From Bacteroidota bacterium (GTDB lineage Bacteria; Bacteroidota; Rhodothermia; Rhodothermales; Bin80): 64,000 bases of DNA. Positions within the stretch are counted from its first letter, which is position 1. Each line of letters starts with the position of its first letter. Position numbers and translations under genes: made by a program. The notes under the pieces were generated by a model, which searched no databases, had not been told where the DNA came from, and was given only the letters and a program-made list of their open reading frames with translations. The stretch spans positions 62,001-126,000 of the forward strand of contig JAPOUL010000117.1 of the NCBI GenBank assembly GCA_026708685.1, written 5' to 3'. Shown here in pieces: positions 1 through 64,000 of this stretch.

Positions 1-2656
1 TATACGCTGGATTCTGCCGCCCTAACGCATTGAGAAGATCTAACCGAATCTGAAAAGTCCGGGCAAATGAATTACGGGCGATGACTGCAATCCCAATATC
101 TAACTGGCTAAATGGAGCAAGGTGGTGTCCTGTGGCCGTAGGGTCGTCAAATGAATAGTCATCAAATTCCGCCGCATATTCAATGTCTGAACCCAGTAAG
201 TCATAGTAGGCACGTTTATAGGCCCACTTGCGCCCCCAAGCCCCATGCCATCGGAACATGCCTTCAATCGCTGGTATCGGAGTCCACATGGCCTTGACCT
301 GAAATTGTTGAGGAACATTCCAGGGAACCGGGAGCAGGGTAGGTTCCTGACCACGAAACGTATACTTCCTTGTGGATTCACTGCGTTCAAATCGCAGTGC
401 GAAGTCCAAATGCTCGGTGAGGTAGCGAAGTTCAAGAGAAGTTCCATAGACGAGACCAGTGGTAGGGGTAACGAATTCATCAATCCGAGTAATTGAAGTA
501 GAATCCACCTCCTGACTCCACAGATTTGAGTAGTCAATTTGGTTCAGATTGCGCTGGATTTTATGATAGTATTCCAGTCCGAACTGCCAGTGATTCCATA
601 GCTGCGCAGACAGATCAATACTGTAATGATGAGAAAGTGGGGGAGATAGAGTGTCGTCTACGGGCAACCAGAATCGCGAGGAGGGGACGATACTGCTTGG
701 GCTGATGGTTGCAATTTCAAACTGATTCAAAAATTGATGATAGACCCCGGTCGATAATCGGAGGGAGACACCATAGCCATCCTGATAAAGGGATCTCAGT
801 AGAAGGGCAACTCGAGGTTCAGCATGCCAGTCGCGACTGATATCAAGCCATGTGAGGCGAAGCCCAGCAGTTATTTCGGCCCATGGTGTCGGATGAAACA
901 CCTGCTGGAGGAATCCAGATGAGATCTGGGATTTTCGCTCATGGTCAAGGATCCGCGGGAAAACATGCAAAATTCGGAAGTGATGTTGAACCCAGGAAAG
1001 GTTTATCCCCGCCTGAAATTGCCCCCAGCCGTGGTTGTAGCGTACCGACAGATCAAGATCGTTATTGGAGAGACCATTTTCATCACTGGTTTCAATGGAG
1101 TTGTACCGATACAAGTTAAACGCAGCATGAACACTATTTTGACGGTCAAGTCCTCCATAGTTGTGAGAAAAATAGTATTCTCCTTTTCGCCAGGAAATGC
1201 GCCAACTCAACCGATCCGTGAGGGACTGATCAAAATACAATCGGATGCTCCGATTTGTCCATGAGTGACGATCGGGAGGAACGATGCGTGATTCGGAATT
1301 CAGAGGAGCGGTTCGTAGCCGTCCCTCAAATTCACTGTTACCCGAATAGATGGAGGCACCAATCTCATCTCCACCATCCAACTCCAGTTTTGCGGCAGCA
1401 TGAAGGTCATTGAAGCCTATATTCGGGAGGGTTGGTGCAGAAATGGGCTGCAGCCTGCTGACCAGATTATTGTAGCCTTGCTGAAATACACGCTTGAGAG
1501 GATAGATACTGGCCACCATCAGAAATTGATCGGGGCGATTCCATTCTCGCAGTAAATCATTCACGCTTTCGCTACGTAGACTGCTCCACCAGTGGTTCCA
1601 GATACTGGTTCTAAATGCCCCAACCATAGAAAGATGACTGCCTCCAAAATCCATCTTTGAAGTTGCCCGCGCGTTCAGAGAAATGGGATCTAATTGAACC
1701 TCCAAGGCCTTGTCGGAGGTTATGGAGTGTTCAGCACTGATGATGCCAGCGAGATAGCTTCCATGTTCAGCATGAAAGCCAGCTTTTCTGACGGTTACCG
1801 TTTCAATGGCCAGAGGGTTAAAGATTCCAAATAAACCGAGATGTATCGGTTCATAGACGATACTGCCATCCAGCGTAAACTGATGCTCACCGAGTCCACT
1901 GCCCTGGATGTGAATGTCACTGGTACTGACATCAATATAGAGGCCTGCAATATCGGACAGATTACGTACAACATCTGGGGTACCAAGGCCAATCACCTGC
2001 CTTAGCTGTTCGCTTTCCCTAATATCCATCTGATAGGGGCGTTCTAGGATTGAGACGTTAAAGTCATCAAGTAAAGCCGTCGCAGTGACTTCTACAGGAC
2101 GTTGCTCAATGACCCACTCTGAAAGGGAAACATTGAGCGTGTGGATAGAATCAGCGATGAGATCAAGGGTAGGATTCTGCGTGAGGTATCCTACATGGCT
2201 GATCCGTATACTAGCGGGGGAGATTGCAGGGGCAGATAGGATGAATTGACCTTGAAGATCTGAGGTCGTGCCGATGGAGGTACCCTCCAGTGAAATATGT
2301 GCCCCTCGCAGTGGTGAACCCGTCTGTTGCGATTGGATACGACCGACCAGTGTAGACACCTGTACGACTTCGGGCTGAAGAAAAAAAGTGCCACTAGAAT
2401 GACGGAAGTAGGTCACACCCGTCCCTTCAAGCAAATTCGTTAAGTCAGATTCTGGCGTGTCAGCAGTGGATTGGGACCACTGAGTAGAGCGGTCTGTCAG
2501 TGTCGTGGAAGCATAGGAAACGTCAACGCCCCAAATGGTCTGGAATTGCTTGACAGCAACAATCAAGGATTGGGTGGACGACTGTGCGGTCGACTCTGAT
2601 AGATTGGCAAACGATGCTACACACAGAAGCGTCGCACAACAGATGAGAATGCGCAC
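1..2656 (-). CDS. TonB-dependent receptor with N-terminal STN signalling domain (C-terminus beyond window)
   Basis: One open frame of 885 codons runs off the window start, so the end of the beta-barrel is missing. The GTG start at 2656 follows an in-frame TAG 12 bases upstream and begins a signal peptide ending near TAQS. Visible order: STN (secretin/TonB short N-terminal) domain at about residues 25-95, a carboxypeptidase-regulatory-like beta-sandwich at about 105-180 (VGRIQSQQTGSPLRGAHISL), plug domain at about 215-330 (DVVRNLSDIAGLYIDVS) and barrel. It lies in the outer membrane and imports a ligand using TonB energy. In known Fec-type systems the STN domain contacts the FecR protein, and the two genes upstream are fecR- and sigma-like, so this is probably the sensor-receptor of that cassette. 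The ligand (siderophore, sugar or other) cannot be read from the sequence. The gene lies 62 bases after fecR. Confidence 0.9.
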   Translation of the reverse strand, partial: MRILICCATLLCVASFANLSESTAQSSTQSLIVAVKQFQTIWGVDVSYASTTLTDRSTQWSQSTADTPESDLTNLLEGTGVTYFRHSSGTFFLQPEVVQVSTLVGRIQSQQTGSPLRGAHISLEGTSIGTTSDLQGQFILSAPAISPASIRISHVGYLTQNPTLDLIADSIHTLNVSLSEWVIEQRPVEVTATALLDDFNVSILERPYQMDIRESEQLRQVIGLGTPDVVRNLSDIAGLYIDVSTSDIHIQGSGLGEHQFTLDGSIVYEPIHLGLFGIFNPLAIETVTVRKAGFHAEHGSYLAGIISAEHSITSDKALEVQLDPISLNARATSKMDFGGSHLSMVGAFRTSIWNHWWSSLRSESVNDLLREWNRPDQFLMVASIYPLKRVFQQGYNNLVSRLQPISAPTLPNIGFNDLHAAAKLELDGGDEIGASIYSGNSEFEGRLRTAPLNSESRIVPPDRHSWTNRSIRLYFDQSLTDRLSWRISWRKGEYYFSHNYGGLDRQNSVHAAFNLYRYNSIETSDENGLSNNDLDLSVRYNHGWGQFQAGINLSWVQHHFRILHVFPRILDHERKSQISSGFLQQVFHPTPWAEITAGLRLTWLDISRDWHAEPRVALLLRSLYQDGYGVSLRLSTGVYHQFLNQFEIATISPSSIVPSSRFWLPVDDTLSPPLSHHYSIDLSAQLWNHWQFGLEYYHKIQRNLNQIDYSNLWSQEVDSTSITRIDEFVTPTTGLVYGTSLELRYLTEHLDFALRFERSESTRKYTFRGQEPTLLPVPWNVPQQFQVKAMWTPIPAIEGMFRWHGAWGRKWAYKRAYYDLLGSDIEYAAEFDDYSFDDPTATGHHLAPFSQLDIGIAVIARNSFARTFQIRLDLLNALGRQNPAY

Positions 2657-2718
2657 GGACTCGGACTATTCAGCCAATGTATACAATGGCTTTAAACGCA
2701 CAAGTATACAAATATATC

Positions 2719-3669
2719 CTAGCGGGGTGACAGGCGGAAACCGTCAGGAACGGTCACATATTCACAGTGGAGTCCACAGATATCCTGAATAATATCTTCA
2801 GCACTCTCAGGAGACTGCTTTAGGATACCGATAGAGAGTGACCGAAGGGCAGGGGAGTCAATGTGAATATTGACATTGTAGCGACGCTCAATTTCTTTGA
2901 CGACGTTGCCGAGAGGTTGGCCAGAAAACTTAAAGCCGCCATCAATCCATAGATAGGGAACGGATTCATCATCGGAGAGTGTTTCAACCAACGGTGTCAT
3001 TCCATGTGATCGGATGCGAGCAGATTCTCCAGCACCAATGGTGACGGCTAGATTGGAATCCGATCGCGGAGTAACGCGGACTTGTCCAGTTTTGACGATA
3101 ACTCCCGTAGAGGGCTGAAGCTCATCGGGCCACGATCGTACATTAAATGAGGTTCCCAAAACCTCTGTAGTAGCATCGAACGAATGTACGAAAAATGGAA
3201 TGGGCTGATGTTCAACATTCAGGAAAATTTCTCCTTCATGCAAGGTTAATTCACGAGATGCTTCGCCAAAATTCTTACGATATTCAATATGGGAGCCACT
3301 GTTAAGGATAATTTGACTGCCATCGGGTAACTGGTGGGTGAGCTGCTCACCCAGCGGAGCAACAATGGTAGTGGGTTGTTGCGTAAGTAGAACGCCTATA
3401 CAAAGGATCAACGCGATACATGCTGCAATGGGAAGAGAAGTTCTCCAAGTGATGATGCGGAGGATTGCAGGTTTAGATGATTGATGAATGTGACTCCACA
3501 TCTGTTCACTTCCATGCTCAAAATCATATGAAGATGGTTCATCAGCATAATAACTGCTAGCAAGCTCCCAGACTCTGAGCGTATCAGGGATTTCGGAATA
3601 CTCCAAATGCTCAAGAATTTCGTCGGGCAGACGCGAGTTATGATCGGTGTTCATGATGCTGAATATCAT
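2719..3669 (-). CDS. FecR-family anti-sigma factor / sigma regulator
   Basis: A 316-residue inner-membrane protein that relays a signal from the STN-type receptor to the ECF sigma factor. The N-terminal cytoplasmic part (about 1-75) would bind sigma. A single membrane segment lies at about 78-97 (SLPIAACIALILCIGVLL). The periplasmic FecR domain follows at about 105-215 (LPDGSQIILNSGSHIEYRKN, then EVLGTSFNVRSWPD), with a small STN-like C-terminal domain at about 245-316. The reading frame overlaps the end of the sigma gene by 32 bases from the first ATG (3669), or by 17 from a second ATG at 3654; both starts are plausible. The overlap suggests translational coupling, so sigma and regulator are made together. 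The family assignment is secure; the signal is unknown. Confidence 0.9.
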   Translation of the reverse strand: MIFSIMNTDHNSRLPDEILEHLEYSEIPDTLRVWELASSYYADEPSSYDFEHGSEQMWSHIHQSSKPAILRIITWRTSLPIAACIALILCIGVLLTQQPTTIVAPLGEQLTHQLPDGSQIILNSGSHIEYRKNFGEASRELTLHEGEIFLNVEHQPIPFFVHSFDATTEVLGTSFNVRSWPDELQPSTGVIVKTGQVRVTPRSDSNLAVTIGAGESARIRSHGMTPLVETLSDDESVPYLWIDGGFKFSGQPLGNVVKEIERRYNVNIHIDSPALRSLSIGILKQSPESAEDIIQDICGLHCEYVTVPDGFRLSPR

Positions 3670-4261
3670 CTTGCAATGCCTGCAGTTTGCCGCGAAGGTC
3701 TCGGAGAGCTAGCATTACATGGGTGTTCACTGTGCGAGGGGTGAGATTCATGATCTGAGCAATTTCGGCATGGGTGAGTTTCTCAAAACGGCTAAGCTTG
3801 AATGCCTGTCTCCGTCGGGGTGGCAGATCATCAATCCACTGCTTGACATGCTGTTCAAGGATGTCAAAGTCAAATTGCTCATCAGGGCCAGGGTCTTTTT
3901 CAACGATCTGTTCATCAGCAGTTAGTCCGTCGGAATAGTGAGAGTCTCTGAAGAAGTTGAGTGCCTTGTTTCGGACCATGGTGTACATGAACGCCAACAA
4001 CGACTTGTTAGGGTCCAGCGTTGCACGCTTGTCCCATAAGGTGACAAAAGCGTCCTGCACAATGTCTCGTGAAATGTCTTCATCTTTGGTATATCTCCAA
4101 CAGAACCGAATCAGAGTCACATGAGTAAGTTCAAACAACTCTCGGAAAGCATCTCTATCAGATTCAGACAACCGTTTTGTCAGTTGCGAAACCTTCTGTG
4201 ATAAAGAAGTGTCCTTCGTATTTTTGTCACTCAGTTTTGTTGGATTTTTAGTCCCTTTCAT
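3638..4261 (-). CDS. ECF RNA polymerase sigma factor (FecI-like)
   Basis: About 207 residues from the ATG at 4261. A TTG at 4285 would add eight residues but is less likely. Region 2 is visible at about 35-105 (DISRDIVQDAFVTLWDKR, core binding and -10 recognition) and region 4 at about 140-195 (helix-turn-helix LTHAEIAQIMNLTPRTVNTH, -35 recognition). There is no region 1 or 3, as expected for ECF sigma factors. The gene is directly followed by, and overlaps, the fecR-like gene and then an STN-domain TonB receptor, the standard arrangement for Bacteroidota surface-signalling cassettes. It probably directs transcription of the receptor and itself. About 170 bases separate it from the nucleoside transporter upstream, enough room for its own promoter, though I could not identify one with confidence. 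Confidence 0.93.
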   Translation of the reverse strand: MKGTKNPTKLSDKNTKDTSLSQKVSQLTKRLSESDRDAFRELFELTHVTLIRFCWRYTKDEDISRDIVQDAFVTLWDKRATLDPNKSLLAFMYTMVRNKALNFFRDSHYSDGLTADEQIVEKDPGPDEQFDFDILEQHVKQWIDDLPPRRRQAFKLSRFEKLTHAEIAQIMNLTPRTVNTHVMLALRDLRGKLQALQDDIQHHEHRS

Positions 4262-4434
4262 GGTGTACACCTGGATTGAAATCAATAACGAATCTTGATG
4301 TAAAAAATTTTATTTACACGTACAATGAATATTTATCAAACACATCCTATCTTCTAAAAAATTAAGATGTTAACAGTGATAAGTTAAATATTTGGTTTAA
4401 CATAATCAAGCAGATTGAGGGGACGATTGGAGCT

Positions 4435-5787
4435 CTAAGCAAGGACACCAGCCAATGTTGCAGTCATCAGGTTGGCCAGTGTGCCTACGAGAACTGCCTT
4501 GACACCTAACTCAGCAATCAGAGGACGTTGGTTGGGTGCGAGCGGCCCGATTCCACCCAACTGAATTGCAATGGATGAAAAATTTGCAAACCCACACAGT
4601 GCGAATGTAGCCATTGTAATGGATTTCTGGGAGATGGCACCTGCCTGCATGGTATCAGCAAGCTGGAGGTAAGCAACAAATTCATTCGCGACAATTTTAT
4701 AGCCAAGCATGGATCCTACTTCAATGATATCCTGACTCGGAATTCCAATGGCCCAAGCGATGGGTGCGAGGCACCACCCAAGGATTTTGCCCAGCGTTAA
4801 CTCAGCACCGAACATGCTCCCACTCCAACCTAAGAAAAAGTCAATCATGGCTAACAGTGCAATGAACGCCAACAAAATAGCGGAGATATTTAAAACCAAC
4901 TGAAGTCCATCACGGGCCCCGGTTGCGGCAGCATCAATGACATTTTTTGAGTCGGTGATTTTGGGGAGCTCAACCCGCCCTAATGTCATCGGCTGATCGG
5001 TTTCCGGGACGATGATCTTACTAAGGATGATCGCGGCGGGGGCAGCCATGAGGCTTGCTCCCAGTAAGTGCTCGGCGAATTTAAGTTGAGACATATCCAA
5101 CGGAATACCTTGCATAGCAGCATAAGGCACAGCTAAAAAAGCAATATACGCTGCCATGACACCGCCAGCCATGGTGGACATACCAGCACTCATGAGGGTC
5201 ATGACCTCGGAGCGCGTCATGTTCTCCAGATAAGGTCGAATGACCAAGGGTGCCTCAGTTTGACCGACAAAGATGTTGGCCGCCACCGTTAGAGATTCGG
5301 CTCCACTTGACTTGAGGAATTTTACAGCAATCCGTGCCATGAACTTGACAATCCACTGCATCACGCCAAGATGATACAGGACGGCCATCAGGGATGCAAA
5401 GAAAATAATGGTTGGTAGAACTTGGAAGGCGATCGCTGTTCCCCAACTCTGACCGACAACAAGGGGGGTGCCAGATTCCATGTTACCACTTGGAGGAATA
5501 GCGATATCGCCAAGCACAAATCTGGCTCCTTCGGTGGTGAATTGCAAGATTGCCACGAAAAAGGAGCCAATGCCAGAAAACATCAGTTTTGGCCAACCTA
5601 ATGGTGCAAAGAGGTCTCCCAAGGCATCTCCCTGCAGGACGAACACAGCGATCAGGATTTGGGCAAAAATTCCAATGACGATCAAACGCCAATTTGTGAG
5701 ACGTCGATTTTCAGAGAAAAGCAACGCCGTTGCAATGACAGTTGCAAGTCCAATCAGCGCACGGCCGATAGAAACAGCAAAATCCAT
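4435..5787 (-). CDS. Concentrative nucleoside transporter (CNT / NupC family)
   Basis: A 450-residue multi-pass inner-membrane protein starting at ATG 5787 (MDFAVSIGRALIGL). The in-frame TTG at 5808 is less convincing. CNT family hallmarks are clear: VGQTEAPLVIRPY near the middle, the following SAGMSTMAGGVMAAY, and CGFANFSSIAIQLGGIGPLA near the C-terminus, each contacting nucleoside or cation in solved CNT structures. It imports nucleosides driven by a sodium or proton gradient; which cation is not determined here. It stands alone, upstream of the sigma/FecR cassette on the same strand and divergent from the helicase gene. The length fits bacterial CNTs (about 400-450). Confidence 0.93.
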   Translation of the reverse strand: MDFAVSIGRALIGLATVIATALLFSENRRLTNWRLIVIGIFAQILIAVFVLQGDALGDLFAPLGWPKLMFSGIGSFFVAILQFTTEGARFVLGDIAIPPSGNMESGTPLVVGQSWGTAIAFQVLPTIIFFASLMAVLYHLGVMQWIVKFMARIAVKFLKSSGAESLTVAANIFVGQTEAPLVIRPYLENMTRSEVMTLMSAGMSTMAGGVMAAYIAFLAVPYAAMQGIPLDMSQLKFAEHLLGASLMAAPAAIILSKIIVPETDQPMTLGRVELPKITDSKNVIDAAATGARDGLQLVLNISAILLAFIALLAMIDFFLGWSGSMFGAELTLGKILGWCLAPIAWAIGIPSQDIIEVGSMLGYKIVANEFVAYLQLADTMQAGAISQKSITMATFALCGFANFSSIAIQLGGIGPLAPNQRPLIAELGVKAVLVGTLANLMTATLAGVLA

Positions 5788-6081
5788 TTTATAGTGGGTT
5801 GATGACAAATAGTAGTGAGATCAAGCGATCGTCCTGATGAGGTTGATCCATGAAAGTAAGAATATCCTCCCAGATCTTTCATATCCTGATGAGGACTTTA
5901 TGTAAAGTTACGGCAAAACCGACAAGTCAAAGGAGATTGTACGAGTGAACAACAAGAGAAGGGGAGGGGATACCCATTATGAGTTCATGTTGATGAGTGA
6001 TCTTCATCATGGATTCATCTACAACTTAACTTGTATAAGGTGATCCTATTCTTTTTCTAAAACACTTTCGTATCGTACTTG

Positions 6082-8370
6082 ATGGTCAAAAATGATTATA
6101 GTCCTATTCTTGCTGGTCTGAATGATCGGCAGTCAGAAGCCGTCCAAACGACCAAGGGCCCTGTGCTGGTTGTTGCTGGCCCAGGATCAGGTAAAACCCG
6201 TGTCCTGACCTGCAGAATTGCATGGCTATTAGCAAGTCAAGAAGCAGAACCGTATCAAATTCTTGCTCTGACATTCACCAATAAGGCTGCCCGCGAAATG
6301 AATGAACGCGTCAAAAAACTCCTTCCGAAAGGGATGACAAAAGGTATGTGGATTGGCACATTTCATTCTCTGATGGCACGATTGCTACGAGTAGAAGCTG
6401 GACATCTTGGATTTACTTCAGATTTTACGATCTATGATACCGATGACTGCGAACGCCTTCTCAAACAACTGATTCAAGACGATGCCAAATCCGATCCAAA
6501 GAAAATCAAGCCTCGGGGGGTTCATTACTATATTTCTATGGCTAAAAATAAGTGGCTTTCTTCCCATGAAATGAAGTCGGATGCCAAAAGTCCAGCCGCC
6601 AAGGCAGCAGCTCGACTCTATAAGCCGTATGCTGAAGCACTTCTTCATTCCAACGCACTAGATTTTGATGATTTGTTATTGAAGCCTCTGGAGCTTTTTC
6701 AAGACGTTCCTGATGTGCTCCAGAAATACCAAGGAAAATGGTCGCATATTCTGATTGATGAATATCAGGACACCAATCATGTGCAGTATCTGTTGGCACA
6801 GCAGCTGTCAGGAGCACATCGAAATTTATGTGTTGTCGGTGATGATGCCCAGAGTATTTATTCATTCAGGGGGGCCAATATCCAGAATATCATGTCCTTT
6901 GAGAAGGACTTTCCTGAAGCGAAAATCGTCCGGCTGGAAGAGAATTATCGATCAACTACTCGGATCCTTGATGCGGCGGATTCACTGATCTCCAATAATG
7001 TGGATCGGATTGAAAAGAAGCTATGGACGGATAACGGCATAGGGACACTCATCAAACCAATTGAGGCATCCAATGGCATTGAGGAGGCCTTAAAAACGAT
7101 TCGAAAGATAAGAACAGAAGTCAACATTGGCCGTCTCAACTATAAAGATTTTGCGATTCTCTATAGGACGAACGAGCAAAGCCGAAGATTTGAAGATGCT
7201 CTTCGTAAAGTTCGCATTCCTTATCGATTGGTTGGGGGGATTTCATTTTATCAACGTAGAGAAATCAGAGATGCCATTTCTTACCTGAGACTCTTGGTCA
7301 ACCCGAATGATCTATCCAGCTTCAAGCGGGTTGTCAACTATCCAACCAGAGGAATTGGGCCCAAGTCTCAACAGATCATCATGGAATATGCCAGACAGGA
7401 AGGCTATACCTTGAGACATGCACTGAATGAAGTGGACTTCATTCATATCCCCCAAAAAGCGAAAGATTCACTACGCGAATTTGCAAGCCTCATTCAGTCT
7501 CATACCAAGAAGATGCGATACAACCAAAGTCCAAGTAAAATAGTAGCCTCTCTTTTTCGAGAATCTGGATTCTTTGGAGAATTAGAAAGCGATGAAACGC
7601 AAACTGGGCAGCGACGGTTGGAGAATGTTCATCAGCTCATCAGCGGACTCAAGGAGTATGAAGAAGCTGATGAGTCCAATTCATTGAGTCGATATTTGCA
7701 GAGAATTTCACTGATGACCAATGCAGACGAGAATGATGCATCCGATAATAAGGTCACGCTAATGACGCTTCATGCATCCAAGGGGCTGGAGTTTCCCGTG
7801 GTCTTCATTGTAGGGGTGGAAGATGGAATCCTCCCGTTAATACGGAATGAGAGGATTACCATTGAAGAGATAGAAGAAGAACGAAGGCTCTTTTATGTTG
7901 GGATTACCAGAGCAAAGTCTCAGCTATATATTTGCTGGGCTAATCAGCGAACCCGATATGGAAATGATCCCAAACAATGTGTTCCAAGTCGTTTTATTAA
8001 CGAACTCAAGCTTTCAAATATAAAAACGTCCTCCCGCAAGCACAACAACATGGATCAACATGTGAAGGTTCAAGCATCATACAAGGTATCAGGGCATCCA
8101 TCTCAGACGACTAAGAGAACCACTGGAAGAACGGCCCATCGCACTCAATCCACAAGATCCCGTCCTGTAGCAGATTCTCTGGACCCAATCAAGAAAAAAG
8201 ATCTTTCAAGTATTCAGGCCAAGGCCGTTGTGAGGCACAAGGATTATGGCTTTGGGTTCATTATTGAAACGGAGGGGGAGGGGGATAACAAAGCGGTCAC
8301 GGTTGATTTTGGAGTGCGGGGCAAGAAGAAGCTTCGCGTGAAATTTGCTCCGATGGAAATCATTGCTTAG
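6082..8370 (+). CDS. pcrA: ATP-dependent DNA helicase, UvrD/PcrA/Rep family
   Basis: A 762-residue superfamily 1A helicase with all core motifs: Walker A AGPGSGKT (residues 32-39), Ia LTFTNKAAREM, II DEYQDTN, III GDDAQSIYSFRGA, IV LEENYRST, V TLHASKGLEFPVVF and VI EERRLFYVGITRAK. The C-terminal about 45 residues form the Tudor-like domain typical of PcrA, which binds RNA polymerase. It acts 3'-5' in repair and replication-fork processing. I use the ATG at 6082; a TTG lies immediately before it. PcrA is favoured over Rep by the C-terminal domain. It is the first gene of a plus-strand run and is followed after 62 bases by the DUF4268 gene. Confidence 0.93.
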   Translation: MVKNDYSPILAGLNDRQSEAVQTTKGPVLVVAGPGSGKTRVLTCRIAWLLASQEAEPYQILALTFTNKAAREMNERVKKLLPKGMTKGMWIGTFHSLMARLLRVEAGHLGFTSDFTIYDTDDCERLLKQLIQDDAKSDPKKIKPRGVHYYISMAKNKWLSSHEMKSDAKSPAAKAAARLYKPYAEALLHSNALDFDDLLLKPLELFQDVPDVLQKYQGKWSHILIDEYQDTNHVQYLLAQQLSGAHRNLCVVGDDAQSIYSFRGANIQNIMSFEKDFPEAKIVRLEENYRSTTRILDAADSLISNNVDRIEKKLWTDNGIGTLIKPIEASNGIEEALKTIRKIRTEVNIGRLNYKDFAILYRTNEQSRRFEDALRKVRIPYRLVGGISFYQRREIRDAISYLRLLVNPNDLSSFKRVVNYPTRGIGPKSQQIIMEYARQEGYTLRHALNEVDFIHIPQKAKDSLREFASLIQSHTKKMRYNQSPSKIVASLFRESGFFGELESDETQTGQRRLENVHQLISGLKEYEEADESNSLSRYLQRISLMTNADENDASDNKVTLMTLHASKGLEFPVVFIVGVEDGILPLIRNERITIEEIEEERRLFYVGITRAKSQLYICWANQRTRYGNDPKQCVPSRFINELKLSNIKTSSRKHNNMDQHVKVQASYKVSGHPSQTTKRTTGRTAHRTQSTRSRPVADSLDPIKKKDLSSIQAKAVVRHKDYGFGFIIETEGEGDNKAVTVDFGVRGKKKLRVKFAPMEIIA

Positions 8371-8431
8371 AGAGAAACATCTGATGCGGGATGAATGTAC
8401 TCATTGATTTAATGGATTAAATTCAAACATC

Positions 8432-9388
8432 ATGTCGAAAATCCACATGCTTCGTCAAGTGAATCTCCGAAAGGTCTGGAGTCACGAAGCGTACAAGTTT
8501 ACCCCATGGCTGGCAGAGCACATTTCCGATCTGGGGAAGTCATTGAATCTGCAATTTGAGCATGTAGAGACCGAGAAGACATTACCCCACAATGCGGGTC
8601 GTGTAGATATCATTGCTCGACAAGTGCCATCTGATGAAGTCGTGGTAATTGAGAATCAATTTGGAGTATCCGATGATTCTCATTGCCTCAGATTGATAGG
8701 ATATGCAGCCAATGCTGATGCGAGCATCATCATATGGGTGGCGGAGGAGTTCACTCAGTATCATGTAAGCATTCTTGAGTGGCTCAACGAGTCTGATGAT
8801 GTCAGTGTCTATGCGGTAAAGGTGGTTGCCTATCATATAGGCGAAGAGTTCGCTGTTGATTTCCAAACGGTCGTTTCCCCACCTGAATCACCAACTGCGA
8901 CATCTGATTCTGGGCATAAAACGAAGACCATGCCTACCTTATGTGCAGAATTCTATCGCCCGATTAAAGGTCGTTTAATTCAGAGAGGAATTGAACCCAT
9001 TGGAAAAGGTGGATGGAGAGGTCGGTGGAGGTCGTTTCACTCTTGGCTTCCCAATGCATGTTATGCAACCAGAGCCGAAGACGGTAAAGCCCAAGTGTTT
9101 TTATCTATTGGAAATCGTAAGCGATTCAAGAAATTATTGAAATATCAAGATGAGATTGATAGCAGGTTACCCAGTATTGTGATATGGACAGAAAAAGACG
9201 ATGACGGTGATTACGAGTGGCATCGAATCATTGTTCAATGTGATCATTCATTCAGTCTGACAGCCCCAGAGCAAGAACTGGAAATTACTCGTCAATGGAT
9301 GGTAGAAAATCTGGTCTTACTGCGTGATGTGCTTCAGCCTTACCTTGATCAAATCAGAGAAGAGGAGAAGACATCAGCAAATTCATAA
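8432..9388 (+). CDS. DUF4268 domain protein with PD-(D/E)XK-like nuclease fold
   Basis: 318 residues in two parts. The N-terminal half has the layout of DUF4268-family proteins: RKVWSHEAYKFTPWLAEHI, then a restriction-nuclease-like core with GRVDIIARQ (metal-binding Asp) and VVIENQF, in which the usual E-x-K is E-N-Q, followed by HCLRLIGYAA. A linker of about 30 residues separates this from a C-terminal DUF4268-type domain (about 165-310). Members are found singly and beside restriction or defence genes; biochemical roles are poorly defined. I infer a nuclease or DNA-end-associated function, possibly repair-linked given the upstream helicase gene, but co-transcription is unproven. The E-x-Q variant is a normal feature of this group rather than proof of inactivity. 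Confidence 0.75.
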   Translation: MSKIHMLRQVNLRKVWSHEAYKFTPWLAEHISDLGKSLNLQFEHVETEKTLPHNAGRVDIIARQVPSDEVVVIENQFGVSDDSHCLRLIGYAANADASIIIWVAEEFTQYHVSILEWLNESDDVSVYAVKVVAYHIGEEFAVDFQTVVSPPESPTATSDSGHKTKTMPTLCAEFYRPIKGRLIQRGIEPIGKGGWRGRWRSFHSWLPNACYATRAEDGKAQVFLSIGNRKRFKKLLKYQDEIDSRLPSIVIWTEKDDDGDYEWHRIIVQCDHSFSLTAPEQELEITRQWMVENLVLLRDVLQPYLDQIREEEKTSANS

Positions 9389-9756
9389 TCATTGCCCGAG
9401 TGTACCACCACATTTCATTGGACTGCTCAAGTTTGAAAATAGGTCTACTGGATGCGGCTCAATCAAATACTCCAAAAGAGCCATCAAGATAGCATTCTCA
9501 AGACTGTAGCTACTGGGATACGTTTGTATCAAATCTTTTGGATTTCCGTGTCCATGTGAGATTTGGATTTTGGGTCATTGTTGTATCTCTATGACATACC
9601 CATGAAATGACTCATCCATAAATACTTCGGAATCACGAATGATATGACATTGCAAATCTACCTGATGAGATGCAAAATCATGGAGACCATCAATCATGAA
9701 CCAAGATGGAACCATTGAGTTGACTTAGGTCATTGTTCATCAATCAACCTGTTTTT
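9389..9756. other. Intergenic region without recognised gene
   Basis: About 370 bases between the DUF4268 gene and acs. No credible reading frame, hairpin-plus-T-run or RNA gene was seen. The acs promoter presumably lies here, but no clear TTTG/TANNTTTG pair was found. Confidence 0.5.
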
Positions 9757-11718
9757 ATGTCTTCAAGTATGAATTTATCTGCACTCTATCCGCCAGCATC
9801 TGAATTTTCTGCGAATGCCCATGTTTCTTCATGGGAGGGATATCTGGCCAAGTATCAGGAATCCATTAAAAATCCCGCGGAGTTCTGGAGTTCTATCGCT
9901 CAAGAGCGGATCCATTGGTTTGAGCCATTCACCAACGTACGTAATGTATCCTATGTTTCCTCCAATGTCAGTATTCGTTGGTTTGAAGATGGATGTTTAA
10001 ATGCATCCTATAATTGCTTGGACCGTCATCTTGATGATCGGGGCGACCAGACGGCATTGATATGGGAGCCCGATGATCCCGATGAACTAGCACGACATAT
10101 TACCTATCGTGAACTTCATGCCGAGGTATGTCAGCTCAGTAATGTGCTCCTTTCATTAGGTGTTGAGAGAGGAGATCGGGTTACGATTTACATGCCAATG
10201 ATTCCAGAGGCGGCGATGGCCATGTTAGCCTGTAGTAGAATTGGAGCCGTTCACTCCGTGGTATTTGCAGGGTTTTCCCCAGAGTCGCTTTCGAATCGAA
10301 TACTAGATTGTGACTCTACTTTCGTTATCACTGCAGATGAAGGGTTAAGAGGTGGAAAACCAGTCCCTCTCAAACGAAATGTTGACGAAGCCCTCAAAAC
10401 CTGCCCAGATGTTGAATCCGTCCTCGTTGTCCAACGAACGGGAAATGACATTCCATGGAATTCACATCGCGACCGATGGTACCATGACCTTGTTCCATCC
10501 CAGAGTCCAGAGTGTACAGCGGTCTCCATGAATGCCGAAGATCCTTTGTTTATTTTGTACACATCTGGCTCTACTGGCAAACCGAAGGGGCTTTTGCACA
10601 CCACAGGGGGGTATCTGGTCTATACGTCACTAACGCATGAAATCGTCTTTGATTATCATCAGGGTGACATTTTCTGGTGTACGGCCGATGTAGGTTGGAT
10701 TACCGGTCATTCGTACATCGTATACGGTCCACTTCTCAACGGTGCTACTCAGATATTTTTTGAAGGAGTTCCTACTTATCCAGATCCATCCCGATTCTGG
10801 CGAGTTGTAGATAAATATCAGGTGAATCAATTCTATACAGCCCCGACTGCTATTCGTGCTTTGATGAGCAAGGGGGACTCCTATGTCAACCAAACCAGTC
10901 GCTCATCTTTGCGTCTACTGGGATCCGTTGGTGAACCCATCAATCCAGAGGCCTGGCGCTGGTATCATGAGGTTGTTGGCAATCGTCGTTGTCCAATTGT
11001 AGACACTTGGTGGCAAACCGAGACGGGTGGAATCCTCATCACCCCTCTTCCAGGGGCAATTGCCACCAAGCCAGGATCAGCTACCGTCCCCTTTTTCGGG
11101 ATCCAGCCGGAAATTCTTGATCATTCAGGAACGCCTCTCAACGGTGAAGCAGAAGGGGTTCTGGCGATCCGTGATTCATGGCCAGGTCAGGCACGTACGG
11201 TATTCAGAGATCATGAGCGTTTTGTGAAGACCTACTTCTCAGATTTTGAAGGCAAGTATTTCACGGGGGATGGGTGCCGACGGGACTCCGATGGATACTA
11301 TTGGATAACCGGCCGCGTTGATGATGTCTTGAATGTGAGTGGTCACCGTATGGGAACTGCAGAGATTGAGAGTTCACTCGTCGCTCATCGCTCGGTCGCT
11401 GAGGCTGCTGTTGTAGGATTTCCGCATTCTATCAAAGGGCAGGGAATCTATGCTTACGTGACGCTCAATGCCCGTGAGCAACCATCCGATGAACTTCTCA
11501 ATGAGTTAGTCCAACATGTACGTACACAGATCGGTCCGATCGCCAAACCAGATTTCATCCAGTTCTCTGAGTCACTTCCGAAGACCAGAAGTGGCAAGAT
11601 CATGAGGCGAATTCTGAGGAAGATTGCTGAAAACGACTACCAGCAATTGGGGGATACATCTACACTTGCTGACCCGTCGGTTGTAGATTCTCTCATTCAA
11701 AACCGTCAGAATTGCTAA
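9757..11718 (+). CDS. acs: Acetyl-CoA synthetase (AMP-forming)
   Basis: 653 residues from the ATG at 9757 ([13 protein letters not shown]); an in-frame TTG lies at 9733. The length matches bacterial Acs (about 650). The order of AMP-forming acyl-CoA synthetase motifs is complete: P-loop-like [19 protein letters not shown], the acetate-pocket region [27 protein letters not shown] and [19 protein letters not shown]. The C-terminal [13 protein letters not shown] carries the catalytic lysine usually controlled by acetylation. It converts acetate, ATP and CoA to acetyl-CoA for the TCA cycle. The stop overlaps the end of the convergent kinase gene by 26 bases, so the two mRNAs are antisense at their 3' ends. 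Confidence 0.95.
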
Positions 11719-12631
11719 AGCGATTCAACGCGATTTGAGCTGCTCCCTCGGCTGGGGTATAGTGTGGATCAGTATACGATGCTTCAGTCCAGATGTGTGT
11801 CACAGCATCACATAAATGATTTAGATAGTATTCGTTATTAGAAAGCCCGCCGATCACCGTAAACACTGGGTTTAGGTCTGGATGTTTTTTAAGAATCCAT
11901 GTGAGTTGATTGGCTAACATTTTCGTTTCCTGCTCAACAATGCTGGTTGCAATTGCATCCCCTTGCACGGCAGCATTCAAGACATGCACAACAAAGTCCT
12001 GATATCTCCAATCGGGCTGGGATATCTTGGATAAGAGTGAATGTCGGTCTGTGATTCCTATTTGTTTTTCTGCTATTTCACCGAGTCTGGTGTATGGTCC
12101 TCCGTCAATCTGATGGGCAATGGCAGCCATGCCACGTTGACCAATGGAATATCCACTACCTTCATCGCCAATGGAATATCCCCAGCCCCCAACATGAACC
12201 ATGTCGGAAAGGGAGGGTCCTGTCCGTGCGAGAACTCCACTTCCAGTTCCTGCAATAAATACAAGACCTCTTCCCCCTGAAAGTGCTCCATGAAGTGCGA
12301 TCAGCCCATCATTGGAAACACTAATCTTACAGATGTTACCAGCATCGGTAAGGCGATTGATTTGCTCTTCAAAGCCCCTGAGACCGTTAACGGATCCTAC
12401 ACCTGCAATTCCAGCGTGAATTCCACAAAGTGTTCCAGATGGGATTTTGCCGTATCCTTCGTTGATCAGCCTTGATACAATCATTGCCGCGTGCTTTTTA
12501 CCATCTCGGAATACGTTTGCAGGCCCCCCAAAGAGCCGAAAACTAGTTTTTTTTTCTTTTGACTGGGCATAGAGACGAGTTTGAGTTCCTCCCGCATCAA
12601 TCCCAAAAAACCATCTATTCAAATCAGTCAT
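11693..12631 (-). CDS. BadF/BadG/BcrA/BcrD-type ATPase, probable N-acetylhexosamine kinase
   Basis: 312 residues with an ASKHA fold. Phosphate-1 motif [14 protein letters not shown] is at the N-terminus, with [11 protein letters not shown], the adenosine/phosphate loop VFIAGTGSG and [17 protein letters not shown], as in N-acetylglucosamine kinases of this family. The likely reaction is ATP-dependent phosphorylation of an amino sugar in the cytoplasm. The family also includes activators of dehydratases, but the single-domain length and the [10 protein letters not shown] segment favour a sugar kinase. Its ATG overlaps the last 8 bases of the upstream penicillin-acylase-like gene, so they are probably translated together. 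Its 3' end overlaps acs in antisense. Confidence 0.8.
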
Positions 12632-14540
12632 CTTCTATTGGTGTAAAGGAGCTAGATTTTAAATGTGATGTAGGAAGTTGAAACACAGCATTTCCACGAC
12701 GATCCGAGATGTATCGCCCCAATGGTTGACGTAGATTCAGGTCCCTTCTGCGAACAAAAAAAGAATTGTCTTGTGCAATCCATGCCCATGATTCCCAAGT
12801 AACTGGAGAGTGAACAGCTGGGTGTCCACCCCATATCATGGTTGATTCATGCCCTATCATTGGAGAGATCAGTGGGGCTAGTATCTTGCTATCTGTAGGT
12901 TTACGATACGTAAAGTAGGTCGTATCAGCATAGACGCGTTCCCAGCGCCATTGACTTACATCTGTTCCAAATCGTACAGATAAATCGTCTACGGCCTTAT
13001 ATAGTCCTGTGACAGATTTTGTTTCTTCTACATTCATCCATTCATTGTAGATCGTAGCTCCAATACTTTGTTCTTCAAAGCGATGATTCCAATTTCTTAA
13101 ATAACTCAGTGCAATTAGGACTTTTTCTGATAGGGGTTCAGGAAATTCCAGAGAATCCAGAATGGGAGGAAGTGTCATGGATGCCGAGATACTGTGCGTG
13201 TTGGTTATCCAAACCAGTGGATCAAATAGATCAATATCGATGGAGTCAAGGAAGGTAGCCGCGTGCATCGCTAACGAATCGTTACTCACAAGAAGACCAC
13301 CTCTGCTGTTTGTATGAATCCATTCAGGCATTCCTAATATGGACCAGGAAGTCTGTGGTATCAGGCGGGGGATCTGACGGGGCGTGGCTCCAAATTCGGG
13401 TGCTCCCAATGAGAATAAAGACGTATCCTTTGGGACGAAAATGCCGTCGCCTCGCCAAATTTCAAACGATGTAGGTTCATGATGGAACAAAGAAAACCAA
13501 GCAATGGAATCTCTGTCGGTAGAAAACCCGTTCCAGTATAATTCTAATTCTGATTCTGGTGTACTGAATGTACTATCTGTGCGCCAGTAGGTGACAAGTT
13601 CTTCACGATCAGGAAAATTCAATCGATACATAGTCGTTGAATCAGAATGAGACGCTTTCAGAGATTTAGGGGAATTCAGGAGAATGGCCCAACCATGGGT
13701 ATTGGTAATGCCAGAAATGAAATACGGTGTTCCCAGAAGAGATGCCCCCTGCAAATGTAGATCATTGGCGACATCAAGTGTAACCTCTTGATAGGCAGGC
13801 AATACGCTACGACCCAGGACATGTCTCTGATAAAAGAGTGGTCCCCGGGTGGAAGACATGACCCATGCACTGCTGTGTTCAAGTCCGCTAATGTGTAAGA
13901 CCGATTGAAGTAGATGAGCACCTGAACAAATGGAATGGCCAAGATCACAGATAACGTTGACCGGGCTACTCAACCATGCAATCAGAAGTTCAATCGCTAA
14001 AGAGTGCCAGGTTTCCCATGGATCGGGCTGGATGTCTTGTAGGAAAAACTCATGCATTTGATCGGATTCATTCCATGCATGCTCAATTCCTTGGCCGAAT
14101 GCTTTCATGAGTGCTACATGATCTTCATTGAGTTCAACCAAAGACCTCTGTGCAATATCTGAAAATCCCAATTGACGAACGAGGCGATCGGCCTCAACCA
14201 TTTCTGACCCGTACCAATCCGTGAGTTTTCCAAGTGCGGCCTGTCTCCACAAAGCAATGGTCCATCCATTGAGTTGGCCTTGAACATAGCCTAGTCCAAA
14301 CAATCCATCGGACAGAGACTGGGCACGAATTTCAGCGGTATTATACGCGTTCCATCGAATCTCAATGTCTGCATCAAGTGTTTCGACAACCATATTTTCT
14401 GGCAGTCTGGACTCCCAGTTATATGCGATATGCCAAATTCCTATCATTCCCAGCAACAAAACAAGTGCTCCAAGGAGTGCATAGGATGTCAAATTTGTGC
14501 TGTTCATGCCAAATTGATGTAGAACGGATCCATTCACCAT
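12624..14540 (-). CDS. Penicillin-acylase (peptidase S45) family Ntn-hydrolase, divergent
   Basis: 638 residues with one N-terminal membrane segment (about 20-40) that would anchor or export it. The alpha-chain-like GLFGLGYVQGQLNGWTIALW and DRLVRQLGF match the S45 start (GYVQAQDR, R-x-x-G). The autoproteolytic junction and nucleophile are probably H222/S223 in EHSSAWVMSS, equivalent to the usual G-SNNWVV. The later GASLLGTPYFISGITN resembles the G-x-x-x-P-G-x-P segment, but the oxyanion asparagine is displaced (Thr279, Asn280). The family hydrolyses amides: penicillins, acyl-homoserine lactones, other N-acyl compounds. Substrate unknown. The 8-base overlap with the sugar-kinase gene hints at an N-acylated sugar or cell-wall fragment. 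It is divergent from the protease gene, with 56 bases between starts. Confidence 0.78.
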   Translation of the reverse strand: MVNGSVLHQFGMNSTNLTSYALLGALVLLLGMIGIWHIAYNWESRLPENMVVETLDADIEIRWNAYNTAEIRAQSLSDGLFGLGYVQGQLNGWTIALWRQAALGKLTDWYGSEMVEADRLVRQLGFSDIAQRSLVELNEDHVALMKAFGQGIEHAWNESDQMHEFFLQDIQPDPWETWHSLAIELLIAWLSSPVNVICDLGHSICSGAHLLQSVLHISGLEHSSAWVMSSTRGPLFYQRHVLGRSVLPAYQEVTLDVANDLHLQGASLLGTPYFISGITNTHGWAILLNSPKSLKASHSDSTTMYRLNFPDREELVTYWRTDSTFSTPESELELYWNGFSTDRDSIAWFSLFHHEPTSFEIWRGDGIFVPKDTSLFSLGAPEFGATPRQIPRLIPQTSWSILGMPEWIHTNSRGGLLVSNDSLAMHAATFLDSIDIDLFDPLVWITNTHSISASMTLPPILDSLEFPEPLSEKVLIALSYLRNWNHRFEEQSIGATIYNEWMNVEETKSVTGLYKAVDDLSVRFGTDVSQWRWERVYADTTYFTYRKPTDSKILAPLISPMIGHESTMIWGGHPAVHSPVTWESWAWIAQDNSFFVRRRDLNLRQPLGRYISDRRGNAVFQLPTSHLKSSSFTPIEDD

Positions 14541-14596
14541 TATAATGGTTTCATGGGTTATTCGTTTCTTCTATCCATCGGTAATTTTGATTCTTC

Positions 14597-16237
14597 ATGA
14601 TTATGCGTACGAAAATACTACTTGGTGTTCTCATCTTGGTTGCAGGAGTTCTTTTGGGTATGCGACTTGAATCAGCTCTGCCTGATGACACAAGAGATGC
14701 CCTACAGAAACTGGAACAAGCCTTCCTGCTCATCCATCAGCGTTACGTAGAGGATGTAGATTCTGGCGATCTTGCAGAGAATGCTCTTGAGGGAATGCTG
14801 GACGAACTGGATCCGCATTCAGCATATATTGATGCGGAAACGATGCGTCGGGTAGAGGAGGATTTTAGCGGTGGATTTGAAGGTATTGGTATTTCCTTTG
14901 AGTTTGTACCTGGCGATGATGGTCAGGATACCCTCACCGTCTTGAGTGTGATTCCTGGAGGCCCGAGTGAAAAGGTAGGACTTCATTCAGGCGATCGAAT
15001 CATTGAGGTGGATCAGGAAAGTACGATTGGATACAGTAGCATTGATGTACAGCGAACGCTGAAAGGTCCCCGTGGCACAACCGTCAATATCGTTGTACTA
15101 CGGCCGGGATATTCTGCCCCCATTGACTTTTCCATCGTTCGTGATCGGATTCCGCTTCATACGGTTGATGTAGCCTACATGATTGATGATGTCACGGGGT
15201 TCATTAAGGTAAACCGATTTGCGGGCACCACCCACAGGGAATTCAGAGAAGCCGTTGAGAAGCTCCAGGCACTGGGCATGCAGCGTCTGATGCTGGATCT
15301 GCGAGGAAATTCAGGGGGATATATGGAAATGGCGGTTCAGTTATCGGATGAATTTTTGCCCGAGAATGCTATCATTGTTTCGCAGAAGGGGCGGATTCGA
15401 GAGGCGAATCATTCATTCTCAAGCACTTCAAACGGTCTGTTAGAACAGGAACCTATTATTGTGTTGGTCAATGAATCTTCTGCATCTGCAAGCGAAATTG
15501 TAGCAGGAGCATTGCAAGATCATGACCGCGGGTTGATTGTGGGCCGACGTACGTTTGGGAAGGGGCTTGTTCAGCAACAGCACCTCTTGCCCGATGGCAG
15601 TGCGATGCGGGTCACTATTGCCCGCTACTATACTCCTTCTGGACGATTGATTCAAACTCCCTATGAGGATGGTCATCGAGAGGATTATTACAACTCCAAG
15701 CAGGAATTACACTCAAACTCGGCCCTTTTGAGTGCTGAGCAAATTCTTCAAAGCATTCCTGATTCACTGCTCTATGAAACCGCTGGTGGACGCGTTGTCC
15801 TGGGTGGAGGCGGAATTCTTCCCGACTATATTGTTGACTTAGATTCCGCATCCCTGTTTTTGCGCGAGATTTTCTCAAAAGATATTGCGAATACCTACGC
15901 TCGCATGTGGTATGATAGGGAAGGGGAATCACTGACACAGCAGTGGCAGGATCAGCGGGAAGAATTTTTTGAATCCTTTGAGGTTGATGATACTGAATTT
16001 CAGGGCTTTTTGGATTATGCTCAAGTGCGTGGGATCCAATTCGGATCCGAAGAGGGAGCATTTGACACCGATGATGTTGATTCGGACAAGTCATATCTGA
16101 AAGCACGCATCAAGGCAAGATTAGCTGTACGGCTGTTTGATCTTGAAGCTTTTTACCCGATTATGCATCCTGAAGACCAAACTCTGCAGGCTGCGCTTCA
16201 ATTGTGGGACAAAGCAAAAATTCTTGCTGAGAAATAA
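14597..16237 (+). CDS. S41-family carboxy-terminal processing protease (CtpA-like)
   Basis: 546 residues. An N-terminal signal anchor (about 4-24, ILLGVLILVAGVLLGMRL) is followed by a helical segment, a PDZ domain at about 90-180 (GIGISFEF through VGLHSGDRIIEVDQ) and the S41 catalytic domain with LDLRGNSGGYMEMAV. The nucleophile region is SSASASEIVAGALQDHD (about 294-310) and the lysine motif RTFGKGLVQQ follows. The extra C-terminal about 150 residues are usual in Bacteroidota homologues. It is a periplasmic serine/lysine protease that trims C-termini of envelope proteins or degrades misfolded ones. A TAATTTTG box lies 7 bases before the ATG without a clear upstream partner. Family certain, substrates unknown. 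Confidence 0.92.
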   Translation: MIMRTKILLGVLILVAGVLLGMRLESALPDDTRDALQKLEQAFLLIHQRYVEDVDSGDLAENALEGMLDELDPHSAYIDAETMRRVEEDFSGGFEGIGISFEFVPGDDGQDTLTVLSVIPGGPSEKVGLHSGDRIIEVDQESTIGYSSIDVQRTLKGPRGTTVNIVVLRPGYSAPIDFSIVRDRIPLHTVDVAYMIDDVTGFIKVNRFAGTTHREFREAVEKLQALGMQRLMLDLRGNSGGYMEMAVQLSDEFLPENAIIVSQKGRIREANHSFSSTSNGLLEQEPIIVLVNESSASASEIVAGALQDHDRGLIVGRRTFGKGLVQQQHLLPDGSAMRVTIARYYTPSGRLIQTPYEDGHREDYYNSKQELHSNSALLSAEQILQSIPDSLLYETAGGRVVLGGGGILPDYIVDLDSASLFLREIFSKDIANTYARMWYDREGESLTQQWQDQREEFFESFEVDDTEFQGFLDYAQVRGIQFGSEEGAFDTDDVDSDKSYLKARIKARLAVRLFDLEAFYPIMHPEDQTLQAALQLWDKAKILAEK

Positions 16238-16302
16238 CGTATATTGTTATTCAAGAAAAAAACATTAAATTATAGTCCAAAGTCACTAACGATGGTTGAC
16301 TG

Positions 16303-16334
16303 TTTGGTTGGATCATCATTGATTAGTATATTTG
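16303..16334 (+). promoter_or_regulatory. Bacteroidota-type promoter for the exbB operon
   Basis: TTTG at 16303-16306, then exactly 20 bases, then TATATTTG at 16327-16334. This matches the -33/-7 consensus of the Bacteroidota primary sigma factor (TTTG, spacer 19-21, TANNTTTG). Transcription would begin near 16341, about 50 bases before the exbB ATG, and a good ribosome site (GGAGGA, 16379-16384) follows. Confidence 0.75.
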
Positions 16335-16391
16335 GGTTTGTTTACAACTCTTAATCTTTAATCTTCATTAAATTATCTGGAGGACTTGTCC

Positions 16392-17078
16392 ATGAAGTTT
16401 TTCGCGAATGTCATGCAGGCACAGGATGCTGTTGCTGATGGCGGCGGCACGATCAATCTGCTCGTCAATTATTTCAATCAGGGAGGTGAGTTTATGTGGC
16501 CTGTACTGATTATTCTTATTGTTGGCTTAGCCATCGCATTTGAACGCGTCATTCAACTGATTTTAGCTGATGTGAATACGCGTAAGTTTATCGTCAAAGT
16601 GAAAGAGGCCTTAGAAGCGGGAGGCACTTCTGCCGCCGAAGAGGTCTGTGCAGCGACTCGCGGCCCCGTTTCGGCTGTGTTTCAAGCTGGCTTGATGCGA
16701 TCTAGCGAGGGCATTGAGGCGGTTGAAAAGGCCGTTGTTGCCTATGGATCCATTGAAATGAGTTTCTTGGAAAGGGGATTGGTCTGGCTCTCCCTGTTCA
16801 TTGCACTCGCCCCAATGTTTGGGTTCCTGGGAACGGTCATTGGTATGGTCGCCGCATTTGATGCGATTGAAGCAGCTGGTGATATTTCCCCAAGTCTTGT
16901 TGCACGCGGGATCAAGATTGCTCTATTGACGACCGTTTTCGGTTTGATTGTGGCAATTATTCTTCAGTTCTTCTACAATTATGCTGTCTCCAAAATCGAT
17001 CGCATTGTTGTAGAGATGGAGGAAGCATCCATTGAACTGATTGATTCTCTGGTCATGAAAGAGTCGGATTCATCTTAA
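16392..17078 (+). CDS. exbB: MotA/TolQ/ExbB proton-channel family protein
   Basis: 228 residues from the ATG at 16392, chosen over a TTG six bases upstream because GGAGGA at 16379-16384 is ideally spaced. Three membrane segments: about 30-55 (FMWPVLIILIVGLAIAFERV) and a pair at about 132-165 and 175-200. The conserved ExbB/TolQ core GLVWLSLFIALAPMFGFLGT and TVIGMVAAFDAIEAAGDISP is present. It forms the pentameric inner-membrane channel that, with ExbD, harvests proton-motive force for TonB-type energy transduction. It is the first gene of a promoter-to-terminator operon with a small membrane protein and two ExbD-like proteins. The TolQ/AglQ alternatives share the fold; pairing with two ExbD genes in a genome rich in TonB receptors favours ExbB. 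Confidence 0.9.
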   Translation: MKFFANVMQAQDAVADGGGTINLLVNYFNQGGEFMWPVLIILIVGLAIAFERVIQLILADVNTRKFIVKVKEALEAGGTSAAEEVCAATRGPVSAVFQAGLMRSSEGIEAVEKAVVAYGSIEMSFLERGLVWLSLFIALAPMFGFLGTVIGMVAAFDAIEAAGDISPSLVARGIKIALLTTVFGLIVAIILQFFYNYAVSKIDRIVVEMEEASIELIDSLVMKESDSS

Positions 17079-17129
17079 TAGATGGACCTGTATATCTGGA
17101 ATCATCCTTTACATTAGACCAAGACTATA

Positions 17130-17396
17130 ATGATTCTCAACCTTGCTCTCTATACTGTTCTAGCACTCATTGGTATTTCCATACTGGTGATGATTACCTC
17201 TGGTGTGCGTAGCCTTATGTTTGGTAAGATCAAACTGATCTCCATTGCATTTATGGCGGTCCCGGTCGTTCTGTTTTTGATTCTCGGATTGGCCATGCCT
17301 ACATGGGCTGATGCTGGAATTATGACCATTGTCATCTCGCTTGCGCTGACGATGGTTGCACTCCTTGTTTCAGGAGTGAAAAACTTAATCTCATAG
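17130..17396 (+). CDS. Small three-helix membrane protein in the exbB-exbD operon
   Basis: 88 residues, almost entirely hydrophobic. Predicted membrane helices lie at about 4-25, 36-56 and 62-83, with two short basic loops (SGVRSLMFGKIKL and the tail SGVKNLIS). I do not recognise a named family. It lies 51 bases after exbB and about 190 bases before the first exbD, on the same strand inside the operon. The repeated pattern SGVRSLMF and SGVKNLIS after helices 1 and 3 suggests internal symmetry. A role as an accessory subunit of the proton-channel complex is inference from position only. Confidence 0.7.
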   Translation: MILNLALYTVLALIGISILVMITSGVRSLMFGKIKLISIAFMAVPVVLFLILGLAMPTWADAGIMTIVISLALTMVALLVSGVKNLIS

Positions 17397-17583
17397 GAGA
17401 ATACACGGCCTCTGTAATGCATGTGATCTGTGTTGTTGCAGAGTATGGTACATCTTGATCATTACATTCATGTCCATACTGTCCTGTACTCGTGCGAATT
17501 CCATTTGTGGGGTGCTGTGGTACCCTGTTGCAGTGGATCAAGCGACAGATCATCATCGTTTTTAACTTAAATTATCATTAGTG

Positions 17584-18144
17584 ATGAGTATACTTGCTAA
17601 GAAAAAGAAGCGGGAAGGTGCGGAGATTCCCACCTCCTCCATGGCAGATATTGCGTTCCTGCTTTTAATCTTCTTTTTGGTCACGACGACGATTGATGTG
17701 GATACTGGTATTGGGATGACCCTTCCACCAGAGCCTGATGAAACGACTCCGCCCCCTCCAGTGAGCGATCGTAATATGCTGAAGATTCTCATCAATGCTC
17801 AGGGGCAGGTGCTTCTTGAGGATTTGCCTTCAAGCGTGAGTATGATTCGCCAAGAAGTCATGATCCATGTCCAAAATAACGGGGCTGATCTTCGTTATTC
17901 GGACTCACCTTCCAAAGCAGTCGTGTCCATTAAGACCGACCGTCTAACCCCATATAATCTCTATATTCAGACTCTTGATGAAGTATGGATGGCATACTTT
18001 GAGATATGGGACATTGAGGCTCGTTCGTTGGGATATCCGAGCTATATTGAGTATCGTTCTGACTTGGAGTCGGGTCTAGAGAATGAGATTCGTGAAAAAT
18101 GGCCTGCTCAGGTCTCTCTTGCTGAACCAGATCCTGGAAACTGA
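17584..18144 (+). CDS. exbD: ExbD/TolR-family biopolymer transport protein (first copy)
   Basis: 186 residues from ATG 17584; a GTG precedes it directly. A short basic cytoplasmic start (LAKKKKREGAEIP) leads into the single membrane helix SMADIAFLLLIFFLVTTTID, which contains the conserved proton-carrying Asp. A proline-rich linker (EPDETTPPPPVS) and a periplasmic domain with the ExbD pattern MLKILINAQGQVLLEDLP follow. The periplasmic part is longer than in E. coli ExbD (141 aa), with a divergent insert. It works with ExbB to energise TonB. A gap of about 190 bases from the small membrane gene contains no other frame. The second exbD follows after 12 bases. Confidence 0.88.
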   Translation: MSILAKKKKREGAEIPTSSMADIAFLLLIFFLVTTTIDVDTGIGMTLPPEPDETTPPPPVSDRNMLKILINAQGQVLLEDLPSSVSMIRQEVMIHVQNNGADLRYSDSPSKAVVSIKTDRLTPYNLYIQTLDEVWMAYFEIWDIEARSLGYPSYIEYRSDLESGLENEIREKWPAQVSLAEPDPGN

Positions 18145-18156
18145 ATCTAAACTACC

Positions 18157-18609
18157 ATGGCACACTTTACTAAGAAATCTAAAGCGAAACCTGAGATTTC
18201 TACGGCCTCTCTACCTGATATTATTTTTATGCTCCTCATCTTTTTTATGGTGACGACCGTGTTGAGAGAGCAGGAAGTTCAGGTACGTACCATTTTGCCG
18301 GAGGCGGAAGCCCTCACGAAGATAGAGCAGAAGCGGTATGTTTCGTACGTATGGATGGGGCCTGAGAAACTTCCTGCCAACAGGGTGGGGGATACCAAGG
18401 TGCAGATTGATGATGCTGTCATTGAAGATCTGACCAACATTCGCTCCATCATGTATCGTAAGCTCAGTGAGCAGCCCCGACTGATTGTTTCGCTCAGAGT
18501 TGACGAGGAGTCAGAGATGGGGGTGGTCACCGATGTTCAGGGTGAGTTACGAAAGGCAGGAACGCTTCGAATCAGCTACTCCTCTCGCAGGGACATTTCA
18601 AATATCTAG
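18157..18609 (+). CDS. ExbD/TolR-family biopolymer transport protein (second copy)
   Basis: 150 residues. Basic N-terminus (TKKSKAKPEIS), then the membrane helix LPDIIFMLLIFFMVTTVLRE with the conserved Asp, then a compact periplasmic domain ending RKAGTLRISYSSRRDI. It is clearly a paralogue of the preceding gene, but the two periplasmic domains differ strongly, so the pair may form a heteromeric ExbD dimer. Two ExbD proteins per ExbB are common in Bacteroidota. The reading frame starts 12 bases after the first exbD stop, and the operon ends at a strong terminator 38 bases downstream. Confidence 0.88.
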   Translation: MAHFTKKSKAKPEISTASLPDIIFMLLIFFMVTTVLREQEVQVRTILPEAEALTKIEQKRYVSYVWMGPEKLPANRVGDTKVQIDDAVIEDLTNIRSIMYRKLSEQPRLIVSLRVDEESEMGVVTDVQGELRKAGTLRISYSSRRDISNI

Positions 18610-18646
18610 AAGTTTGTTCACATTCTCCGTGATTTCGTGAATGTGA

Positions 18647-18680
18647 GGGTAGCGGTGCACAGCACAGCTACCCTTTTTTT
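18647..18680 (+). terminator. Rho-independent terminator after the exb operon
   Basis: Perfect 7-bp stem GGGTAGC (18647-18653) / GCTACCC (18667-18673) with a 13-base loop and seven T residues (18674-18680). A second imperfect hairpin (CACATTC/GAATGTG) lies just upstream. It ends the exbB-exbD operon and isolates the isocitrate dehydrogenase gene. Confidence 0.85.
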
Positions 18681-18722
18681 GTAGACTACTGGTATCGTTC
18701 TAAACAATCTGGTTATCCATAG

Positions 18723-19751
18723 ATGTATTCAATTACCTTAATCCCTGGAGATGGTATTGGGCCCGAAGTGACCGATTCAGCATGCAGGATCATTGAAGCA
18801 ACAGGTGTGAATGTACGCTGGGATCGGTTTGAGCATGTTGGTCATGCGGGAGTTCAAAAGTATGGTCAACCAGTCCCTGATGAACTGATTCAGTCCATCC
18901 AGACCAATGGTCTCTGTTTGAAAGGTCCTGTGACGACTCCTATTGGGAAAGGATTCAGGAGCGTGAATGTGTTTCTTCGGCAGAAACTAGATCTCTTTGT
19001 CAATTTGAGACCCTGTAAATGCCTGCCTAATATCACAACGCCATTCAAAGATGTGGATATCGTTATTTTTCGTGAGAATACCGAAGGATTATATTCAGGG
19101 ATAGAAAGCTATGATGAGCGTCTTGAAATTGCAGATTCCATTGCCCGAATCACTCGGAAGGGATCAAGACGGATTCTTGATTATGCCTTCAAGTGGGTGA
19201 TTGCAAATCGTCGAAAATCCCTCACTGCTGTTCATAAAGCGAACGTTCTTAAATTATCGACTGGACTGTTTCTTAACGAAGCCAAGATCATTTCACGAGA
19301 CTTTCCTGATGTATGGTTCAATCACTTCATTGTGGACAACATGGCCATGCAGCTAGTCCTAAAACCTGAAGTTTTTGATTGTATTGTCACAACAAATCTT
19401 TTTGGAGATATTTTAAGCGATTTGTGTGCTGGTCTGGTGGGCGGCTTAGGGGTTGTTCCAGGTGCGAACCTTGGTGATCGACTTGCCGTATTTGAGGCGG
19501 TTCATGGCAGTGCACCTGATATTGCTGGTACATCCACTGCCAATCCAACGGCCCTCATTCGTTCGGCATCACTTCTGTTGCATCATATTGGGGAAATTCA
19601 GGCATCCAAGCAGATTGAATGGGCCGTTCATCAAGTGTATGAAGAGGGGGAGAGCCTCACGCCTGATGTCGGCGGTAATGCATCTACCGAGCAAATGACG
19701 GATCAGATTGTACACATGATCCATCAAGCACCAACAGTTTTCAGAGATTAG
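18723..19751 (+). CDS. NAD-dependent isocitrate dehydrogenase (isocitrate/isopropylmalate DH family)
   Basis: 342 residues of the beta-decarboxylating dehydrogenase family: IPGDGIGPEV at the N-terminus and the family signature NLFGDILSDLCAGLVGGLG. Two details fix the specificity. GFRSVNVFLRQKLDL carries the R-S-x-N-x-x-L-R substrate motif of isocitrate dehydrogenases rather than isopropylmalate dehydrogenases. The cofactor loop reads GSAPDIAG where NADP enzymes have Lys-Tyr (GTAPKYAG), so NAD is expected. The length resembles mitochondrial-type NAD-IDH subunits (about 340), not the 416-residue E. coli enzyme. It converts isocitrate to 2-oxoglutarate in the TCA cycle. A homoisocitrate dehydrogenase role is a remaining alternative. 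The DUF4293 gene follows after 5 bases. Confidence 0.85.
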   Translation: MYSITLIPGDGIGPEVTDSACRIIEATGVNVRWDRFEHVGHAGVQKYGQPVPDELIQSIQTNGLCLKGPVTTPIGKGFRSVNVFLRQKLDLFVNLRPCKCLPNITTPFKDVDIVIFRENTEGLYSGIESYDERLEIADSIARITRKGSRRILDYAFKWVIANRRKSLTAVHKANVLKLSTGLFLNEAKIISRDFPDVWFNHFIVDNMAMQLVLKPEVFDCIVTTNLFGDILSDLCAGLVGGLGVVPGANLGDRLAVFEAVHGSAPDIAGTSTANPTALIRSASLLLHHIGEIQASKQIEWAVHQVYEEGESLTPDVGGNASTEQMTDQIVHMIHQAPTVFRD

Positions 19752-19756
19752 TATTT

Positions 19757-20164
19757 ATGGAATTTCGACATTCAATTTTCGTAGTCTTGTCTGGTTTGAC
19801 CTATGTGCTTCTTCTTTTTGATCACAGCGAAGCAATCGCTGGTACTGCCCAGACTGTACAGATCAGTTTAGTTACGATGGGTGGACTCATCTTCGGGAGT
19901 CTTCTATTGTATAGAAACGCTAATACTCAGCTCCGCGTTCTCAATCTATTGCAGATTCTTGTTGTCTTGTTGACAGCGATCTACTACTACTTGTTGTGGC
20001 AGAATGGTGCCTTTGCAGACTGGTTTCGTGGTGATCATCAGCATTGGTGGTTTATGATCATCAAGTTATCTCCAATCTTTGGCTATGGATTTCTATCGGT
20101 TTCTGTGAGAATTTTACACCGCAACTTGAGACTCATCAAGAGTGTAGACCGTCTCCGAGATTGA
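19757..20164 (+). CDS. DUF4293-family membrane protein
   Basis: 135 residues with four hydrophobic helices (about 7-22, 32-52, 62-82 and 95-118), ending in a basic tail (LHRNLRLIKSVDRLRD). That tail matches the R-x-D-x-x-x-R-S-x-D-R-L-R end of DUF4293 proteins, which occur in Bacteroidota and relatives. Function unknown. It begins 5 bases after the isocitrate dehydrogenase stop and is probably co-transcribed with it, although this neighbourhood need not reflect function. Confidence 0.7.
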   Translation: MEFRHSIFVVLSGLTYVLLLFDHSEAIAGTAQTVQISLVTMGGLIFGSLLLYRNANTQLRVLNLLQILVVLLTAIYYYLLWQNGAFADWFRGDHQHWWFMIIKLSPIFGYGFLSVSVRILHRNLRLIKSVDRLRD

Positions 20165-20241
20165 GATGTTATTGATGGATTGGATGATTTTTTCTTGACT
20201 ACACTGTATCATAGAATGAATTGGATACATAGGAAGATTGT

Positions 20242-23193
20242 ATGATGAAGATTGGTCGCACCACGGAGGAGTCCTTTAACGTTGCTCTTGGTCAGGCCCT
20301 TCGTCAAGCACGTGCCCATTGGTCTGCCTCTCCTGAGTGTATCCATGTGGAACAGACAGGGCTGTTACACTCCCCTACGCCTGTGAAGCCCGATCTGTTG
20401 ATCCATGATGGGCTCTTTCCGCCTGTGATTTTGGAATCCTCTTTTGACGCAGGAGATGCCGATCGGGATGCGATCAAGCGTCTTGGATCCGAGACAAGGC
20501 AGGGGCGTTTTCGCATCCATGCGACCATTGCACTTCATATTGATGATTACTTCCGTCAGGTGCAGGAATTTGCGATTGCCGAAGAGCTCTTAGGTGGTTA
20601 TCCGATTCAGTATGCGGTTCATCAGCTTCTTGATCGATCGGGACAGATCTCCATTTCGGAGACACGTCATCGACGTTGGCCTTCTCGCGGATTTATTCAG
20701 GGCACGGTCTTTGATCTTGCCGCTTTGTTACCATCCATTGGACTTCCTTTAGAGCAGGTGGAAGCAATCGGTGATCAGGTAGCCCGGTTGGTAGAGGAGG
20801 CGGCCAGCGGGTTGGAGATGACGCTGTCAACCAAGAATCAGGAGCGGATTGCCGCACATTTGCACCAACGCTCCCCACTAAAGGGTCTTCGTACCATGAT
20901 GGTTCTGTGGTTGAACGCATTGTTGACACAGCAGCGTCTGGCCGTGTCGGATACCGCGGGTGTGACACCTCTTGATTTTACCAGTGAGTCGTATCCCGAT
21001 CTGCAACAGCAGATGAAGACATGGAGAGACATTAACGAGTTGAACTGGAATTCGGTATTTGAGCCAGCGATCGAAGTGCTTCACTTGGCCAGTCAATTTA
21101 ATCCATTGGAGACTTCACGAATGCTCTCCAAGCTGATCACGGCAGTTCTCCATATAGAGACGGCCCAACTGGGGTTGCATATCAGTATAGGTGCGGAGTT
21201 GTTTCCGAAGTTAAGTGAGGATCGTAAACAGGCGGCAGCATTTTATACGCAGCCCGCCACGGCGGAGCTCTTGGCGGGATTGACATTACAGAGATCGTTT
21301 CTATCTGAGCAGCAATGGGGTGATGCCTTGTGCTTGACGCGATATCACTTGAGTGATTTGGCGTGTGGAACAGGCACGTTACTTCGGGCGGGGTATCGTC
21401 GGCTAGCCATGTTCCATGAGCAGGCGGGAGGCACGCCGGACAGTTTGCGCAGGTTTCATACTTCTGCCATGGAAGGTGGACTCATAGGAACCGATATTAG
21501 CCCGATTGCTGCCCACTTGACGGCTTCATCGTTAGCAGCCCTTGGCTATGGAGATCCCTATGGAGATACGCAGATCGGTTGGGTAGAGGTAGGTGGAGAA
21601 CGAGCACAGACGGGTTCGTTGGAGTACTTTTCGACTCCTCAGATTGTAGATCTTTTTCATATTGGCAGTGGTCAATCTACCGGGAATGGCAATGGAGAAG
21701 CAAACTCTGTCACGGTTCAAGATGGATCTATTGATTGGATCATGATGAATCCGCCCTATTCACGGACTCGTGGTGGGCAGAGTGTATTTGACATAGCAGG
21801 TTTGTCGGATCAAGAGCGGAAGGCATGTCAGAAGCGTTGGAGAGATTTGGTCAAGCATGAGCCGGTGAACAAACAGGCGGGATTGGCGGCATCGTTTTTA
21901 GATTTGGCACGATTGAAGTGTAAACCTGGGGGTCGGATTGGATTTGTGCTCCCGCTTTCGGCGGCTTTTGCAGAGTCGTGGTCTGTTACGCGTCGTATGA
22001 TAGGAGAAGAGTTTGAAGAGATTCTGGTTCTTGCTGTCGCCAGTGGTCAAGCTTTGGGCAAACAGGCACTATCGGCAGATACCCAGATGGAAGAGATGCT
22101 TTTGATAGCAACGAAGCGTAAGCATGGTACTTCGGATAGCACCGAACAGATTCAGTGTGTGACGCTTCGTGCACCTGTTGTACGGGTTGGGGAAGCAGCA
22201 GAAATGGCAAGAGCGATTCAATTGAGTATAGACTCCCTTGATGACTCCACGAAGAGTTATCCCGTTCAAGTTGGGGAGGATGAGATTGGACAGGTCTATG
22301 CCTTTGATATCCGTCATGCTGGTGCCCCGTGGAATGCACTTGGTGTACTCCATGCAGATCTTGCATTGGCTGCCAATGCACTTTTAGATGGGCATCTGAT
22401 CTTTAATGGAGAGTCTATGGAGATTGGACTACCAATGACCACCATTGGTGAATTATTTACCATTGGACCAACCCATGACCTGATCGGGCATCTTGCAGGG
22501 AGAGATCCTCGCGGAGCCTTTGAATTGAATCCTGTCTTTGATCATGTAGATGCGATTGGTCCAGATCGGGCATTGTGGAAAGCGGACAGTTCAACGCAAA
22601 CTCAACTGATGATTCATCTGACCCACAAGGGATCTGCACCTAAAAATGTTGGATCGAAAAAGCAACGAGATGCCATGCGCCAATGCAGGAGTACCTTGTT
22701 CTATGCACGAAACATGAGGTGGACTTCCCAGGCTCTGTTGGCAGCTACCACAAATCACCCAGGAATGGGTGGACCGACTTGGACATCCCTCATCCACGAG
22801 GATGAAATACTCTGCAAGTGTTTTGCACTATGGGCCAACTCTACACTAGGGTTTCTCGTTCACTGGACGCAGGGACAGAGGACACACAGTGGACGATCAC
22901 GAACTCAAGTCAAAGCTCTTTCATCCATTCCTTGTCCTGATCTACTTCAAATCTCAAATACGAAGCGAAATATAGCTTGCAGGGTTTTTGATCAGATTTC
23001 TCAAGACAAATTACGTCCTGCATGTCAAGCCCATGCAGATTCTGTGCGAAAAACGATTGATCAAGCCGTTCTGAAAATGATTGGATTAGATCCAATGGAG
23101 GTCCATACCATTCTCAATAAACTACGATGGATATGGTGTAATGAACCATCCACTCATGGACAAAATCGTAAAGCACTCCAACTATTGCAATGA
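20242..23193 (+). CDS. Large solitary N6-adenine DNA methyltransferase, type IIG/DISARM-like layout
   Basis: 983 residues. The N-terminal about 130 contain PDLLIHDGLFPPVILESSFD, reminiscent of a PD-(D/E)XK core (Asp, then Glu-Ser-Ser where Glu-x-Lys is usual). A helical region follows, then a gamma-class methyltransferase core: FYTQPATAELLAGL (motif X-like), LSDLACGTGTLLRAGYRRL (motif I, SAM binding), GTDISPIAAHL (motif II) and IMMNPPYSR (motif IV, catalytic NPPY). A C-terminal region from about residue 660 may be target recognition. It methylates adenine in DNA. AGGAAG just before the ATG at 20242 is a plausible ribosome site. No restriction, helicase or phospholipase-D partner gene lies within the window, so it is either a single-chain restriction-modification enzyme with an atypical nuclease motif or an orphan methyltransferase. 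Confidence 0.82.
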   Translation: MMKIGRTTEESFNVALGQALRQARAHWSASPECIHVEQTGLLHSPTPVKPDLLIHDGLFPPVILESSFDAGDADRDAIKRLGSETRQGRFRIHATIALHIDDYFRQVQEFAIAEELLGGYPIQYAVHQLLDRSGQISISETRHRRWPSRGFIQGTVFDLAALLPSIGLPLEQVEAIGDQVARLVEEAASGLEMTLSTKNQERIAAHLHQRSPLKGLRTMMVLWLNALLTQQRLAVSDTAGVTPLDFTSESYPDLQQQMKTWRDINELNWNSVFEPAIEVLHLASQFNPLETSRMLSKLITAVLHIETAQLGLHISIGAELFPKLSEDRKQAAAFYTQPATAELLAGLTLQRSFLSEQQWGDALCLTRYHLSDLACGTGTLLRAGYRRLAMFHEQAGGTPDSLRRFHTSAMEGGLIGTDISPIAAHLTASSLAALGYGDPYGDTQIGWVEVGGERAQTGSLEYFSTPQIVDLFHIGSGQSTGNGNGEANSVTVQDGSIDWIMMNPPYSRTRGGQSVFDIAGLSDQERKACQKRWRDLVKHEPVNKQAGLAASFLDLARLKCKPGGRIGFVLPLSAAFAESWSVTRRMIGEEFEEILVLAVASGQALGKQALSADTQMEEMLLIATKRKHGTSDSTEQIQCVTLRAPVVRVGEAAEMARAIQLSIDSLDDSTKSYPVQVGEDEIGQVYAFDIRHAGAPWNALGVLHADLALAANALLDGHLIFNGESMEIGLPMTTIGELFTIGPTHDLIGHLAGRDPRGAFELNPVFDHVDAIGPDRALWKADSSTQTQLMIHLTHKGSAPKNVGSKKQRDAMRQCRSTLFYARNMRWTSQALLAATTNHPGMGGPTWTSLIHEDEILCKCFALWANSTLGFLVHWTQGQRTHSGRSRTQVKALSSIPCPDLLQISNTKRNIACRVFDQISQDKLRPACQAHADSVRKTIDQAVLKMIGLDPMEVHTILNKLRWIWCNEPSTHGQNRKALQLLQ

Positions 23194-23262
23194 ACATCAT
23201 GATCAATTAGTCGCCACAATGAAATACTACGGAGGGACTAGGATACCGAATCCGTCAAATGC

Positions 23263-24732
23263 TTAGGTGGCTTGCAAGTGATCAGCGACTCGTAGCGCCT
23301 GTGATGCAATGGTCAATGCAGGGTTCATTGCACCCGAAGATGGAAAAAAGGAAGCATCAACCACATAAAGATTTTTGAGTCCATGCATCTTGCAAAAAGG
23401 GTCCAGTACGCTGATGTCAGGTTCGTTTCCCATTTTCAAGGTGCCGCATTGATGAGAGTTGGTTTCGATCCCCATCTGCTGGGTAAATGAGAGTGGATAA
23501 CCAGCACTCCTGAGCATCTTACGAGCACGATTGAGTAATTGACGATGAGTTGCTAAGTTATTAGGTTTCCAGTGGATTTGAATTCTTCCATGAGAAGAAA
23601 TCGAGATATGATTCTGAGGATCTGGTAAATCTTCACTCATCACCCACCACTCAATGCTTCTGTCAGCAAGAAAGTGTAATATCGGTAGGGGAATATTCGG
23701 GCGTGCAGATTTGAGCATAGATGCCTGAACTTTTCCAATCATCTGTAGGTTTCCCATAGGCCAAGGCCATGTACGATCCCCTAGATACCAGTCATTCACC
23801 GAAATTGTTTTCTGAAATGTAGTTGTATTTCGTTCCCATGGGCGGAAGGCTATCAGTGCACTATTGTTATGGACCATATAATTTCTTCCAATCAGTCCAG
23901 ATGAATCTGGGAGATCCTCTGTCCGCAGTAGTAGTGCTGCAGAGTTCACTGCACCACAACTCAGCACCAATGTATCGGACTGAACTGTTTGCAACTCCCC
24001 ACCACGATCAATCTCTATTGCATGGACGGCATCATTTTGGATGATGATGCGACGAGCAATGGAGTTAGTCCAAAGAGATACATCGGATGATTCAAGAGCA
24101 GGGCGTACAGCACATACTTCGGCATCAGATTTTGCATGAACTTTGCATGGGAAGCCATCACAGGTATGGCATCTCAGGCATTTTCTTCCCAGATCAACTC
24201 CAAGTGGTAAATGATTTGGATGCAAACCCTGCTTTTGAAGAGATGCACTCAGGCGTTCAATCTGGGGTTCATGGGAGACTTCAGAAAAAGGATACTCCGA
24301 TGAGCGAGATGGTTCTGTTGGGTCTTCACCCGTACATCCATGTACTCCATACAATCTCTCTGCCCTACCATAGTATGGTTCCAAATCATTATAGCTCATT
24401 GGCCATGCAGGGCTGATCCCTTGTTCATGTTCAAGCTCTCTAAAATCCTCCCGCCTGAATCTGGGCAGTGCAGCACCATAGACTTTGGAATTCCCTCCAA
24501 CACAATAGTGAACTCCAGGAGTAAAGAGATGACCATTGGAGGTCTCCCATGGATCATTTGATTTGTAGCGATGTTCTCCAAAAACCGCTTCGGGATTCCA
24601 GTTTTCAGGCTCTTGAGGTAGAAAATCACCTCGCTCAATCATGAGAATTTTAGCCCCCGAATTTCGTAATCCCCATGCCAGTGTGCCCCCACCAATGCCA
24701 GTGCCAACAATAATGATGTCGTATCGCGTCAT
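23263..24732 (-). CDS. GMC-family FAD oxidoreductase (last gene of the catabolic operon)
   Basis: 489 residues starting at ATG 24732, whose first four bases overlap the stop of the upstream permease gene (ATGA). A start further upstream would lie inside that gene. N-terminal dinucleotide-binding motif DIIIVGTGIGGGTLAWGLR, flavin-attachment region HYCVGGNSKVYGAAL, a CxxC-type cluster LRCHTCDGFPCK, and C-terminal SHQCGTLKMG with DASFFPSSGAMNPALTI, the GMC active-site His/Asn region. It oxidises an alcohol group, often on a sugar or sterol, with FAD. The cysteine cluster and the short substrate domain separate it from the choline-dehydrogenase-like enzyme of the same operon. No signal peptide; cytoplasmic. 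The substrate is probably related to what the neighbouring transporter carries. Confidence 0.85.
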   Translation of the reverse strand: MTRYDIIIVGTGIGGGTLAWGLRNSGAKILMIERGDFLPQEPENWNPEAVFGEHRYKSNDPWETSNGHLFTPGVHYCVGGNSKVYGAALPRFRREDFRELEHEQGISPAWPMSYNDLEPYYGRAERLYGVHGCTGEDPTEPSRSSEYPFSEVSHEPQIERLSASLQKQGLHPNHLPLGVDLGRKCLRCHTCDGFPCKVHAKSDAEVCAVRPALESSDVSLWTNSIARRIIIQNDAVHAIEIDRGGELQTVQSDTLVLSCGAVNSAALLLRTEDLPDSSGLIGRNYMVHNNSALIAFRPWERNTTTFQKTISVNDWYLGDRTWPWPMGNLQMIGKVQASMLKSARPNIPLPILHFLADRSIEWWVMSEDLPDPQNHISISSHGRIQIHWKPNNLATHRQLLNRARKMLRSAGYPLSFTQQMGIETNSHQCGTLKMGNEPDISVLDPFCKMHGLKNLYVVDASFFPSSGAMNPALTIASQALRVADHLQAT

Positions 24733-25544
24733 GCCTTTACCGAGCCAGAGACTAATCCTTGCACAAAGAGCTTCCCTAATCCAATGTAAACCAGAGCCGT
24801 TGGTATCGCAGCCAGAATTGCCCCTGCCATCACCACATTCCAATCCACCGAGAAGGACCCAGACAAGTTATTCAATGCGATCGTGACAGGCTGAGACTGA
24901 GGATTTGGAACCACCGTAATTCCAAAGAGAAAGTCATTCCAGATGTTGGTAAATTGAAAAATGAGAGCAACCGCAAATGCAGGTAAAGATAATGGCATGA
25001 TGACTCGCCAGAACGCCCCCAAAGTGCCTGCACCATCAACGGTAGCAGCTTCAATGATAGAGTTCGGAATATGAATATAAAAATTGCGGAAGATGAGTGT
25101 CGTCACCGAAATTCCGTACACGACATGCGTTAAGATCAACCCCGGTATAGTACCATAGAGGTTGATCCACTGCAGGAAGCGAACAAGGGGAAGCAGGATG
25201 GCCTGATACGGGATGAAAAATCCGAACAGAAGAAGAGCAAAAAGAAACTCGGATCCTTTGAATCTCCATTTAGAGAAAATATAACCATTGAGGGCTCCAA
25301 TGACCGAGGAAATCAAGGCAGATGGGAAAACCATCCACAAACTATTCTGAAGGTTAGGCGATAGCAGGCTCCATGCGTGAATGAACCCTTGCATGGATAG
25401 ATGATGGGGAAGTTCCCACATCGTGGATAAACTGACACTGGACGCATCTCGCAGGCTATTGACTAACATCACATACACGGGCAAGAGATAGAAAATCATC
25501 AAGCATCCAAGCAAAAACCACAGAAGAACCCGCTTCATCTTCAT
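24729..25544 (-). CDS. Carbohydrate-type ABC transporter permease (MalG/UgpE-like)
   Basis: 271 residues with about six membrane helices. The cytoplasmic EAA loop EAATVDGAGTLGAFWRVIMP couples to the ATPase. The N-terminal MKRVLLWFLLGCLMIFYLLP and the overall order match CUT1-family MalG proteins. The gene starts with a 4-base ATGA overlap to the MalF-like gene upstream and ends in an ATGA overlap with the GMC gene, so all three are translationally coupled. It forms the inner-membrane channel with the MalF-like protein. No ATPase gene is found in the operon. Confidence 0.92.
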   Translation of the reverse strand: MKMKRVLLWFLLGCLMIFYLLPVYVMLVNSLRDASSVSLSTMWELPHHLSMQGFIHAWSLLSPNLQNSLWMVFPSALISSVIGALNGYIFSKWRFKGSEFLFALLLFGFFIPYQAILLPLVRFLQWINLYGTIPGLILTHVVYGISVTTLIFRNFYIHIPNSIIEAATVDGAGTLGAFWRVIMPLSLPAFAVALIFQFTNIWNDFLFGITVVPNPQSQPVTIALNNLSGSFSVDWNVVMAGAILAAIPTALVYIGLGKLFVQGLVSGSVKA

Positions 25545-26533
25545 GTTTCACGGGTCTTCAAGGAATGCATGAGATAAGGAACGATCACCAGTGATGATAA
25601 GATCAGCATCACAACGGAGGCGGATGTTCCAAGATTGTAGCGTGCTGCTTTGAACATCATTTCAAACACAAAAATGGCAGGTACATCGGTAGCAAAACCA
25701 GGACCGACTCCCGACATGGCAAACACCAAATCAAAAATTTTCAAAGAAACATGAATCAAAATGATCACCGTAGAAATAGTAATGGGGTTCAACATGGGAA
25801 TGATCACCGATCGATACAATCGGAATTCACTTGCACCATCAATCCGAGCTGCATCCCGTATCTGGGGACGGATTCCTCCAAGCCCACCGAGGTACATGGC
25901 CATCACAAACCCAGAGAGTTGCCATGTTGCTGCAATGGCAACAGGAATCAATGCTACCGGGATTCCCCATTCAATCTGAAAATCTCCCCCCGCTGGCCAA
26001 ACTTGAGAAAGGATGTGATTGACTGAAAAGACTACACTGGGATCCGTCGTCCAACCGGGAGACAACGGACTCATTCCAGATGATTCAAGGGCCTGATTAA
26101 TGCCCAGAAAATCAAAGAAAAGGTTGATTCCCGTCTCAGGATTGAAGATCCATCGCCAAACGACACCTGTAACAATAAACGACAGTGCATAAGGAAATAG
26201 GAACGTGTTCCTAAAGAACCCCTTCCCTGCAAGTTGGCGATCCAGTAGGATGGCAAGCCCAAGCCCAAGACTAACCGCAAATAGGATAAACAAAGTGGTG
26301 AACACAAATGTATTGCGCAAATCTGCCTGAAACCGTGGCATAGAGAGCAGATCCGCATAGGTTTGCCACAGTGGATCGCGCAAGGACAAATCTACCGAAA
26401 GTGTTCGCCAGTTCGTTAGGGAGATAAAAAAACTGCTCCCGATAAAACCATATACGAAAATGGCAGTCAGAATCAACGATGGCAACAAGATCAGAACACC
26501 ACTATGACGGGATATCCAATGCTGATGGATCAT
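25541..26533 (-). CDS. Carbohydrate-type ABC transporter permease (MalF/UgpA-like)
   Basis: 330 residues with an EAA loop DAARIDGASEFRLYRSVIIP and about seven helices, matching CUT1-family MalF/UgpA subunits. Relative to simple homologues it has an extra periplasmic-loop stretch at about 145-190. The ATG lies 3 bases after the binding-protein stop, and the end overlaps the next permease by 4 bases. It partners the MalG-like subunit and the lipoprotein binding protein. CUT1 systems import sugars, glycerol-phosphate or oligosaccharides; the exact ligand is not predictable here. Confidence 0.92.
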   Translation of the reverse strand: MIHQHWISRHSGVLILLPSLILTAIFVYGFIGSSFFISLTNWRTLSVDLSLRDPLWQTYADLLSMPRFQADLRNTFVFTTLFILFAVSLGLGLAILLDRQLAGKGFFRNTFLFPYALSFIVTGVVWRWIFNPETGINLFFDFLGINQALESSGMSPLSPGWTTDPSVVFSVNHILSQVWPAGGDFQIEWGIPVALIPVAIAATWQLSGFVMAMYLGGLGGIRPQIRDAARIDGASEFRLYRSVIIPMLNPITISTVIILIHVSLKIFDLVFAMSGVGPGFATDVPAIFVFEMMFKAARYNLGTSASVVMLILSSLVIVPYLMHSLKTRET

Positions 26534-26536
26534 CGG

Positions 26537-27793
26537 TTACGACCCGAAGCCAGACATTTGTGCTTCCCGTGCTAATGTTTCTGCAAAAGATGCTACATCT
26601 CGCCGAACAACGAAGTCGGTCAAGGCATCGTTGAGTGCCTGCTGAAAATCAGCAGGAGCAGCAGAGCCGTGAATGACGGTCGGAACAGCCACACCATTAG
26701 CGTACTCGTCCATGGCCCATTGCAGATACGGACCGAAACGAGAACGGTCACAATCCGTGCGAGCACAAATGGATCCTTTGATCAGGTTAAAATTTTCTTG
26801 CACCTCTCGCTCTCCCATGATTCTGAGCATGTCACGGGTAACGTCAGCATTGGGAGCATCCTTGGCAAGAGTAAACCCATCGGTCACCATCAGATGAGTT
26901 CCTTCGGATCCCGGGTGAGCAACCCAGCCGAAGTCAATATTTTCAACAAGGCCATCTCGTTTGAATTCCCCATAAGCCCAGTCTCCCATCGAGTAGAAGA
27001 CGCAATCTCCGCGTGCCATTTTATCTGCGGCCTGATCCCATGACAGGGCTGCATGGTCATTGTTGAGGTAATCAAGGAGTCGGCCGTAAGTAGTGATGGC
27101 TTGCATCACAGCGGGATCCATAAAATGAGTAGATCCGTTCCAGAGACCAAGATAACGGTCAGGTCCAAGCGTACCTAAAAGTGTGTTTTCAAACATGATC
27201 CCTGTGGCCCAGATTCCCGTATCTCCCATGCACATAGGAGTTACACCAGCACGGCTTAACTGTTCTGCAATCTCAAAGAGAGTCTCAATGGAGAGAGTCT
27301 CTCCAATGACAATTCCATGTTCGGAAAGGACCAGTTTATTAAACCACAATGTATTGCTTCGGTGGAGATTCAGCACAATCAGGTAAGGTTCATCATCTTT
27401 ACTAACCATGTTGATCAGAGAGGGAGAGAACACCTCATACCACCCCTCCGATTCGTACAGGTCTTTCATGGATGTAACAAATCCAGGATTGATATACTGA
27501 CCCATCAGTTCTGCTCCATGATGGGTTTGCCAAGTATCGGGTGGGATTCCTCCAACGAGTCGAGTTTGAAGAACTGGACGGGCAGCAGATCCACCTCCTC
27601 CTGCTATGGATGCATTAATGACTTTTACATCAGGGTATTGGGTTTGGTAGGCGTCAATGACCGACTGCAAAGCAGCAGCTTCACTGCCAGAAGTCCACCA
27701 TGTAAAGATCTCAATCTGATGGTTGGAATCCGTTTGATCCTCAGTCTGACAAGCGGATAATAGTAGAATGAGAAGAAGGTACCAGAAACGCAT
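26537..27793 (-). CDS. ABC transporter extracellular solute-binding lipoprotein (family 1)
   Basis: 418 residues. A lipoprotein signal peptide with lipobox LLSAC (Cys15) leads into a family-1 solute-binding fold: IEIFTWWTSGSEAAALQSVI at the N-terminus, VINASIAGGGGSA, then GDCVFYSMGDWAYGEF, the usual region contacting ligand. CUT1 binding proteins of this size bind mono- to oligosaccharides. It is anchored in the periplasm and passes ligand to the two permeases that follow within a few bases. It lies 12 bases after the aldehyde dehydrogenase gene, so transport and oxidation genes share one transcript. Confidence 0.92.
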   Translation of the reverse strand: MRFWYLLLILLLSACQTEDQTDSNHQIEIFTWWTSGSEAAALQSVIDAYQTQYPDVKVINASIAGGGGSAARPVLQTRLVGGIPPDTWQTHHGAELMGQYINPGFVTSMKDLYESEGWYEVFSPSLINMVSKDDEPYLIVLNLHRSNTLWFNKLVLSEHGIVIGETLSIETLFEIAEQLSRAGVTPMCMGDTGIWATGIMFENTLLGTLGPDRYLGLWNGSTHFMDPAVMQAITTYGRLLDYLNNDHAALSWDQAADKMARGDCVFYSMGDWAYGEFKRDGLVENIDFGWVAHPGSEGTHLMVTDGFTLAKDAPNADVTRDMLRIMGEREVQENFNLIKGSICARTDCDRSRFGPYLQWAMDEYANGVAVPTVIHGSAAPADFQQALNDALTDFVVRRDVASFAETLAREAQMSGFGS

Positions 27794-27805
27794 ATGATTA
27801 TAGGT

Positions 27806-29260
27806 TCAAAGCCAAGTATGAGAGTGTTTGCCAATGTGGAGTTGAACCGTTTTGAGTTCGGTAAATTCATCGGTAGAAAAACGCCCAAGCTCTCGTCCCA
27901 GTCCACTGTCTTTGTAGCCTCCAAAAGGTAACTCTGGATGACCATCCATGAAGCAGTTGATCCAGATAGTACCAGCACGAATGTTTCGGCTGACTTCAAA
28001 TGCAGTGTCTACATTGGATGTCCACAAACCAGCACTTAACCCATACATAGTGTCATTGGCTATCTGAATTGCCTCTTCTTTTGTCTTGAAGGTTAAAATG
28101 GATAACACCGGGCCAAAGACCTCTTGGCGTGCAATCGGCATGTCACCAGTGACTTGATCAAAGACAGTTGGCTCAAAGAACCGTCCATTGAGTGTAGGGA
28201 GTTGACTTCCGCCAAGACGAAGGCGTGCACCGCAGGCTGTTCCACTTTGGATATAATGATTGATTTTGTCTAGGTGTGCGTTATTGATGATTGCGCCGAC
28301 CTTTACTTCAGCAGAAAGAGGATCTCCCACTGGAATCTTCCTTGAATAATCAATGATTCGTTGCGTAAACTCCTCGGCAATGCTTTCCTCTAATAAGACA
28401 CGGCTTCCACTGTTACAACATTCTCCCATATTAAAATAAACCCCAAAAACGACTGGATCCAGGGCGGCATCCTGATCTGCATCTGCAAAAATGATATGTG
28501 GGTTCTTTCCACCTAATTCCAGAGAGCATCTTTTCAGATTTTTGCCGGCAGTTGCCGCGACTTTCCGACCCACTTCTGTAGATCCAGTAAACGAAATCAC
28601 GTCAATATCGGGTTGTTCGCTCAGGCAAGCCCCCACTGGATCTCCAAATCCAGTGACGACATTGATCACCCCTGAGGGAACGCCCGCTTCATGAGCATAG
28701 GACGCAAGTTTTAATGTAGTACCCGGTGTCAATTCACTGGGCTTGATGACGGATGTACAACCGGCGGCGAGTGCGAAGGGGAGTTTTTGGCTAATGATCA
28801 GAAGTGGAAAATTCCACGGAGTGATGAGCCCAACTACCCCTGCAGGTTCTCGCAACACGAAACCAAGTTTCTGTGGACCAAGATGATTATAAGTCTCGCC
28901 AGATAGTTGACGGGCAAGTGTAGCGGCGTAGTGCCATACATCAACGGCGGTTTTGATTTCATCGTGAGCTTGTGTGATGGGCTTTCCACTTTCCAAGGTT
29001 TCTAATTCGGCCAGTTCATCGCAATTAGCAAGAATCTGATGGGCGATATTGATCAGGATATCTGCACGCTCTTTACCCGACATATGGGGCCATGGGCCAC
29101 TGTCAAATGCTTCTCGTGCAGACTGAACAGCACGGTGAATGTCCTTCGCAGTACCCAATGCATAGCTGTTGACGGTCGTATCATGAGCGGGGCTGACGGT
29201 AGTGAATTGATCTCCTAACTCAGCACGAACATATTTTCCACCAATCCAGTGTTTTTCCAT
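27806..29260 (-). CDS. NAD(P)-dependent aldehyde dehydrogenase, betaine-aldehyde/phenylacetaldehyde type
   Basis: 484 residues, standard ALDH length. Cofactor and active-site signatures: TPWNFPLLIISQKLPFALAA, the conserved KPSELTP, FTGSTEVGRKVAATAG, LELGGKNPHIIF (general-base Glu) and the nucleophile region FNMGECCNSGSRVLLE. The C-terminal WINCFMDGHPELPFGGYKDS is typical. It oxidises an aldehyde to a carboxylate. Its ATG shares one base with the stop of the upstream GMC gene (TAATG), so the two are coupled and probably act in sequence, alcohol to aldehyde to acid. The GECC active site differs from the G-Q-R-C form of CoA-acylating semialdehyde dehydrogenases, so a free acid product is expected. 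Confidence 0.88.
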   Translation of the reverse strand: MEKHWIGGKYVRAELGDQFTTVSPAHDTTVNSYALGTAKDIHRAVQSAREAFDSGPWPHMSGKERADILINIAHQILANCDELAELETLESGKPITQAHDEIKTAVDVWHYAATLARQLSGETYNHLGPQKLGFVLREPAGVVGLITPWNFPLLIISQKLPFALAAGCTSVIKPSELTPGTTLKLASYAHEAGVPSGVINVVTGFGDPVGACLSEQPDIDVISFTGSTEVGRKVAATAGKNLKRCSLELGGKNPHIIFADADQDAALDPVVFGVYFNMGECCNSGSRVLLEESIAEEFTQRIIDYSRKIPVGDPLSAEVKVGAIINNAHLDKINHYIQSGTACGARLRLGGSQLPTLNGRFFEPTVFDQVTGDMPIARQEVFGPVLSILTFKTKEEAIQIANDTMYGLSAGLWTSNVDTAFEVSRNIRAGTIWINCFMDGHPELPFGGYKDSGLGRELGRFSTDEFTELKTVQLHIGKHSHTWL

Positions 29261-30849
29261 TAGTTTTCTTGTTGAATGAGATCGGCTCCTTTCTCACCAA
29301 TCATCATGGATGTAGCTTGAGTATTGCCACTGATTAAACGGGGCATAATAGATGCATCCATGACACGTAGGGAATCTACTCCATGAACACGTAGATCCAA
29401 GTCTACCACTGACTGATCATCAACGCCCATTTTGCAAGAACCAACGGGATGATAGTCATTTTTAGACCATTTCTGAATATACTCCTTGATTTGCTGATCA
29501 GTCTGCGTATCAGGGCCAGGCAGGATCTCTTGAGCAATGTAGTTCTGGAACGAAGGAGCATTAAGGATTTTTCGCCCCCATTTGAATCCTTCCATGGAAA
29601 TATTGAAATCATGGGGGTCATCCAGAAAATTCGGATCAATTGCTGGATCTTCAAAAGGATCATCGCTTCGCAATGTGAGCGAACCGATACTTTGGGGGCG
29701 CAGATTGCAGGTATTGATGGTCAGACCATGACCTTTGATCTTCATGCGTCCATGGTCAACCACATAGGCGGGTAAACAGTGGATTTGTATATCGGGGGAT
29801 CGCACATCAGGAGAACTTTTCAAAAAACATCCTGCTTCACATACGCTTGCCGTAACGGGTCCAGTTTTGTACAAGAGATACTGGATTCCATGCAGGAGGG
29901 CACGATTCCATCGGTCATGTCCATTATAACTGATGGGTTGAATGGATTTGGCTGCAAGATATACATCCATATGATCTTGGAAATTTTTACCAACTCCCGG
30001 TAGATCATGATGGACTTTGATTCCAAGGGGTGTGAGTTCATTTGCTGGTCCAATTCCTGAAAGCAGAAGCAGTTTTGGTGAATTGACAGCACCACCACTG
30101 AGGATGACCTCCCGTTCGGCATGGATGTGAACGCGTGATTTTTTTGTCACATATTCAATTCCAGTGGCACGCCCATGGGAGAGCAGGATACGTGTGGCCA
30201 TTGCACGCGTGAGAATGGTCAGATTTGGTGGAGTAGGGCGCAAAAATGCTGTTGCAGCACTTTCTCTACGAACATTTCGCTGAGTCACTTGATAGTAACT
30301 TACCCCTGATTGCTGGGCACCATTCAAATCGGGATTGTAGGGGATTCCGACTTCCTGTGCAGAGCGTACAAATGCACGTGTCAGGGGGTTGGACTGAATC
30401 TGATCAGCCACATTGAGCGGTCCACCCTGTGCATGATATTCGTTGACAAATCGTTCGTTGTTTTCCGATTTTTTGAAGTAGGGGAGCACATCGTCATAGC
30501 CCCATCCAGCACATCCCAAATTCTTCCATTCTTCATAATCAAGGCGGTGTCCGCGAATATAGATCATCGCATTAATGGATGTGCTTCCACCCAAAGTCCG
30601 CCCTTGAGGATAATGCATTTCCCGGTGATTTAAGTGTTTTTGCGGGACGGTCTTAAAGCACCAATTGACACTCTTTCCCGTGAGTTTTGCAAAACCTGCT
30701 GGCATATGGATCAGGGGCGAGTGATCTGGAGGTCCAGCTTCAAGAAGAAGCACACGAACATGCGGATCTTCGGCAAGTCGGTGTGCAACGACACAGCCAG
30801 CAGCACCTGCTCCAACGATCACATAATCATACGATGAAAGATCAGACAT
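29260..30849 (-). CDS. GMC oxidoreductase, choline-dehydrogenase (BetA)-like
   Basis: 529 residues. FAD-binding YDYVIVGAGAAGCVVAHRLA, GMC signature 1 PQGRTLGGSTSINAMIYIRG and signature 2 GAVNSPKLLLLSGIGPA. The C-terminal active site NDYHPVGSCKMG and GNTQATSMMIGEKGADLI carries the His and Asn of the family. It is strongly BetA-like in sequence and gene pairing, but many BetA-like enzymes oxidise other primary alcohols (for example 3-hydroxypropionate in DddA, or polyethylene glycol), so choline should not be assumed. It lies 2 bases after the enoyl-CoA hydratase gene and overlaps the aldehyde dehydrogenase start by one base. Electrons probably pass from FADH2 to the quinone pool or an electron carrier. 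Confidence 0.88.
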   Translation of the reverse strand: MSDLSSYDYVIVGAGAAGCVVAHRLAEDPHVRVLLLEAGPPDHSPLIHMPAGFAKLTGKSVNWCFKTVPQKHLNHREMHYPQGRTLGGSTSINAMIYIRGHRLDYEEWKNLGCAGWGYDDVLPYFKKSENNERFVNEYHAQGGPLNVADQIQSNPLTRAFVRSAQEVGIPYNPDLNGAQQSGVSYYQVTQRNVRRESAATAFLRPTPPNLTILTRAMATRILLSHGRATGIEYVTKKSRVHIHAEREVILSGGAVNSPKLLLLSGIGPANELTPLGIKVHHDLPGVGKNFQDHMDVYLAAKSIQPISYNGHDRWNRALLHGIQYLLYKTGPVTASVCEAGCFLKSSPDVRSPDIQIHCLPAYVVDHGRMKIKGHGLTINTCNLRPQSIGSLTLRSDDPFEDPAIDPNFLDDPHDFNISMEGFKWGRKILNAPSFQNYIAQEILPGPDTQTDQQIKEYIQKWSKNDYHPVGSCKMGVDDQSVVDLDLRVHGVDSLRVMDASIMPRLISGNTQATSMMIGEKGADLIQQEN

Positions 30850-30851
30850 GG

Positions 30852-31610
30852 TTATGTGCCACTATACTCTGGAGGCCTGCGTTCTGTAAAACTTTTCACC
30901 CCCTCTTGACCATCGGTGGTATACGCAGTGAGTGAGCCAGCGACCGATTCCAATGGAGCATGCTCACCATGAATCAATTGTTTAGCAACCTGTACGGCGA
31001 TGGGAGCATTTTTCGAGATAGCAGATGCACATTCAAGTCCAGCATTCCAGAGTTCATCTCGGCGATAAACTTGGGTAATCAGTCCCCAGTTCAATGCAGT
31101 GTCTGTATCAATGGACTGACCGGTCAGGATCATCATTTTTGCACGGGCAACCCCAATGATCTTCGGGAGTCTTTCGGTGCCTCCCCAACCGGCTACTGTG
31201 GCGATTTTAACTTCTGGCATCGCAAATGTCGCACTATCAACTGCGATACGAATGTCGCAGGCCAATGCAAGCTCAAGTCCACCGCCAAGGGCATACCCAT
31301 TGATGACTGCAATGACAGGCTGTCGCAGGTTCTCTATCCGTTGCAGGATACGCTGTCCATAAGGAATCCACTGCTTCCACATTCCAAGTGCATCCAAGGC
31401 GGCCCATGCCTGAATATCCGCCCCCGAACAAAATGCATGATCACCTGCCCCATACAAGATAGTGGCTCGCACATCTGGATGTGATTCAAGTGTATTGCAG
31501 TGCTCCTCAAGGCTTTCAAGCATGGACGGGGTGAGAGCATTGCGTTTTTCAGGTCGATTTAGCGTCAGGATTGCCAAGTGCCCTGAGATATCAAGTGTGA
31601 CCTGACTCAT
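30852..31610 (-). CDS. Enoyl-CoA hydratase/isomerase (crotonase family)
   Basis: 252 residues, normal crotonase length. The CoA-binding and oxyanion regions are visible (FCSGADIQAW and NGYALGGGLELALACDIRIA). Both catalytic glutamates of true hydratases are in place, in GGGLELAL and in FAMPEVKIATVAGWGGTERL. It is therefore competent to add water across an alpha,beta-unsaturated acyl-CoA. It begins in a 4-base ATGA overlap with the CoA-transferase gene upstream, implying the transferase supplies its CoA-thioester substrate. Confidence 0.9.
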   Translation of the reverse strand: MSQVTLDISGHLAILTLNRPEKRNALTPSMLESLEEHCNTLESHPDVRATILYGAGDHAFCSGADIQAWAALDALGMWKQWIPYGQRILQRIENLRQPVIAVINGYALGGGLELALACDIRIAVDSATFAMPEVKIATVAGWGGTERLPKIIGVARAKMMILTGQSIDTDTALNWGLITQVYRRDELWNAGLECASAISKNAPIAVQVAKQLIHGEHAPLESVAGSLTAYTTDGQEGVKSFTERRPPEYSGT

Positions 31611-33190
31611 GATGGAGTGGAAAGTTGAAGATTCATGGGAGCAGGATCAAAAAGTCTGGGATCCATTAATCGTAACTTGGGGCTGACATGGAGTTGAAAT
31701 CCTGCCTGTCCCAGGATATCTCTATGGAGATCAATTCCGGGTGCAATTTCCGTCACTGTTAATCCATTGGGTAGCAGGCGTAACACACATCTTTCTGTAA
31801 TATACGTAATGTGTTGCTCTAATTGAAGTGCACGCTTGCCGCTGAAGGAAACATGCTCTACTTCAGGGACTAATTTGGGTACCTTACCTTCCTGAAGGAT
31901 AGAAACTTTGCCATGGTTGACTTCAAGGCGTAATCCTCCTGTAGTAAATGTTCCTACAAAAGCCAGTGTCTTAGCATTCGACGTAATATCAATAAATCCA
32001 CCAACTCCTGCGGTCACATGGGGGCGAGCTGCAAGGCGTGATACATTGACGGCCCCTGATTCATCAATTTGCATAAACGAGAGGAGGCTTTTGTCAAACC
32101 CGCCTCCCTGAAAGTAGGTAAATTGGTCGGAAGAAGCGAGGATTGCCTGAGGTCCAGAGGAACAGCCAAATTGAAAATCCAGTAGCGGCATTCCCCCGAC
32201 GGCTCCTTGTTCAATGACCCATGTAACCCGATCAGAGAGACCTTCTTCCAAGAGAATACGAGGAACTTGGGCACATACCCCAAATCCTAGATTCACCGCA
32301 TCTCTCAGGCATAATTCCATGGCTGCCCTCCGGGCCATAGGCTTATAGGGCCCCCAATCCATCAAGTCATAGGTGACTCCTTCAGGATGTTGCTGTCCGC
32401 TAATGGTCGGATCATATGTAGTATTGGTCGTCTGCATTTGATGGGGATCCGTCACAACATAGTTGACGATCAGTCCTGGGACTTTCACCTGCTGAGGTGT
32501 GAGTGAACCTGCCTCAACAATACGTTTGACTTGGGCAATGACGATTCCACCATTATTATGTGCTGCCACGGCCTGATCGTAGATTCCAAGGCTACTTCCT
32601 TCGTGTTCAGTGGTGATGTTGCCATGTTTGTCAGCAGTGGTTCCTCTGATGAGAGCAACATCCACGGGGATGGACCGGAAATAGAGCCACTGATCTCCAT
32701 CAAAGGTCACTCTTTCAACGATATCTGGAGGGCTGCAGTCATTCATGCGTGCACCCAGTAAAAGGGGATCAACAAATGTATCCATCCCCACTTTTGTTAG
32801 GATACCGGGTCTCCGTGCAGCAGCTTCACGATGCATATGATACAGGATTCCACTGGGAAGATTGTAAGCTTCAACACGATTTTCGCAGATCATTTGCCAA
32901 ATCTTAGGAGACTCCATCGATGAGGGGCCGCTGGGCAGAGACCCTGCGATGACACGTTTGAGGAGTCCATCAATGGCGAGATGGTCAATCCCGTCAATGC
33001 CATACATGTCACCCGCAGCGATGGGATGAATGGTGGTGAGTCTTTTTGGATGTTGGGTTTCTTGGAATCGCCGACCAATGGCAGAGAGCATGGCATCGGG
33101 GCACCCCAAACCACTGGATGAACTCACAGTCACTACCGCACCATCACAGATCTGCTCTGCGGCAAAGTTTAACGAGCAAAATTCAGGCAT
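31607..33190 (-). CDS. Family I CoA-transferase (acetate/3-ketoacid or propionate CoA-transferase-like, fused alpha-beta)
   Basis: 527 residues in which the two subunits of acetate/3-oxoacid CoA-transferase are fused, as in propionate CoA-transferase and YdiF. The glycine-rich N-terminal region TVSSSSGLGCPDAMLSAIG represents the alpha part. The beta part contains WVIEQGAVGGMPLLDFQFGC, where the Glu of EQG is the probable thioester-forming residue. It transfers CoA from acetyl-CoA or another donor to a carboxylic acid, which the adjacent aldehyde dehydrogenase could provide. The gene overlaps the Gfo/Idh/MocA gene by 8 bases and the hydratase by 4. The substrate acid is unknown. Confidence 0.88.
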   Translation of the reverse strand: MPEFCSLNFAAEQICDGAVVTVSSSSGLGCPDAMLSAIGRRFQETQHPKRLTTIHPIAAGDMYGIDGIDHLAIDGLLKRVIAGSLPSGPSSMESPKIWQMICENRVEAYNLPSGILYHMHREAAARRPGILTKVGMDTFVDPLLLGARMNDCSPPDIVERVTFDGDQWLYFRSIPVDVALIRGTTADKHGNITTEHEGSSLGIYDQAVAAHNNGGIVIAQVKRIVEAGSLTPQQVKVPGLIVNYVVTDPHQMQTTNTTYDPTISGQQHPEGVTYDLMDWGPYKPMARRAAMELCLRDAVNLGFGVCAQVPRILLEEGLSDRVTWVIEQGAVGGMPLLDFQFGCSSGPQAILASSDQFTYFQGGGFDKSLLSFMQIDESGAVNVSRLAARPHVTAGVGGFIDITSNAKTLAFVGTFTTGGLRLEVNHGKVSILQEGKVPKLVPEVEHVSFSGKRALQLEQHITYITERCVLRLLPNGLTVTEIAPGIDLHRDILGQAGFQLHVSPKLRLMDPRLFDPAPMNLQLSTPS

Positions 33191-34187
33191 ATTGTACTCT
33201 GATCATTTGATGTGTATCGGCCGACTGCTTCACGGCTAAGGCAACTGCCAAAGACTGGAGTCCATCATGGTCCGTTGCCGCGGGTTGGCCATTGCCTAAG
33301 ACCGCCTGATTAAAGGAATGAACCGCCCTTTCATAAAGATTATATGGAGGGGGGAGTTCGATGGGTTCAATGTGATCATTGCGACGTAGCATGATGGAGC
33401 CTATAGGGCGTTGGGTCATCACATCTGTGGCAAAAAGGGATGCTTCGGTTCCATGAATTTCCAGCCCAGTTCCCGCATGTCCGATCACGAATGAATCATG
33501 GAATTGGGCTAGCGTCCCGCGGTGGAATTTCATGACTCCCATGACGGAATCATCAATCCCGTGCTGTCCAAGGCCTTGCGTAGACGAAGTTGCAATGACT
33601 GATTCAACCTCATCATCAAGGATAAACCGTAGTGTATCTGTATCATGAACGGTAATATCCAGAATGACACCTGCACCAGCGTTTGGGTTATTGATCCTCC
33701 AAGTCTGGAGATGAGGAGGAAGCATGACGGCATGAAATACGCGTACAGCCAACGGTTCACCGATGGCATTCTCTTGGATGAGCTGCCGTAGTTTTCGGTG
33801 AGTGACAGCATTGCGGAGATGGTGGTTCGTACCCATGACAACACCCGCGGTAGAGCATGCCTCAACCATCTGTTTGGCATCGGAGAGAGAAAGAGCAAGG
33901 GGTTTTTCGCACAGTACATGTTTTTGGGCACTAGCACTGGCAAGAGTTTGAGGATGATGGTATTCATTGGTGGTTCCAATGTACACTACATCAAGATCAG
34001 GATGGGCAAGGAATTCGTGAAGATTTGAATAGATCCTTTGGATCTGAAACTGTTCTTGAAACGCTTTACCTCGCTCAGGAGATTGACTCAATAGAGCAAC
34101 CACTTGACTATCAGTGCAATGATTAATTGCGTTAATCATCCACTGTTTTGCAATCGTGCTTGCACCAATAATTCCCCAGTTGATCAT
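33183..34187 (-). CDS. Gfo/Idh/MocA-family NAD(P)-dependent oxidoreductase (first gene of the operon)
   Basis: 334 residues from ATG 34187 (MINWGIIGASTIAKQWM); a TTG five codons upstream is less likely. N-terminal Rossmann fold with GIIGAS and CEKPLALSLSDAKQMVEACS, where EKP holds the conserved catalytic-pocket Lys. The C-terminal Gfo/Idh domain contains the substrate-side DITVHDTDTLRFILDDE. The family oxidises or reduces hydroxyl groups on sugars, inositols and related polyols. It is the first gene of a nine-gene run with overlaps of 8, 4, 1 and 4 bases further on. Its presence with a CUT1 transporter suggests that part of the imported solute is sugar- or polyol-like. Confidence 0.9.
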   Translation of the reverse strand: MINWGIIGASTIAKQWMINAINHCTDSQVVALLSQSPERGKAFQEQFQIQRIYSNLHEFLAHPDLDVVYIGTTNEYHHPQTLASASAQKHVLCEKPLALSLSDAKQMVEACSTAGVVMGTNHHLRNAVTHRKLRQLIQENAIGEPLAVRVFHAVMLPPHLQTWRINNPNAGAGVILDITVHDTDTLRFILDDEVESVIATSSTQGLGQHGIDDSVMGVMKFHRGTLAQFHDSFVIGHAGTGLEIHGTEASLFATDVMTQRPIGSIMLRRNDHIEPIELPPPYNLYERAVHSFNQAVLGNGQPAATDHDGLQSLAVALAVKQSADTHQMIRVQYA

Positions 34188-34665
34188 GAAAGTAGGAATC
34201 AAAGAGATGAATGGCTTGAATTGATGAATTGTTCAACAAATATCAGTTGTCCGATGCTCCATATAACAGCATCAGATTCCCCAGATTTTCTTGAATTTAG
34301 AAAAAAATCTTCATATAGGAATAGATTCATAGATTTTGATGTACCATTTCTACGGAGAGATCGTTTATTGGAAGCGAGTCTGATGGAAGAATGATGATCC
34401 GTCTCAATGCTGTTGGCATAGTACCATCATTGGTTCTACAACCATGATTCATGATTGAAAAAGTAACAAAAAAGAGATATCCCTTTGATAGGTTAAGCGG
34501 TGTAAAACAGATTCCCTTCTGAGATATGCGAGTGATTGAAGTATGGTGAGACAAATTTTCTAAAAACCCTTGATTGTCGATCTGCGACATGGAATAAAAA
34601 GCTAATAAAATAGTTTGAGACTAGGATTCCATTTTGATAGGATCAAGTTATCAAGTTTAAGGATC
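34188..34665. other. Divergent intergenic region between catabolic operon and etfBA
   Basis: About 480 AT-rich bases between the Gfo/Idh/MocA start and the etfB start. It must carry both promoters. I see TGATATTTG-like and AATAGTTTG-like sequences on the two strands but no convincing TTTG/TANNTTTG pair, operator palindrome or coding frame. Confidence 0.5.
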
Positions 34666-35415
34666 ATGAATATAGCTGTTTGTGTAAAGCAGACACCAGA
34701 CACCGAGTCAAAACCGATTCTCAGTCCTGACCATCGTCAGATCAGTGACGAGGGAATTGTTTGGATCATCAATCCTCACGATGAGTCAGCCATTGAAGTT
34801 GCTATTGGTCTGCGTGATCAACTAGGTGGTTTGGTTACGCTGATCAGTGTAGGACCTAATCAAGTAGAAAGTGCACTCCGACAGGGGCTGGCAATGGGTG
34901 CAGATGAGGCGATCCAATTACATTGTTCTGAAATGCCGATTGATCAAAAAATGACTGCGGAGGTTCTTGCTGAGAAAATCCGATCGTTGGGGTGTGAATT
35001 AGTTCTGACTGGAGAGGTAGCGATTGATGGATGTGGTTCTCAGGTTCCACAGAGACTGGGAGTTTTACTAGATTGTCCATGTGTAACGGGAGTAGAAGAA
35101 TTAAGCATTGATTCAGGGCAGTTCACTGCGAGACAGCCGGTTGAACAAGGCGATAAGATTCATGCAGGTTCGCTACCCTCCGTCATTGGCATCAATCGTA
35201 GAATCATGGAGCCTCGGTATCCCTCGTTCAAGGGAATCATGAAAGCAAAACGAAAAGCGATCCATAAAGAGGAAGTTCTCTTGAATTCAGCGGATCTCTT
35301 GATTGAATCGTTGATGCTCACGCCCAAAAAGTCAGGGGGGAAAGTTGTTGAATACCAAGAGGGGACTGCTGAGGAAGTTGTCAAATATTTACAGACCCAT
35401 ACGACTGTTTTTTAA
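34666..35415 (+). CDS. etfB: Electron transfer flavoprotein beta subunit
   Basis: 249 residues from ATG 34666 (MNIAVCVKQTPDTES), preceded by AAGGA at good spacing; an in-frame TTG at 34615 is rejected. The ETF beta fold is recognisable: WIINPHDESAIEVAIGL, GADEAIQLHC, and VLTGEVAIDGCGSQVPQRLG in the AMP-binding region. With EtfA it forms the soluble heterodimer that takes electrons from acyl-CoA or amine dehydrogenases and passes them to ETF:quinone oxidoreductase. The alpha gene follows after 4 bases. It is divergent from the catabolic operon, which may or may not be one of its electron sources. Confidence 0.92.
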   Translation: MNIAVCVKQTPDTESKPILSPDHRQISDEGIVWIINPHDESAIEVAIGLRDQLGGLVTLISVGPNQVESALRQGLAMGADEAIQLHCSEMPIDQKMTAEVLAEKIRSLGCELVLTGEVAIDGCGSQVPQRLGVLLDCPCVTGVEELSIDSGQFTARQPVEQGDKIHAGSLPSVIGINRRIMEPRYPSFKGIMKAKRKAIHKEEVLLNSADLLIESLMLTPKKSGGKVVEYQEGTAEEVVKYLQTHTTVF

Positions 35416-35419
35416 TTGA

Positions 35420-36370
35420 ATGTTACCCATTGTGGTCATTGCGGAGTCTGTGGGATCAAAGTTGACACCTTCAACTTTGGAAATCTGTCATGTAGCATCC
35501 ATGATTGCTGATTCATTAGATCAAGACTGGCTTATTCTAATCAATGATGCTGCAAAGAATGAAGCTGGCTTCATTGCTCCAAGAGTGATTTCTTATGCAC
35601 TCGCCGATGGTGAATGTCATGCTCCAGATATGCATGCATCTATTGCTGCAGAGATTGTTGCATCATCCCAACTGGTGATGATGGCAGCCACGAGTACTGG
35701 AAAAGATGTTCTGGGGCGCGTAGCACAGCTCCTTTCAGTTTCTTTAGTTCAGGATTGTACGGGGTTTGAGATGGATGGCGATCGGCTTCTTCTGAAACGT
35801 GAAATGCTTGGGGGCAAGGTATTGGCTAATGTGAAGATCAACAGTTGCCCTCAGTTGGTGAGTTTTCGCCCTCGTTCATTCCCGACCACTTCGCCACTAC
35901 GTCAAGTGCCGGTAATAGAGTCGTATACGGGGAAGAGTTTTGATTTGAGAACATCCGTTGATCTGCGGAAAACGACTAGGAGTACTCGTCCAGATGTAAC
36001 CGAAGCTTCCATTGTAGTGAGTGGTGGTAGAGGTTTACAGGGCCCTGAGAACTGGTACTTGCTTGAGAACTTCTTGGATGTACTTGGTCCAGATGCTACA
36101 TTAGCCTGTTCCCGTCCAGTGAGTGATGAGGGCTGGCGCCCCCATCATGAGCATGTGGGGCAGACGGGTCGTACGATTGCCCCAGATGTATATATCGCTG
36201 TCGGAATCTCGGGGGCAACTCAGCATATAGCTGGAATAGCAGGCTCCAAGTATATTCTTGCAATCAACAAGGACCCGGATGCTCCGATTTTTAGGATTGC
36301 TGACTACGGAATCGTAGGTGATTTATTTGAGGTCGTACCTGCATTGACCAATGCAATCAGAGGCAAGTAA
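35420..36370 (+). CDS. etfA: Electron transfer flavoprotein alpha subunit
   Basis: 316 residues. The C-terminal FAD domain is clear: VVSGGRGLQGPENW, GATLACSRPVSDEGW-type segment (ATLACSRPVSDEGW), HVGQTGRTIAPDVYIAVGIS, GATQHIAGIAGSKYILAINK and DPDAPIFRIADYGIVGD. These contact FAD in characterised EtfA proteins. The N-terminal domain pairs with EtfB, encoded 4 bases upstream. It acts in the cytoplasm. No terminator was seen downstream. Confidence 0.94.
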   Translation: MLPIVVIAESVGSKLTPSTLEICHVASMIADSLDQDWLILINDAAKNEAGFIAPRVISYALADGECHAPDMHASIAAEIVASSQLVMMAATSTGKDVLGRVAQLLSVSLVQDCTGFEMDGDRLLLKREMLGGKVLANVKINSCPQLVSFRPRSFPTTSPLRQVPVIESYTGKSFDLRTSVDLRKTTRSTRPDVTEASIVVSGGRGLQGPENWYLLENFLDVLGPDATLACSRPVSDEGWRPHHEHVGQTGRTIAPDVYIAVGISGATQHIAGIAGSKYILAINKDPDAPIFRIADYGIVGDLFEVVPALTNAIRGK

Positions 36371-36762
36371 AAACGGATGTCAACAGATGATCTGACCCAA
36401 GCTCAGGAGAACTATGCATCGGGTTGATTTGAATGTGTATGTGATGATTGAAATTCAAGTCGTGATCAATTGACTCTAATATTGGAACTTTGTGAAGAGC
36501 ATATCTTCAAGAATCAAGCAATATTGTGTTTTTTTGAAAACGTCAAGACGAACAGAAAGCCTGCAAACACAAGATTCATTTTCTTGCCTTCTTGAAAAAT
36601 AGAAAAACCTGAGGATGCTTGGATTGATGATGATTTTCACTGCATGATCCAGAAACATATGTGGACTCCGTATTGATCCTAATGTCTCTTTGAATCACTT
36701 GACGATAGTTTTAGAACATAGTAGCGAGTGAACCATAGTTACATCTCCAATCTTATAATTTC
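36371..36762. other. Intergenic region without recognised gene
   Basis: About 390 AT-rich bases between etfA and the decayed coiled-coil gene. No coding frame with family resemblance, RNA gene or terminator hairpin was found. Confidence 0.5.
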
Positions 36763-37290
36763 ATGGACTATATACCAACTATCATTATTGCATTGACGAT
36801 TGTTGGCAGTTATTTTGCAATTTTCTTCCCTTTGATTAGAGTGATCACTGGATTCAGAAGGGAGTTTCGGGCTGAAATGACAGTCATGAAAACGGATATT
36901 TTACAAGTGAAAACGGATGTCACGGTCATGAAATCTGATATTTCAGAGCTGAAGACCGACGTTTCAGAAAATAAGTTTAGACTCACTGCAGTAGAAAGCT
37001 GATTAGAAAACTTAACGACTGATGTCAATCATATCAAGGTTGATGTAGAGACAATTAAATCTGAGATTACGGAAATAAAAATGAATGCTATTAGTTTGGA
37101 GAAAGATGTCTAGTACATTAATAGTCAAGTCAATGATGACAGGATGATTTCCCAAAAAGAGCATCAATAGCTTGAAAAAATCATTGAGGAACTCACTAAA
37201 AAGGTTTTTGATCTCAACGGGCATAGGAAAAGAGTATCAGGGCGTTTATTTGAAGTCGATGAACACATTATATCTGAGTTGACAGAATGA
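36763..37290 (+). pseudogene. Small membrane-anchored coiled-coil protein interrupted by three in-frame stops
   Basis: The ATG at 36763 opens a frame with one membrane helix (about residues 5-28, IPTIIIALTIVGSYFAIFF) followed by heptad-like repeats (MKTDILQVKTDVTVMKSDI, then SELKTDVSENK). A TGA at 37000-37002 ends it at 79 residues. The same frame continues as coiled coil through TAG at 37111-37113 and TAG at 37168-37170 to a final TGA at 37288-37290, with no frameshift. The segments LTTDVNHIKVDVETIKSEI and EKIIEELTKKVFDLNGH keep the repeat pattern. The whole would be about 175 residues. This is best read as a gene decaying by point mutation, although a functional 79-residue form cannot be excluded. 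The family is a common, poorly characterised type of TM plus coiled-coil protein. Confidence 0.6.
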
Positions 37291-37375
37291 TTGTGTAACA
37301 TCATTCATTTTAGAATTTCAGATCCACGATTCCAAATTGTCAGGATCACAATCAATCAACTTGTCTGGCAATCAT

Positions 37376-38479
37376 TTAAATCAAAAGCAATCCAAGACCT
37401 GCACCCCCTGCGACCAACCAGACAGAGTTGACTTTGAATCGTAGAGTTGCGATTGCGGCCAATATGAAGATGGTGATGGGTGCCCAATCAGTGAGAATGT
37501 TCATGCCAAGTCGAATGGTGACAACAAGCATGAGAGCGACAGCACTCACATTGACGGCATCAAGAAACGCCCCCATTAATGTCGATTTGCGTAGACGGGG
37601 AATCAGGGGGTTCAGTATACTGACAAATACAAACGAAGGAAGGAATATGGCAACCGTTGCAATCATGCCGCCTTGCCACCCACCCAAGAAAACTCCAATA
37701 AAGGTGGCCGTACTTAGGACTGGTCCAGGCGTGAACTGCCCAATAGCAATAGCATCAAGGAGTTGCTGTTGCGTCAGCCATCCATAGGTTTGGACAAGAC
37801 CACCCTCCAAAAAGGCGATTAGAACATACCCGCTTCCATAAAGGACTGCACCTACCTTTAGAAAAAACCATCCGAGTGTCCAGATGCTATACTCCACTTT
37901 GGGGGTTTGTAACAGTCCATAAAGAAAGGGAAGCACAGCGGTGATCGTAGACAGTCGGTGTCTCCAATAATAAAGGGCACTTAAACCTAAGATTCCTCCT
38001 CCCAACATGGCAAACACTTCGTTGATTCCATAAAGTAGTGCAATGGAAACAGCAACACCAATTGGAACCAAAGACCATGATTTCACAGCTGATTTCCCTA
38101 AGCGCCACAGTGCTCCCAGGATGATGGCCATGACGGCAGGTTTAATTCCCTGAAGAAAGGGTTCTACCTCGGGGACTTGACCATACTCAGCATACAGCCA
38201 ACCGAGAGCACCTGTCATCAACGCTGCAGGTAGAATGAAACAAAGACCAGCGACAATCATTCCTGCAATCCCCTGTCTCTCATAGCCCACATGCATAGCC
38301 ATTTCCGTAGAGTTAGGACCAGGGATCAGATTTGTGGCTCCTACTAGATCCAGAAAATGTTCTCTGGTCAGCCATTTTCGTCTTGTGACGACTTCATCAT
38401 CAATCATGGCGATGACAGCCGCAGGACCACCGAAACCAATAAAACCTAATTTGAGGAAAAGGCGTATTAACTCCTTCAT
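37376..38479 (-). CDS. chrA: Chromate transporter family protein (two CHR domains fused)
   Basis: 367 residues from ATG 38479; a TTG directly precedes it. Two homologous CHR halves are visible: FLKLGFIGFGGPAAVIAMI with ATNLIPGPNSTEMAMHVGY in the first, and FLKVGAVLYGSGYVLIAFL with AIGQFTPGPVLSTATFIGV in the second. The paired G-F-G-G and P-G-P motifs are the ChrA hallmark. It is an inner-membrane protein, about 10-12 helices; known members export chromate, and many homologues have unknown substrates. The start codon is only 12 bases from the divergent DCC-family start. Confidence 0.9.
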   Translation of the reverse strand: MKELIRLFLKLGFIGFGGPAAVIAMIDDEVVTRRKWLTREHFLDLVGATNLIPGPNSTEMAMHVGYERQGIAGMIVAGLCFILPAALMTGALGWLYAEYGQVPEVEPFLQGIKPAVMAIILGALWRLGKSAVKSWSLVPIGVAVSIALLYGINEVFAMLGGGILGLSALYYWRHRLSTITAVLPFLYGLLQTPKVEYSIWTLGWFFLKVGAVLYGSGYVLIAFLEGGLVQTYGWLTQQQLLDAIAIGQFTPGPVLSTATFIGVFLGGWQGGMIATVAIFLPSFVFVSILNPLIPRLRKSTLMGAFLDAVNVSAVALMLVVTIRLGMNILTDWAPITIFILAAIATLRFKVNSVWLVAGGAGLGLLLI

Positions 38480-38491
38480 CAACCTAAGAAT

Positions 38492-38827
38492 ATGTCCAAA
38501 AAAATAGAAATCAACTACGATGGAGAATGTGCCTTTTGTGCTTCTTCCATACGTTGGTTACGCCAACATGATCATGGAAATCAACTCTCCTACAAAACGC
38601 TTCCCAAGGGTGCATCATGTGTGAAATTAGAGGATGAAGATGGAACATGGGAAGCATCAACAGCCGCCCTCAGGGCAGTGGGGCATCTTGGGGGAAAATG
38701 GAGAGTCATCTCTCGGATTTTGATGCTGATCCCAAGGCAAGTACGTGATGCATTGTATAGATTGATTGCGAAACACAGACATTCATTATCTACTGGCGTT
38801 CAAGCAACTCAAAATAACGCTGAATAA
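38492..38827 (+). CDS. DCC-family thiol-disulfide oxidoreductase-like protein (DUF393)
   Basis: 111 residues. The N-terminal YDGECAFCASSIRWLRQHD contains the D-x-x-C-x-x-C motif (Cys13, Cys16) that names the DCC family, with the following LSYKTLP and TAALRAVGHLGGKWR typical of it. The fold is predicted thioredoxin-like and probably redox-active, but no member has a well-defined role. Its 3' end overlaps the end of the convergent DUF4175 gene by 38 bases. It diverges from the chromate transporter with a 12-base gap, so its promoter must lie inside that gene. Confidence 0.82.
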   Translation: MSKKIEINYDGECAFCASSIRWLRQHDHGNQLSYKTLPKGASCVKLEDEDGTWEASTAALRAVGHLGGKWRVISRILMLIPRQVRDALYRLIAKHRHSLSTGVQATQNNAE

Positions 38828-41800
38828 GTCTCTGATAGTCTCGGGTGTACCCACTCTCCAATGCGTCAATCAACGCCCGCTGTAGCTGATCAATCGACAT
38901 ATTTTCCCGTAGTGGTGGGGGCGGTTGTCGGTCGATTTCAGAGGCCTGTTGGCTTTCACGCCTTCGTTCCCGTCCTTGCTCTTGTAGACTTCTGGATGCA
39001 TCAAGTAATCGGGTGAGGATTTGTTGCTGCCTCTGTCTTGTAGGACGATTGACCTGACCAGATTGTAGGTCACGAACCGTTTCTTCCATCTGTTGGGCAA
39101 TCCGTTCCAGATCCCCCGCCAGTCGGTTGGCCAGATCTCGTTGTTGCGCTAAATCTGTCAGTTGGCGGCGCATTGCTTCCTGCTGAGCTGCAATTTGATT
39201 TAAACGCTCCTGCATATCTGGACTGAGACGTTCTCCTGATGGCTGTCCAAATAATTCAGCCATAGCTTTATTCAACTGGTCCTGTTGTTGTGCCATTTGT
39301 TGGAGTTGTTGAATCATATTCTCCATGGACATTCCTCCACCACCTGAGGATGAAGAGGAATTCATCAACTGTTCTAGTAATTCACTCAGTAGAAACGCTA
39401 AATCATTGAGGCTGGTCATGGACTGCCCTCCATGAGACTCTGCTGAAATAGGATCTCGATCGGTCAATTCTTCAACCGATGCATTCATGTTCAAGAGAGC
39501 ATTCCCTGCATATCGTTGAGCATCCCGTGGCAACTGCGGTAAGTGGCGTGCCAGAGACTGAAGAGAGTCAGAAATGAGAGCACCGCCAGTGGCCAAGATC
39601 GATTGTCTTCGGGCAAAACCTCGCAGTAATGGGCTTTCGTGCGTAGCATCTCGAATCTCTGCACGAAGCTGTTCTTGATCTATGGAGAGTCGAAGTGTAT
39701 TACTGAGAACCTGTTTAAGTGCAGCTGTATTGATGCTCATCTGTTGGCCCGTCATTCCGCTCTGAATATCAGACAGGTCAGATTGGAGTTGAGACATGGC
39801 CTGGCTCATCTGCTGCTGTCCCTGATTGGCCTGCTGCATTTGTCCCGACTGCATCTGTTGAGCATTCATCTGCATTTGTTCGGGAAGTTCTTGGGATGCA
39901 GTTTGTTGATTCAGTTGTTGCATTTGAGAGGTGGGAACGTTCTTAAGATCACTCATGCGTTCGGCAATGTCTTGCATTTTTTCTTCAAGCGACATCATCT
40001 CTTGAGATGCCTGCTCCTGTTGCATGGATAGAGATTCATCAGGATCAGTCATCATGGAATCCTGAGCAGTTTGCTCTGCGAGATTATCTTGGACATTCTT
40101 TAAATCTTCAGCACGTTTGGCAGCTTCCTCAAGTTGTTGCTGAATCTGAAAGTTTTTGAACAGTTCAAGCGTACGCTCCATTCTTTCTCTGAACATTTCT
40201 TCATTAAACTCAAACTTCTCCAGCGATTCCTGCATGCCTGCAGGGTCCAGATCTGACATAGCCTCCTGTAGTTCTTGAAGTGCCTCTAGGAGTTCAGGAG
40301 AATTGATTTCCTGAGTGACGTTCTGGATTTCATCAAACAGATCAAGGAGCTCATCACTCACCAGCTCGTGATCATCCATTTGCTCGGCGGCTTCGGCCAT
40401 ATTCTGGGCCAACTCATCCACTCGATTCTGGAGCATTTCCTGGGTTTGTCGAAGGGCTTCAAGGTTTTGACGGTCATCCCAACTGGAATCCTGTTTTCTG
40501 CGTACTTCATCTCGTAGTTCATCAAACTGATCTCGTACTTGTTGTGCATCTTCAATCAACGATTCAAGATTGGATTCGGTATTTTCTTGAATGGACTCTA
40601 GAGCCTCGTAGCGTTCGGTAATGGAAGGCAGGCGTAAGGTCTGGGTTGTTGAAACTCTCTTTTTTGCTCCGTTGTAGCCGTCATTATCCCAAATCGTCAC
40701 ATAATAGCTGATCACATCTCCGGGTACAATATCAAGTTGAGTCGTGGCATCCAAGTCCCAGAGATATTGAACTTCAAGCGTGGATGGAATCGGCAGGTTC
40801 AAAACATCATAGGATTCCATGGTGTCCCCAAAACGACTTTCGGATAAACGCCACGAGAGCGTAAATCGTGAAAATCCAAAATCATCGTGAACTCGGATCG
40901 TCAATGGTATAAGTAGCTCAAAATCCATATCTGTGCTCGCCGATGGAGAGATGATTTCCACCGATGGATAGCGATCAACAATGGGGGTGATGGAATACGT
41001 AATGGGGTCAAGGTTTCGTACTACACTACGCGATTCAAGAAGGATCTGGTAGGTGGTTTCGTCGTGAATTTCAATGGTTGCAGACGATTCTTCAAAGATC
41101 ACATCATTGGAGTCAGCATCTATCGAAAGCCATGCATGTACATCCGCCATGCTTGAACTTATCGTAATGGTAGCTTGGGTACCCTGTAACGCAGTGATAT
41201 GCCCCGTGCCAGATGGTAATTGCTCAGTAGAGAGTCCAGTATAGGCTGGCGGATCAAGTGAGATCTGGAGGTTGCGTAAGACAGGGCGGTCAACAATTGT
41301 AATTTTATACCATGGAGAAGAAACGGATCCAGCGACAGCACGGTATCGTAAGGGGAAGCGTATGTTGTTTTCGTGATGAACAAACTGACCCAGAGAATCA
41401 GCACCTACTTGATTGGAACGAACAGAGGTCTCAGCAACAGTACCCAGTTGAAAGGTCACGATTTCAGGAAGCTGGGCACCGAATGCTTCGGCTATAACGG
41501 AAATGGAATCTCCCTTGATCACTTGGGTATCGCCGGGGCTCACAACCAGCGAGAATGGGGTAGGGCGCTCAAAGGATGTCCCAGGTGAGAAAAGGCGCAC
41601 AGATGCGTGTTGCAATCCTTGGGGAGCTGCCAATACCAGAATCACCAACAGCCCCACAGGAATGACCAGAAATCGACTCCAGGACAGGGCATGCATCCAA
41701 TTCACCTGATGGGTCAAGGACATCTGGGAGACTTCCTGATCAAGCGTTTTCACGGCATGATCAATTAGAGGTTGTGGGGAAGCACTTGATTTGCCACTAC

Positions 41801-42152
41801 AAAGTTCAAGGAGGCAAATGATCCGATTTTGCAGAGATGGTTTTCCAAGGGTCACGAAGAGGGCGATCCTGTGGTACTTTGATCGGTTGATCCACCCATA
41901 GAGCCATGGCCACACGACCAGCCATGTGAGGAGCACGAGAGATGCACCTGTCCAAACCCAGAATAGGACACTCCGCCAGAGAGTAGGAATCCACAGACGC
42001 ATTTCCACCATTAACAGGAGCGTTAGCCAACTTGCCACCACCAGAATGACCAGAACAATGCCCACCGAAACACGTTCTGCTACCACCCGACTCCAGCACA
42101 TCCGAAGTTGCTGCTGAATCTCCGTCAATATATCTCTGGACTCATCACTCAT
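38790..42152 (-). CDS. DUF4175-family large membrane protein with Gln/Met-rich coiled coil
   Basis: 1120 residues. Membrane helices lie near 27-48, 60-82 and about 160-180. A beta-rich, probably periplasmic region follows (about 190-520), then a very long helical region rich in Glu and Gln (about 520-1115), with a Met/Gln-dense core at about 740-800 (MQQLNQQTASQELPEQMQ). The architecture matches DUF4175 proteins of Bacteroidota and Alphaproteobacteria, whose function is unknown. The coiled coil suggests a structural or scaffold role in the envelope. It lies alone; the MoxR/BatA-type neighbours sometimes seen with such genes are absent. Its 3' end overlaps the DCC gene. Confidence 0.75.
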   Translation of the reverse strand: MSDESRDILTEIQQQLRMCWSRVVAERVSVGIVLVILVVASWLTLLLMVEMRLWIPTLWRSVLFWVWTGASLVLLTWLVVWPWLYGWINRSKYHRIALFVTLGKPSLQNRIICLLELCSGKSSASPQPLIDHAVKTLDQEVSQMSLTHQVNWMHALSWSRFLVIPVGLLVILVLAAPQGLQHASVRLFSPGTSFERPTPFSLVVSPGDTQVIKGDSISVIAEAFGAQLPEIVTFQLGTVAETSVRSNQVGADSLGQFVHHENNIRFPLRYRAVAGSVSSPWYKITIVDRPVLRNLQISLDPPAYTGLSTEQLPSGTGHITALQGTQATITISSSMADVHAWLSIDADSNDVIFEESSATIEIHDETTYQILLESRSVVRNLDPITYSITPIVDRYPSVEIISPSASTDMDFELLIPLTIRVHDDFGFSRFTLSWRLSESRFGDTMESYDVLNLPIPSTLEVQYLWDLDATTQLDIVPGDVISYYVTIWDNDGYNGAKKRVSTTQTLRLPSITERYEALESIQENTESNLESLIEDAQQVRDQFDELRDEVRRKQDSSWDDRQNLEALRQTQEMLQNRVDELAQNMAEAAEQMDDHELVSDELLDLFDEIQNVTQEINSPELLEALQELQEAMSDLDPAGMQESLEKFEFNEEMFRERMERTLELFKNFQIQQQLEEAAKRAEDLKNVQDNLAEQTAQDSMMTDPDESLSMQQEQASQEMMSLEEKMQDIAERMSDLKNVPTSQMQQLNQQTASQELPEQMQMNAQQMQSGQMQQANQGQQQMSQAMSQLQSDLSDIQSGMTGQQMSINTAALKQVLSNTLRLSIDQEQLRAEIRDATHESPLLRGFARRQSILATGGALISDSLQSLARHLPQLPRDAQRYAGNALLNMNASVEELTDRDPISAESHGGQSMTSLNDLAFLLSELLEQLMNSSSSSGGGGMSMENMIQQLQQMAQQQDQLNKAMAELFGQPSGERLSPDMQERLNQIAAQQEAMRRQLTDLAQQRDLANRLAGDLERIAQQMEETVRDLQSGQVNRPTRQRQQQILTRLLDASRSLQEQGRERRRESQQASEIDRQPPPPLRENMSIDQLQRALIDALESGYTRDYQRLIQRYFELLERQ

Positions 42153-43227
42153 AGGGCTATTTCATTAAGATATGATTGAAGGAAGCACTACTTTCATGGT
42201 AGCATACTTATTCATGATCACTAACAATCATCAAAATGCACGATGGGAAAGTGGTATCGTAGTGATGAACTTCTAACAACATTTATTCAATTAATAAGCA
42301 AGACCATAAATGATGAATGAAGATTCGTCATAATCCGAGAAAAAAGTCTATCCATATCAAAATTTGACAAGTAGAAATCCTTTGAAGAAGAGTACGAAAT
42401 CGATTATTCTTGTATATATCTTGCTAATTTATGTTCCCTCAAATCCTGAGTAATTAGGCTGGCACGATGGATAAATAAAGTCCATTTCTATTTCGTATAC
42501 CATGCCAAGACGAGAACAGTGCATGGTGGTTGTTTTCCAATGCTTCTTATATTCGTCAATGTGACGGTTCTCAACGGATCATGTACTCATCAACATTAGA
42601 GTGTTGCTTGATAAGATGTGGAGCAATCTCTGGATTGCGATTGATTTTTTTCAGCACTGGAAATCAAGTATGTTGACAAAATTCATGCTTTGAACTTAAT
42701 AAAACTTTAGATTGATGATTGAGCAGATGACTTGGTTACATTGTTGGTATCGTCGTAATTCTATCTTTTTTTAGGGCGATGTGGAAATCATGGGAGGTAT
42801 TGAAACTGAGATGGTACAGATGGAGCGGCGGTTAGAAACGAAAATTCTTGAATCAAGGTTGAGATTATTGATCGATTTTCAAAACTTGAGGGAATGATAG
42901 AGAGACAGAAGCGATGTTGCCCCTGAGGCTCTGCAAGAGCCTTGAAATTCATCATTGGGAATAGCCGACTGTATGTAGTTTCATCCTGTTTTTGTAGTCG
43001 GGTTTTATTTCAACAATGGAGGCATCCATTGTAGCAATCATGTCCCTAGCGGGCTGGTGCAGTTTGATCAATATTATTGTTTGGTTTGATCTGATTGTTC
43101 CTGCGGATTCATTACTCTCAATGTGAGGCTCCATAATGCCCGAATTTATTTTTTTCGAAAGTGTAATTAAATGGGAATTGTATCGCAAAGTAACAATGGA
43201 TATGCGGATTCAGAGCAATCAGTGGAT
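42153..43227. other. Gene-poor region of about 1.1 kb with possible gene relic
   Basis: No intact gene is supported. At 42737-42780 one frame reads a hydrophobic run (YIVGIVVILSFF). In a different frame, 42790-42897 encodes a 35-residue basic/acidic heptad-like peptide (IETEMVQMERRLETKILES). Together they resemble a frameshifted copy of the membrane plus coiled-coil type seen at 36763. The rest is AT-rich non-coding DNA next to the insertion-sequence remnant. Confidence 0.35.
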
Positions 43228-43745
43228 TCATTTCTTGGAATCCTTACGAGCCTTGGGTAAGTTAATGGGTTGAAACACTGCTTTTCGAATGGTCTCAATA
43301 TCTACACCCGGCATATCAAACTCCTCATTCAACTCCTCACGTTTTGAGTTACTCATATTCCTGCGTTTACCTCCTATATAGGTTTCATCTACTTCAACTG
43401 GACCAGCAAAAGGTTCATTTAGACTCAGTTCAAACACAGCACGAAGTCTATGCAAAATAAACCAAGCAGCTTTCTGTCCATTCCCAATTCCCAATGTAAT
43501 TTCATAGAGGACATACCTTTGATGTTTGTGAGAAACAAATCAATACAATAGCTCGAGTTACGATAACTGATCTTAGAGATTTCCAGGACTGTTCCAGTCT
43601 TAACACTGAACATAGGCCTCTTATCACATTCACGGCAGTGATTATCCATATAATTCCCAATTAAATTATTTCGTACAGAGAGGCCTTTTCGCAGATAAGA
43701 CAAGATTTGACAAAGTTCATATTCATGATTTGAGTTGCTGCCGGA
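43228..43745 (-). mobile_element. IS1595-type transposase remnant, frameshifted and truncated
   Basis: Reading on the minus strand, a zinc-ribbon-like start (YMDNHCRECDKRPMFSVKTG) leads to TVLEISKISYRN and NIKGMSSMKLHWELG, the IS1595/ISXO2 N-terminal pattern. A one-base shift near 43490-43500 moves the frame to NGQKAAWFILHRLRAVFE and then EVDETYIGGKRRNMSNSKRE, the first catalytic Asp region. The normal start codon is gone and the rest of the DDE domain is missing: after NSKRE the frame reads an unrelated 34-residue tail (ELNEEFDMPGVDIETIRKAV and on to a Lys-rich end). No terminal inverted repeats or target duplications were found by eye. It is inactive. Confidence 0.75.
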
Positions 43746-43961
43746 TCAAGTGATAATTCAGATGGCAAAGTATCATTTCTATCAATTTGATTGATTTTGG
43801 AAATCTCAGGGATGAACATCATCTAAATCCAAAGTATGAATGTAATGACTACATTGATCGTAGTGGTCAGTATGTTTTTGAGCTTGACTGAGATAGAACA
43901 GAAACTTCCTCACGCAAGGTTGGATCACAGTATTCAAAGTCTCTTATGTCTGATTGGTGGG

Positions 43962-45083
43962 TCAGGCATTATTCGTCATTGCATGATATATGGATTGCGG
44001 CGGCACATAGGACCCATGCTCGCTCTCTACAAGAGCACCATATCGTAGATATCCGTCGAAAACCTTCTCGGCCTCCCACCGATCACAGGATGAGCTGATA
44101 AGTGCCTCAATGACATCGGATTTGTAAAGATACGGGTTGGGGGATGACTCGTGGATGCATTGAAGTAGGATGTCCACATGATCTGAGTGTCCGAAGATGT
44201 AGTGATTAAAGTGGAAGTTGATGGACTTGCGTCCCTTGGCCAAGACTTGCCGCAGTCCAGCATCCGTCATGATGCCTCCATAGGATCGCAAGTGCTCTGC
44301 GGCATCATGAGCATAAGAGCTCGTGAAGAGCGCAAACCCACATGTTTCTTTGATCATCGCTTCCTCCCATTCGGTCGTGTCGCCCTGAGCATTCCCATCT
44401 TCAACCATCCAGTCGCGGATGATCGCCCGCTCCTCGTCTTGACTGAGCCATCCAATGTCCTTAATGTTTTTGGAAGACAAGGTATATCCTGCTTTTTGGA
44501 AGCCTCTGTGAGTGAGTGGGTTTCCAGCCGCGATAAAGACTACTGGCCTATTGATGTTCCCCGATTCAATGCGATGGAGGAATTGTCGTATTACGGAGGC
44601 CATACTGGGAGGGAGCCTCTCAGAGATATAATGTGCCTTCCTCCTCAGCAAAAGAAGCGGAGTCGTACCTTCGCCGAGTACCTGGTCCATTTTGTGTGCA
44701 AAGGACTCAACCATTCTTCCTCTTCTGAGTGTGTCCAGAACAGGATCCGTCAGTGTCCATGAATGATCTGGGTTGCAAACACCCACATCCTCACCTCTAA
44801 TCTGAGCACTGAGACAGGCTGGGTGCCACAGGGACTCCCATGAAATGTCAATCGGATTCCAGCCCAAACTGACCCCCATCTTCCAGCATTGATCCAATAA
44901 TGCAACCTTGCCTGAGCCTCCAGGACCTTCAACAAGTAGAGTTGTACCGCCATGGCCTGCCTCTTTGGCCTTTGTGAGGAGTTTACGAAGGGGGGAGAGA
45001 ATGTGTGTTCGCCCGTGGAAGTGGCGAGATGCCCCAATACCTAAATCTCCATTACGATAAGGAGATGGGAATTTATGCTTCAT
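43962..45083 (-). CDS. AAA-type ATPase paralogue with degenerate Walker motifs
   Basis: 373 residues. After an N-terminal stretch ending HFHGRTHILSPLRKL comes a P-loop-like GPGGSGKVALLDQC, in which the Ser/Thr after Lys is Val. The Walker B position reads PLLLLRRKAHYI, with Arg-Arg where the sister ATPase at 50110 has Asp-Glu. The remainder aligns along its length with that sister: FIAAGNPLTHRGF with LLAAGLATTPSVF, EERAIIRDWMVEDGNA with SERAVIFAWITKDANV, and GGIMTDAGLRQVLAKGRKS with GRIMTPDGLKAVLELGRSG. A C-terminal winged-helix-like part follows. I infer a nucleotide-binding or inactive partner of a P-loop ATPase, function unknown. It is probably expressed alone; the IS remnant lies just downstream. 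Confidence 0.75.
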   Translation of the reverse strand: MKHKFPSPYRNGDLGIGASRHFHGRTHILSPLRKLLTKAKEAGHGGTTLLVEGPGGSGKVALLDQCWKMGVSLGWNPIDISWESLWHPACLSAQIRGEDVGVCNPDHSWTLTDPVLDTLRRGRMVESFAHKMDQVLGEGTTPLLLLRRKAHYISERLPPSMASVIRQFLHRIESGNINRPVVFIAAGNPLTHRGFQKAGYTLSSKNIKDIGWLSQDEERAIIRDWMVEDGNAQGDTTEWEEAMIKETCGFALFTSSYAHDAAEHLRSYGGIMTDAGLRQVLAKGRKSINFHFNHYIFGHSDHVDILLQCIHESSPNPYLYKSDVIEALISSSCDRWEAEKVFDGYLRYGALVESEHGSYVPPQSIYHAMTNNA

Positions 45084-45654
45084 GTTGGTAATAATTCGTG
45101 ATGATTTATGAGATGGTTAGATAACCAACAATAGCTCCCTACGTTCCCATAAGGAAAATGACACGCTCATCAAAGCTTCTAAAACCATGATGGAATGGCT
45201 TTTTCCCACCCCCACCTGTCCATTAGACCATTGCATATAGAAGATTGTGCTGTTTTTTTTCAGTTCATTAATTCAAGATTTTCGGATGTTTGAATCTGAA
45301 GATCATCAAATATTCATGTTACAGAGAATAAAGGAATGATTTGTTTTGAAAATCGATGACAAACCCCCATGAACGCTACCATCAAGGGTTGTTTTTTTGA
45401 TCAATTGCATTTGCTCAATTGGATCAATTATCCATGCTTTTGGTTTCATTGTCATAGCGAATATGCTCATTCTTGCTCCCGTAGAACTCAATTTAGTAAG
45501 AAGCTTTTGCAAAACCTCAGAGTTTTCGTAGAAATATTGCTCTGAAGCACCTGTGACGCATTTTCTATAGTTCACCAAGAGGTTTTGCAAACGGCTCGTA
45601 ATACATTAGTTTCACTTGAGATTGTTCGCCCCTCATTTCACTGGATGAACTTAT
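45084..45654. other. Intergenic region with one weak reading frame
   Basis: About 570 bases between the degenerate ATPase and glgC, which diverge. A 94-codon minus-strand frame at 45306-45590 (TTG start; peptide includes NSEVLQKLLTKLSSTGARMS) looks mildly protein-like but matches no family I know. It has no ribosome site, so I do not call it as a gene. The glgC and ATPase promoters must lie here. Confidence 0.35.
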
Positions 45655-46917
45655 ATGCGTGACTGTATTGCAATTATTCTCGGTGGCGGAGCTGGATCCC
45701 GCCTCTTCCCCCTCACATTGCTACGCTCAAAACCTGCTGTACCCCTTGCAGGAAAATACCGGCTGATTGATGTACCGGTGTCCAACTGTATTAATTCAAA
45801 TATTAATAAAATCTTCGTACTGACCCAATTCAACTCGGCAAGCTTGAATCGTCATCTTGCACATACCTATCGATTTGATAATTACCGAAGAGGGTTTGTT
45901 ACCGTGATGGCTGCAGAACAGACACAACGGTCGGCCAATTGGTTTCAAGGCACTGCAGACGCAGTTCGGCAATCCATACCACATGTGTCGATTTATCGCC
46001 AGAAGTATGTCCTCATCCTATCAGGTGATCAGCTGTACTCCATGGATTACCAAAAAATGATTGAAACCCATGTACAAAATGAGGCAGCAGTCACCGTGGC
46101 CACGATTCCTGTCACCGCTGAAGAAGCTTCTGGACTTGGAATCCTTAAAACTAATCAGGATGATCAGATCACAGAGTTTTATGAGAAGCCGAAGGATCTT
46201 ACGGGTAAAACGAGCTTAGTCACCGATGAGATGAAAGCTGAGGGACGCGAGTATCTAGCATCCATGGGCATCTATGTATTTAATAGTAAACTGTTGTTTG
46301 AAGCACTTGACATGTATCCGAATGATCATGACTTTGGGAAACAAATCATTCCAAGGGCAATTCAGAAAGCAAAAGTCATGAGTTATTCATTCAATGGGTA
46401 CTGGAGTGATATTGGTACCATTCGTTCCTATTATGAAGCTAGTTTAATGTTGACCGAACCTCAACCTGGCTTCAATATTTACAATCCAAATATGCGGTTG
46501 TATACTAATGCTCGCATGTTGGGGCCCGCGAAAATGTCCGGGACGAATCTCACCGATAGTCTTATTTCTGAGGGAAGTATGGTGGGAGAAAGTACGATTA
46601 CAAGATCGGTGATTGGTATTCGATCGTTTATCGGTAATCACACACAGATTCAGGATTCTGTCATCTTGGGAGCCGACTATTATCCTTGGCATAGTCTAGA
46701 AACTCGAGAGCGTGTTGAAGGACCACAACAACCTGGAGTGGGAGATCACACTTATATAGAGGGAGCAATTATCGACAAAAACGTAAAGATTGGGAATCGT
46801 TGCATCATTCGCAACAAGGAAGGCGTACAAGAGCATGATGGAGAAAACTTCTTTATCCGTGACGGGATCGTTGTGATTCCGAAAAATGTGACCATTCCAG
46901 ACGAAACTGTTATCTGA
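45655..46917 (+). CDS. glgC: Glucose-1-phosphate adenylyltransferase (ADP-glucose pyrophosphorylase)
   Basis: 420 residues. The nucleotidyltransferase N-terminus IILGGGAGSRLFPLTLLRSK is followed by PAVPLAGKYRLIDVPVSNC, the catalytic and activator-site region. GTADAVRQ and GILKTNQDDQITEFYEKP mark the glucose-1-phosphate site region. The C-terminal left-handed beta-helix (VIGIRSFIGNHTQIQDSVIL) is the allosteric domain. It makes ADP-glucose from ATP and glucose-1-phosphate, the first step of glycogen synthesis. No other glycogen gene is in the window. Its stop overlaps the next start by one base (TGATG), coupling it to an unrelated-looking lipoprotein. Confidence 0.95.
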   Translation: MRDCIAIILGGGAGSRLFPLTLLRSKPAVPLAGKYRLIDVPVSNCINSNINKIFVLTQFNSASLNRHLAHTYRFDNYRRGFVTVMAAEQTQRSANWFQGTADAVRQSIPHVSIYRQKYVLILSGDQLYSMDYQKMIETHVQNEAAVTVATIPVTAEEASGLGILKTNQDDQITEFYEKPKDLTGKTSLVTDEMKAEGREYLASMGIYVFNSKLLFEALDMYPNDHDFGKQIIPRAIQKAKVMSYSFNGYWSDIGTIRSYYEASLMLTEPQPGFNIYNPNMRLYTNARMLGPAKMSGTNLTDSLISEGSMVGESTITRSVIGIRSFIGNHTQIQDSVILGADYYPWHSLETRERVEGPQQPGVGDHTYIEGAIIDKNVKIGNRCIIRNKEGVQEHDGENFFIRDGIVVIPKNVTIPDETVI

Positions 46918-47483
46918 TGATTTTGATCAAACGAACCCATTTATGGACTCCCTTGGCGTTTACACTGCTCATTCTAACAGGGTGTAGAACCTACGGAGGG
47001 AGTACGAATGATCAACTTGAAGCAAGCCTCACCACGGCATCTGAGCAAATTGTAGCAGAAGCTCAGATGTTTATCAATGAAGCCCAAATGCTTTCGGAAG
47101 CGGCAATGCGTCATCCAGAGCTAATTCCGTTTAGTGAGAAAATGCACGCCATCAACTCTGAGTATATCAAGATGATGGAAAAGCACAAGAAACTCATTGA
47201 TGAGGTCGAGCAAATCCGTGATTTTCCCATTACCAACTGGATCGCTAACGATCGTTATCGTGCCCTTCACCGTACTTACGGTGCCCTGATCACCGAACGC
47301 GAGCTCAAACATCGTAAACGGTCATACCTATTGACTGACCTGAGTGCTCATTTGGGGCTTGCTGGACATCAACAGTCGGTTGAAGAAGGACGCTTACAAA
47401 TCCGACCACATTACTACAATCGATCGTGGAGTGTAACAGATCTTCAAGATCTATTGGCTATGATGGACAATTCTGTATCATAG
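46917..47483 (+). CDS. Hypothetical lipoprotein with coiled-coil region
   Basis: 188 residues. N-terminal signal peptide with lipobox LTGC (Cys22 or so), so it is expected to be lipid-anchored in the envelope. A helical region (about 35-110) contains EAQMFINEAQMLSEAAM and EYIKMMEKHKKLIDEVEQI and is probably coiled coil. A basic C-terminal part follows (ITERELKHRKRSY). No family is recognised. The ATG overlaps the glgC stop by one base (TGATG), so translation is coupled to glgC. The TonB receptor follows after 55 bases, perhaps in the same transcript. Confidence 0.7.
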   Translation: MILIKRTHLWTPLAFTLLILTGCRTYGGSTNDQLEASLTTASEQIVAEAQMFINEAQMLSEAAMRHPELIPFSEKMHAINSEYIKMMEKHKKLIDEVEQIRDFPITNWIANDRYRALHRTYGALITERELKHRKRSYLLTDLSAHLGLAGHQQSVEEGRLQIRPHYYNRSWSVTDLQDLLAMMDNSVS

Positions 47484-47538
47484 ATACCACAGTTTCTGGT
47501 CGTCTCTCTTTCCGAGGTTCAGCTGACCCTTTCGGACC

Positions 47539-49521
47539 ATGATCGTCCGAGTACTCTTCCTCTTTTTTCTTGCTGGACCTGTATATGCTCAGGTACCCAC
47601 CGATTCATTGATTCACTATCAATTAGGTGATATTGTAGTGAGTCCAACGGATGGTACTTCATCTGAGGGTTCATCGGTTTCTACAACGCAACGAATTCGA
47701 TTGGCACAGATTGCACAGGCGGATGCGGCATCGATTGATAAAGTTCTTCTCCGTATTCCTTCCGCTCATGTACAGACCAATTCCAGAGGAGAAACGCTGA
47801 TCTATCTTCGCGGATCCGGAGAGAGACAGGTAAGTCTGTTTTTTGATGGAGCCTTACTGAATGTTCCATGGGATAATCGCGTAGATCTTAGTTTGATTCC
47901 ATCCGAAGTGGTAGGAGAAATATCGATTTCCAAGGGAGTGCCATCGGTTCTTTATGGAGCGAATGTTCTTGGAGGTGCCATTAACATGACATCCCGGCAA
48001 CTACGCAACCAGGGAAGTTTCTCACAACTCACTGGAATACTTGGCTCGCAAGGTTCCCAACAAGCTCGATTGACTTGGTTACAGCGTACCAAGCAGTTCC
48101 AGTCCACGATTTTTGTAGGGATTTCAGACCAAGATGGATTCAGTCTTCCCAAAGAAGTAGAATTACCCCACAGTCAAGGTTCGGATGCTCTTCGTACCAA
48201 TACGGACAGGAGGATGCGATCCTTCTTTGGAGAAGTCTCATTTGATGCGACAAATGATCTTAAAATCGGTGTCTCACTACTGCGTTTTGATGGTCATAAG
48301 GGAATTGCTCCCGAGGGACATATTAGCCCAATAGAGGGGAATGTACGGTATTGGAGATATCCCAGCTGGGCAACGAATATGGCGATCATTAGCGGCGAGT
48401 ACTCATCACGGTTTGGGCAATTACGTGGAGCAGCATGGATCAGTCATTTTGGGCAGACCATCGTTCAGTATTCAGATGAATCCTATACCGATGAGCGAAA
48501 AAGCCAGATGGATCAAGATGATACCTATGGCATTCGTCTTACCTACCTGCGTGATTTTGAAAATTCTGGATCCATCCGTGCTGCAACGACGCTCATCGGG
48601 TCAACCCATGATCAAAAAGATGTAGAAATCGGACATCATTCCTTACAAAGACTTTTTTCTCAGAGAATTTTAAGTAATGGCATTGAATATATCCGAGGCG
48701 ATGCATTCAAGCTGACGCTCGGTGCAAGTATGGATCTTTTGATGACTCCCAAAACGGGTGACAAGCCCGCCCGTGGTTCCCAGATGGGATATGGATTCAC
48801 CACTGGTGTGTCTTATGATTTCTCTGAAAGGTTCAAGTTAAGAGCAGTGATTGGTCGTAAGACGCGCTTTCCAACGATGAGAGAACTATTCGGAGAGGCA
48901 CTGGGCCGCTTTTTATTGAACCCAGATCTTAAAGAGGAGTCATCTCTCTTATCTGAAGTTGCTGCTACCATCCATCATCAAGATACAGATTTGGAAGTGA
49001 TTGCATTTTTTAATCGTTCCTACAATACGATTGGGCAGCAGATGGTCATGCTTCCGAGTGAATCTCGCCCCCGGCGAAAGCGAGTGAATCTGGAAGGGAG
49101 CCGAGTATTTGGAATCGAGAGCACCATTCATACGTCCATCATCCCAAGCCTTAGACTTAGTTGTAGTCTGACAGTGATGCGATCAAGGGAGGTCACAGCC
49201 AATGGTACTCAACCACTGGTTGAATCTCCATCATGGATTGGATGGTGTGATACAAACTATCGATTTAGATCTGGACTTTCACTCATCGTTGAGAGCCATT
49301 ACTCTGCAAACGCATACGGTTTAGGATTGGATAATCAGCTGATTTCTCTTCCTAATTCGTTCGTGATCAATACCAGAATCTCTTGGCTGATAGTGTATGG
49401 AAAGTATTCATTAGAACTCTTTGGAAGAGTCAATAACCTTAATGATGAGATAGTTTTGCCTCAGTTGGGGCTTCCAGGCCCAGGTCGTGAGCTCCATGGT
49501 GGACTTCAAGTCACATTTTAA
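47539..49521 (+). CDS. TonB-dependent receptor, BtuB/vitamin-transporter-like size
   Basis: 660 residues. The signal peptide ends at VYAQ (about residue 18). A TonB-box-like GDIVVSPT follows at about 31-38, then a plug domain (DKVLLRIPSAHVQTNSRGET, ISKGVPSVLYGANVLGGAIN) and a 22-strand-type barrel ending HGGLQVTF with the terminal Phe. There is no STN or carboxypeptidase-like extension, unlike the other two receptors here. The size fits cobalamin, heme or siderophore receptors. No cobalamin riboswitch was seen in the 55-base gap upstream, so BtuB function is not supported. It may be co-transcribed with glgC and the lipoprotein gene. Confidence 0.88.
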   Translation: MIVRVLFLFFLAGPVYAQVPTDSLIHYQLGDIVVSPTDGTSSEGSSVSTTQRIRLAQIAQADAASIDKVLLRIPSAHVQTNSRGETLIYLRGSGERQVSLFFDGALLNVPWDNRVDLSLIPSEVVGEISISKGVPSVLYGANVLGGAINMTSRQLRNQGSFSQLTGILGSQGSQQARLTWLQRTKQFQSTIFVGISDQDGFSLPKEVELPHSQGSDALRTNTDRRMRSFFGEVSFDATNDLKIGVSLLRFDGHKGIAPEGHISPIEGNVRYWRYPSWATNMAIISGEYSSRFGQLRGAAWISHFGQTIVQYSDESYTDERKSQMDQDDTYGIRLTYLRDFENSGSIRAATTLIGSTHDQKDVEIGHHSLQRLFSQRILSNGIEYIRGDAFKLTLGASMDLLMTPKTGDKPARGSQMGYGFTTGVSYDFSERFKLRAVIGRKTRFPTMRELFGEALGRFLLNPDLKEESSLLSEVAATIHHQDTDLEVIAFFNRSYNTIGQQMVMLPSESRPRRKRVNLEGSRVFGIESTIHTSIIPSLRLSCSLTVMRSREVTANGTQPLVESPSWIGWCDTNYRFRSGLSLIVESHYSANAYGLGLDNQLISLPNSFVINTRISWLIVYGKYSLELFGRVNNLNDEIVLPQLGLPGPGRELHGGLQVTF

Positions 49522-50109
49522 AGGAGATAGGGGACTGGTGGTTTCACCAAACATTAGAATGATCGTTGAGATTGACTGAGAGCAGAAAACTTAGAAACAG
49601 CATAAACGAACCAGATCATATTGGCGTGTTGATCCTGTGTTACAAAGTAGACTGTTTCCTCGGTATTCTGTAAATTGAATTGAGTTTAGATTCATCGAAT
49701 TCTAGATCGAAAATCATCACGATCCAGTACCAGATAAATGATAGGAGCCTGAGTGCCACTCGAATTTGAAGTGAATCCGTAGAATAATTGAATTGACGAA
49801 TATAATGGAATGAACGAGGGATTTACTAGGATACAAATCAATGAAAACCCAGATAAGAACTGCGAAAAGTGAGTTCTGGATTGTAGATCAATATTGTCAG
49901 AATAGGGAGTTTTTATAAGACAATTGAGACAGTAGTCCATCAATGATGGCGGTGTAGTCTATGATTCCCTACCATTTCATCCGTTTTTGGAGGAGAGGCA
50001 TTTGGCGATGAGTGTACCATGAAATATCATCTAAGTCTCTCAAAGTTTGTAGGTGTGTTTGATCTATCTCCAGAAGACGGAGATATCACACGCTTGACAA
50101 TCTACGTTT
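49522..50109. other. Intergenic region without recognised gene
   Basis: About 590 AT-rich bases between the convergent TonB receptor and ATPase genes. A small hairpin (TGGTG/CACCA) lies about 15 bases after the receptor stop but lacks a T-run. No coding frame is supported. Confidence 0.5.
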
Positions 50110-51236
50110 TTAATTTTTCCCATATTCATCAACCAGCCATGAGTGCAGGGACGGTGTAACAATGAAAAGTCCATCCTTATTTTTTTCAAGAATTCCTTTT
50201 TCAATGAATGAATCAAAGAGATTTTTCGCCTCTTTTTTACCATATTTGTTGATCAGTGCTGACATGATATCTTGCATGTCGGCATCTATACCAGAGAAAG
50301 CATCAGGAATAGATTCTATTAGACACTGGAGTTGGTCTGCATAAAATTCATCGGTGCGTTGCTCATAGTACTGAATACGCCCAGATCTACCCAGTTCCAG
50401 TACCGCTTTTAGCCCGTCGGGAGTCATGATCCGCCCGTTTGCTTTCAGATACTCTGAAGCATGCCTCGCGTACGAATGTACATGCCTGGCCCATCCATGT
50501 GTTTCTTTAACGATCGCATCAATCCACTCTTCAGGATCTTCTGTGACATTTGCATCTTTCGTGATCCATGCAAAAATCACGGCCCTTTCGGAATTTTTAC
50601 TCAATGGTCCTAACTTTATGTTGTACTTCTCTGAGAATCTGGATATTCCCAGCGATCTGAAGACAGATGGGGTTGTTGCCAAACCAGCGGCTAGAAGAAT
50701 GACGGGTTTGTTTAATTCTCCGTTATGGATATCTTCCAGTAGTCCCTCAAGGTCTTCACGTCGTTCAATGGGGTGCTCGTGTGCGGATGCCAGTTTTTGG
50801 GATTCATCCATAATGAGAAGTAGAGGCTTTTTCTTTCGTTTGCCAACAACATCTGATGTGTGTGGGTGATTTGCTTTGGATGTCATGATTTCCATTTTAA
50901 CAGCATCTGATAAGTTCACAGAAATGGTATCAATGCTAGGGATTTTCCCATAGCCAAGAGCCCGCATCATTTTTCTTGGATTTAAAAGGGTATCTGTTCG
51001 AATCCTTACAGCATTCCATCCTTGTTTCTCTGCCCGCTCCCTGCATTGGTCAAGCAGGGCGGTCTTCCCAGCACCCGGTGCACCGTACACAAGGAAAACC
51101 GTGCCGTCTCCAGATTCCAATGCACTTGCAGAGGCATTTTCAAAGTCTTCTAGGATACTGGTTCGCCCTCGGAAGTAGGGGGTTGGGCCTCGATCAAACG
51201 AAGCAGGTAGGGAGAAAGCAGGTTTTTTTTAGCCAT
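50110..51236 (-). CDS. AAA-type ATPase with intact Walker motifs; start requires a -1 shift on an A8 run
   Basis: The P-loop YGAPGAGKTALLDQC, Walker B KPLLLIMDESQKL and sensor-like VILLAAGLATTPSVF mark an active ATPase. The C-terminal part (about 250-360) looks winged-helix-like. It is a full-length paralogue of the gene at 43962. The conserved upstream segment, here TPYFRGRTSILEDFENASAS and in the paralogue HFHGRTHILSPLRK, lies in a frame with no usable ATG. The only suitable ATG (51236, ATG GCT followed by eight A) is in the neighbouring frame and stops after 28 codons at 51150. A -1 slip within the A run gives MAKKKPAFSLPASFDRG and joins the long frame. Otherwise translation would start internally at the TTG near 51120 and lose the N-terminus. 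Function unknown. Confidence 0.75.
51223..51230 (-). other. A8 homopolymer, candidate slippage site
   Basis: Eight A residues on the coding strand, directly after ATG GCT of the ATPase gene. Re-reading one A (-1 ribosomal slip) or adding one A in the transcript or genome restores the frame to the conserved ATPase. The same pattern would be produced by a homopolymer sequencing error or a phase-variable tract. Confidence 0.6.
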
Positions 51237-51580
51237 GACAATGATGATATTGTCTTGATTTAAGGCTAACAAGTAAGAATCTTGTAAGTTTCAGTATTAG
51301 TCAATGATAGTAAAGAGAATAGATCAAAATATAGAGTACTGTATACTAAATTTCCGCAATGTCCATGTTTTCGTTTGAAACTCGTCATGGCACATTAGAA
51401 TGCTGTTTTCAATCTCAATTCATGAAGAATAATTTCAAAGCAGATGGTTTTTTGCCATATGAATATTAACATCCATTGAAGCCATCGAAATAGATCAATC
51501 AATTTGGACTCTTACGTAACAGAAAAAATGGGACTGATCTGAACATCTAAAATCAGAAGTATCCATCAGTGTCCATGCGG
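51237..51580. other. Intergenic region without recognised gene
   Basis: About 340 AT-rich bases upstream of the ATPase gene and downstream of the ABM-domain gene (which runs away from pyrF). No coding frame, RNA gene or clear promoter box was identified. Confidence 0.45.
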
Positions 51581-51874
51581 TTACTCTTTTGGAAGCCTAA
51601 CATAGCTATGGACCATGGCTGGAGCTGCAAACATGGGTTTTACCAGTGCCCAATTCGTTTTGAACAGGCTAGATTCTCGATAGTCATTCAGGCTTGATTC
51701 GGAGTCCCATTCACTGTATGTAGTGAGGATATGATTTAATTCAAGATCCATCCATAAATGCAATTGATGACATCCAGGGTACTGCCGGATTTTTGGGGCC
51801 ATGACGGAAAATTCCTGTTGAAAAGAAGTCACTGCTTCGGGTTTCAAAGTCAGTCGCACGAGTCTAATGAGCAT
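51581..51874 (-). CDS. Antibiotic-biosynthesis-monooxygenase (ABM) domain protein
   Basis: 97 residues with a ferredoxin-like dimeric alpha/beta-barrel pattern: MLIRLVRLTLKPEAVTSFQQ, then PGCHQLHLWMD, ILTTYSEWDSESSLNDYRES and FKTNWALVKPMFAAP. The W-x-S-x-x-S-x-x-x-Y motif is typical of ABM-superfamily proteins. Members act on quinones, heme or aldehydes without a cofactor, or have no known activity. The ATG lies inside the end of pyrF (11-base overlap), so the gene is probably translated with it. Any functional link to pyrimidine synthesis is unlikely. Confidence 0.78.
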   Translation of the reverse strand: MLIRLVRLTLKPEAVTSFQQEFSVMAPKIRQYPGCHQLHLWMDLELNHILTTYSEWDSESSLNDYRESSLFKTNWALVKPMFAAPAMVHSYVRLPKE

Positions 51875-52703
51875 GATGTTTTATCGCGTTGTTGAGCAAG
51901 TCTCTCAATTCTTTAGCAGCTTGTGCGGACATAGTCTCAAAGTCCTGTTCGCTGGAGGCATATAGAATTCCACGGCTATTGTTGACTAACACAGGACCCT
52001 CAGGAGTTGATACTTTGGCTACGACATCTAAATAGCCACCCTGAACACCAATTCCTGGGATCAGAAAAGGAACGGTAGGGTATTTATTACGAAGAATCTT
52101 CAATTCTTCAGGATTTGTCGCACCTACCACAAACCCAACAGATCCAGGAGACTGCTCTCCCCATGAATATGCCAAACGGGCTACATGTTGATACAGAGGT
52201 TGCTGATCAACCATCAGAGATTGTAGTTGATCACCACTTGGATTGGAAGTGCGAATCAGCACGAAGGCGATACGCCCAGAATACGCCAGAAATGGCTTTA
52301 CGGCATCGGATCCCATGTAGGGAGCAACGGTGCACCCATCCGCATTGAGTAATTCAAAGATACTACTGGCATACTGGGAAGCTGTATTGCCAATATCCCC
52401 CCGCTTAGCATCAATGATTTGAATTTTGTCATGTGGGATAGCATTGAGTGTCGCTTGTAGAACACTGAATCCATATTCTCCAAGATTCTCATAAAATGCA
52501 ACGTTCAGTTTAAAAGCACATGCAAAGGGTGCAGTCGCACGAATGATCGATTGGTTAAATGCAATCACAGCCTCGTGGGTTGAATGAAATTTTTTCATAT
52601 GACAATGCGGGATCTTACTCAGATCAGGATCTAAGCCTACACACACCAAACTACCTATTTTCTTCTGTGCACTGCACAGACGATCCGTAAAGTTTTTTTG
52701 CAT
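51864..52703 (-). CDS. pyrF: Orotidine 5'-phosphate decarboxylase
   Basis: 279 residues from the ATG at 52703 (MQKNFTDRLCSAQKKIGSLV), which matches the usual start of long-form (subfamily 2) PyrF. Upstream in-frame starts at 52736 and 52742 would only add a non-conserved tail. CVGLDPDLSKIP is the phosphate/UMP-site N-terminus, IIDAKRGDIGNTASQYA contains the catalytic D-x-K-x-x-D, and PFLIPGIGVQGG holds the phosphate loop. It performs the last step of UMP synthesis in the cytoplasm. It ends overlapping the ABM-domain gene by 11 bases. Confidence 0.93.
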   Translation of the reverse strand: MQKNFTDRLCSAQKKIGSLVCVGLDPDLSKIPHCHMKKFHSTHEAVIAFNQSIIRATAPFACAFKLNVAFYENLGEYGFSVLQATLNAIPHDKIQIIDAKRGDIGNTASQYASSIFELLNADGCTVAPYMGSDAVKPFLAYSGRIAFVLIRTSNPSGDQLQSLMVDQQPLYQHVARLAYSWGEQSPGSVGFVVGATNPEELKILRNKYPTVPFLIPGIGVQGGYLDVVAKVSTPEGPVLVNNSRGILYASSEQDFETMSAQAAKELRDLLNNAIKHHAH

Positions 52704-53081
52704 GAAATGAAATGATTGCCTTTTAAAGTTAGGCATTTTCAATCAAATATAGTACTTGATTGTGTTGAATCTTGATGTGGTGAGATTACAGGGTGATGAT
52801 TTCTGGTGGATGCTGGATGATACCCAGTTCACTTCATAGCAGCACGCACTAATGATCGACTCGTTTTGAACATAGACATACCTACTCAAGGTTATCCAAA
52901 GTGAAAATGATCTATTATTTTAGTACTTTGGGACAAAAATCACTATCTCGCAGTATAAGCAACAGTTTAGGAAAGTGATGTACCATAATAAGGTTTGTGA
53001 GTACTTTCCTACCAATTGGTTGTAGTTTTGTAGAATTGTTTTAGCCTATAAATTTGTTCGTTGTAATTACCTACAATTTTT
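52704..53081. other. Divergent intergenic region (pyrF / Calx-beta gene)
   Basis: About 380 AT-rich bases containing both promoters. A candidate for the rightward gene is annotated separately. No further gene was seen. Confidence 0.5.
53027..53056 (+). promoter_or_regulatory. Candidate Bacteroidota-type promoter of the Calx-beta gene
   Basis: TTTG at 53027-53030 and TAAATTTG at 53049-53056, separated by 18 bases (consensus 19-21). The -7 box lies 25 bases before the ATG at 53082. The spacing is one base short, so support is moderate. Confidence 0.45.
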
Positions 53082-56000
53082 ATGTTGAAGCACCTTTCTC
53101 GCTGTAAAAACTGTGCTTTATTGGTTGTGTTGATGGTCTGGGGAGTGATTCCCATTCTTTCCGTATTAAATTTTGGCGTTGATGTGTATGGACAAAATCA
53201 TATCCCTAATCCTCCCACCACTGACTCTGAGAAATATCCCAGCTTCACCGATCTTGAAACCGAAAGTAATAACCATGTAAAAACAAATCAGTCCTTGCTT
53301 TCTTGGAACCCTGCATTATTTAACAGAAAACCATCTATCGGCGATCATAAACATCGTGAACATGATAAAGACAGCAGACAAGATTCAAATTCTCTACCAG
53401 TTTTAAATTCACAAGGAACACGGAAGGATTTGATCAAAAGTAAAGATCAATTTAAGAGATATGAGATACAAGTGGACAAAGAAATTCTGCAAATAGATGC
53501 TGGTGCATTTAAAAAAGACGTGTTCGGGGTATGGTTATCGGAGTCGCCAGACCATCCAGTGAGGATTTCTTTTGAGGGTTCTCACCCAAATCTAGCTTTT
53601 GAACCCAATGAACTCATCTTCCATCAAGATAACTATGCCGTAAAACATTCAGTAACCGTCTATGCAATCAATGACCAAGTTCAGTTATCTTCATCGGATG
53701 GGATCAAGATTATTGCACATGATGTGAGGCTTGGAAAGGGTTCAGTTGATGCTGATCATGATGGGATAGTATTACGAACGATTTCGATAGAGATTGACGA
53801 GCGGGCTGATGATGAACCTGGGCTGGTTTATGAATTAGAGACATTCAGAATTGAAGAAGGTGAAGAGGATTCAGATTTTTATGTTGGACTAAAAACTAAG
53901 CCGTCTGGGCCCGTGACCGTTACAGTAACCGTTATTGAAAATACCGAAGATTTGAGTTTAGAAAATATTGGAACCAAAGAAGTGATACTTAATTTCCCAC
54001 CGAATCCTACTGATCGGCACTGGAATGATCTAAAGATGGTGACGGTGATCGCAGGTAATGACTTAGATACCGATGATGATGATGGCAAGATTAAGTTAGT
54101 GGCATCAGGTGGCGGCTATGACGGTCAAGATGAAGTTGTAAATGTTACTATCACAGATAACATCAGTGCACCCGGTTTCCCTGTTGTTTCCTTTGACAAG
54201 GAGGAGTCGTGGTTTCCTGACACTCGCGGGGGACCACATTATATCAAAGTCAATATTCAACCTGCATCCACCAAGCGTTTCCAATTAAAGTTTGATCGGA
54301 GCGGTGATGCTAGGTGGCAAACATCCGATGAAGATTTAATAGATTATGATATTAAAGAACCTATTGTAGTTCCCGCCAATCAGGGATCCATGGACATGGT
54401 AGTGATCGTCGTGGGTGATGGGATTGATGAGCCACCAGAGAAGGCCATCCTTACCCTCCAGAGCACGAATGATTATGCAGTTGGAAAACCTGATGTGCAT
54501 ATTCTCACAATTCATGATGAAGAGGATCAAGAAGAACCTGAGAAACCCCTAGTGTATTTTACCTCACCTTCATCCAGTGTGGACGAAGATGACGTGGTAC
54601 ATAATGTAGAAGTTAGAATTCGTCCAGTAGCTTCCACCGACATTGTATTGGAGTATGATATAGGTGGAAATGCCCAGTTGATTTCGGACTATACGGTTCC
54701 AAGTTCAGTGACACTTCCTGCCAACCAAGAATCCGTAAACATTCCGATAACCATCATTGATGATGATGTATCTGAAAGTGATGAGGCCATCATCTTTACC
54801 TTGAGTAGTAGCTCAGAATTTAATTTGGGTTCGGAGCACCATACGGTAACCATTTTTGATGATAACCCAGAAATCTCGGTTGTTAATTTTGTCGATTCAT
54901 CCCAAAGTGTCAATGAGGGTGATGGGGATATTTTTGTTTTAGCCAATATTAATCCTTCCCCCAGTACAGGCTTTACATTGAGGTACTCTCCCACGGGTGA
55001 TGCAGTGAGAGGGGAAGATTATACAATCAGTAATTTTGTGAATGTGTCTGCCAATGATACGCAAATAAGAATTCCTATCAGTATCATTGATGATTCGGAC
55101 CTTGAAGCAAATGAAACGGTGATATTGACGCTCTCCGAAGATTCAGAATATGATATAGGAAATACGTTCACCCATACATTAACCATCTTGGATAATGACA
55201 CTCCAGTCGTTGAGTTTACGTCTTCATCGGAAAGTGTATTAGAAAATGTTGAGCGGCATTTCATTGAAGTGAGAATTCAGCCAGAGCCAATATCAGGTTT
55301 TACGCTTAACTATAGTCTTTCAGGTACGGCAGTGAGATTTCGGGATTATGGTATTCCAGAATCAGTCCCAGTACTTGCGGGCCAAACGAATGTAGAGATT
55401 CCAATTGTTATAACGAACGACACGGAGGATGAAGAGGATGAAACAGTCATTATCATGCTTGATGATAGCCAAGGCCATAGATTGGGTAATAATGACGTTT
55501 ATACATTGATCATCAGGGATGATGATGACCCAAGAGTTGATTTCTTGACATCCGAATCCGAGGCACCCGAAAATATCGGTGTACATAATGTGGTCGTCTC
55601 AATTCAACGTGCGTCTCCAGTCGCCTTGACATTGAACTACAGTCTGAGTGGATCGGCAACGAGGGGAAAAGATTATACGATTCCTGAGCCCGTGAACGTC
55701 TCAGCACAGATGCCTTTCTTTAATATTCCGATAACCATCGAAAGTGACAACGAATCCGAAGGTCCTGAAACTTTGATCATTACCCTAACCGATGGAGTCG
55801 GATATCAAGGGGGCATAGAAAGGGGCGTTCATACACTCACAATCATTGATCATGATGATGGAAGGCCAGTCATTGCCATTCATGAAGCGGAAGCCGAAGA
55901 AGGTGAGGAAGTAATTCAATTGCCGGTAACACTAAATCCCCCCTCCGACCAAATTGTAACTGTTCAATATGAGGATATTGAGGGAAGTGCAAAGAGAGGC

Positions 56001-57791
56001 TCCGATTACATTCCATCCAAAGGATTGATCATTTTTGATCCAGGTGCAACCCGAGGCGTGATTCAAATTTCATTGAGTGAAGATGATAATATCACCGAAG
56101 ATGAAAAGAGGTTTGCTGTAAATCTTTTGGATGCCCAAGGGGCAGACATTTCAAAGGAAAAAGGAAGTGCAGAAGCTACGATCATTGATGATGACATCCA
56201 GACCGCAACAATTAGAATTGAGGATGCTGTGGCCAGTGAAAATGCCTCCTTTATCATATTCCAGGTCCACCTGTCTCAACCAAGTATGGATCCAGTCTTT
56301 ATCCAGTATCGAACGGAGGATGGGACTGCCATGGCGGGAGAAGATTATGCTCCCGTGTCTGGAGTCTTGGATTTTGCGTCAGGAACTGTGGAGGCTACCA
56401 TAACGGTTCCACTTTTGCACGATGAAATGAACTGGCACGAGGAAACATTCTCTGTTCATATTGAGACCTCCGAGCCTGTGACGCTGAATAAGTCTATCGC
56501 CGTGGCTACCATCAGGGAATCCAAGGATCAAGCCCCCAATGTGCTTCGTGCCTATACTGCCAGATTTATCCGTACAACTTCAGTCCAAGTTGTTGAAGCA
56601 CTTCAGCAGCGACTGCGACCTCAGCCGCCAGCCTGTTCGGCACAGAATCGATCAGATACCGCTCGGCTCTGGGACACTGCGTCTGCATGGAAACCTTCCC
56701 TTGGAGAGTTACTGGCCGGTTGTAGCGTTTCCAATAGCATCTCAACCCAAAATAATGGAAGTTTTAGTGTATGGGCACGGGGGGCTTATCGGCAGTTTCA
56801 AGGAAGAGACAGAGAGTCTCTTCGCATTAATAGTGATGTGACGACTGGGATGTTGGGGGCGGATTACAGATGGAATCCTCGTTGGATGGCTGGACTGCTC
56901 TTTTCTCATCATAGGGGGGATGGTGTGTTTCATTTACCCCAAGAAGCTGGAGAAATACATGCTACACTTACAGGTTTCTATCCGTATCTATCCTATAGAC
57001 ACCCACAATGGGAGATTTGGTTAAGCGGTGGCTTTGGCCAGGGAAATGCACAACTCAATAAAAATCCAAAACAGGATCTAACAGCCAGGTTTGGGGCTTT
57101 AGGCTTGCAGGGCGATCTGATTGCATGGAAATCTGCGAAGATTCGCTACTATGGCGATCTGTTGGCAACCGATGCAAAAGTAGGATCTTCCGAACAGCGT
57201 GTTGATATATACCGAGTTCGCATTGGATTAGAAGGAGCATTCTATATCAGTGAAGTAGTTCAACCTTTCTTGGAGGCTAATGTACGTCAGGATGGTGGGA
57301 ATGCAGAGACTGGACTAGGAATGGAGATAGGTGGAGGGGTTCGCGTTGCTGTTCCTCAATGGCAATTACGCACTGAACTACATTCTCAAAGACTTGTCAT
57401 GCATACGTCCGATGGTTTTACCGATTGGGGCGTTTCAGGAATGCTCCAAATTGGTAATGCATCCAGAGGATTTATGGCTACGCTCCGACCATCGTGGGGG
57501 CCCAGTCATGGGATGACCCTTTATCATCAGCAGACAATGCTGGATGCAAGCCCACTTCAGGAAGGGCACTACCGAACAGAACTGGAAATGGGATATGGTA
57601 TTGTATGGAGAGATGGAATTGTACGCTCCATCATTGGTATCACGGATTATCCTACGGGGAGGCAATTTCGTTTGGGTGGGCAGCTGCGTCCTTGGGAGCA
57701 GTTTAGTTTTTCGGTTTCAGGATTGGCCTATCAGCAAGAGGCATCCATAGGAAACTTCGGTGTGAATATGAGTGGTTCCATTCAGTATTAG
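53082..57791 (+). CDS. Giant Calx-beta repeat autotransporter with C-terminal beta-barrel
   Basis: 1569 residues. An N-terminal signal anchor (about 10-37, ALLVVLMVWGVIPILSVLNF) precedes a polar linker. About eight acidic Calx-beta-type repeats of about 100-115 residues follow (about 245-1150), each with a V-x-F start, an S-G-x-A-x-x-G-x-D-Y-like core and a closing T-I-x-D-D. A typical junction is ITIIDDDVSESDEAIIFTLS. They are expected to bind calcium and form a rod. A linker (AYTARFIRTTSVQVVEALQQ) resembles the stalk helix preceding autotransporter barrels. The last about 350 residues form a type V-like barrel (GSFSVWARGAYRQFQG to the terminal SGSIQY, an outer-membrane C-terminal signal). 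It is probably a surface adhesin or matrix protein. Confidence 0.85.
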   Translation: MLKHLSRCKNCALLVVLMVWGVIPILSVLNFGVDVYGQNHIPNPPTTDSEKYPSFTDLETESNNHVKTNQSLLSWNPALFNRKPSIGDHKHREHDKDSRQDSNSLPVLNSQGTRKDLIKSKDQFKRYEIQVDKEILQIDAGAFKKDVFGVWLSESPDHPVRISFEGSHPNLAFEPNELIFHQDNYAVKHSVTVYAINDQVQLSSSDGIKIIAHDVRLGKGSVDADHDGIVLRTISIEIDERADDEPGLVYELETFRIEEGEEDSDFYVGLKTKPSGPVTVTVTVIENTEDLSLENIGTKEVILNFPPNPTDRHWNDLKMVTVIAGNDLDTDDDDGKIKLVASGGGYDGQDEVVNVTITDNISAPGFPVVSFDKEESWFPDTRGGPHYIKVNIQPASTKRFQLKFDRSGDARWQTSDEDLIDYDIKEPIVVPANQGSMDMVVIVVGDGIDEPPEKAILTLQSTNDYAVGKPDVHILTIHDEEDQEEPEKPLVYFTSPSSSVDEDDVVHNVEVRIRPVASTDIVLEYDIGGNAQLISDYTVPSSVTLPANQESVNIPITIIDDDVSESDEAIIFTLSSSSEFNLGSEHHTVTIFDDNPEISVVNFVDSSQSVNEGDGDIFVLANINPSPSTGFTLRYSPTGDAVRGEDYTISNFVNVSANDTQIRIPISIIDDSDLEANETVILTLSEDSEYDIGNTFTHTLTILDNDTPVVEFTSSSESVLENVERHFIEVRIQPEPISGFTLNYSLSGTAVRFRDYGIPESVPVLAGQTNVEIPIVITNDTEDEEDETVIIMLDDSQGHRLGNNDVYTLIIRDDDDPRVDFLTSESEAPENIGVHNVVVSIQRASPVALTLNYSLSGSATRGKDYTIPEPVNVSAQMPFFNIPITIESDNESEGPETLIITLTDGVGYQGGIERGVHTLTIIDHDDGRPVIAIHEAEAEEGEEVIQLPVTLNPPSDQIVTVQYEDIEGSAKRGSDYIPSKGLIIFDPGATRGVIQISLSEDDNITEDEKRFAVNLLDAQGADISKEKGSAEATIIDDDIQTATIRIEDAVASENASFIIFQVHLSQPSMDPVFIQYRTEDGTAMAGEDYAPVSGVLDFASGTVEATITVPLLHDEMNWHEETFSVHIETSEPVTLNKSIAVATIRESKDQAPNVLRAYTARFIRTTSVQVVEALQQRLRPQPPACSAQNRSDTARLWDTASAWKPSLGELLAGCSVSNSISTQNNGSFSVWARGAYRQFQGRDRESLRINSDVTTGMLGADYRWNPRWMAGLLFSHHRGDGVFHLPQEAGEIHATLTGFYPYLSYRHPQWEIWLSGGFGQGNAQLNKNPKQDLTARFGALGLQGDLIAWKSAKIRYYGDLLATDAKVGSSEQRVDIYRVRIGLEGAFYISEVVQPFLEANVRQDGGNAETGLGMEIGGGVRVAVPQWQLRTELHSQRLVMHTSDGFTDWGVSGMLQIGNASRGFMATLRPSWGPSHGMTLYHQQTMLDASPLQEGHYRTELEMGYGIVWRDGIVRSIIGITDYPTGRQFRLGGQLRPWEQFSFSVSGLAYQQEASIGNFGVNMSGSIQY

Positions 57792-58060
57792 CGTCGATTC
57801 AATGCCGATAGAAACAGTGGATCAGTCGTATGCTATATCAGTAATCTATCGGTGCGTACATAAGGATGAATTTTGATGATAGATGGTCAAGAAATGGAAC
57901 CATTGAGGTGTATTGGGTTGAGATTTCTGATTGTCGCTACAATGTAGAGATTCAACCAAGATTCTTGTAACAGCATGATCACCTCCGCGAAAAGTACTCT
58001 GGTTCAATGATTCATACGTATCTTTGAATCTCATCACCATGATCTTTATCCTTACCAACA

Positions 58061-58510
58061 ATGTTGGAGAAGGTATTATTGTATACAAGAAGAGAAATAT
58101 TGGATAGGATTCGCATGATTCATCTTTACAAATGGTACAATTCTGAAGAAGAATTGTATGTGATTGCAGTTGGCATTGATTCAATTTTTGCACGATGCTA
58201 TAAGGTTCGTGATGGATATGTTATTCCACTGAAACCAACACTTGGCCAGTTTCTAAAATTCAATGCGGTGGATGAGGATTCCTTCAAGGGACCTATCCAT
58301 ACAACGATGGAGGATATTCGTAAACAATATGGACCAGTGATGACAAAAACTCCATACCACCTGATACGAATGGGTTTCAACCCCATACTCATGCCTATAC
58401 CTATTCCGACTTCAATGCCCGAAAATGATCTGCCCGAAACAATAGAGCAGACCTACAATGATTTGTATAGGAAAATATATGGAAACAGGGATGAGTATAC
58501 CGTGCAATAA
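58061..58510 (+). CDS. Hypothetical protein
   Basis: 149 residues from ATG 58061; an internal ATG at 58115 (MIHLYKWYNSEEELYVIAVG) is also possible. Composition looks coding, with a Pro/Met-rich run near the end (NPILMPIPIPTSMPE). No membrane segment, signal peptide or known motif is seen, and I do not recognise a family. It lies alone between the autotransporter and the GCS2 ligase. A ribosome site is not obvious. Confidence 0.5.
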   Translation: MLEKVLLYTRREILDRIRMIHLYKWYNSEEELYVIAVGIDSIFARCYKVRDGYVIPLKPTLGQFLKFNAVDEDSFKGPIHTTMEDIRKQYGPVMTKTPYHLIRMGFNPILMPIPIPTSMPENDLPETIEQTYNDLYRKIYGNRDEYTVQ

Positions 58511-58657
58511 CCTAAAATTCGGATAGTCATCAAATTTAATTGGCACTGCCTCTACCATCTTGTCTGATGAACAGGATCGAATAGCGTATATTTTAGAAAT
58601 TCTTGATTCTGAATTTGTATTTCTGTAATTATTGTTTAAGTTTTAACATTGAATTCA

Positions 58658-59809
58658 ATGTCTATTGCATCTGACATTCTCCGTGAGCCTTCGCTGACGG
58701 TGGGTATTGAAGAAGAATACTTAATTGTGGATCGCGAAACAGGTAAACTGATTCGTGAGGCATCTCCATCCATGCTCAAGGATGCGCGCCTTGCCCTCGG
58801 TGAACAAGTTTCCCAAGAGTTTTTTCAGTCTCAGATTGAAGTGGGTACTGCGGTGTGCAAGACCGTGCAAGAGGCTGGCAAAGATCTGAAACGGTTGCGT
58901 AGAATCGTTTCAGATGTGGTGGAACCCTATGGACTAGCCATCATCGCCTCCTCCTCCCATCCGTATGCAGGGTATCTCACGCAGCAGCATACCCCACGCC
59001 AGCGGTATGAAGATCTCGCAGAGGATATGCAGAAAATCGCTCAGAGAATGGTGATCTGCGGAATGCATATCCATGCGGGAATTGAAGATCATAATCTAAG
59101 AATAGATCTGATGAATCAGGCAGCGTATGTGTTACCCCATCTGCTAGCCCTCAGCTCGTCATCGCCCTTCTGGGAAGGACGAGATACTGGGCTTATGTCC
59201 TATCGTATTGCTGTGTGGAATGAATTTCCCCGAACTGGATTACCAGAGCATTTTGAGAGCTATGCCGAGCTGGAACGGCATGTGAGTATCCTGGCCCATG
59301 CGGGGGTGATAGAAGACAGTTCAAAAATCTGGTGGGACATCCGCCCAAGCCACCATTTCCCAACGCTGGAAATGCGGATCACCGATATTTGTACCAATAT
59401 TGATGATGCCATCTGCATCACCGCATTGTATCAGTGTTGGCTCCATATGTTATGGCGCTTGAGACGTGAAAATAAAAGATGGCGAAGCTATGCTAACATG
59501 CTACTCTATGAAAATCGATGGCTAGCCCAACGTTACGGCACCGATGGCAAGCTGATTGATTTTGGCAGAGGGGAAATGGTTCCCTATTCTGAGTTGACCG
59601 AAGAGCTCCTAGAACATATCATGAGTGATGCCGATGCTCTAGCATGTGTGGATGAAGTATTGCATGTGCGAACCATCTTGGAACGAGGAACCAGTGCACA
59701 CTGGCAACGAAGGACCTATCAGGAAGCAATCAACAACGGCAGTTCACCAGAAGCAGCAACCAAAGCTGTAGTTGACATGTTGATTCGTGAGACGATGAAC
59801 GGGGTTTGA
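58658..59809 (+). CDS. GCS2-family carboxylate-amine ligase (YbdK-like)
   Basis: 383 residues from ATG 58658; a TTG lies 9 bases earlier. LTVGIEEEYLIVDRETGKL is the N-terminal signature, with MHIHAGIEDHNLRIDLMNQ and SHHFPTLEMRITDICTNIDD carrying conserved nucleotide/metal-site residues of the glutamate-cysteine ligase type 2 family. YbdK has weak gamma-glutamyl-cysteine ligase activity in vitro; the natural substrate of most members is unsettled. The length fits (about 370-390). It is monocistronic and convergent with the DUF4249 gene, 7 bases between stops. Confidence 0.85.
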   Translation: MSIASDILREPSLTVGIEEEYLIVDRETGKLIREASPSMLKDARLALGEQVSQEFFQSQIEVGTAVCKTVQEAGKDLKRLRRIVSDVVEPYGLAIIASSSHPYAGYLTQQHTPRQRYEDLAEDMQKIAQRMVICGMHIHAGIEDHNLRIDLMNQAAYVLPHLLALSSSSPFWEGRDTGLMSYRIAVWNEFPRTGLPEHFESYAELERHVSILAHAGVIEDSSKIWWDIRPSHHFPTLEMRITDICTNIDDAICITALYQCWLHMLWRLRRENKRWRSYANMLLYENRWLAQRYGTDGKLIDFGRGEMVPYSELTEELLEHIMSDADALACVDEVLHVRTILERGTSAHWQRRTYQEAINNGSSPEAATKAVVDMLIRETMNGV

Positions 59810-59816
59810 AGAAGCC

Positions 59817-60701
59817 TTATTCTGGCGGAAACACCGTAAATCGGATACTGTCTCGTGCAACACTTCCAAATAGGCCATGAGCACCCGACAGACTTGGAAC
59901 GACGTTGGGAATCACACCTGGTCCAAAGGCCCCATCTCCCCCCTGTTGCTGCTCTGCTGAACGGATAAAATTGGTCAGGTTATCGTCAATAGCATTGACA
60001 TAGATAATATTGCGTCCAAAGAAACTCACTCCAATCCAGGGGTAGATCAACTCAATCGTATTATCTGGAAATTTGACAAAATTTCCTTCGGTAATGATGG
60101 GTGATGCAGTGATCCGAAAATCTTCCAGCGTCGTGTCATCATCATCTTCGATACTCCCCAATACGAAGGGGACAGCTACACTTGAATCAACATCTAAGGC
60201 TTCGGTTGCAAGGGTAAAATTGCTCTGGTTCTGATTGGAACCACGCCCAGGAGTGACACTAAGTACGAGTTGTTCATCACTGAGATACCTTCCTGATTCA
60301 CGCGAAGCACTCACAATTTCAACCGATGTCGGTACATTGGTGGTTCCTGTAATGGGGGTGGAAAGCCCTGGAACCATCACTTCAATCGTGTAGGCAGCTC
60401 CAGGCTGGATGAGATGCTCCTCGCCCTGATACATGTAGATGCCATCAAGAAACGGAGAGTGTTCGAGGAGTAATTCCGTGTTGGATGTTCGGAGAATGAC
60501 GCTTGCATTGGTGACGGCCAGGTCGGTAAATGAATTGGGATGATCTGTAGGGGCAAGCTCACTTACGCGCGCCCATGGCACTGGCTCATTGGCATATAAC
60601 GTAAGATCGACTACGATCCTGTTGTCAAGTACATTGAAATCTGCCGAATCACATCCAGCGATCATCCAAAGTAGACCGATGAAAAAAGACCATCTAAGCA
60701 T
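59817..60701 (-). CDS. DUF4249-family lipoprotein, partner of the TonB receptor
   Basis: 294 residues. N-terminal lipoprotein signal with lipobox IAGC (Cys17), then beta-rich domains (VVDLTLYANEPVPWARVSEL, IQPGAAYTIEVMVPG) typical of DUF4249 proteins. These occur downstream of carboxypeptidase-regulatory TonB receptors in Bacteroidota and probably act as surface or periplasmic partners in ligand capture. The ATG shares one base with the receptor stop (TAATG), indicating coupled translation. The exact ligand is unknown. Confidence 0.85.
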   Translation of the reverse strand: MLRWSFFIGLLWMIAGCDSADFNVLDNRIVVDLTLYANEPVPWARVSELAPTDHPNSFTDLAVTNASVILRTSNTELLLEHSPFLDGIYMYQGEEHLIQPGAAYTIEVMVPGLSTPITGTTNVPTSVEIVSASRESGRYLSDEQLVLSVTPGRGSNQNQSNFTLATEALDVDSSVAVPFVLGSIEDDDDTTLEDFRITASPIITEGNFVKFPDNTIELIYPWIGVSFFGRNIIYVNAIDDNLTNFIRSAEQQQGGDGAFGPGVIPNVVPSLSGAHGLFGSVARDSIRFTVFPPE

Positions 60702-62986
60702 TAGAACTTCAACGTCAAGGAAAGGTTAGGAAGAGGGACAGGAATTTGGGGAACGGTGTTACGAGTGAGCGTCCCGTCATCTTCAAACTGATTGAAGATA
60801 AACCAAGTGTTCTGCTGTGCATACGCGTTGATGACCTGCATCTGAAATTCATAGTCAGCAAATTGGCCCCAGGATCCATTGAGCGTCGCCCCAATATCAA
60901 GACGATGGTATGAAGGCAGCCGAGATTGATTCAGTCCAGGGGAAACTAAAAGATTGGTTTCATCTACACCATTGATCGGTGCTACACTATAAATGGTGTA
61001 AGCGGCCTCAGGGCGCGTATAGGCTTGTCCAGTTGCATAGGTAAATACAGCACCAAGCTCCCATTTTCGAGAAATCCTCCATAGTGCAGTGATATTCAAG
61101 TCATGAAGTCTGTCGTTACGGGGGACAAATCTGCGGGGCTCCCCTAATGCATCCTGATTCAGACTATCGAAAAATCGATCGGTGAAGGCCACAGTGTAAG
61201 CAATGAATCCATTGATCCGACCACTCTGTCGGGAGAGTTGTATTTCCGCACCGCGGGCGTTGCCTTGACCAAATTCAAACAGGTCAGGATAATCCTGTCC
61301 AGCGGGCTGGGTCAAGAACGGATCCCGAATAAAAAGCTGGCGCATGGTCCGATAATACAGCTCCGTGTCTAATGTGATATTATCAAGTAAATCAGTTTTC
61401 AATCCTACGATAAACTGATCTCCATAGGCAGGATCAACTCCTTCCCCGCTGGTGAGCCATAAGTCAAATCCCGAAAAAACCTCGTTACTGATGAGCGTTA
61501 GGAACTGAAAATATCGTCCAACACTTGCCTGTAAACGCATATTGGATCTCAACTGGTGTTCAACGGATAACCGGGGGGAAACAGTAAAATGACTTCCATT
61601 GCCATAAAAAGTGGCACGAACGCCCCCATTAATCGTCCAGTCAGGGGTAGGGCGATAGATGTCCTGCAGGTATAAGGCAGCATGCTCCACCCGATTACGA
61701 GTGGAAAACACTTCTCGGTTATCAAAAAAATTGGTCAGGGGTGCGTTGAAGACTCCCGTCCAGAGTCCACCCGCGATTTCATGTTTGGAGTTCGGGTAGT
61801 ACTCAAAATCTGCACGTAATGAGGTTTCCACGATACGGTTGACCTGCTTAAAATTGGTGCCACTCACGGTGGCACTGGGTGTGGATTCATACCAAGTTGA
61901 ATTAATGGTTGCACTGGTGAACAATTGGTTGGACCAGAGATGCGTCCATGTTCCGGCAATCGTTCGATTGCCATAATTGAGTTTTACTTCAATTCCGTCA
62001 ATAAATGTAGAGCGTAGATAATCCGACCCTGCATAGAATGAGAGAGACAGCTTGTCGTTGCTGGACGCGTCGAAATTGATTTTTCCATTAAAATCATAAA
62101 AATAGAATGCTTTTGGTACTGCATCAATGTCCCCAAACGCCGCAAGGAGGGGTTCAAGAGTTGAACGGCGAAGAGCAACCATCCATGATCCTCGGGAGTA
62201 CGGGCCCTCTGCGAATGCCCGCGATGCCAGCAACCCAATACTTACTTTCCCATGGGTTTCCCGTCGATTCCCATCTTTATTTTGTACATCTACGACCGAT
62301 CCAAGAACACCGCCATAACTGGATGGAAACCCACCTTTGTAGAGACGTACATCCTTAATGGCATCAGTATTGAAGGTCGAGAAAAATCCAAATACATGGC
62401 TTGGATTATAGATTTTCGTCCGGTCAAGTAGAATCAGAGTTTGGCCAGGATCTCCTCCACGGATATACAGTCCACTGGAAAAATCAGAGGATTGTGCAAC
62501 GCCGGGTAGAAGTTGGAGTGTACGAAATACATCAGGTTCAAACACTTGAGGTAATTGCTGGACTGTAGCCACCGTAATCTGATTGACTCCAATGGAGCGG
62601 ATTTCTTCTTCTGTAATCCGATCCGCAGTCACTTCAACCGTTTCAAGAAGTTCAGAGGTAGGCGTGAGTTCTATATCAAGCCGGATGGATTCGCCGGGGG
62701 CAAAGGTGAGTTCACGAAGGATAGTATCGTATCCAATATAGGAAAAACGAACCGTATAGGTTCCAGACTCAATACCCGATACCGCATAGTAGCCAGATAG
62801 GTTCGTGACCGCACCACGTAATGATTCTTCAAAAAGAACATTCGCAGAAATAAGGGTTTCGCCATTGGATGCATCCGTAATAAATCCATCCAGTGCTCCT
62901 AGATCTTGCCCATCAACCACCGCAGTGAAAAACGTCAAGCAAGATAAGAAGGTACCTATCCGAAGAAGTAATTCTCTACGGAGCAA
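60701..62986 (-). CDS. TonB-dependent receptor with carboxypeptidase-regulatory-like domain
   Basis: About 761 residues if translation starts at the TTG at 62986 (LLRRELLLRIGTFLSCL, which gives a good signal peptide ending VVDGQ). No ATG or GTG exists upstream within reach. Further TTG codons at 63004 and 63061 are possible, the last overlapping serS. Domains: beta-sandwich at the start of the mature protein (GALDGFITDASNGETLISAN), plug (SSGLYIRGGDPGQTLILLDR, GGFPSSYGGVLGSVVDVQN) and a large barrel ending PLPNLSLTLKF. It imports a ligand across the outer membrane and is coupled by TAATG to the DUF4249 lipoprotein. The family is clear, the ligand unknown. The start is uncertain. Confidence 0.87.
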   Translation of the reverse strand: MLRRELLLRIGTFLSCLTFFTAVVDGQDLGALDGFITDASNGETLISANVLFEESLRGAVTNLSGYYAVSGIESGTYTVRFSYIGYDTILRELTFAPGESIRLDIELTPTSELLETVEVTADRITEEEIRSIGVNQITVATVQQLPQVFEPDVFRTLQLLPGVAQSSDFSSGLYIRGGDPGQTLILLDRTKIYNPSHVFGFFSTFNTDAIKDVRLYKGGFPSSYGGVLGSVVDVQNKDGNRRETHGKVSIGLLASRAFAEGPYSRGSWMVALRRSTLEPLLAAFGDIDAVPKAFYFYDFNGKINFDASSNDKLSLSFYAGSDYLRSTFIDGIEVKLNYGNRTIAGTWTHLWSNQLFTSATINSTWYESTPSATVSGTNFKQVNRIVETSLRADFEYYPNSKHEIAGGLWTGVFNAPLTNFFDNREVFSTRNRVEHAALYLQDIYRPTPDWTINGGVRATFYGNGSHFTVSPRLSVEHQLRSNMRLQASVGRYFQFLTLISNEVFSGFDLWLTSGEGVDPAYGDQFIVGLKTDLLDNITLDTELYYRTMRQLFIRDPFLTQPAGQDYPDLFEFGQGNARGAEIQLSRQSGRINGFIAYTVAFTDRFFDSLNQDALGEPRRFVPRNDRLHDLNITALWRISRKWELGAVFTYATGQAYTRPEAAYTIYSVAPINGVDETNLLVSPGLNQSRLPSYHRLDIGATLNGSWGQFADYEFQMQVINAYAQQNTWFIFNQFEDDGTLTRNTVPQIPVPLPNLSLTLKF

Positions 62987-63032
62987 AATAGACCAATAAT
63001 CCAAAATAGGATAGGGTTTAGTGATCAGGAAA

Positions 63033-64000
63033 CTAAGGTGAGCAAACCGAAGGCAGTTCAAAAGAACCGTCCTCCTTTTGGTTGTTTTCTAACAAGGCTG
63101 CAACAATTCTTGGCAAAGCAAGTGCACTACCATTAAGGGTATGAACCAGTTGCGGCCTCCCGCCATGTTCAGGTCGAAATTTGAGATTCAATCGCCGTGC
63201 CTGATAGTCAGTAAAGTTGGAAATGGACGACACTTCAAGCCATCTTCTCTGGCCAGCACTCCACACTTCTAAATCGTACTGCTTCGTTTGATTAAAACCC
63301 ATTTCACCAGCACACATCAGCAAGCATCGATAGGGTAGTTCAAGAATTTTTAAGAGATGTTCAGCGTGACGGCGCATGTCTTCTAAGACATCATAACTAT
63401 GCTCTGGATGTGTTAGTTGTACAATCTCCACTTTATCAAACTGATGCAATCGGTTGAGTCCACGTACATGGGCTCCATACGAACCCGCTTCGCGCCTCCA
63501 ACATGGGGAATGTGCACAAAGTCGGACGGGAAGATCGGACTCAGCAAGGATTTCATCACGATAATAATTGGTCAAGGGCACCTCGGCTGTTGGGATAGGA
63601 TAAAATCCATCTCCGACAGAATACATCTGTCCCTCTTTATCGGGGAGCTGTCCGGTGCCCTGTGCACTGGCAGGATTGACAAATAGGGGCGGCCGAACTT
63701 CGGTATAGTCAGGAGTCGCCGTGTCAATAAATAGCTGGATCAGAGTGCGGTGCAACTGGGCACCAATTCCCATATAAAATGGGAACCCAGCTCCAGCTAC
63801 CTTGGCACCCCGTTCAAAATCAATCATGCCATGCCGAGTAGCAATCTCCCAATGGGGCAGGGGAGTAAACTCAAAGGCAGGGATTTCCCCATGCGTATGC
63901 AGGATGACGTTATTTGCTTCGGTCAGCCCATCGGGTACGCTTTCATGAGGTATGTTGGGTATAGCCAAGAGTAATTCAGAAAGGGCATTCTCAGATGAGG
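63033..64000 (-). CDS. serS: Seryl-tRNA synthetase, C-terminal part (5' end beyond window)
   Basis: The frame is open to the window edge, so about 320 residues of a normally about 425-residue enzyme are visible. The helical tRNA-binding arm, start and promoter are outside. Class II motif 2 is seen in CWRREAGSYGAHVRGLNRLH with HQFDKVEIV following. Motif 3 appears in TLNGSALALPRIVAALLENN, with EVSSISNFTDYQARR before it. PNIPHESVPDG is also a conserved SerRS segment. It charges tRNA-Ser in the cytoplasm. The TonB receptor gene downstream on the same strand starts about 45 bases after the stop. Confidence 0.95.
   Translation of the reverse strand, partial: SSENALSELLLAIPNIPHESVPDGLTEANNVILHTHGEIPAFEFTPLPHWEIATRHGMIDFERGAKVAGAGFPFYMGIGAQLHRTLIQLFIDTATPDYTEVRPPLFVNPASAQGTGQLPDKEGQMYSVGDGFYPIPTAEVPLTNYYRDEILAESDLPVRLCAHSPCWRREAGSYGAHVRGLNRLHQFDKVEIVQLTHPEHSYDVLEDMRRHAEHLLKILELPYRCLLMCAGEMGFNQTKQYDLEVWSAGQRRWLEVSSISNFTDYQARRLNLKFRPEHGGRPQLVHTLNGSALALPRIVAALLENNQKEDGSFELPSVCSP

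Follow-up and report, generated by a model that had tools for sequence, protein, structure and literature searches.

Two genes of one ATPase family were found in the window (the whole stretch of DNA that was analysed, 64,000 nucleotides in length), together with transposase remnants and a short dispersed repeat (Table 1). The first gene encodes a protein in which both Walker motifs are degenerate, and the second, located on the same strand, a protein in which both are intact.

Table 1. Features of the window (positions are counted from its first nucleotide)
Feature	Coordinates	Strand	Remarks
3.5-kb insertion	42153..45654		between the divergent genes 38790-42152 (minus) and glgC (45655), which are otherwise adjacent
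IS1595/ISXO2-type transposase remnants, two frames	43228..43703	minus	first ORF matches PF12762 at 20.9 bits, under the cut-off of 27
Putative pseudo-ATPase CDS, ATG start, 373 aa	43962..45083	minus	AAA+/STAND-like core, lid and winged-helix C-terminus, predicted
Winged-helix-like C-terminal region, about residues 299-373	43962..44189	minus	from model secondary structure and whole-chain 2qen/2fna alignment; boundary inferred
Walker B, degenerate (LLLLRRKAH, residues 143-151)	44631..44657	minus	Arg-Lys in place of Asp-Glu
Walker A, degenerate (GPGGSGKV, residues 53-60)	44904..44927	minus	Gly and Lys kept, Val in place of Ser/Thr
98-bp dispersed MITE-like repeat with perfect 13-bp terminal inverted repeats	45500..45597		from repeat search and fold
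Paralogue with intact GAPGAGKT and LLLIMDES, 357 aa as read	50110..51183	minus	frame broken between the nearest ATG and the conserved body

A sequence-only reading of this DNA had described the two proteins as paralogues that align along their length and differ at the catalytic motifs. Both parts of this description hold: the alignment is full-length, with 29-32% identity, and the motifs are correctly read as GPGGSGKV and LLLLRRKAH in the degenerate protein versus GAPGAGKT and LLLIMDES in the other. The degenerate protein scores 13.5 bits against the Pfam family AAA_16 (PF13191), under the gathering cut-off of 32.6, whereas the paralogue scores 40.5 bits and exceeds it. In NCBIfam, PHROGs and PADLOC, the degenerate protein had no match at E ≤ 0.01, and the intact-motif proteins that were searched had only weak ones. 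The neighbour had been taken for an ATPase, which agrees with its intact Walker motifs, but the gene is not pristine. In the segment 50110-51240 (minus strand), the conserved body is read in a different frame from the nearest upstream ATG, which opens a family-like MAKK start; a run of eight A residues lies between them, and this discontinuity represents a frame break, an assembly error or slippage. The copies called active or intact-motif here are those with intact motifs, as judged from sequence alone.

To speak of two ATPases, as the same reading did, is to count too few. The genome carrying the window (3.83 Mb, 170 contigs) has 52 stretches that match the degenerate protein at E ≤ 0.01, fragments among them, and several of the family copies are split, fragmentary or interrupted by internal stops. 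Matches at E ≤ 1e-10 were obtained in 16 of the 39 genomes searched (this one included), ranging from 1 to 50 per positive genome when the best 50 candidates per genome were scored. All 16 belong to one family, and the 23 genomes from the other families of the order gave no match at this threshold. A search with the intact-motif alignment identified at least 39 named loci (with solitary STAND-like ATPases at loci L083-L119), residing in MAGs titled Rhodothermales, Bacteroidetes, Flavobacteriaceae, Gammaproteobacteria, Pseudomonadales and Aestuariivita, with the proteobacterial members more distant. Many of the matched isolate names start with CAR or RHO, prefixes that agree with the sponges Carteriospongia and Rhopaloeides of PMC8163846. 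Judging from these names, the host MAGs of the solitary STAND-like ATPases are probably those of sponge symbionts. One Flavobacteriaceae MAG (CAR1_bin_5) contains four confirmed loci and a further 55 unconfirmed first-look candidates.

Two observations concern single copies. In L026, the Walker B Glu is replaced by Gly (LDGAQ) in an otherwise ordinary copy with an intact Walker A, which is a possible ATP-trapping variant. L028 and L029 have 97% identity across 1129 bp, a stretch that nearly coincides with the ORF, and their flanks have no match among the matches listed; this pattern resembles the conversion of a complete gene. Genome contigs searched with the degenerate protein alone yielded no confirmed relative, and none of the titles and abstracts listed in searches of PubMed Central, which does not cover most subscription journals, dealt with this ATPase family.

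Degenerate motifs were identified in two further genes only. One is located on contig C52 of the same genome (60% identical, with GPGGSGKI and RRKAH) and the other in the congener G005 (70-79% identical, with GPGGSGKV and LSKAH). Identical match coordinates identify the G005 genome as the one that carries locus L086 (record JAPOTS, isolate CAR3_bin_6). Full-length open frames are found in the window copy (373 codons) and in the second copy of its genome; in the copy of the congener, the frame breaks at about codon 103. This degenerate clade is present in 2 of the 10 genus genomes examined; no member was detected in the other six genomes of the family at E ≤ 1e-48, and no additional one in a class-wide search of 244 genomes at E ≤ 1e-42 (covering the best eight candidates per genome in several of them).

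The positions of these genes were compared with those of flanking genes that we take, from their sequences, to be glgC, thyA, mnmE, yidC and genes for a TonB receptor and subtilases. Like the intact-motif copies, the degenerate gene of the window lies within inserted DNA, in an insertion that also contains the transposase remnants and the MITE-like repeat. The distance from glgC to the preceding gene is 98-122 bp in six of nine congeners; in G002 and G004, the gap holds an intact-motif ATPase gene of another subfamily, and in G005, two subtilase-like genes. A longer ORF at locus L111 falls in the same cluster as both transposase remnants, the second of which has no Pfam match. Six PF12762 matches occur elsewhere in the genome. 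The 98-bp repeat is found in at least 41 places in this genome, the one in the insertion included (best 40 of 111 candidates). The second ATPase gene of the window is likewise inserted, here between the TonB-receptor gene and the one next to it. In the six congeners whose compared stretch includes both of these flanking genes, the gap is 5 bp in four, and 640 and 1122 bp in the remaining two. Because the two ATPase genes occupy separate insertions, the degenerate gene has no particular tie to the copy located 5 kb away.

The other two degenerate genes are found elsewhere. That of G005 resides inside a 6.7-kb insertion that separates yidC from mnmE; in the eight other congeners compared, these two are 7-45 bp apart. 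In the genome of the window, the 6.9 kb upstream of mnmE contain other ORFs and no yidC match. The second copy of this genome is found upstream of thyA, where the length of the region varies and G005 has a different, apparently truncated paralogue. In all, the three degenerate copies occupy three different places, two of which are tight junctions in relatives. In different species, the glgC and thyA slots are occupied by ATPases from other subfamilies or by other cargo, and the glgC gap (L143, L144 and L141) and the thyA gap (L079 and L173) are possibly recurrent insertion sites. When the ends of a mobile unit were sought, matches between loci of this genome were found to extend variably past the ORF, with no common ends seen. 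No partner gene recurs across the flanks among 1021 clustered ORFs (most loci of this genome being represented by 1.5 kb of flank, with some overlap, so that a partner farther away may have escaped): the largest cluster is the ATPase itself, with 153 members in 120 loci, and the runner-up comprises 7 members from 6 loci. The ATPase genes are scattered and solitary, and the degenerate lineage is scattered too.

These positions bear on whether the degenerate copies are mere cargo, kept by riding on or aiding the spread of the ATPase family with no benefit to the cell. In favour of such selfish genes, the window and congener copies lie in insertions, all three copies are at different places, and two of these places are used by paralogues of other subfamilies elsewhere (the glgC slot in G002 and G004 and the thyA slot in G005); the repeat and the transposase remnants beside the window copy fit as well. 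However, the copies in this genome show no common unit ends, and no relative was obtained from viral contigs (with the degenerate protein alone or with the family alignment), from plasmids (with the degenerate protein) or from phages (with the intact-motif neighbour). Selfish spread alone also leaves unexplained the constraint, described below, on a protein that lacks the catalytic residues, and this explanation thus appears unlikely.

The catalytic positions were compared across 83 aligned rows, 79 of them distinct, comprising 36 copies of at least 330 aa from the genome of the window, 44 copies from relatives and the degenerate trio. Split and fragmentary copies of this genome were excluded from the columns and the tree, as was L007, whose Walker motifs are intact and whose length (307 aa) is below the 330-aa limit. 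The residue following the Walker A Lys is Ser or Thr in all 36 copies of this genome and all 44 from relatives, whereas the trio, which retains the Lys, has Val, Ile and Val and so departs from the GxxGxGK[S/T] pattern. The Walker B Asp is present in 80 of the 80 other rows and replaced by Arg, Arg and Ser in the trio; the adjacent Glu, present in 79 of the 80 (with Gly in L026) and in 35 of the 36 copies of this genome, is Lys in all three. As for two further motifs, which we presume from the sequence to be GxP and box VII, the trio keeps the Gly of GxP in three and its Pro in two of three members, the His of the GxP helix (79/80 other rows) is Phe throughout, and the box-VII Arg (78/80) remains in one. 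The loss of acidic residues at Walker B claimed from the window alone is accordingly real, neither a chance difference nor a misalignment, and the loss of the Walker motifs recurs in both other members of the clade.

Not all conserved positions are affected. In 64 columns, the same residue is found in 85% or more of the other rows; the trio retains many of the scaffold ones (FHGR, GxxGxGK and several Leu, Trp and Gly residues) and alters the catalytic ones. Conversely, at 53 columns all three members share a residue found in fewer than 5% of the other rows, which suggests that new constraint has acted on the degenerate proteins. A His that is invariant in the family (residue 173 of the degenerate protein) is Glu in all three.

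In the 83-row tree, which was drawn with a midpoint root, the trio forms one side of a single branch in 200 of 200 bootstrap trees (SH-aLRT 100). Its stem, with 1.56 changes per site, is the longest branch in the tree, and its tip branches are of ordinary length (0.13-0.32). The nearest group is weakly supported (86/50) and consists of L003 (the window neighbour), L004, L005, L008, L015 and L017, all with intact Walker motifs. Because the losses are common to the trio and fall on one long branch, they most simply predate the three genes. The simplest reading is that the degenerate state arose first and was followed by long purifying selection.

A codon model with one ratio gave an omega of 0.26 for the trio, and the values for single branches were 0.251 (window copy), 0.255 (second copy of the same genome) and 0.285 (G005). 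An omega of 1 was rejected on each of these branches (2ΔlnL of 4.7, 58.4 and 10.9, respectively), although the rejection on the window branch is modest taken alone. NG86 estimates among the trio ranged from 0.17 to 0.25, with pairwise dS of 0.7-1.7, and an IQ-TREE cross-check with omega and kappa fixed gave lnL values of -3293.6 at omega 1 and -3219.5 at omega 0.2. Intact-motif trios showed omega values of 0.10-0.30 in the eight that were fitted; nine had been chosen by hand, and one (L016/L010/L023) ran to bounds and was not used. Among seven regions of the degenerate proteins, the P-loop stretch (residues 46-75) is the best conserved, with 24 of 30 sites invariant versus 163 of 333 elsewhere (Fisher p 0.001, for a region chosen post hoc), and the intact-motif trios have their conservation peak in the same stretch. 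This peak is a hint that ligand binding has been retained, or that the stretch serves a structural purpose, with the usual Mg2+ chemistry gone.

These results weigh on the view that the gene is a decaying copy, its function lost and its open frame that of a young relic still drifting. Several family copies in the same genome are indeed split or contain internal stops, and the degenerate copy of the congener has a frame break. Nevertheless, an omega near 1, as expected of a pseudogene, is not seen in the trio; neutrality is rejected on all three branches, if least strongly on that of the window, at values like those of intact-motif copies; the losses are common to genes that have diverged to the dS given above; both copies in the genome of the window are full-length and open; and conservation peaks in the P-loop as it does in intact-motif paralogues. 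Decay is therefore rather improbable, and the proposal of the sequence-only reading that selection, rather than simple decay, lies behind the degenerate motifs is supported by the comparison of substitution rates. It is very improbable, too, that the proteins are still ATPases or other enzymes acting through other residues, a view suggested by the P-loop Gly and Lys retained in the most conserved stretch and by the new Glu173, whose fixation in place of the invariant His in all three proteins makes a relocated acid possible, since none of the three members has the Ser/Thr after the Lys, either Walker B acid or the GxP-helix His, and only one has the box-VII Arg.

AlphaFold models of the single chains had mean pLDDT values of 86.1 for the degenerate and 88.0 for the intact-motif protein of the window, from input alignments of 29 and 28 sequences, respectively, that left out the other two degenerate genes; AlphaFold can give a fold even for a broken protein. 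The VIA lists for both models were headed by the archaeal structures 2fna and 2qen (Z 17.9-19.7, rmsd 4.5-5.0, 290-300 residues), followed by ORC2 and NB-ARC cores, some of them inside the tie margin of 1. For the degenerate protein, Z was 18.3 with 2qen, 17.9 with 2fna and 17.5 with the NB-ARC core of NRC4; for the intact-motif protein, it was 19.7 with 2fna, 19.1 with 2qen and 18.3 with ORC2, so that the entries after the archaeal pair fall inside or close to this margin. Foldseek ranked 2fna first for the degenerate and ORC2 first for the intact-motif model. PPR proteins came top in a profile search of solved sequences, ahead of CDC6, TnsC, DnaA and ORC chains, and were discounted as matches that probably reflect helix composition. 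A P-loop core, a lid and a winged helix are present in the predicted model of the degenerate protein, as its whole-chain matches to 2qen, 2fna and ORC2 indicate, and its descent within the same paralogous family is seen in the 52 matches of its own genome and in the tree. The two window proteins are thus predicted to share a fold that is near those of archaeal STAND/ORC-Cdc6-like ATPases, although a common fold is no demonstration of function.

The archaeal proteins SSO1545 (2fna) and PABY2304 (2qen) resemble the modelled degenerate protein in length and in their P-loop core, lid and winged-helix architecture. They share only 10-13% identity with it, and it differs from them in lacking the Ser/Thr and both Walker B acids and in being a bacterial protein from a family with tens of copies per genome. 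In the eukaryotic origin recognition complex, Orc2 and Orc3 are non-hydrolysing AAA+ paralogues retained next to active ones. The degenerate protein is likewise a degenerate paralogue beside active ones, but Orc2 and Orc3 belong to one obligate complex, and none is known for it.

Inactive STAND/ORC-Cdc6-type domains kept in bacteria, termed iSTAND proteins, are described in PMC12839542 and PMC7159879 and include BrxB, BrxF and the third component of MoxR-vWA systems; a sensory, regulatory role has been proposed for those of BREX and MoxR-vWA systems (PMC12839542). The iSTANDs and the degenerate protein have eroded Walker motifs in common, but the BREX iSTANDs lack the C-terminal helical bundle and occur within effector-bearing systems, whereas the degenerate protein has a C-terminus that is predicted to be kept (most blocks at pLDDT > 85), retains GxxGxGK and has no recurring neighbour gene that was found. 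The ORFs adjoining it, judged by eye, include none of the PglZ/BREX or MoxR-vWA type. With a C-terminus predicted to be retained, and no such system seen alongside, the protein was not filed as a BREX/MoxR-vWA iSTAND.

Taken together, the window gene probably encodes a maintained pseudo-ATPase, for which a role as a non-hydrolysing partner or regulator is plausible and, by the parallel with the iSTANDs of BREX and MoxR-vWA systems, the likeliest. Its catalytic residues were most simply lost once, before the three degenerate genes split; since that split, purifying selection comparable to that on the intact-motif paralogues has acted on the protein, and the P-loop scaffold and, as predicted, the fold have been preserved. 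Such a protein would not hydrolyse ATP and may hold nucleotide without Mg2+, or use its P-loop as a fixed structural element, and it would then be a locked, non-switching protein acting through its lid and winged-helix surfaces. Its most likely target would be the active paralogues, which it may bind or regulate, or the DNA or protein target that they have in common. Classical trans-activation of a neighbouring subunit is unlikely because the box-VII Arg is absent in two of the three members. The frame break in G005, the presence of the clade in only 2 of 10 genus genomes and the modest 2ΔlnL of 4.7 on the window branch were counted against maintenance.

A more specific version, which we regard as a long shot, is that the degenerate clade is a nucleotide-locked antagonist or immunity factor that restrains the dozens of mobile STAND-like ATPases in the cell, joining their assemblies or competing for their targets. 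If true, it would be a dominant-negative paralogue spreading with the very family under its control.

As maintained pseudo-ATPases, proteins under selection of this kind would reveal the worth of the AAA+/STAND scaffold without hydrolysis. The switch to the degenerate state is bracketed on one branch, with constraint after it and dozens of intact-motif paralogues in the same cell, so that a direct comparison of intact and degenerate forms is possible. A further point of interest is that solitary STAND-like ATPases have expanded in MAGs from several groups of bacteria.
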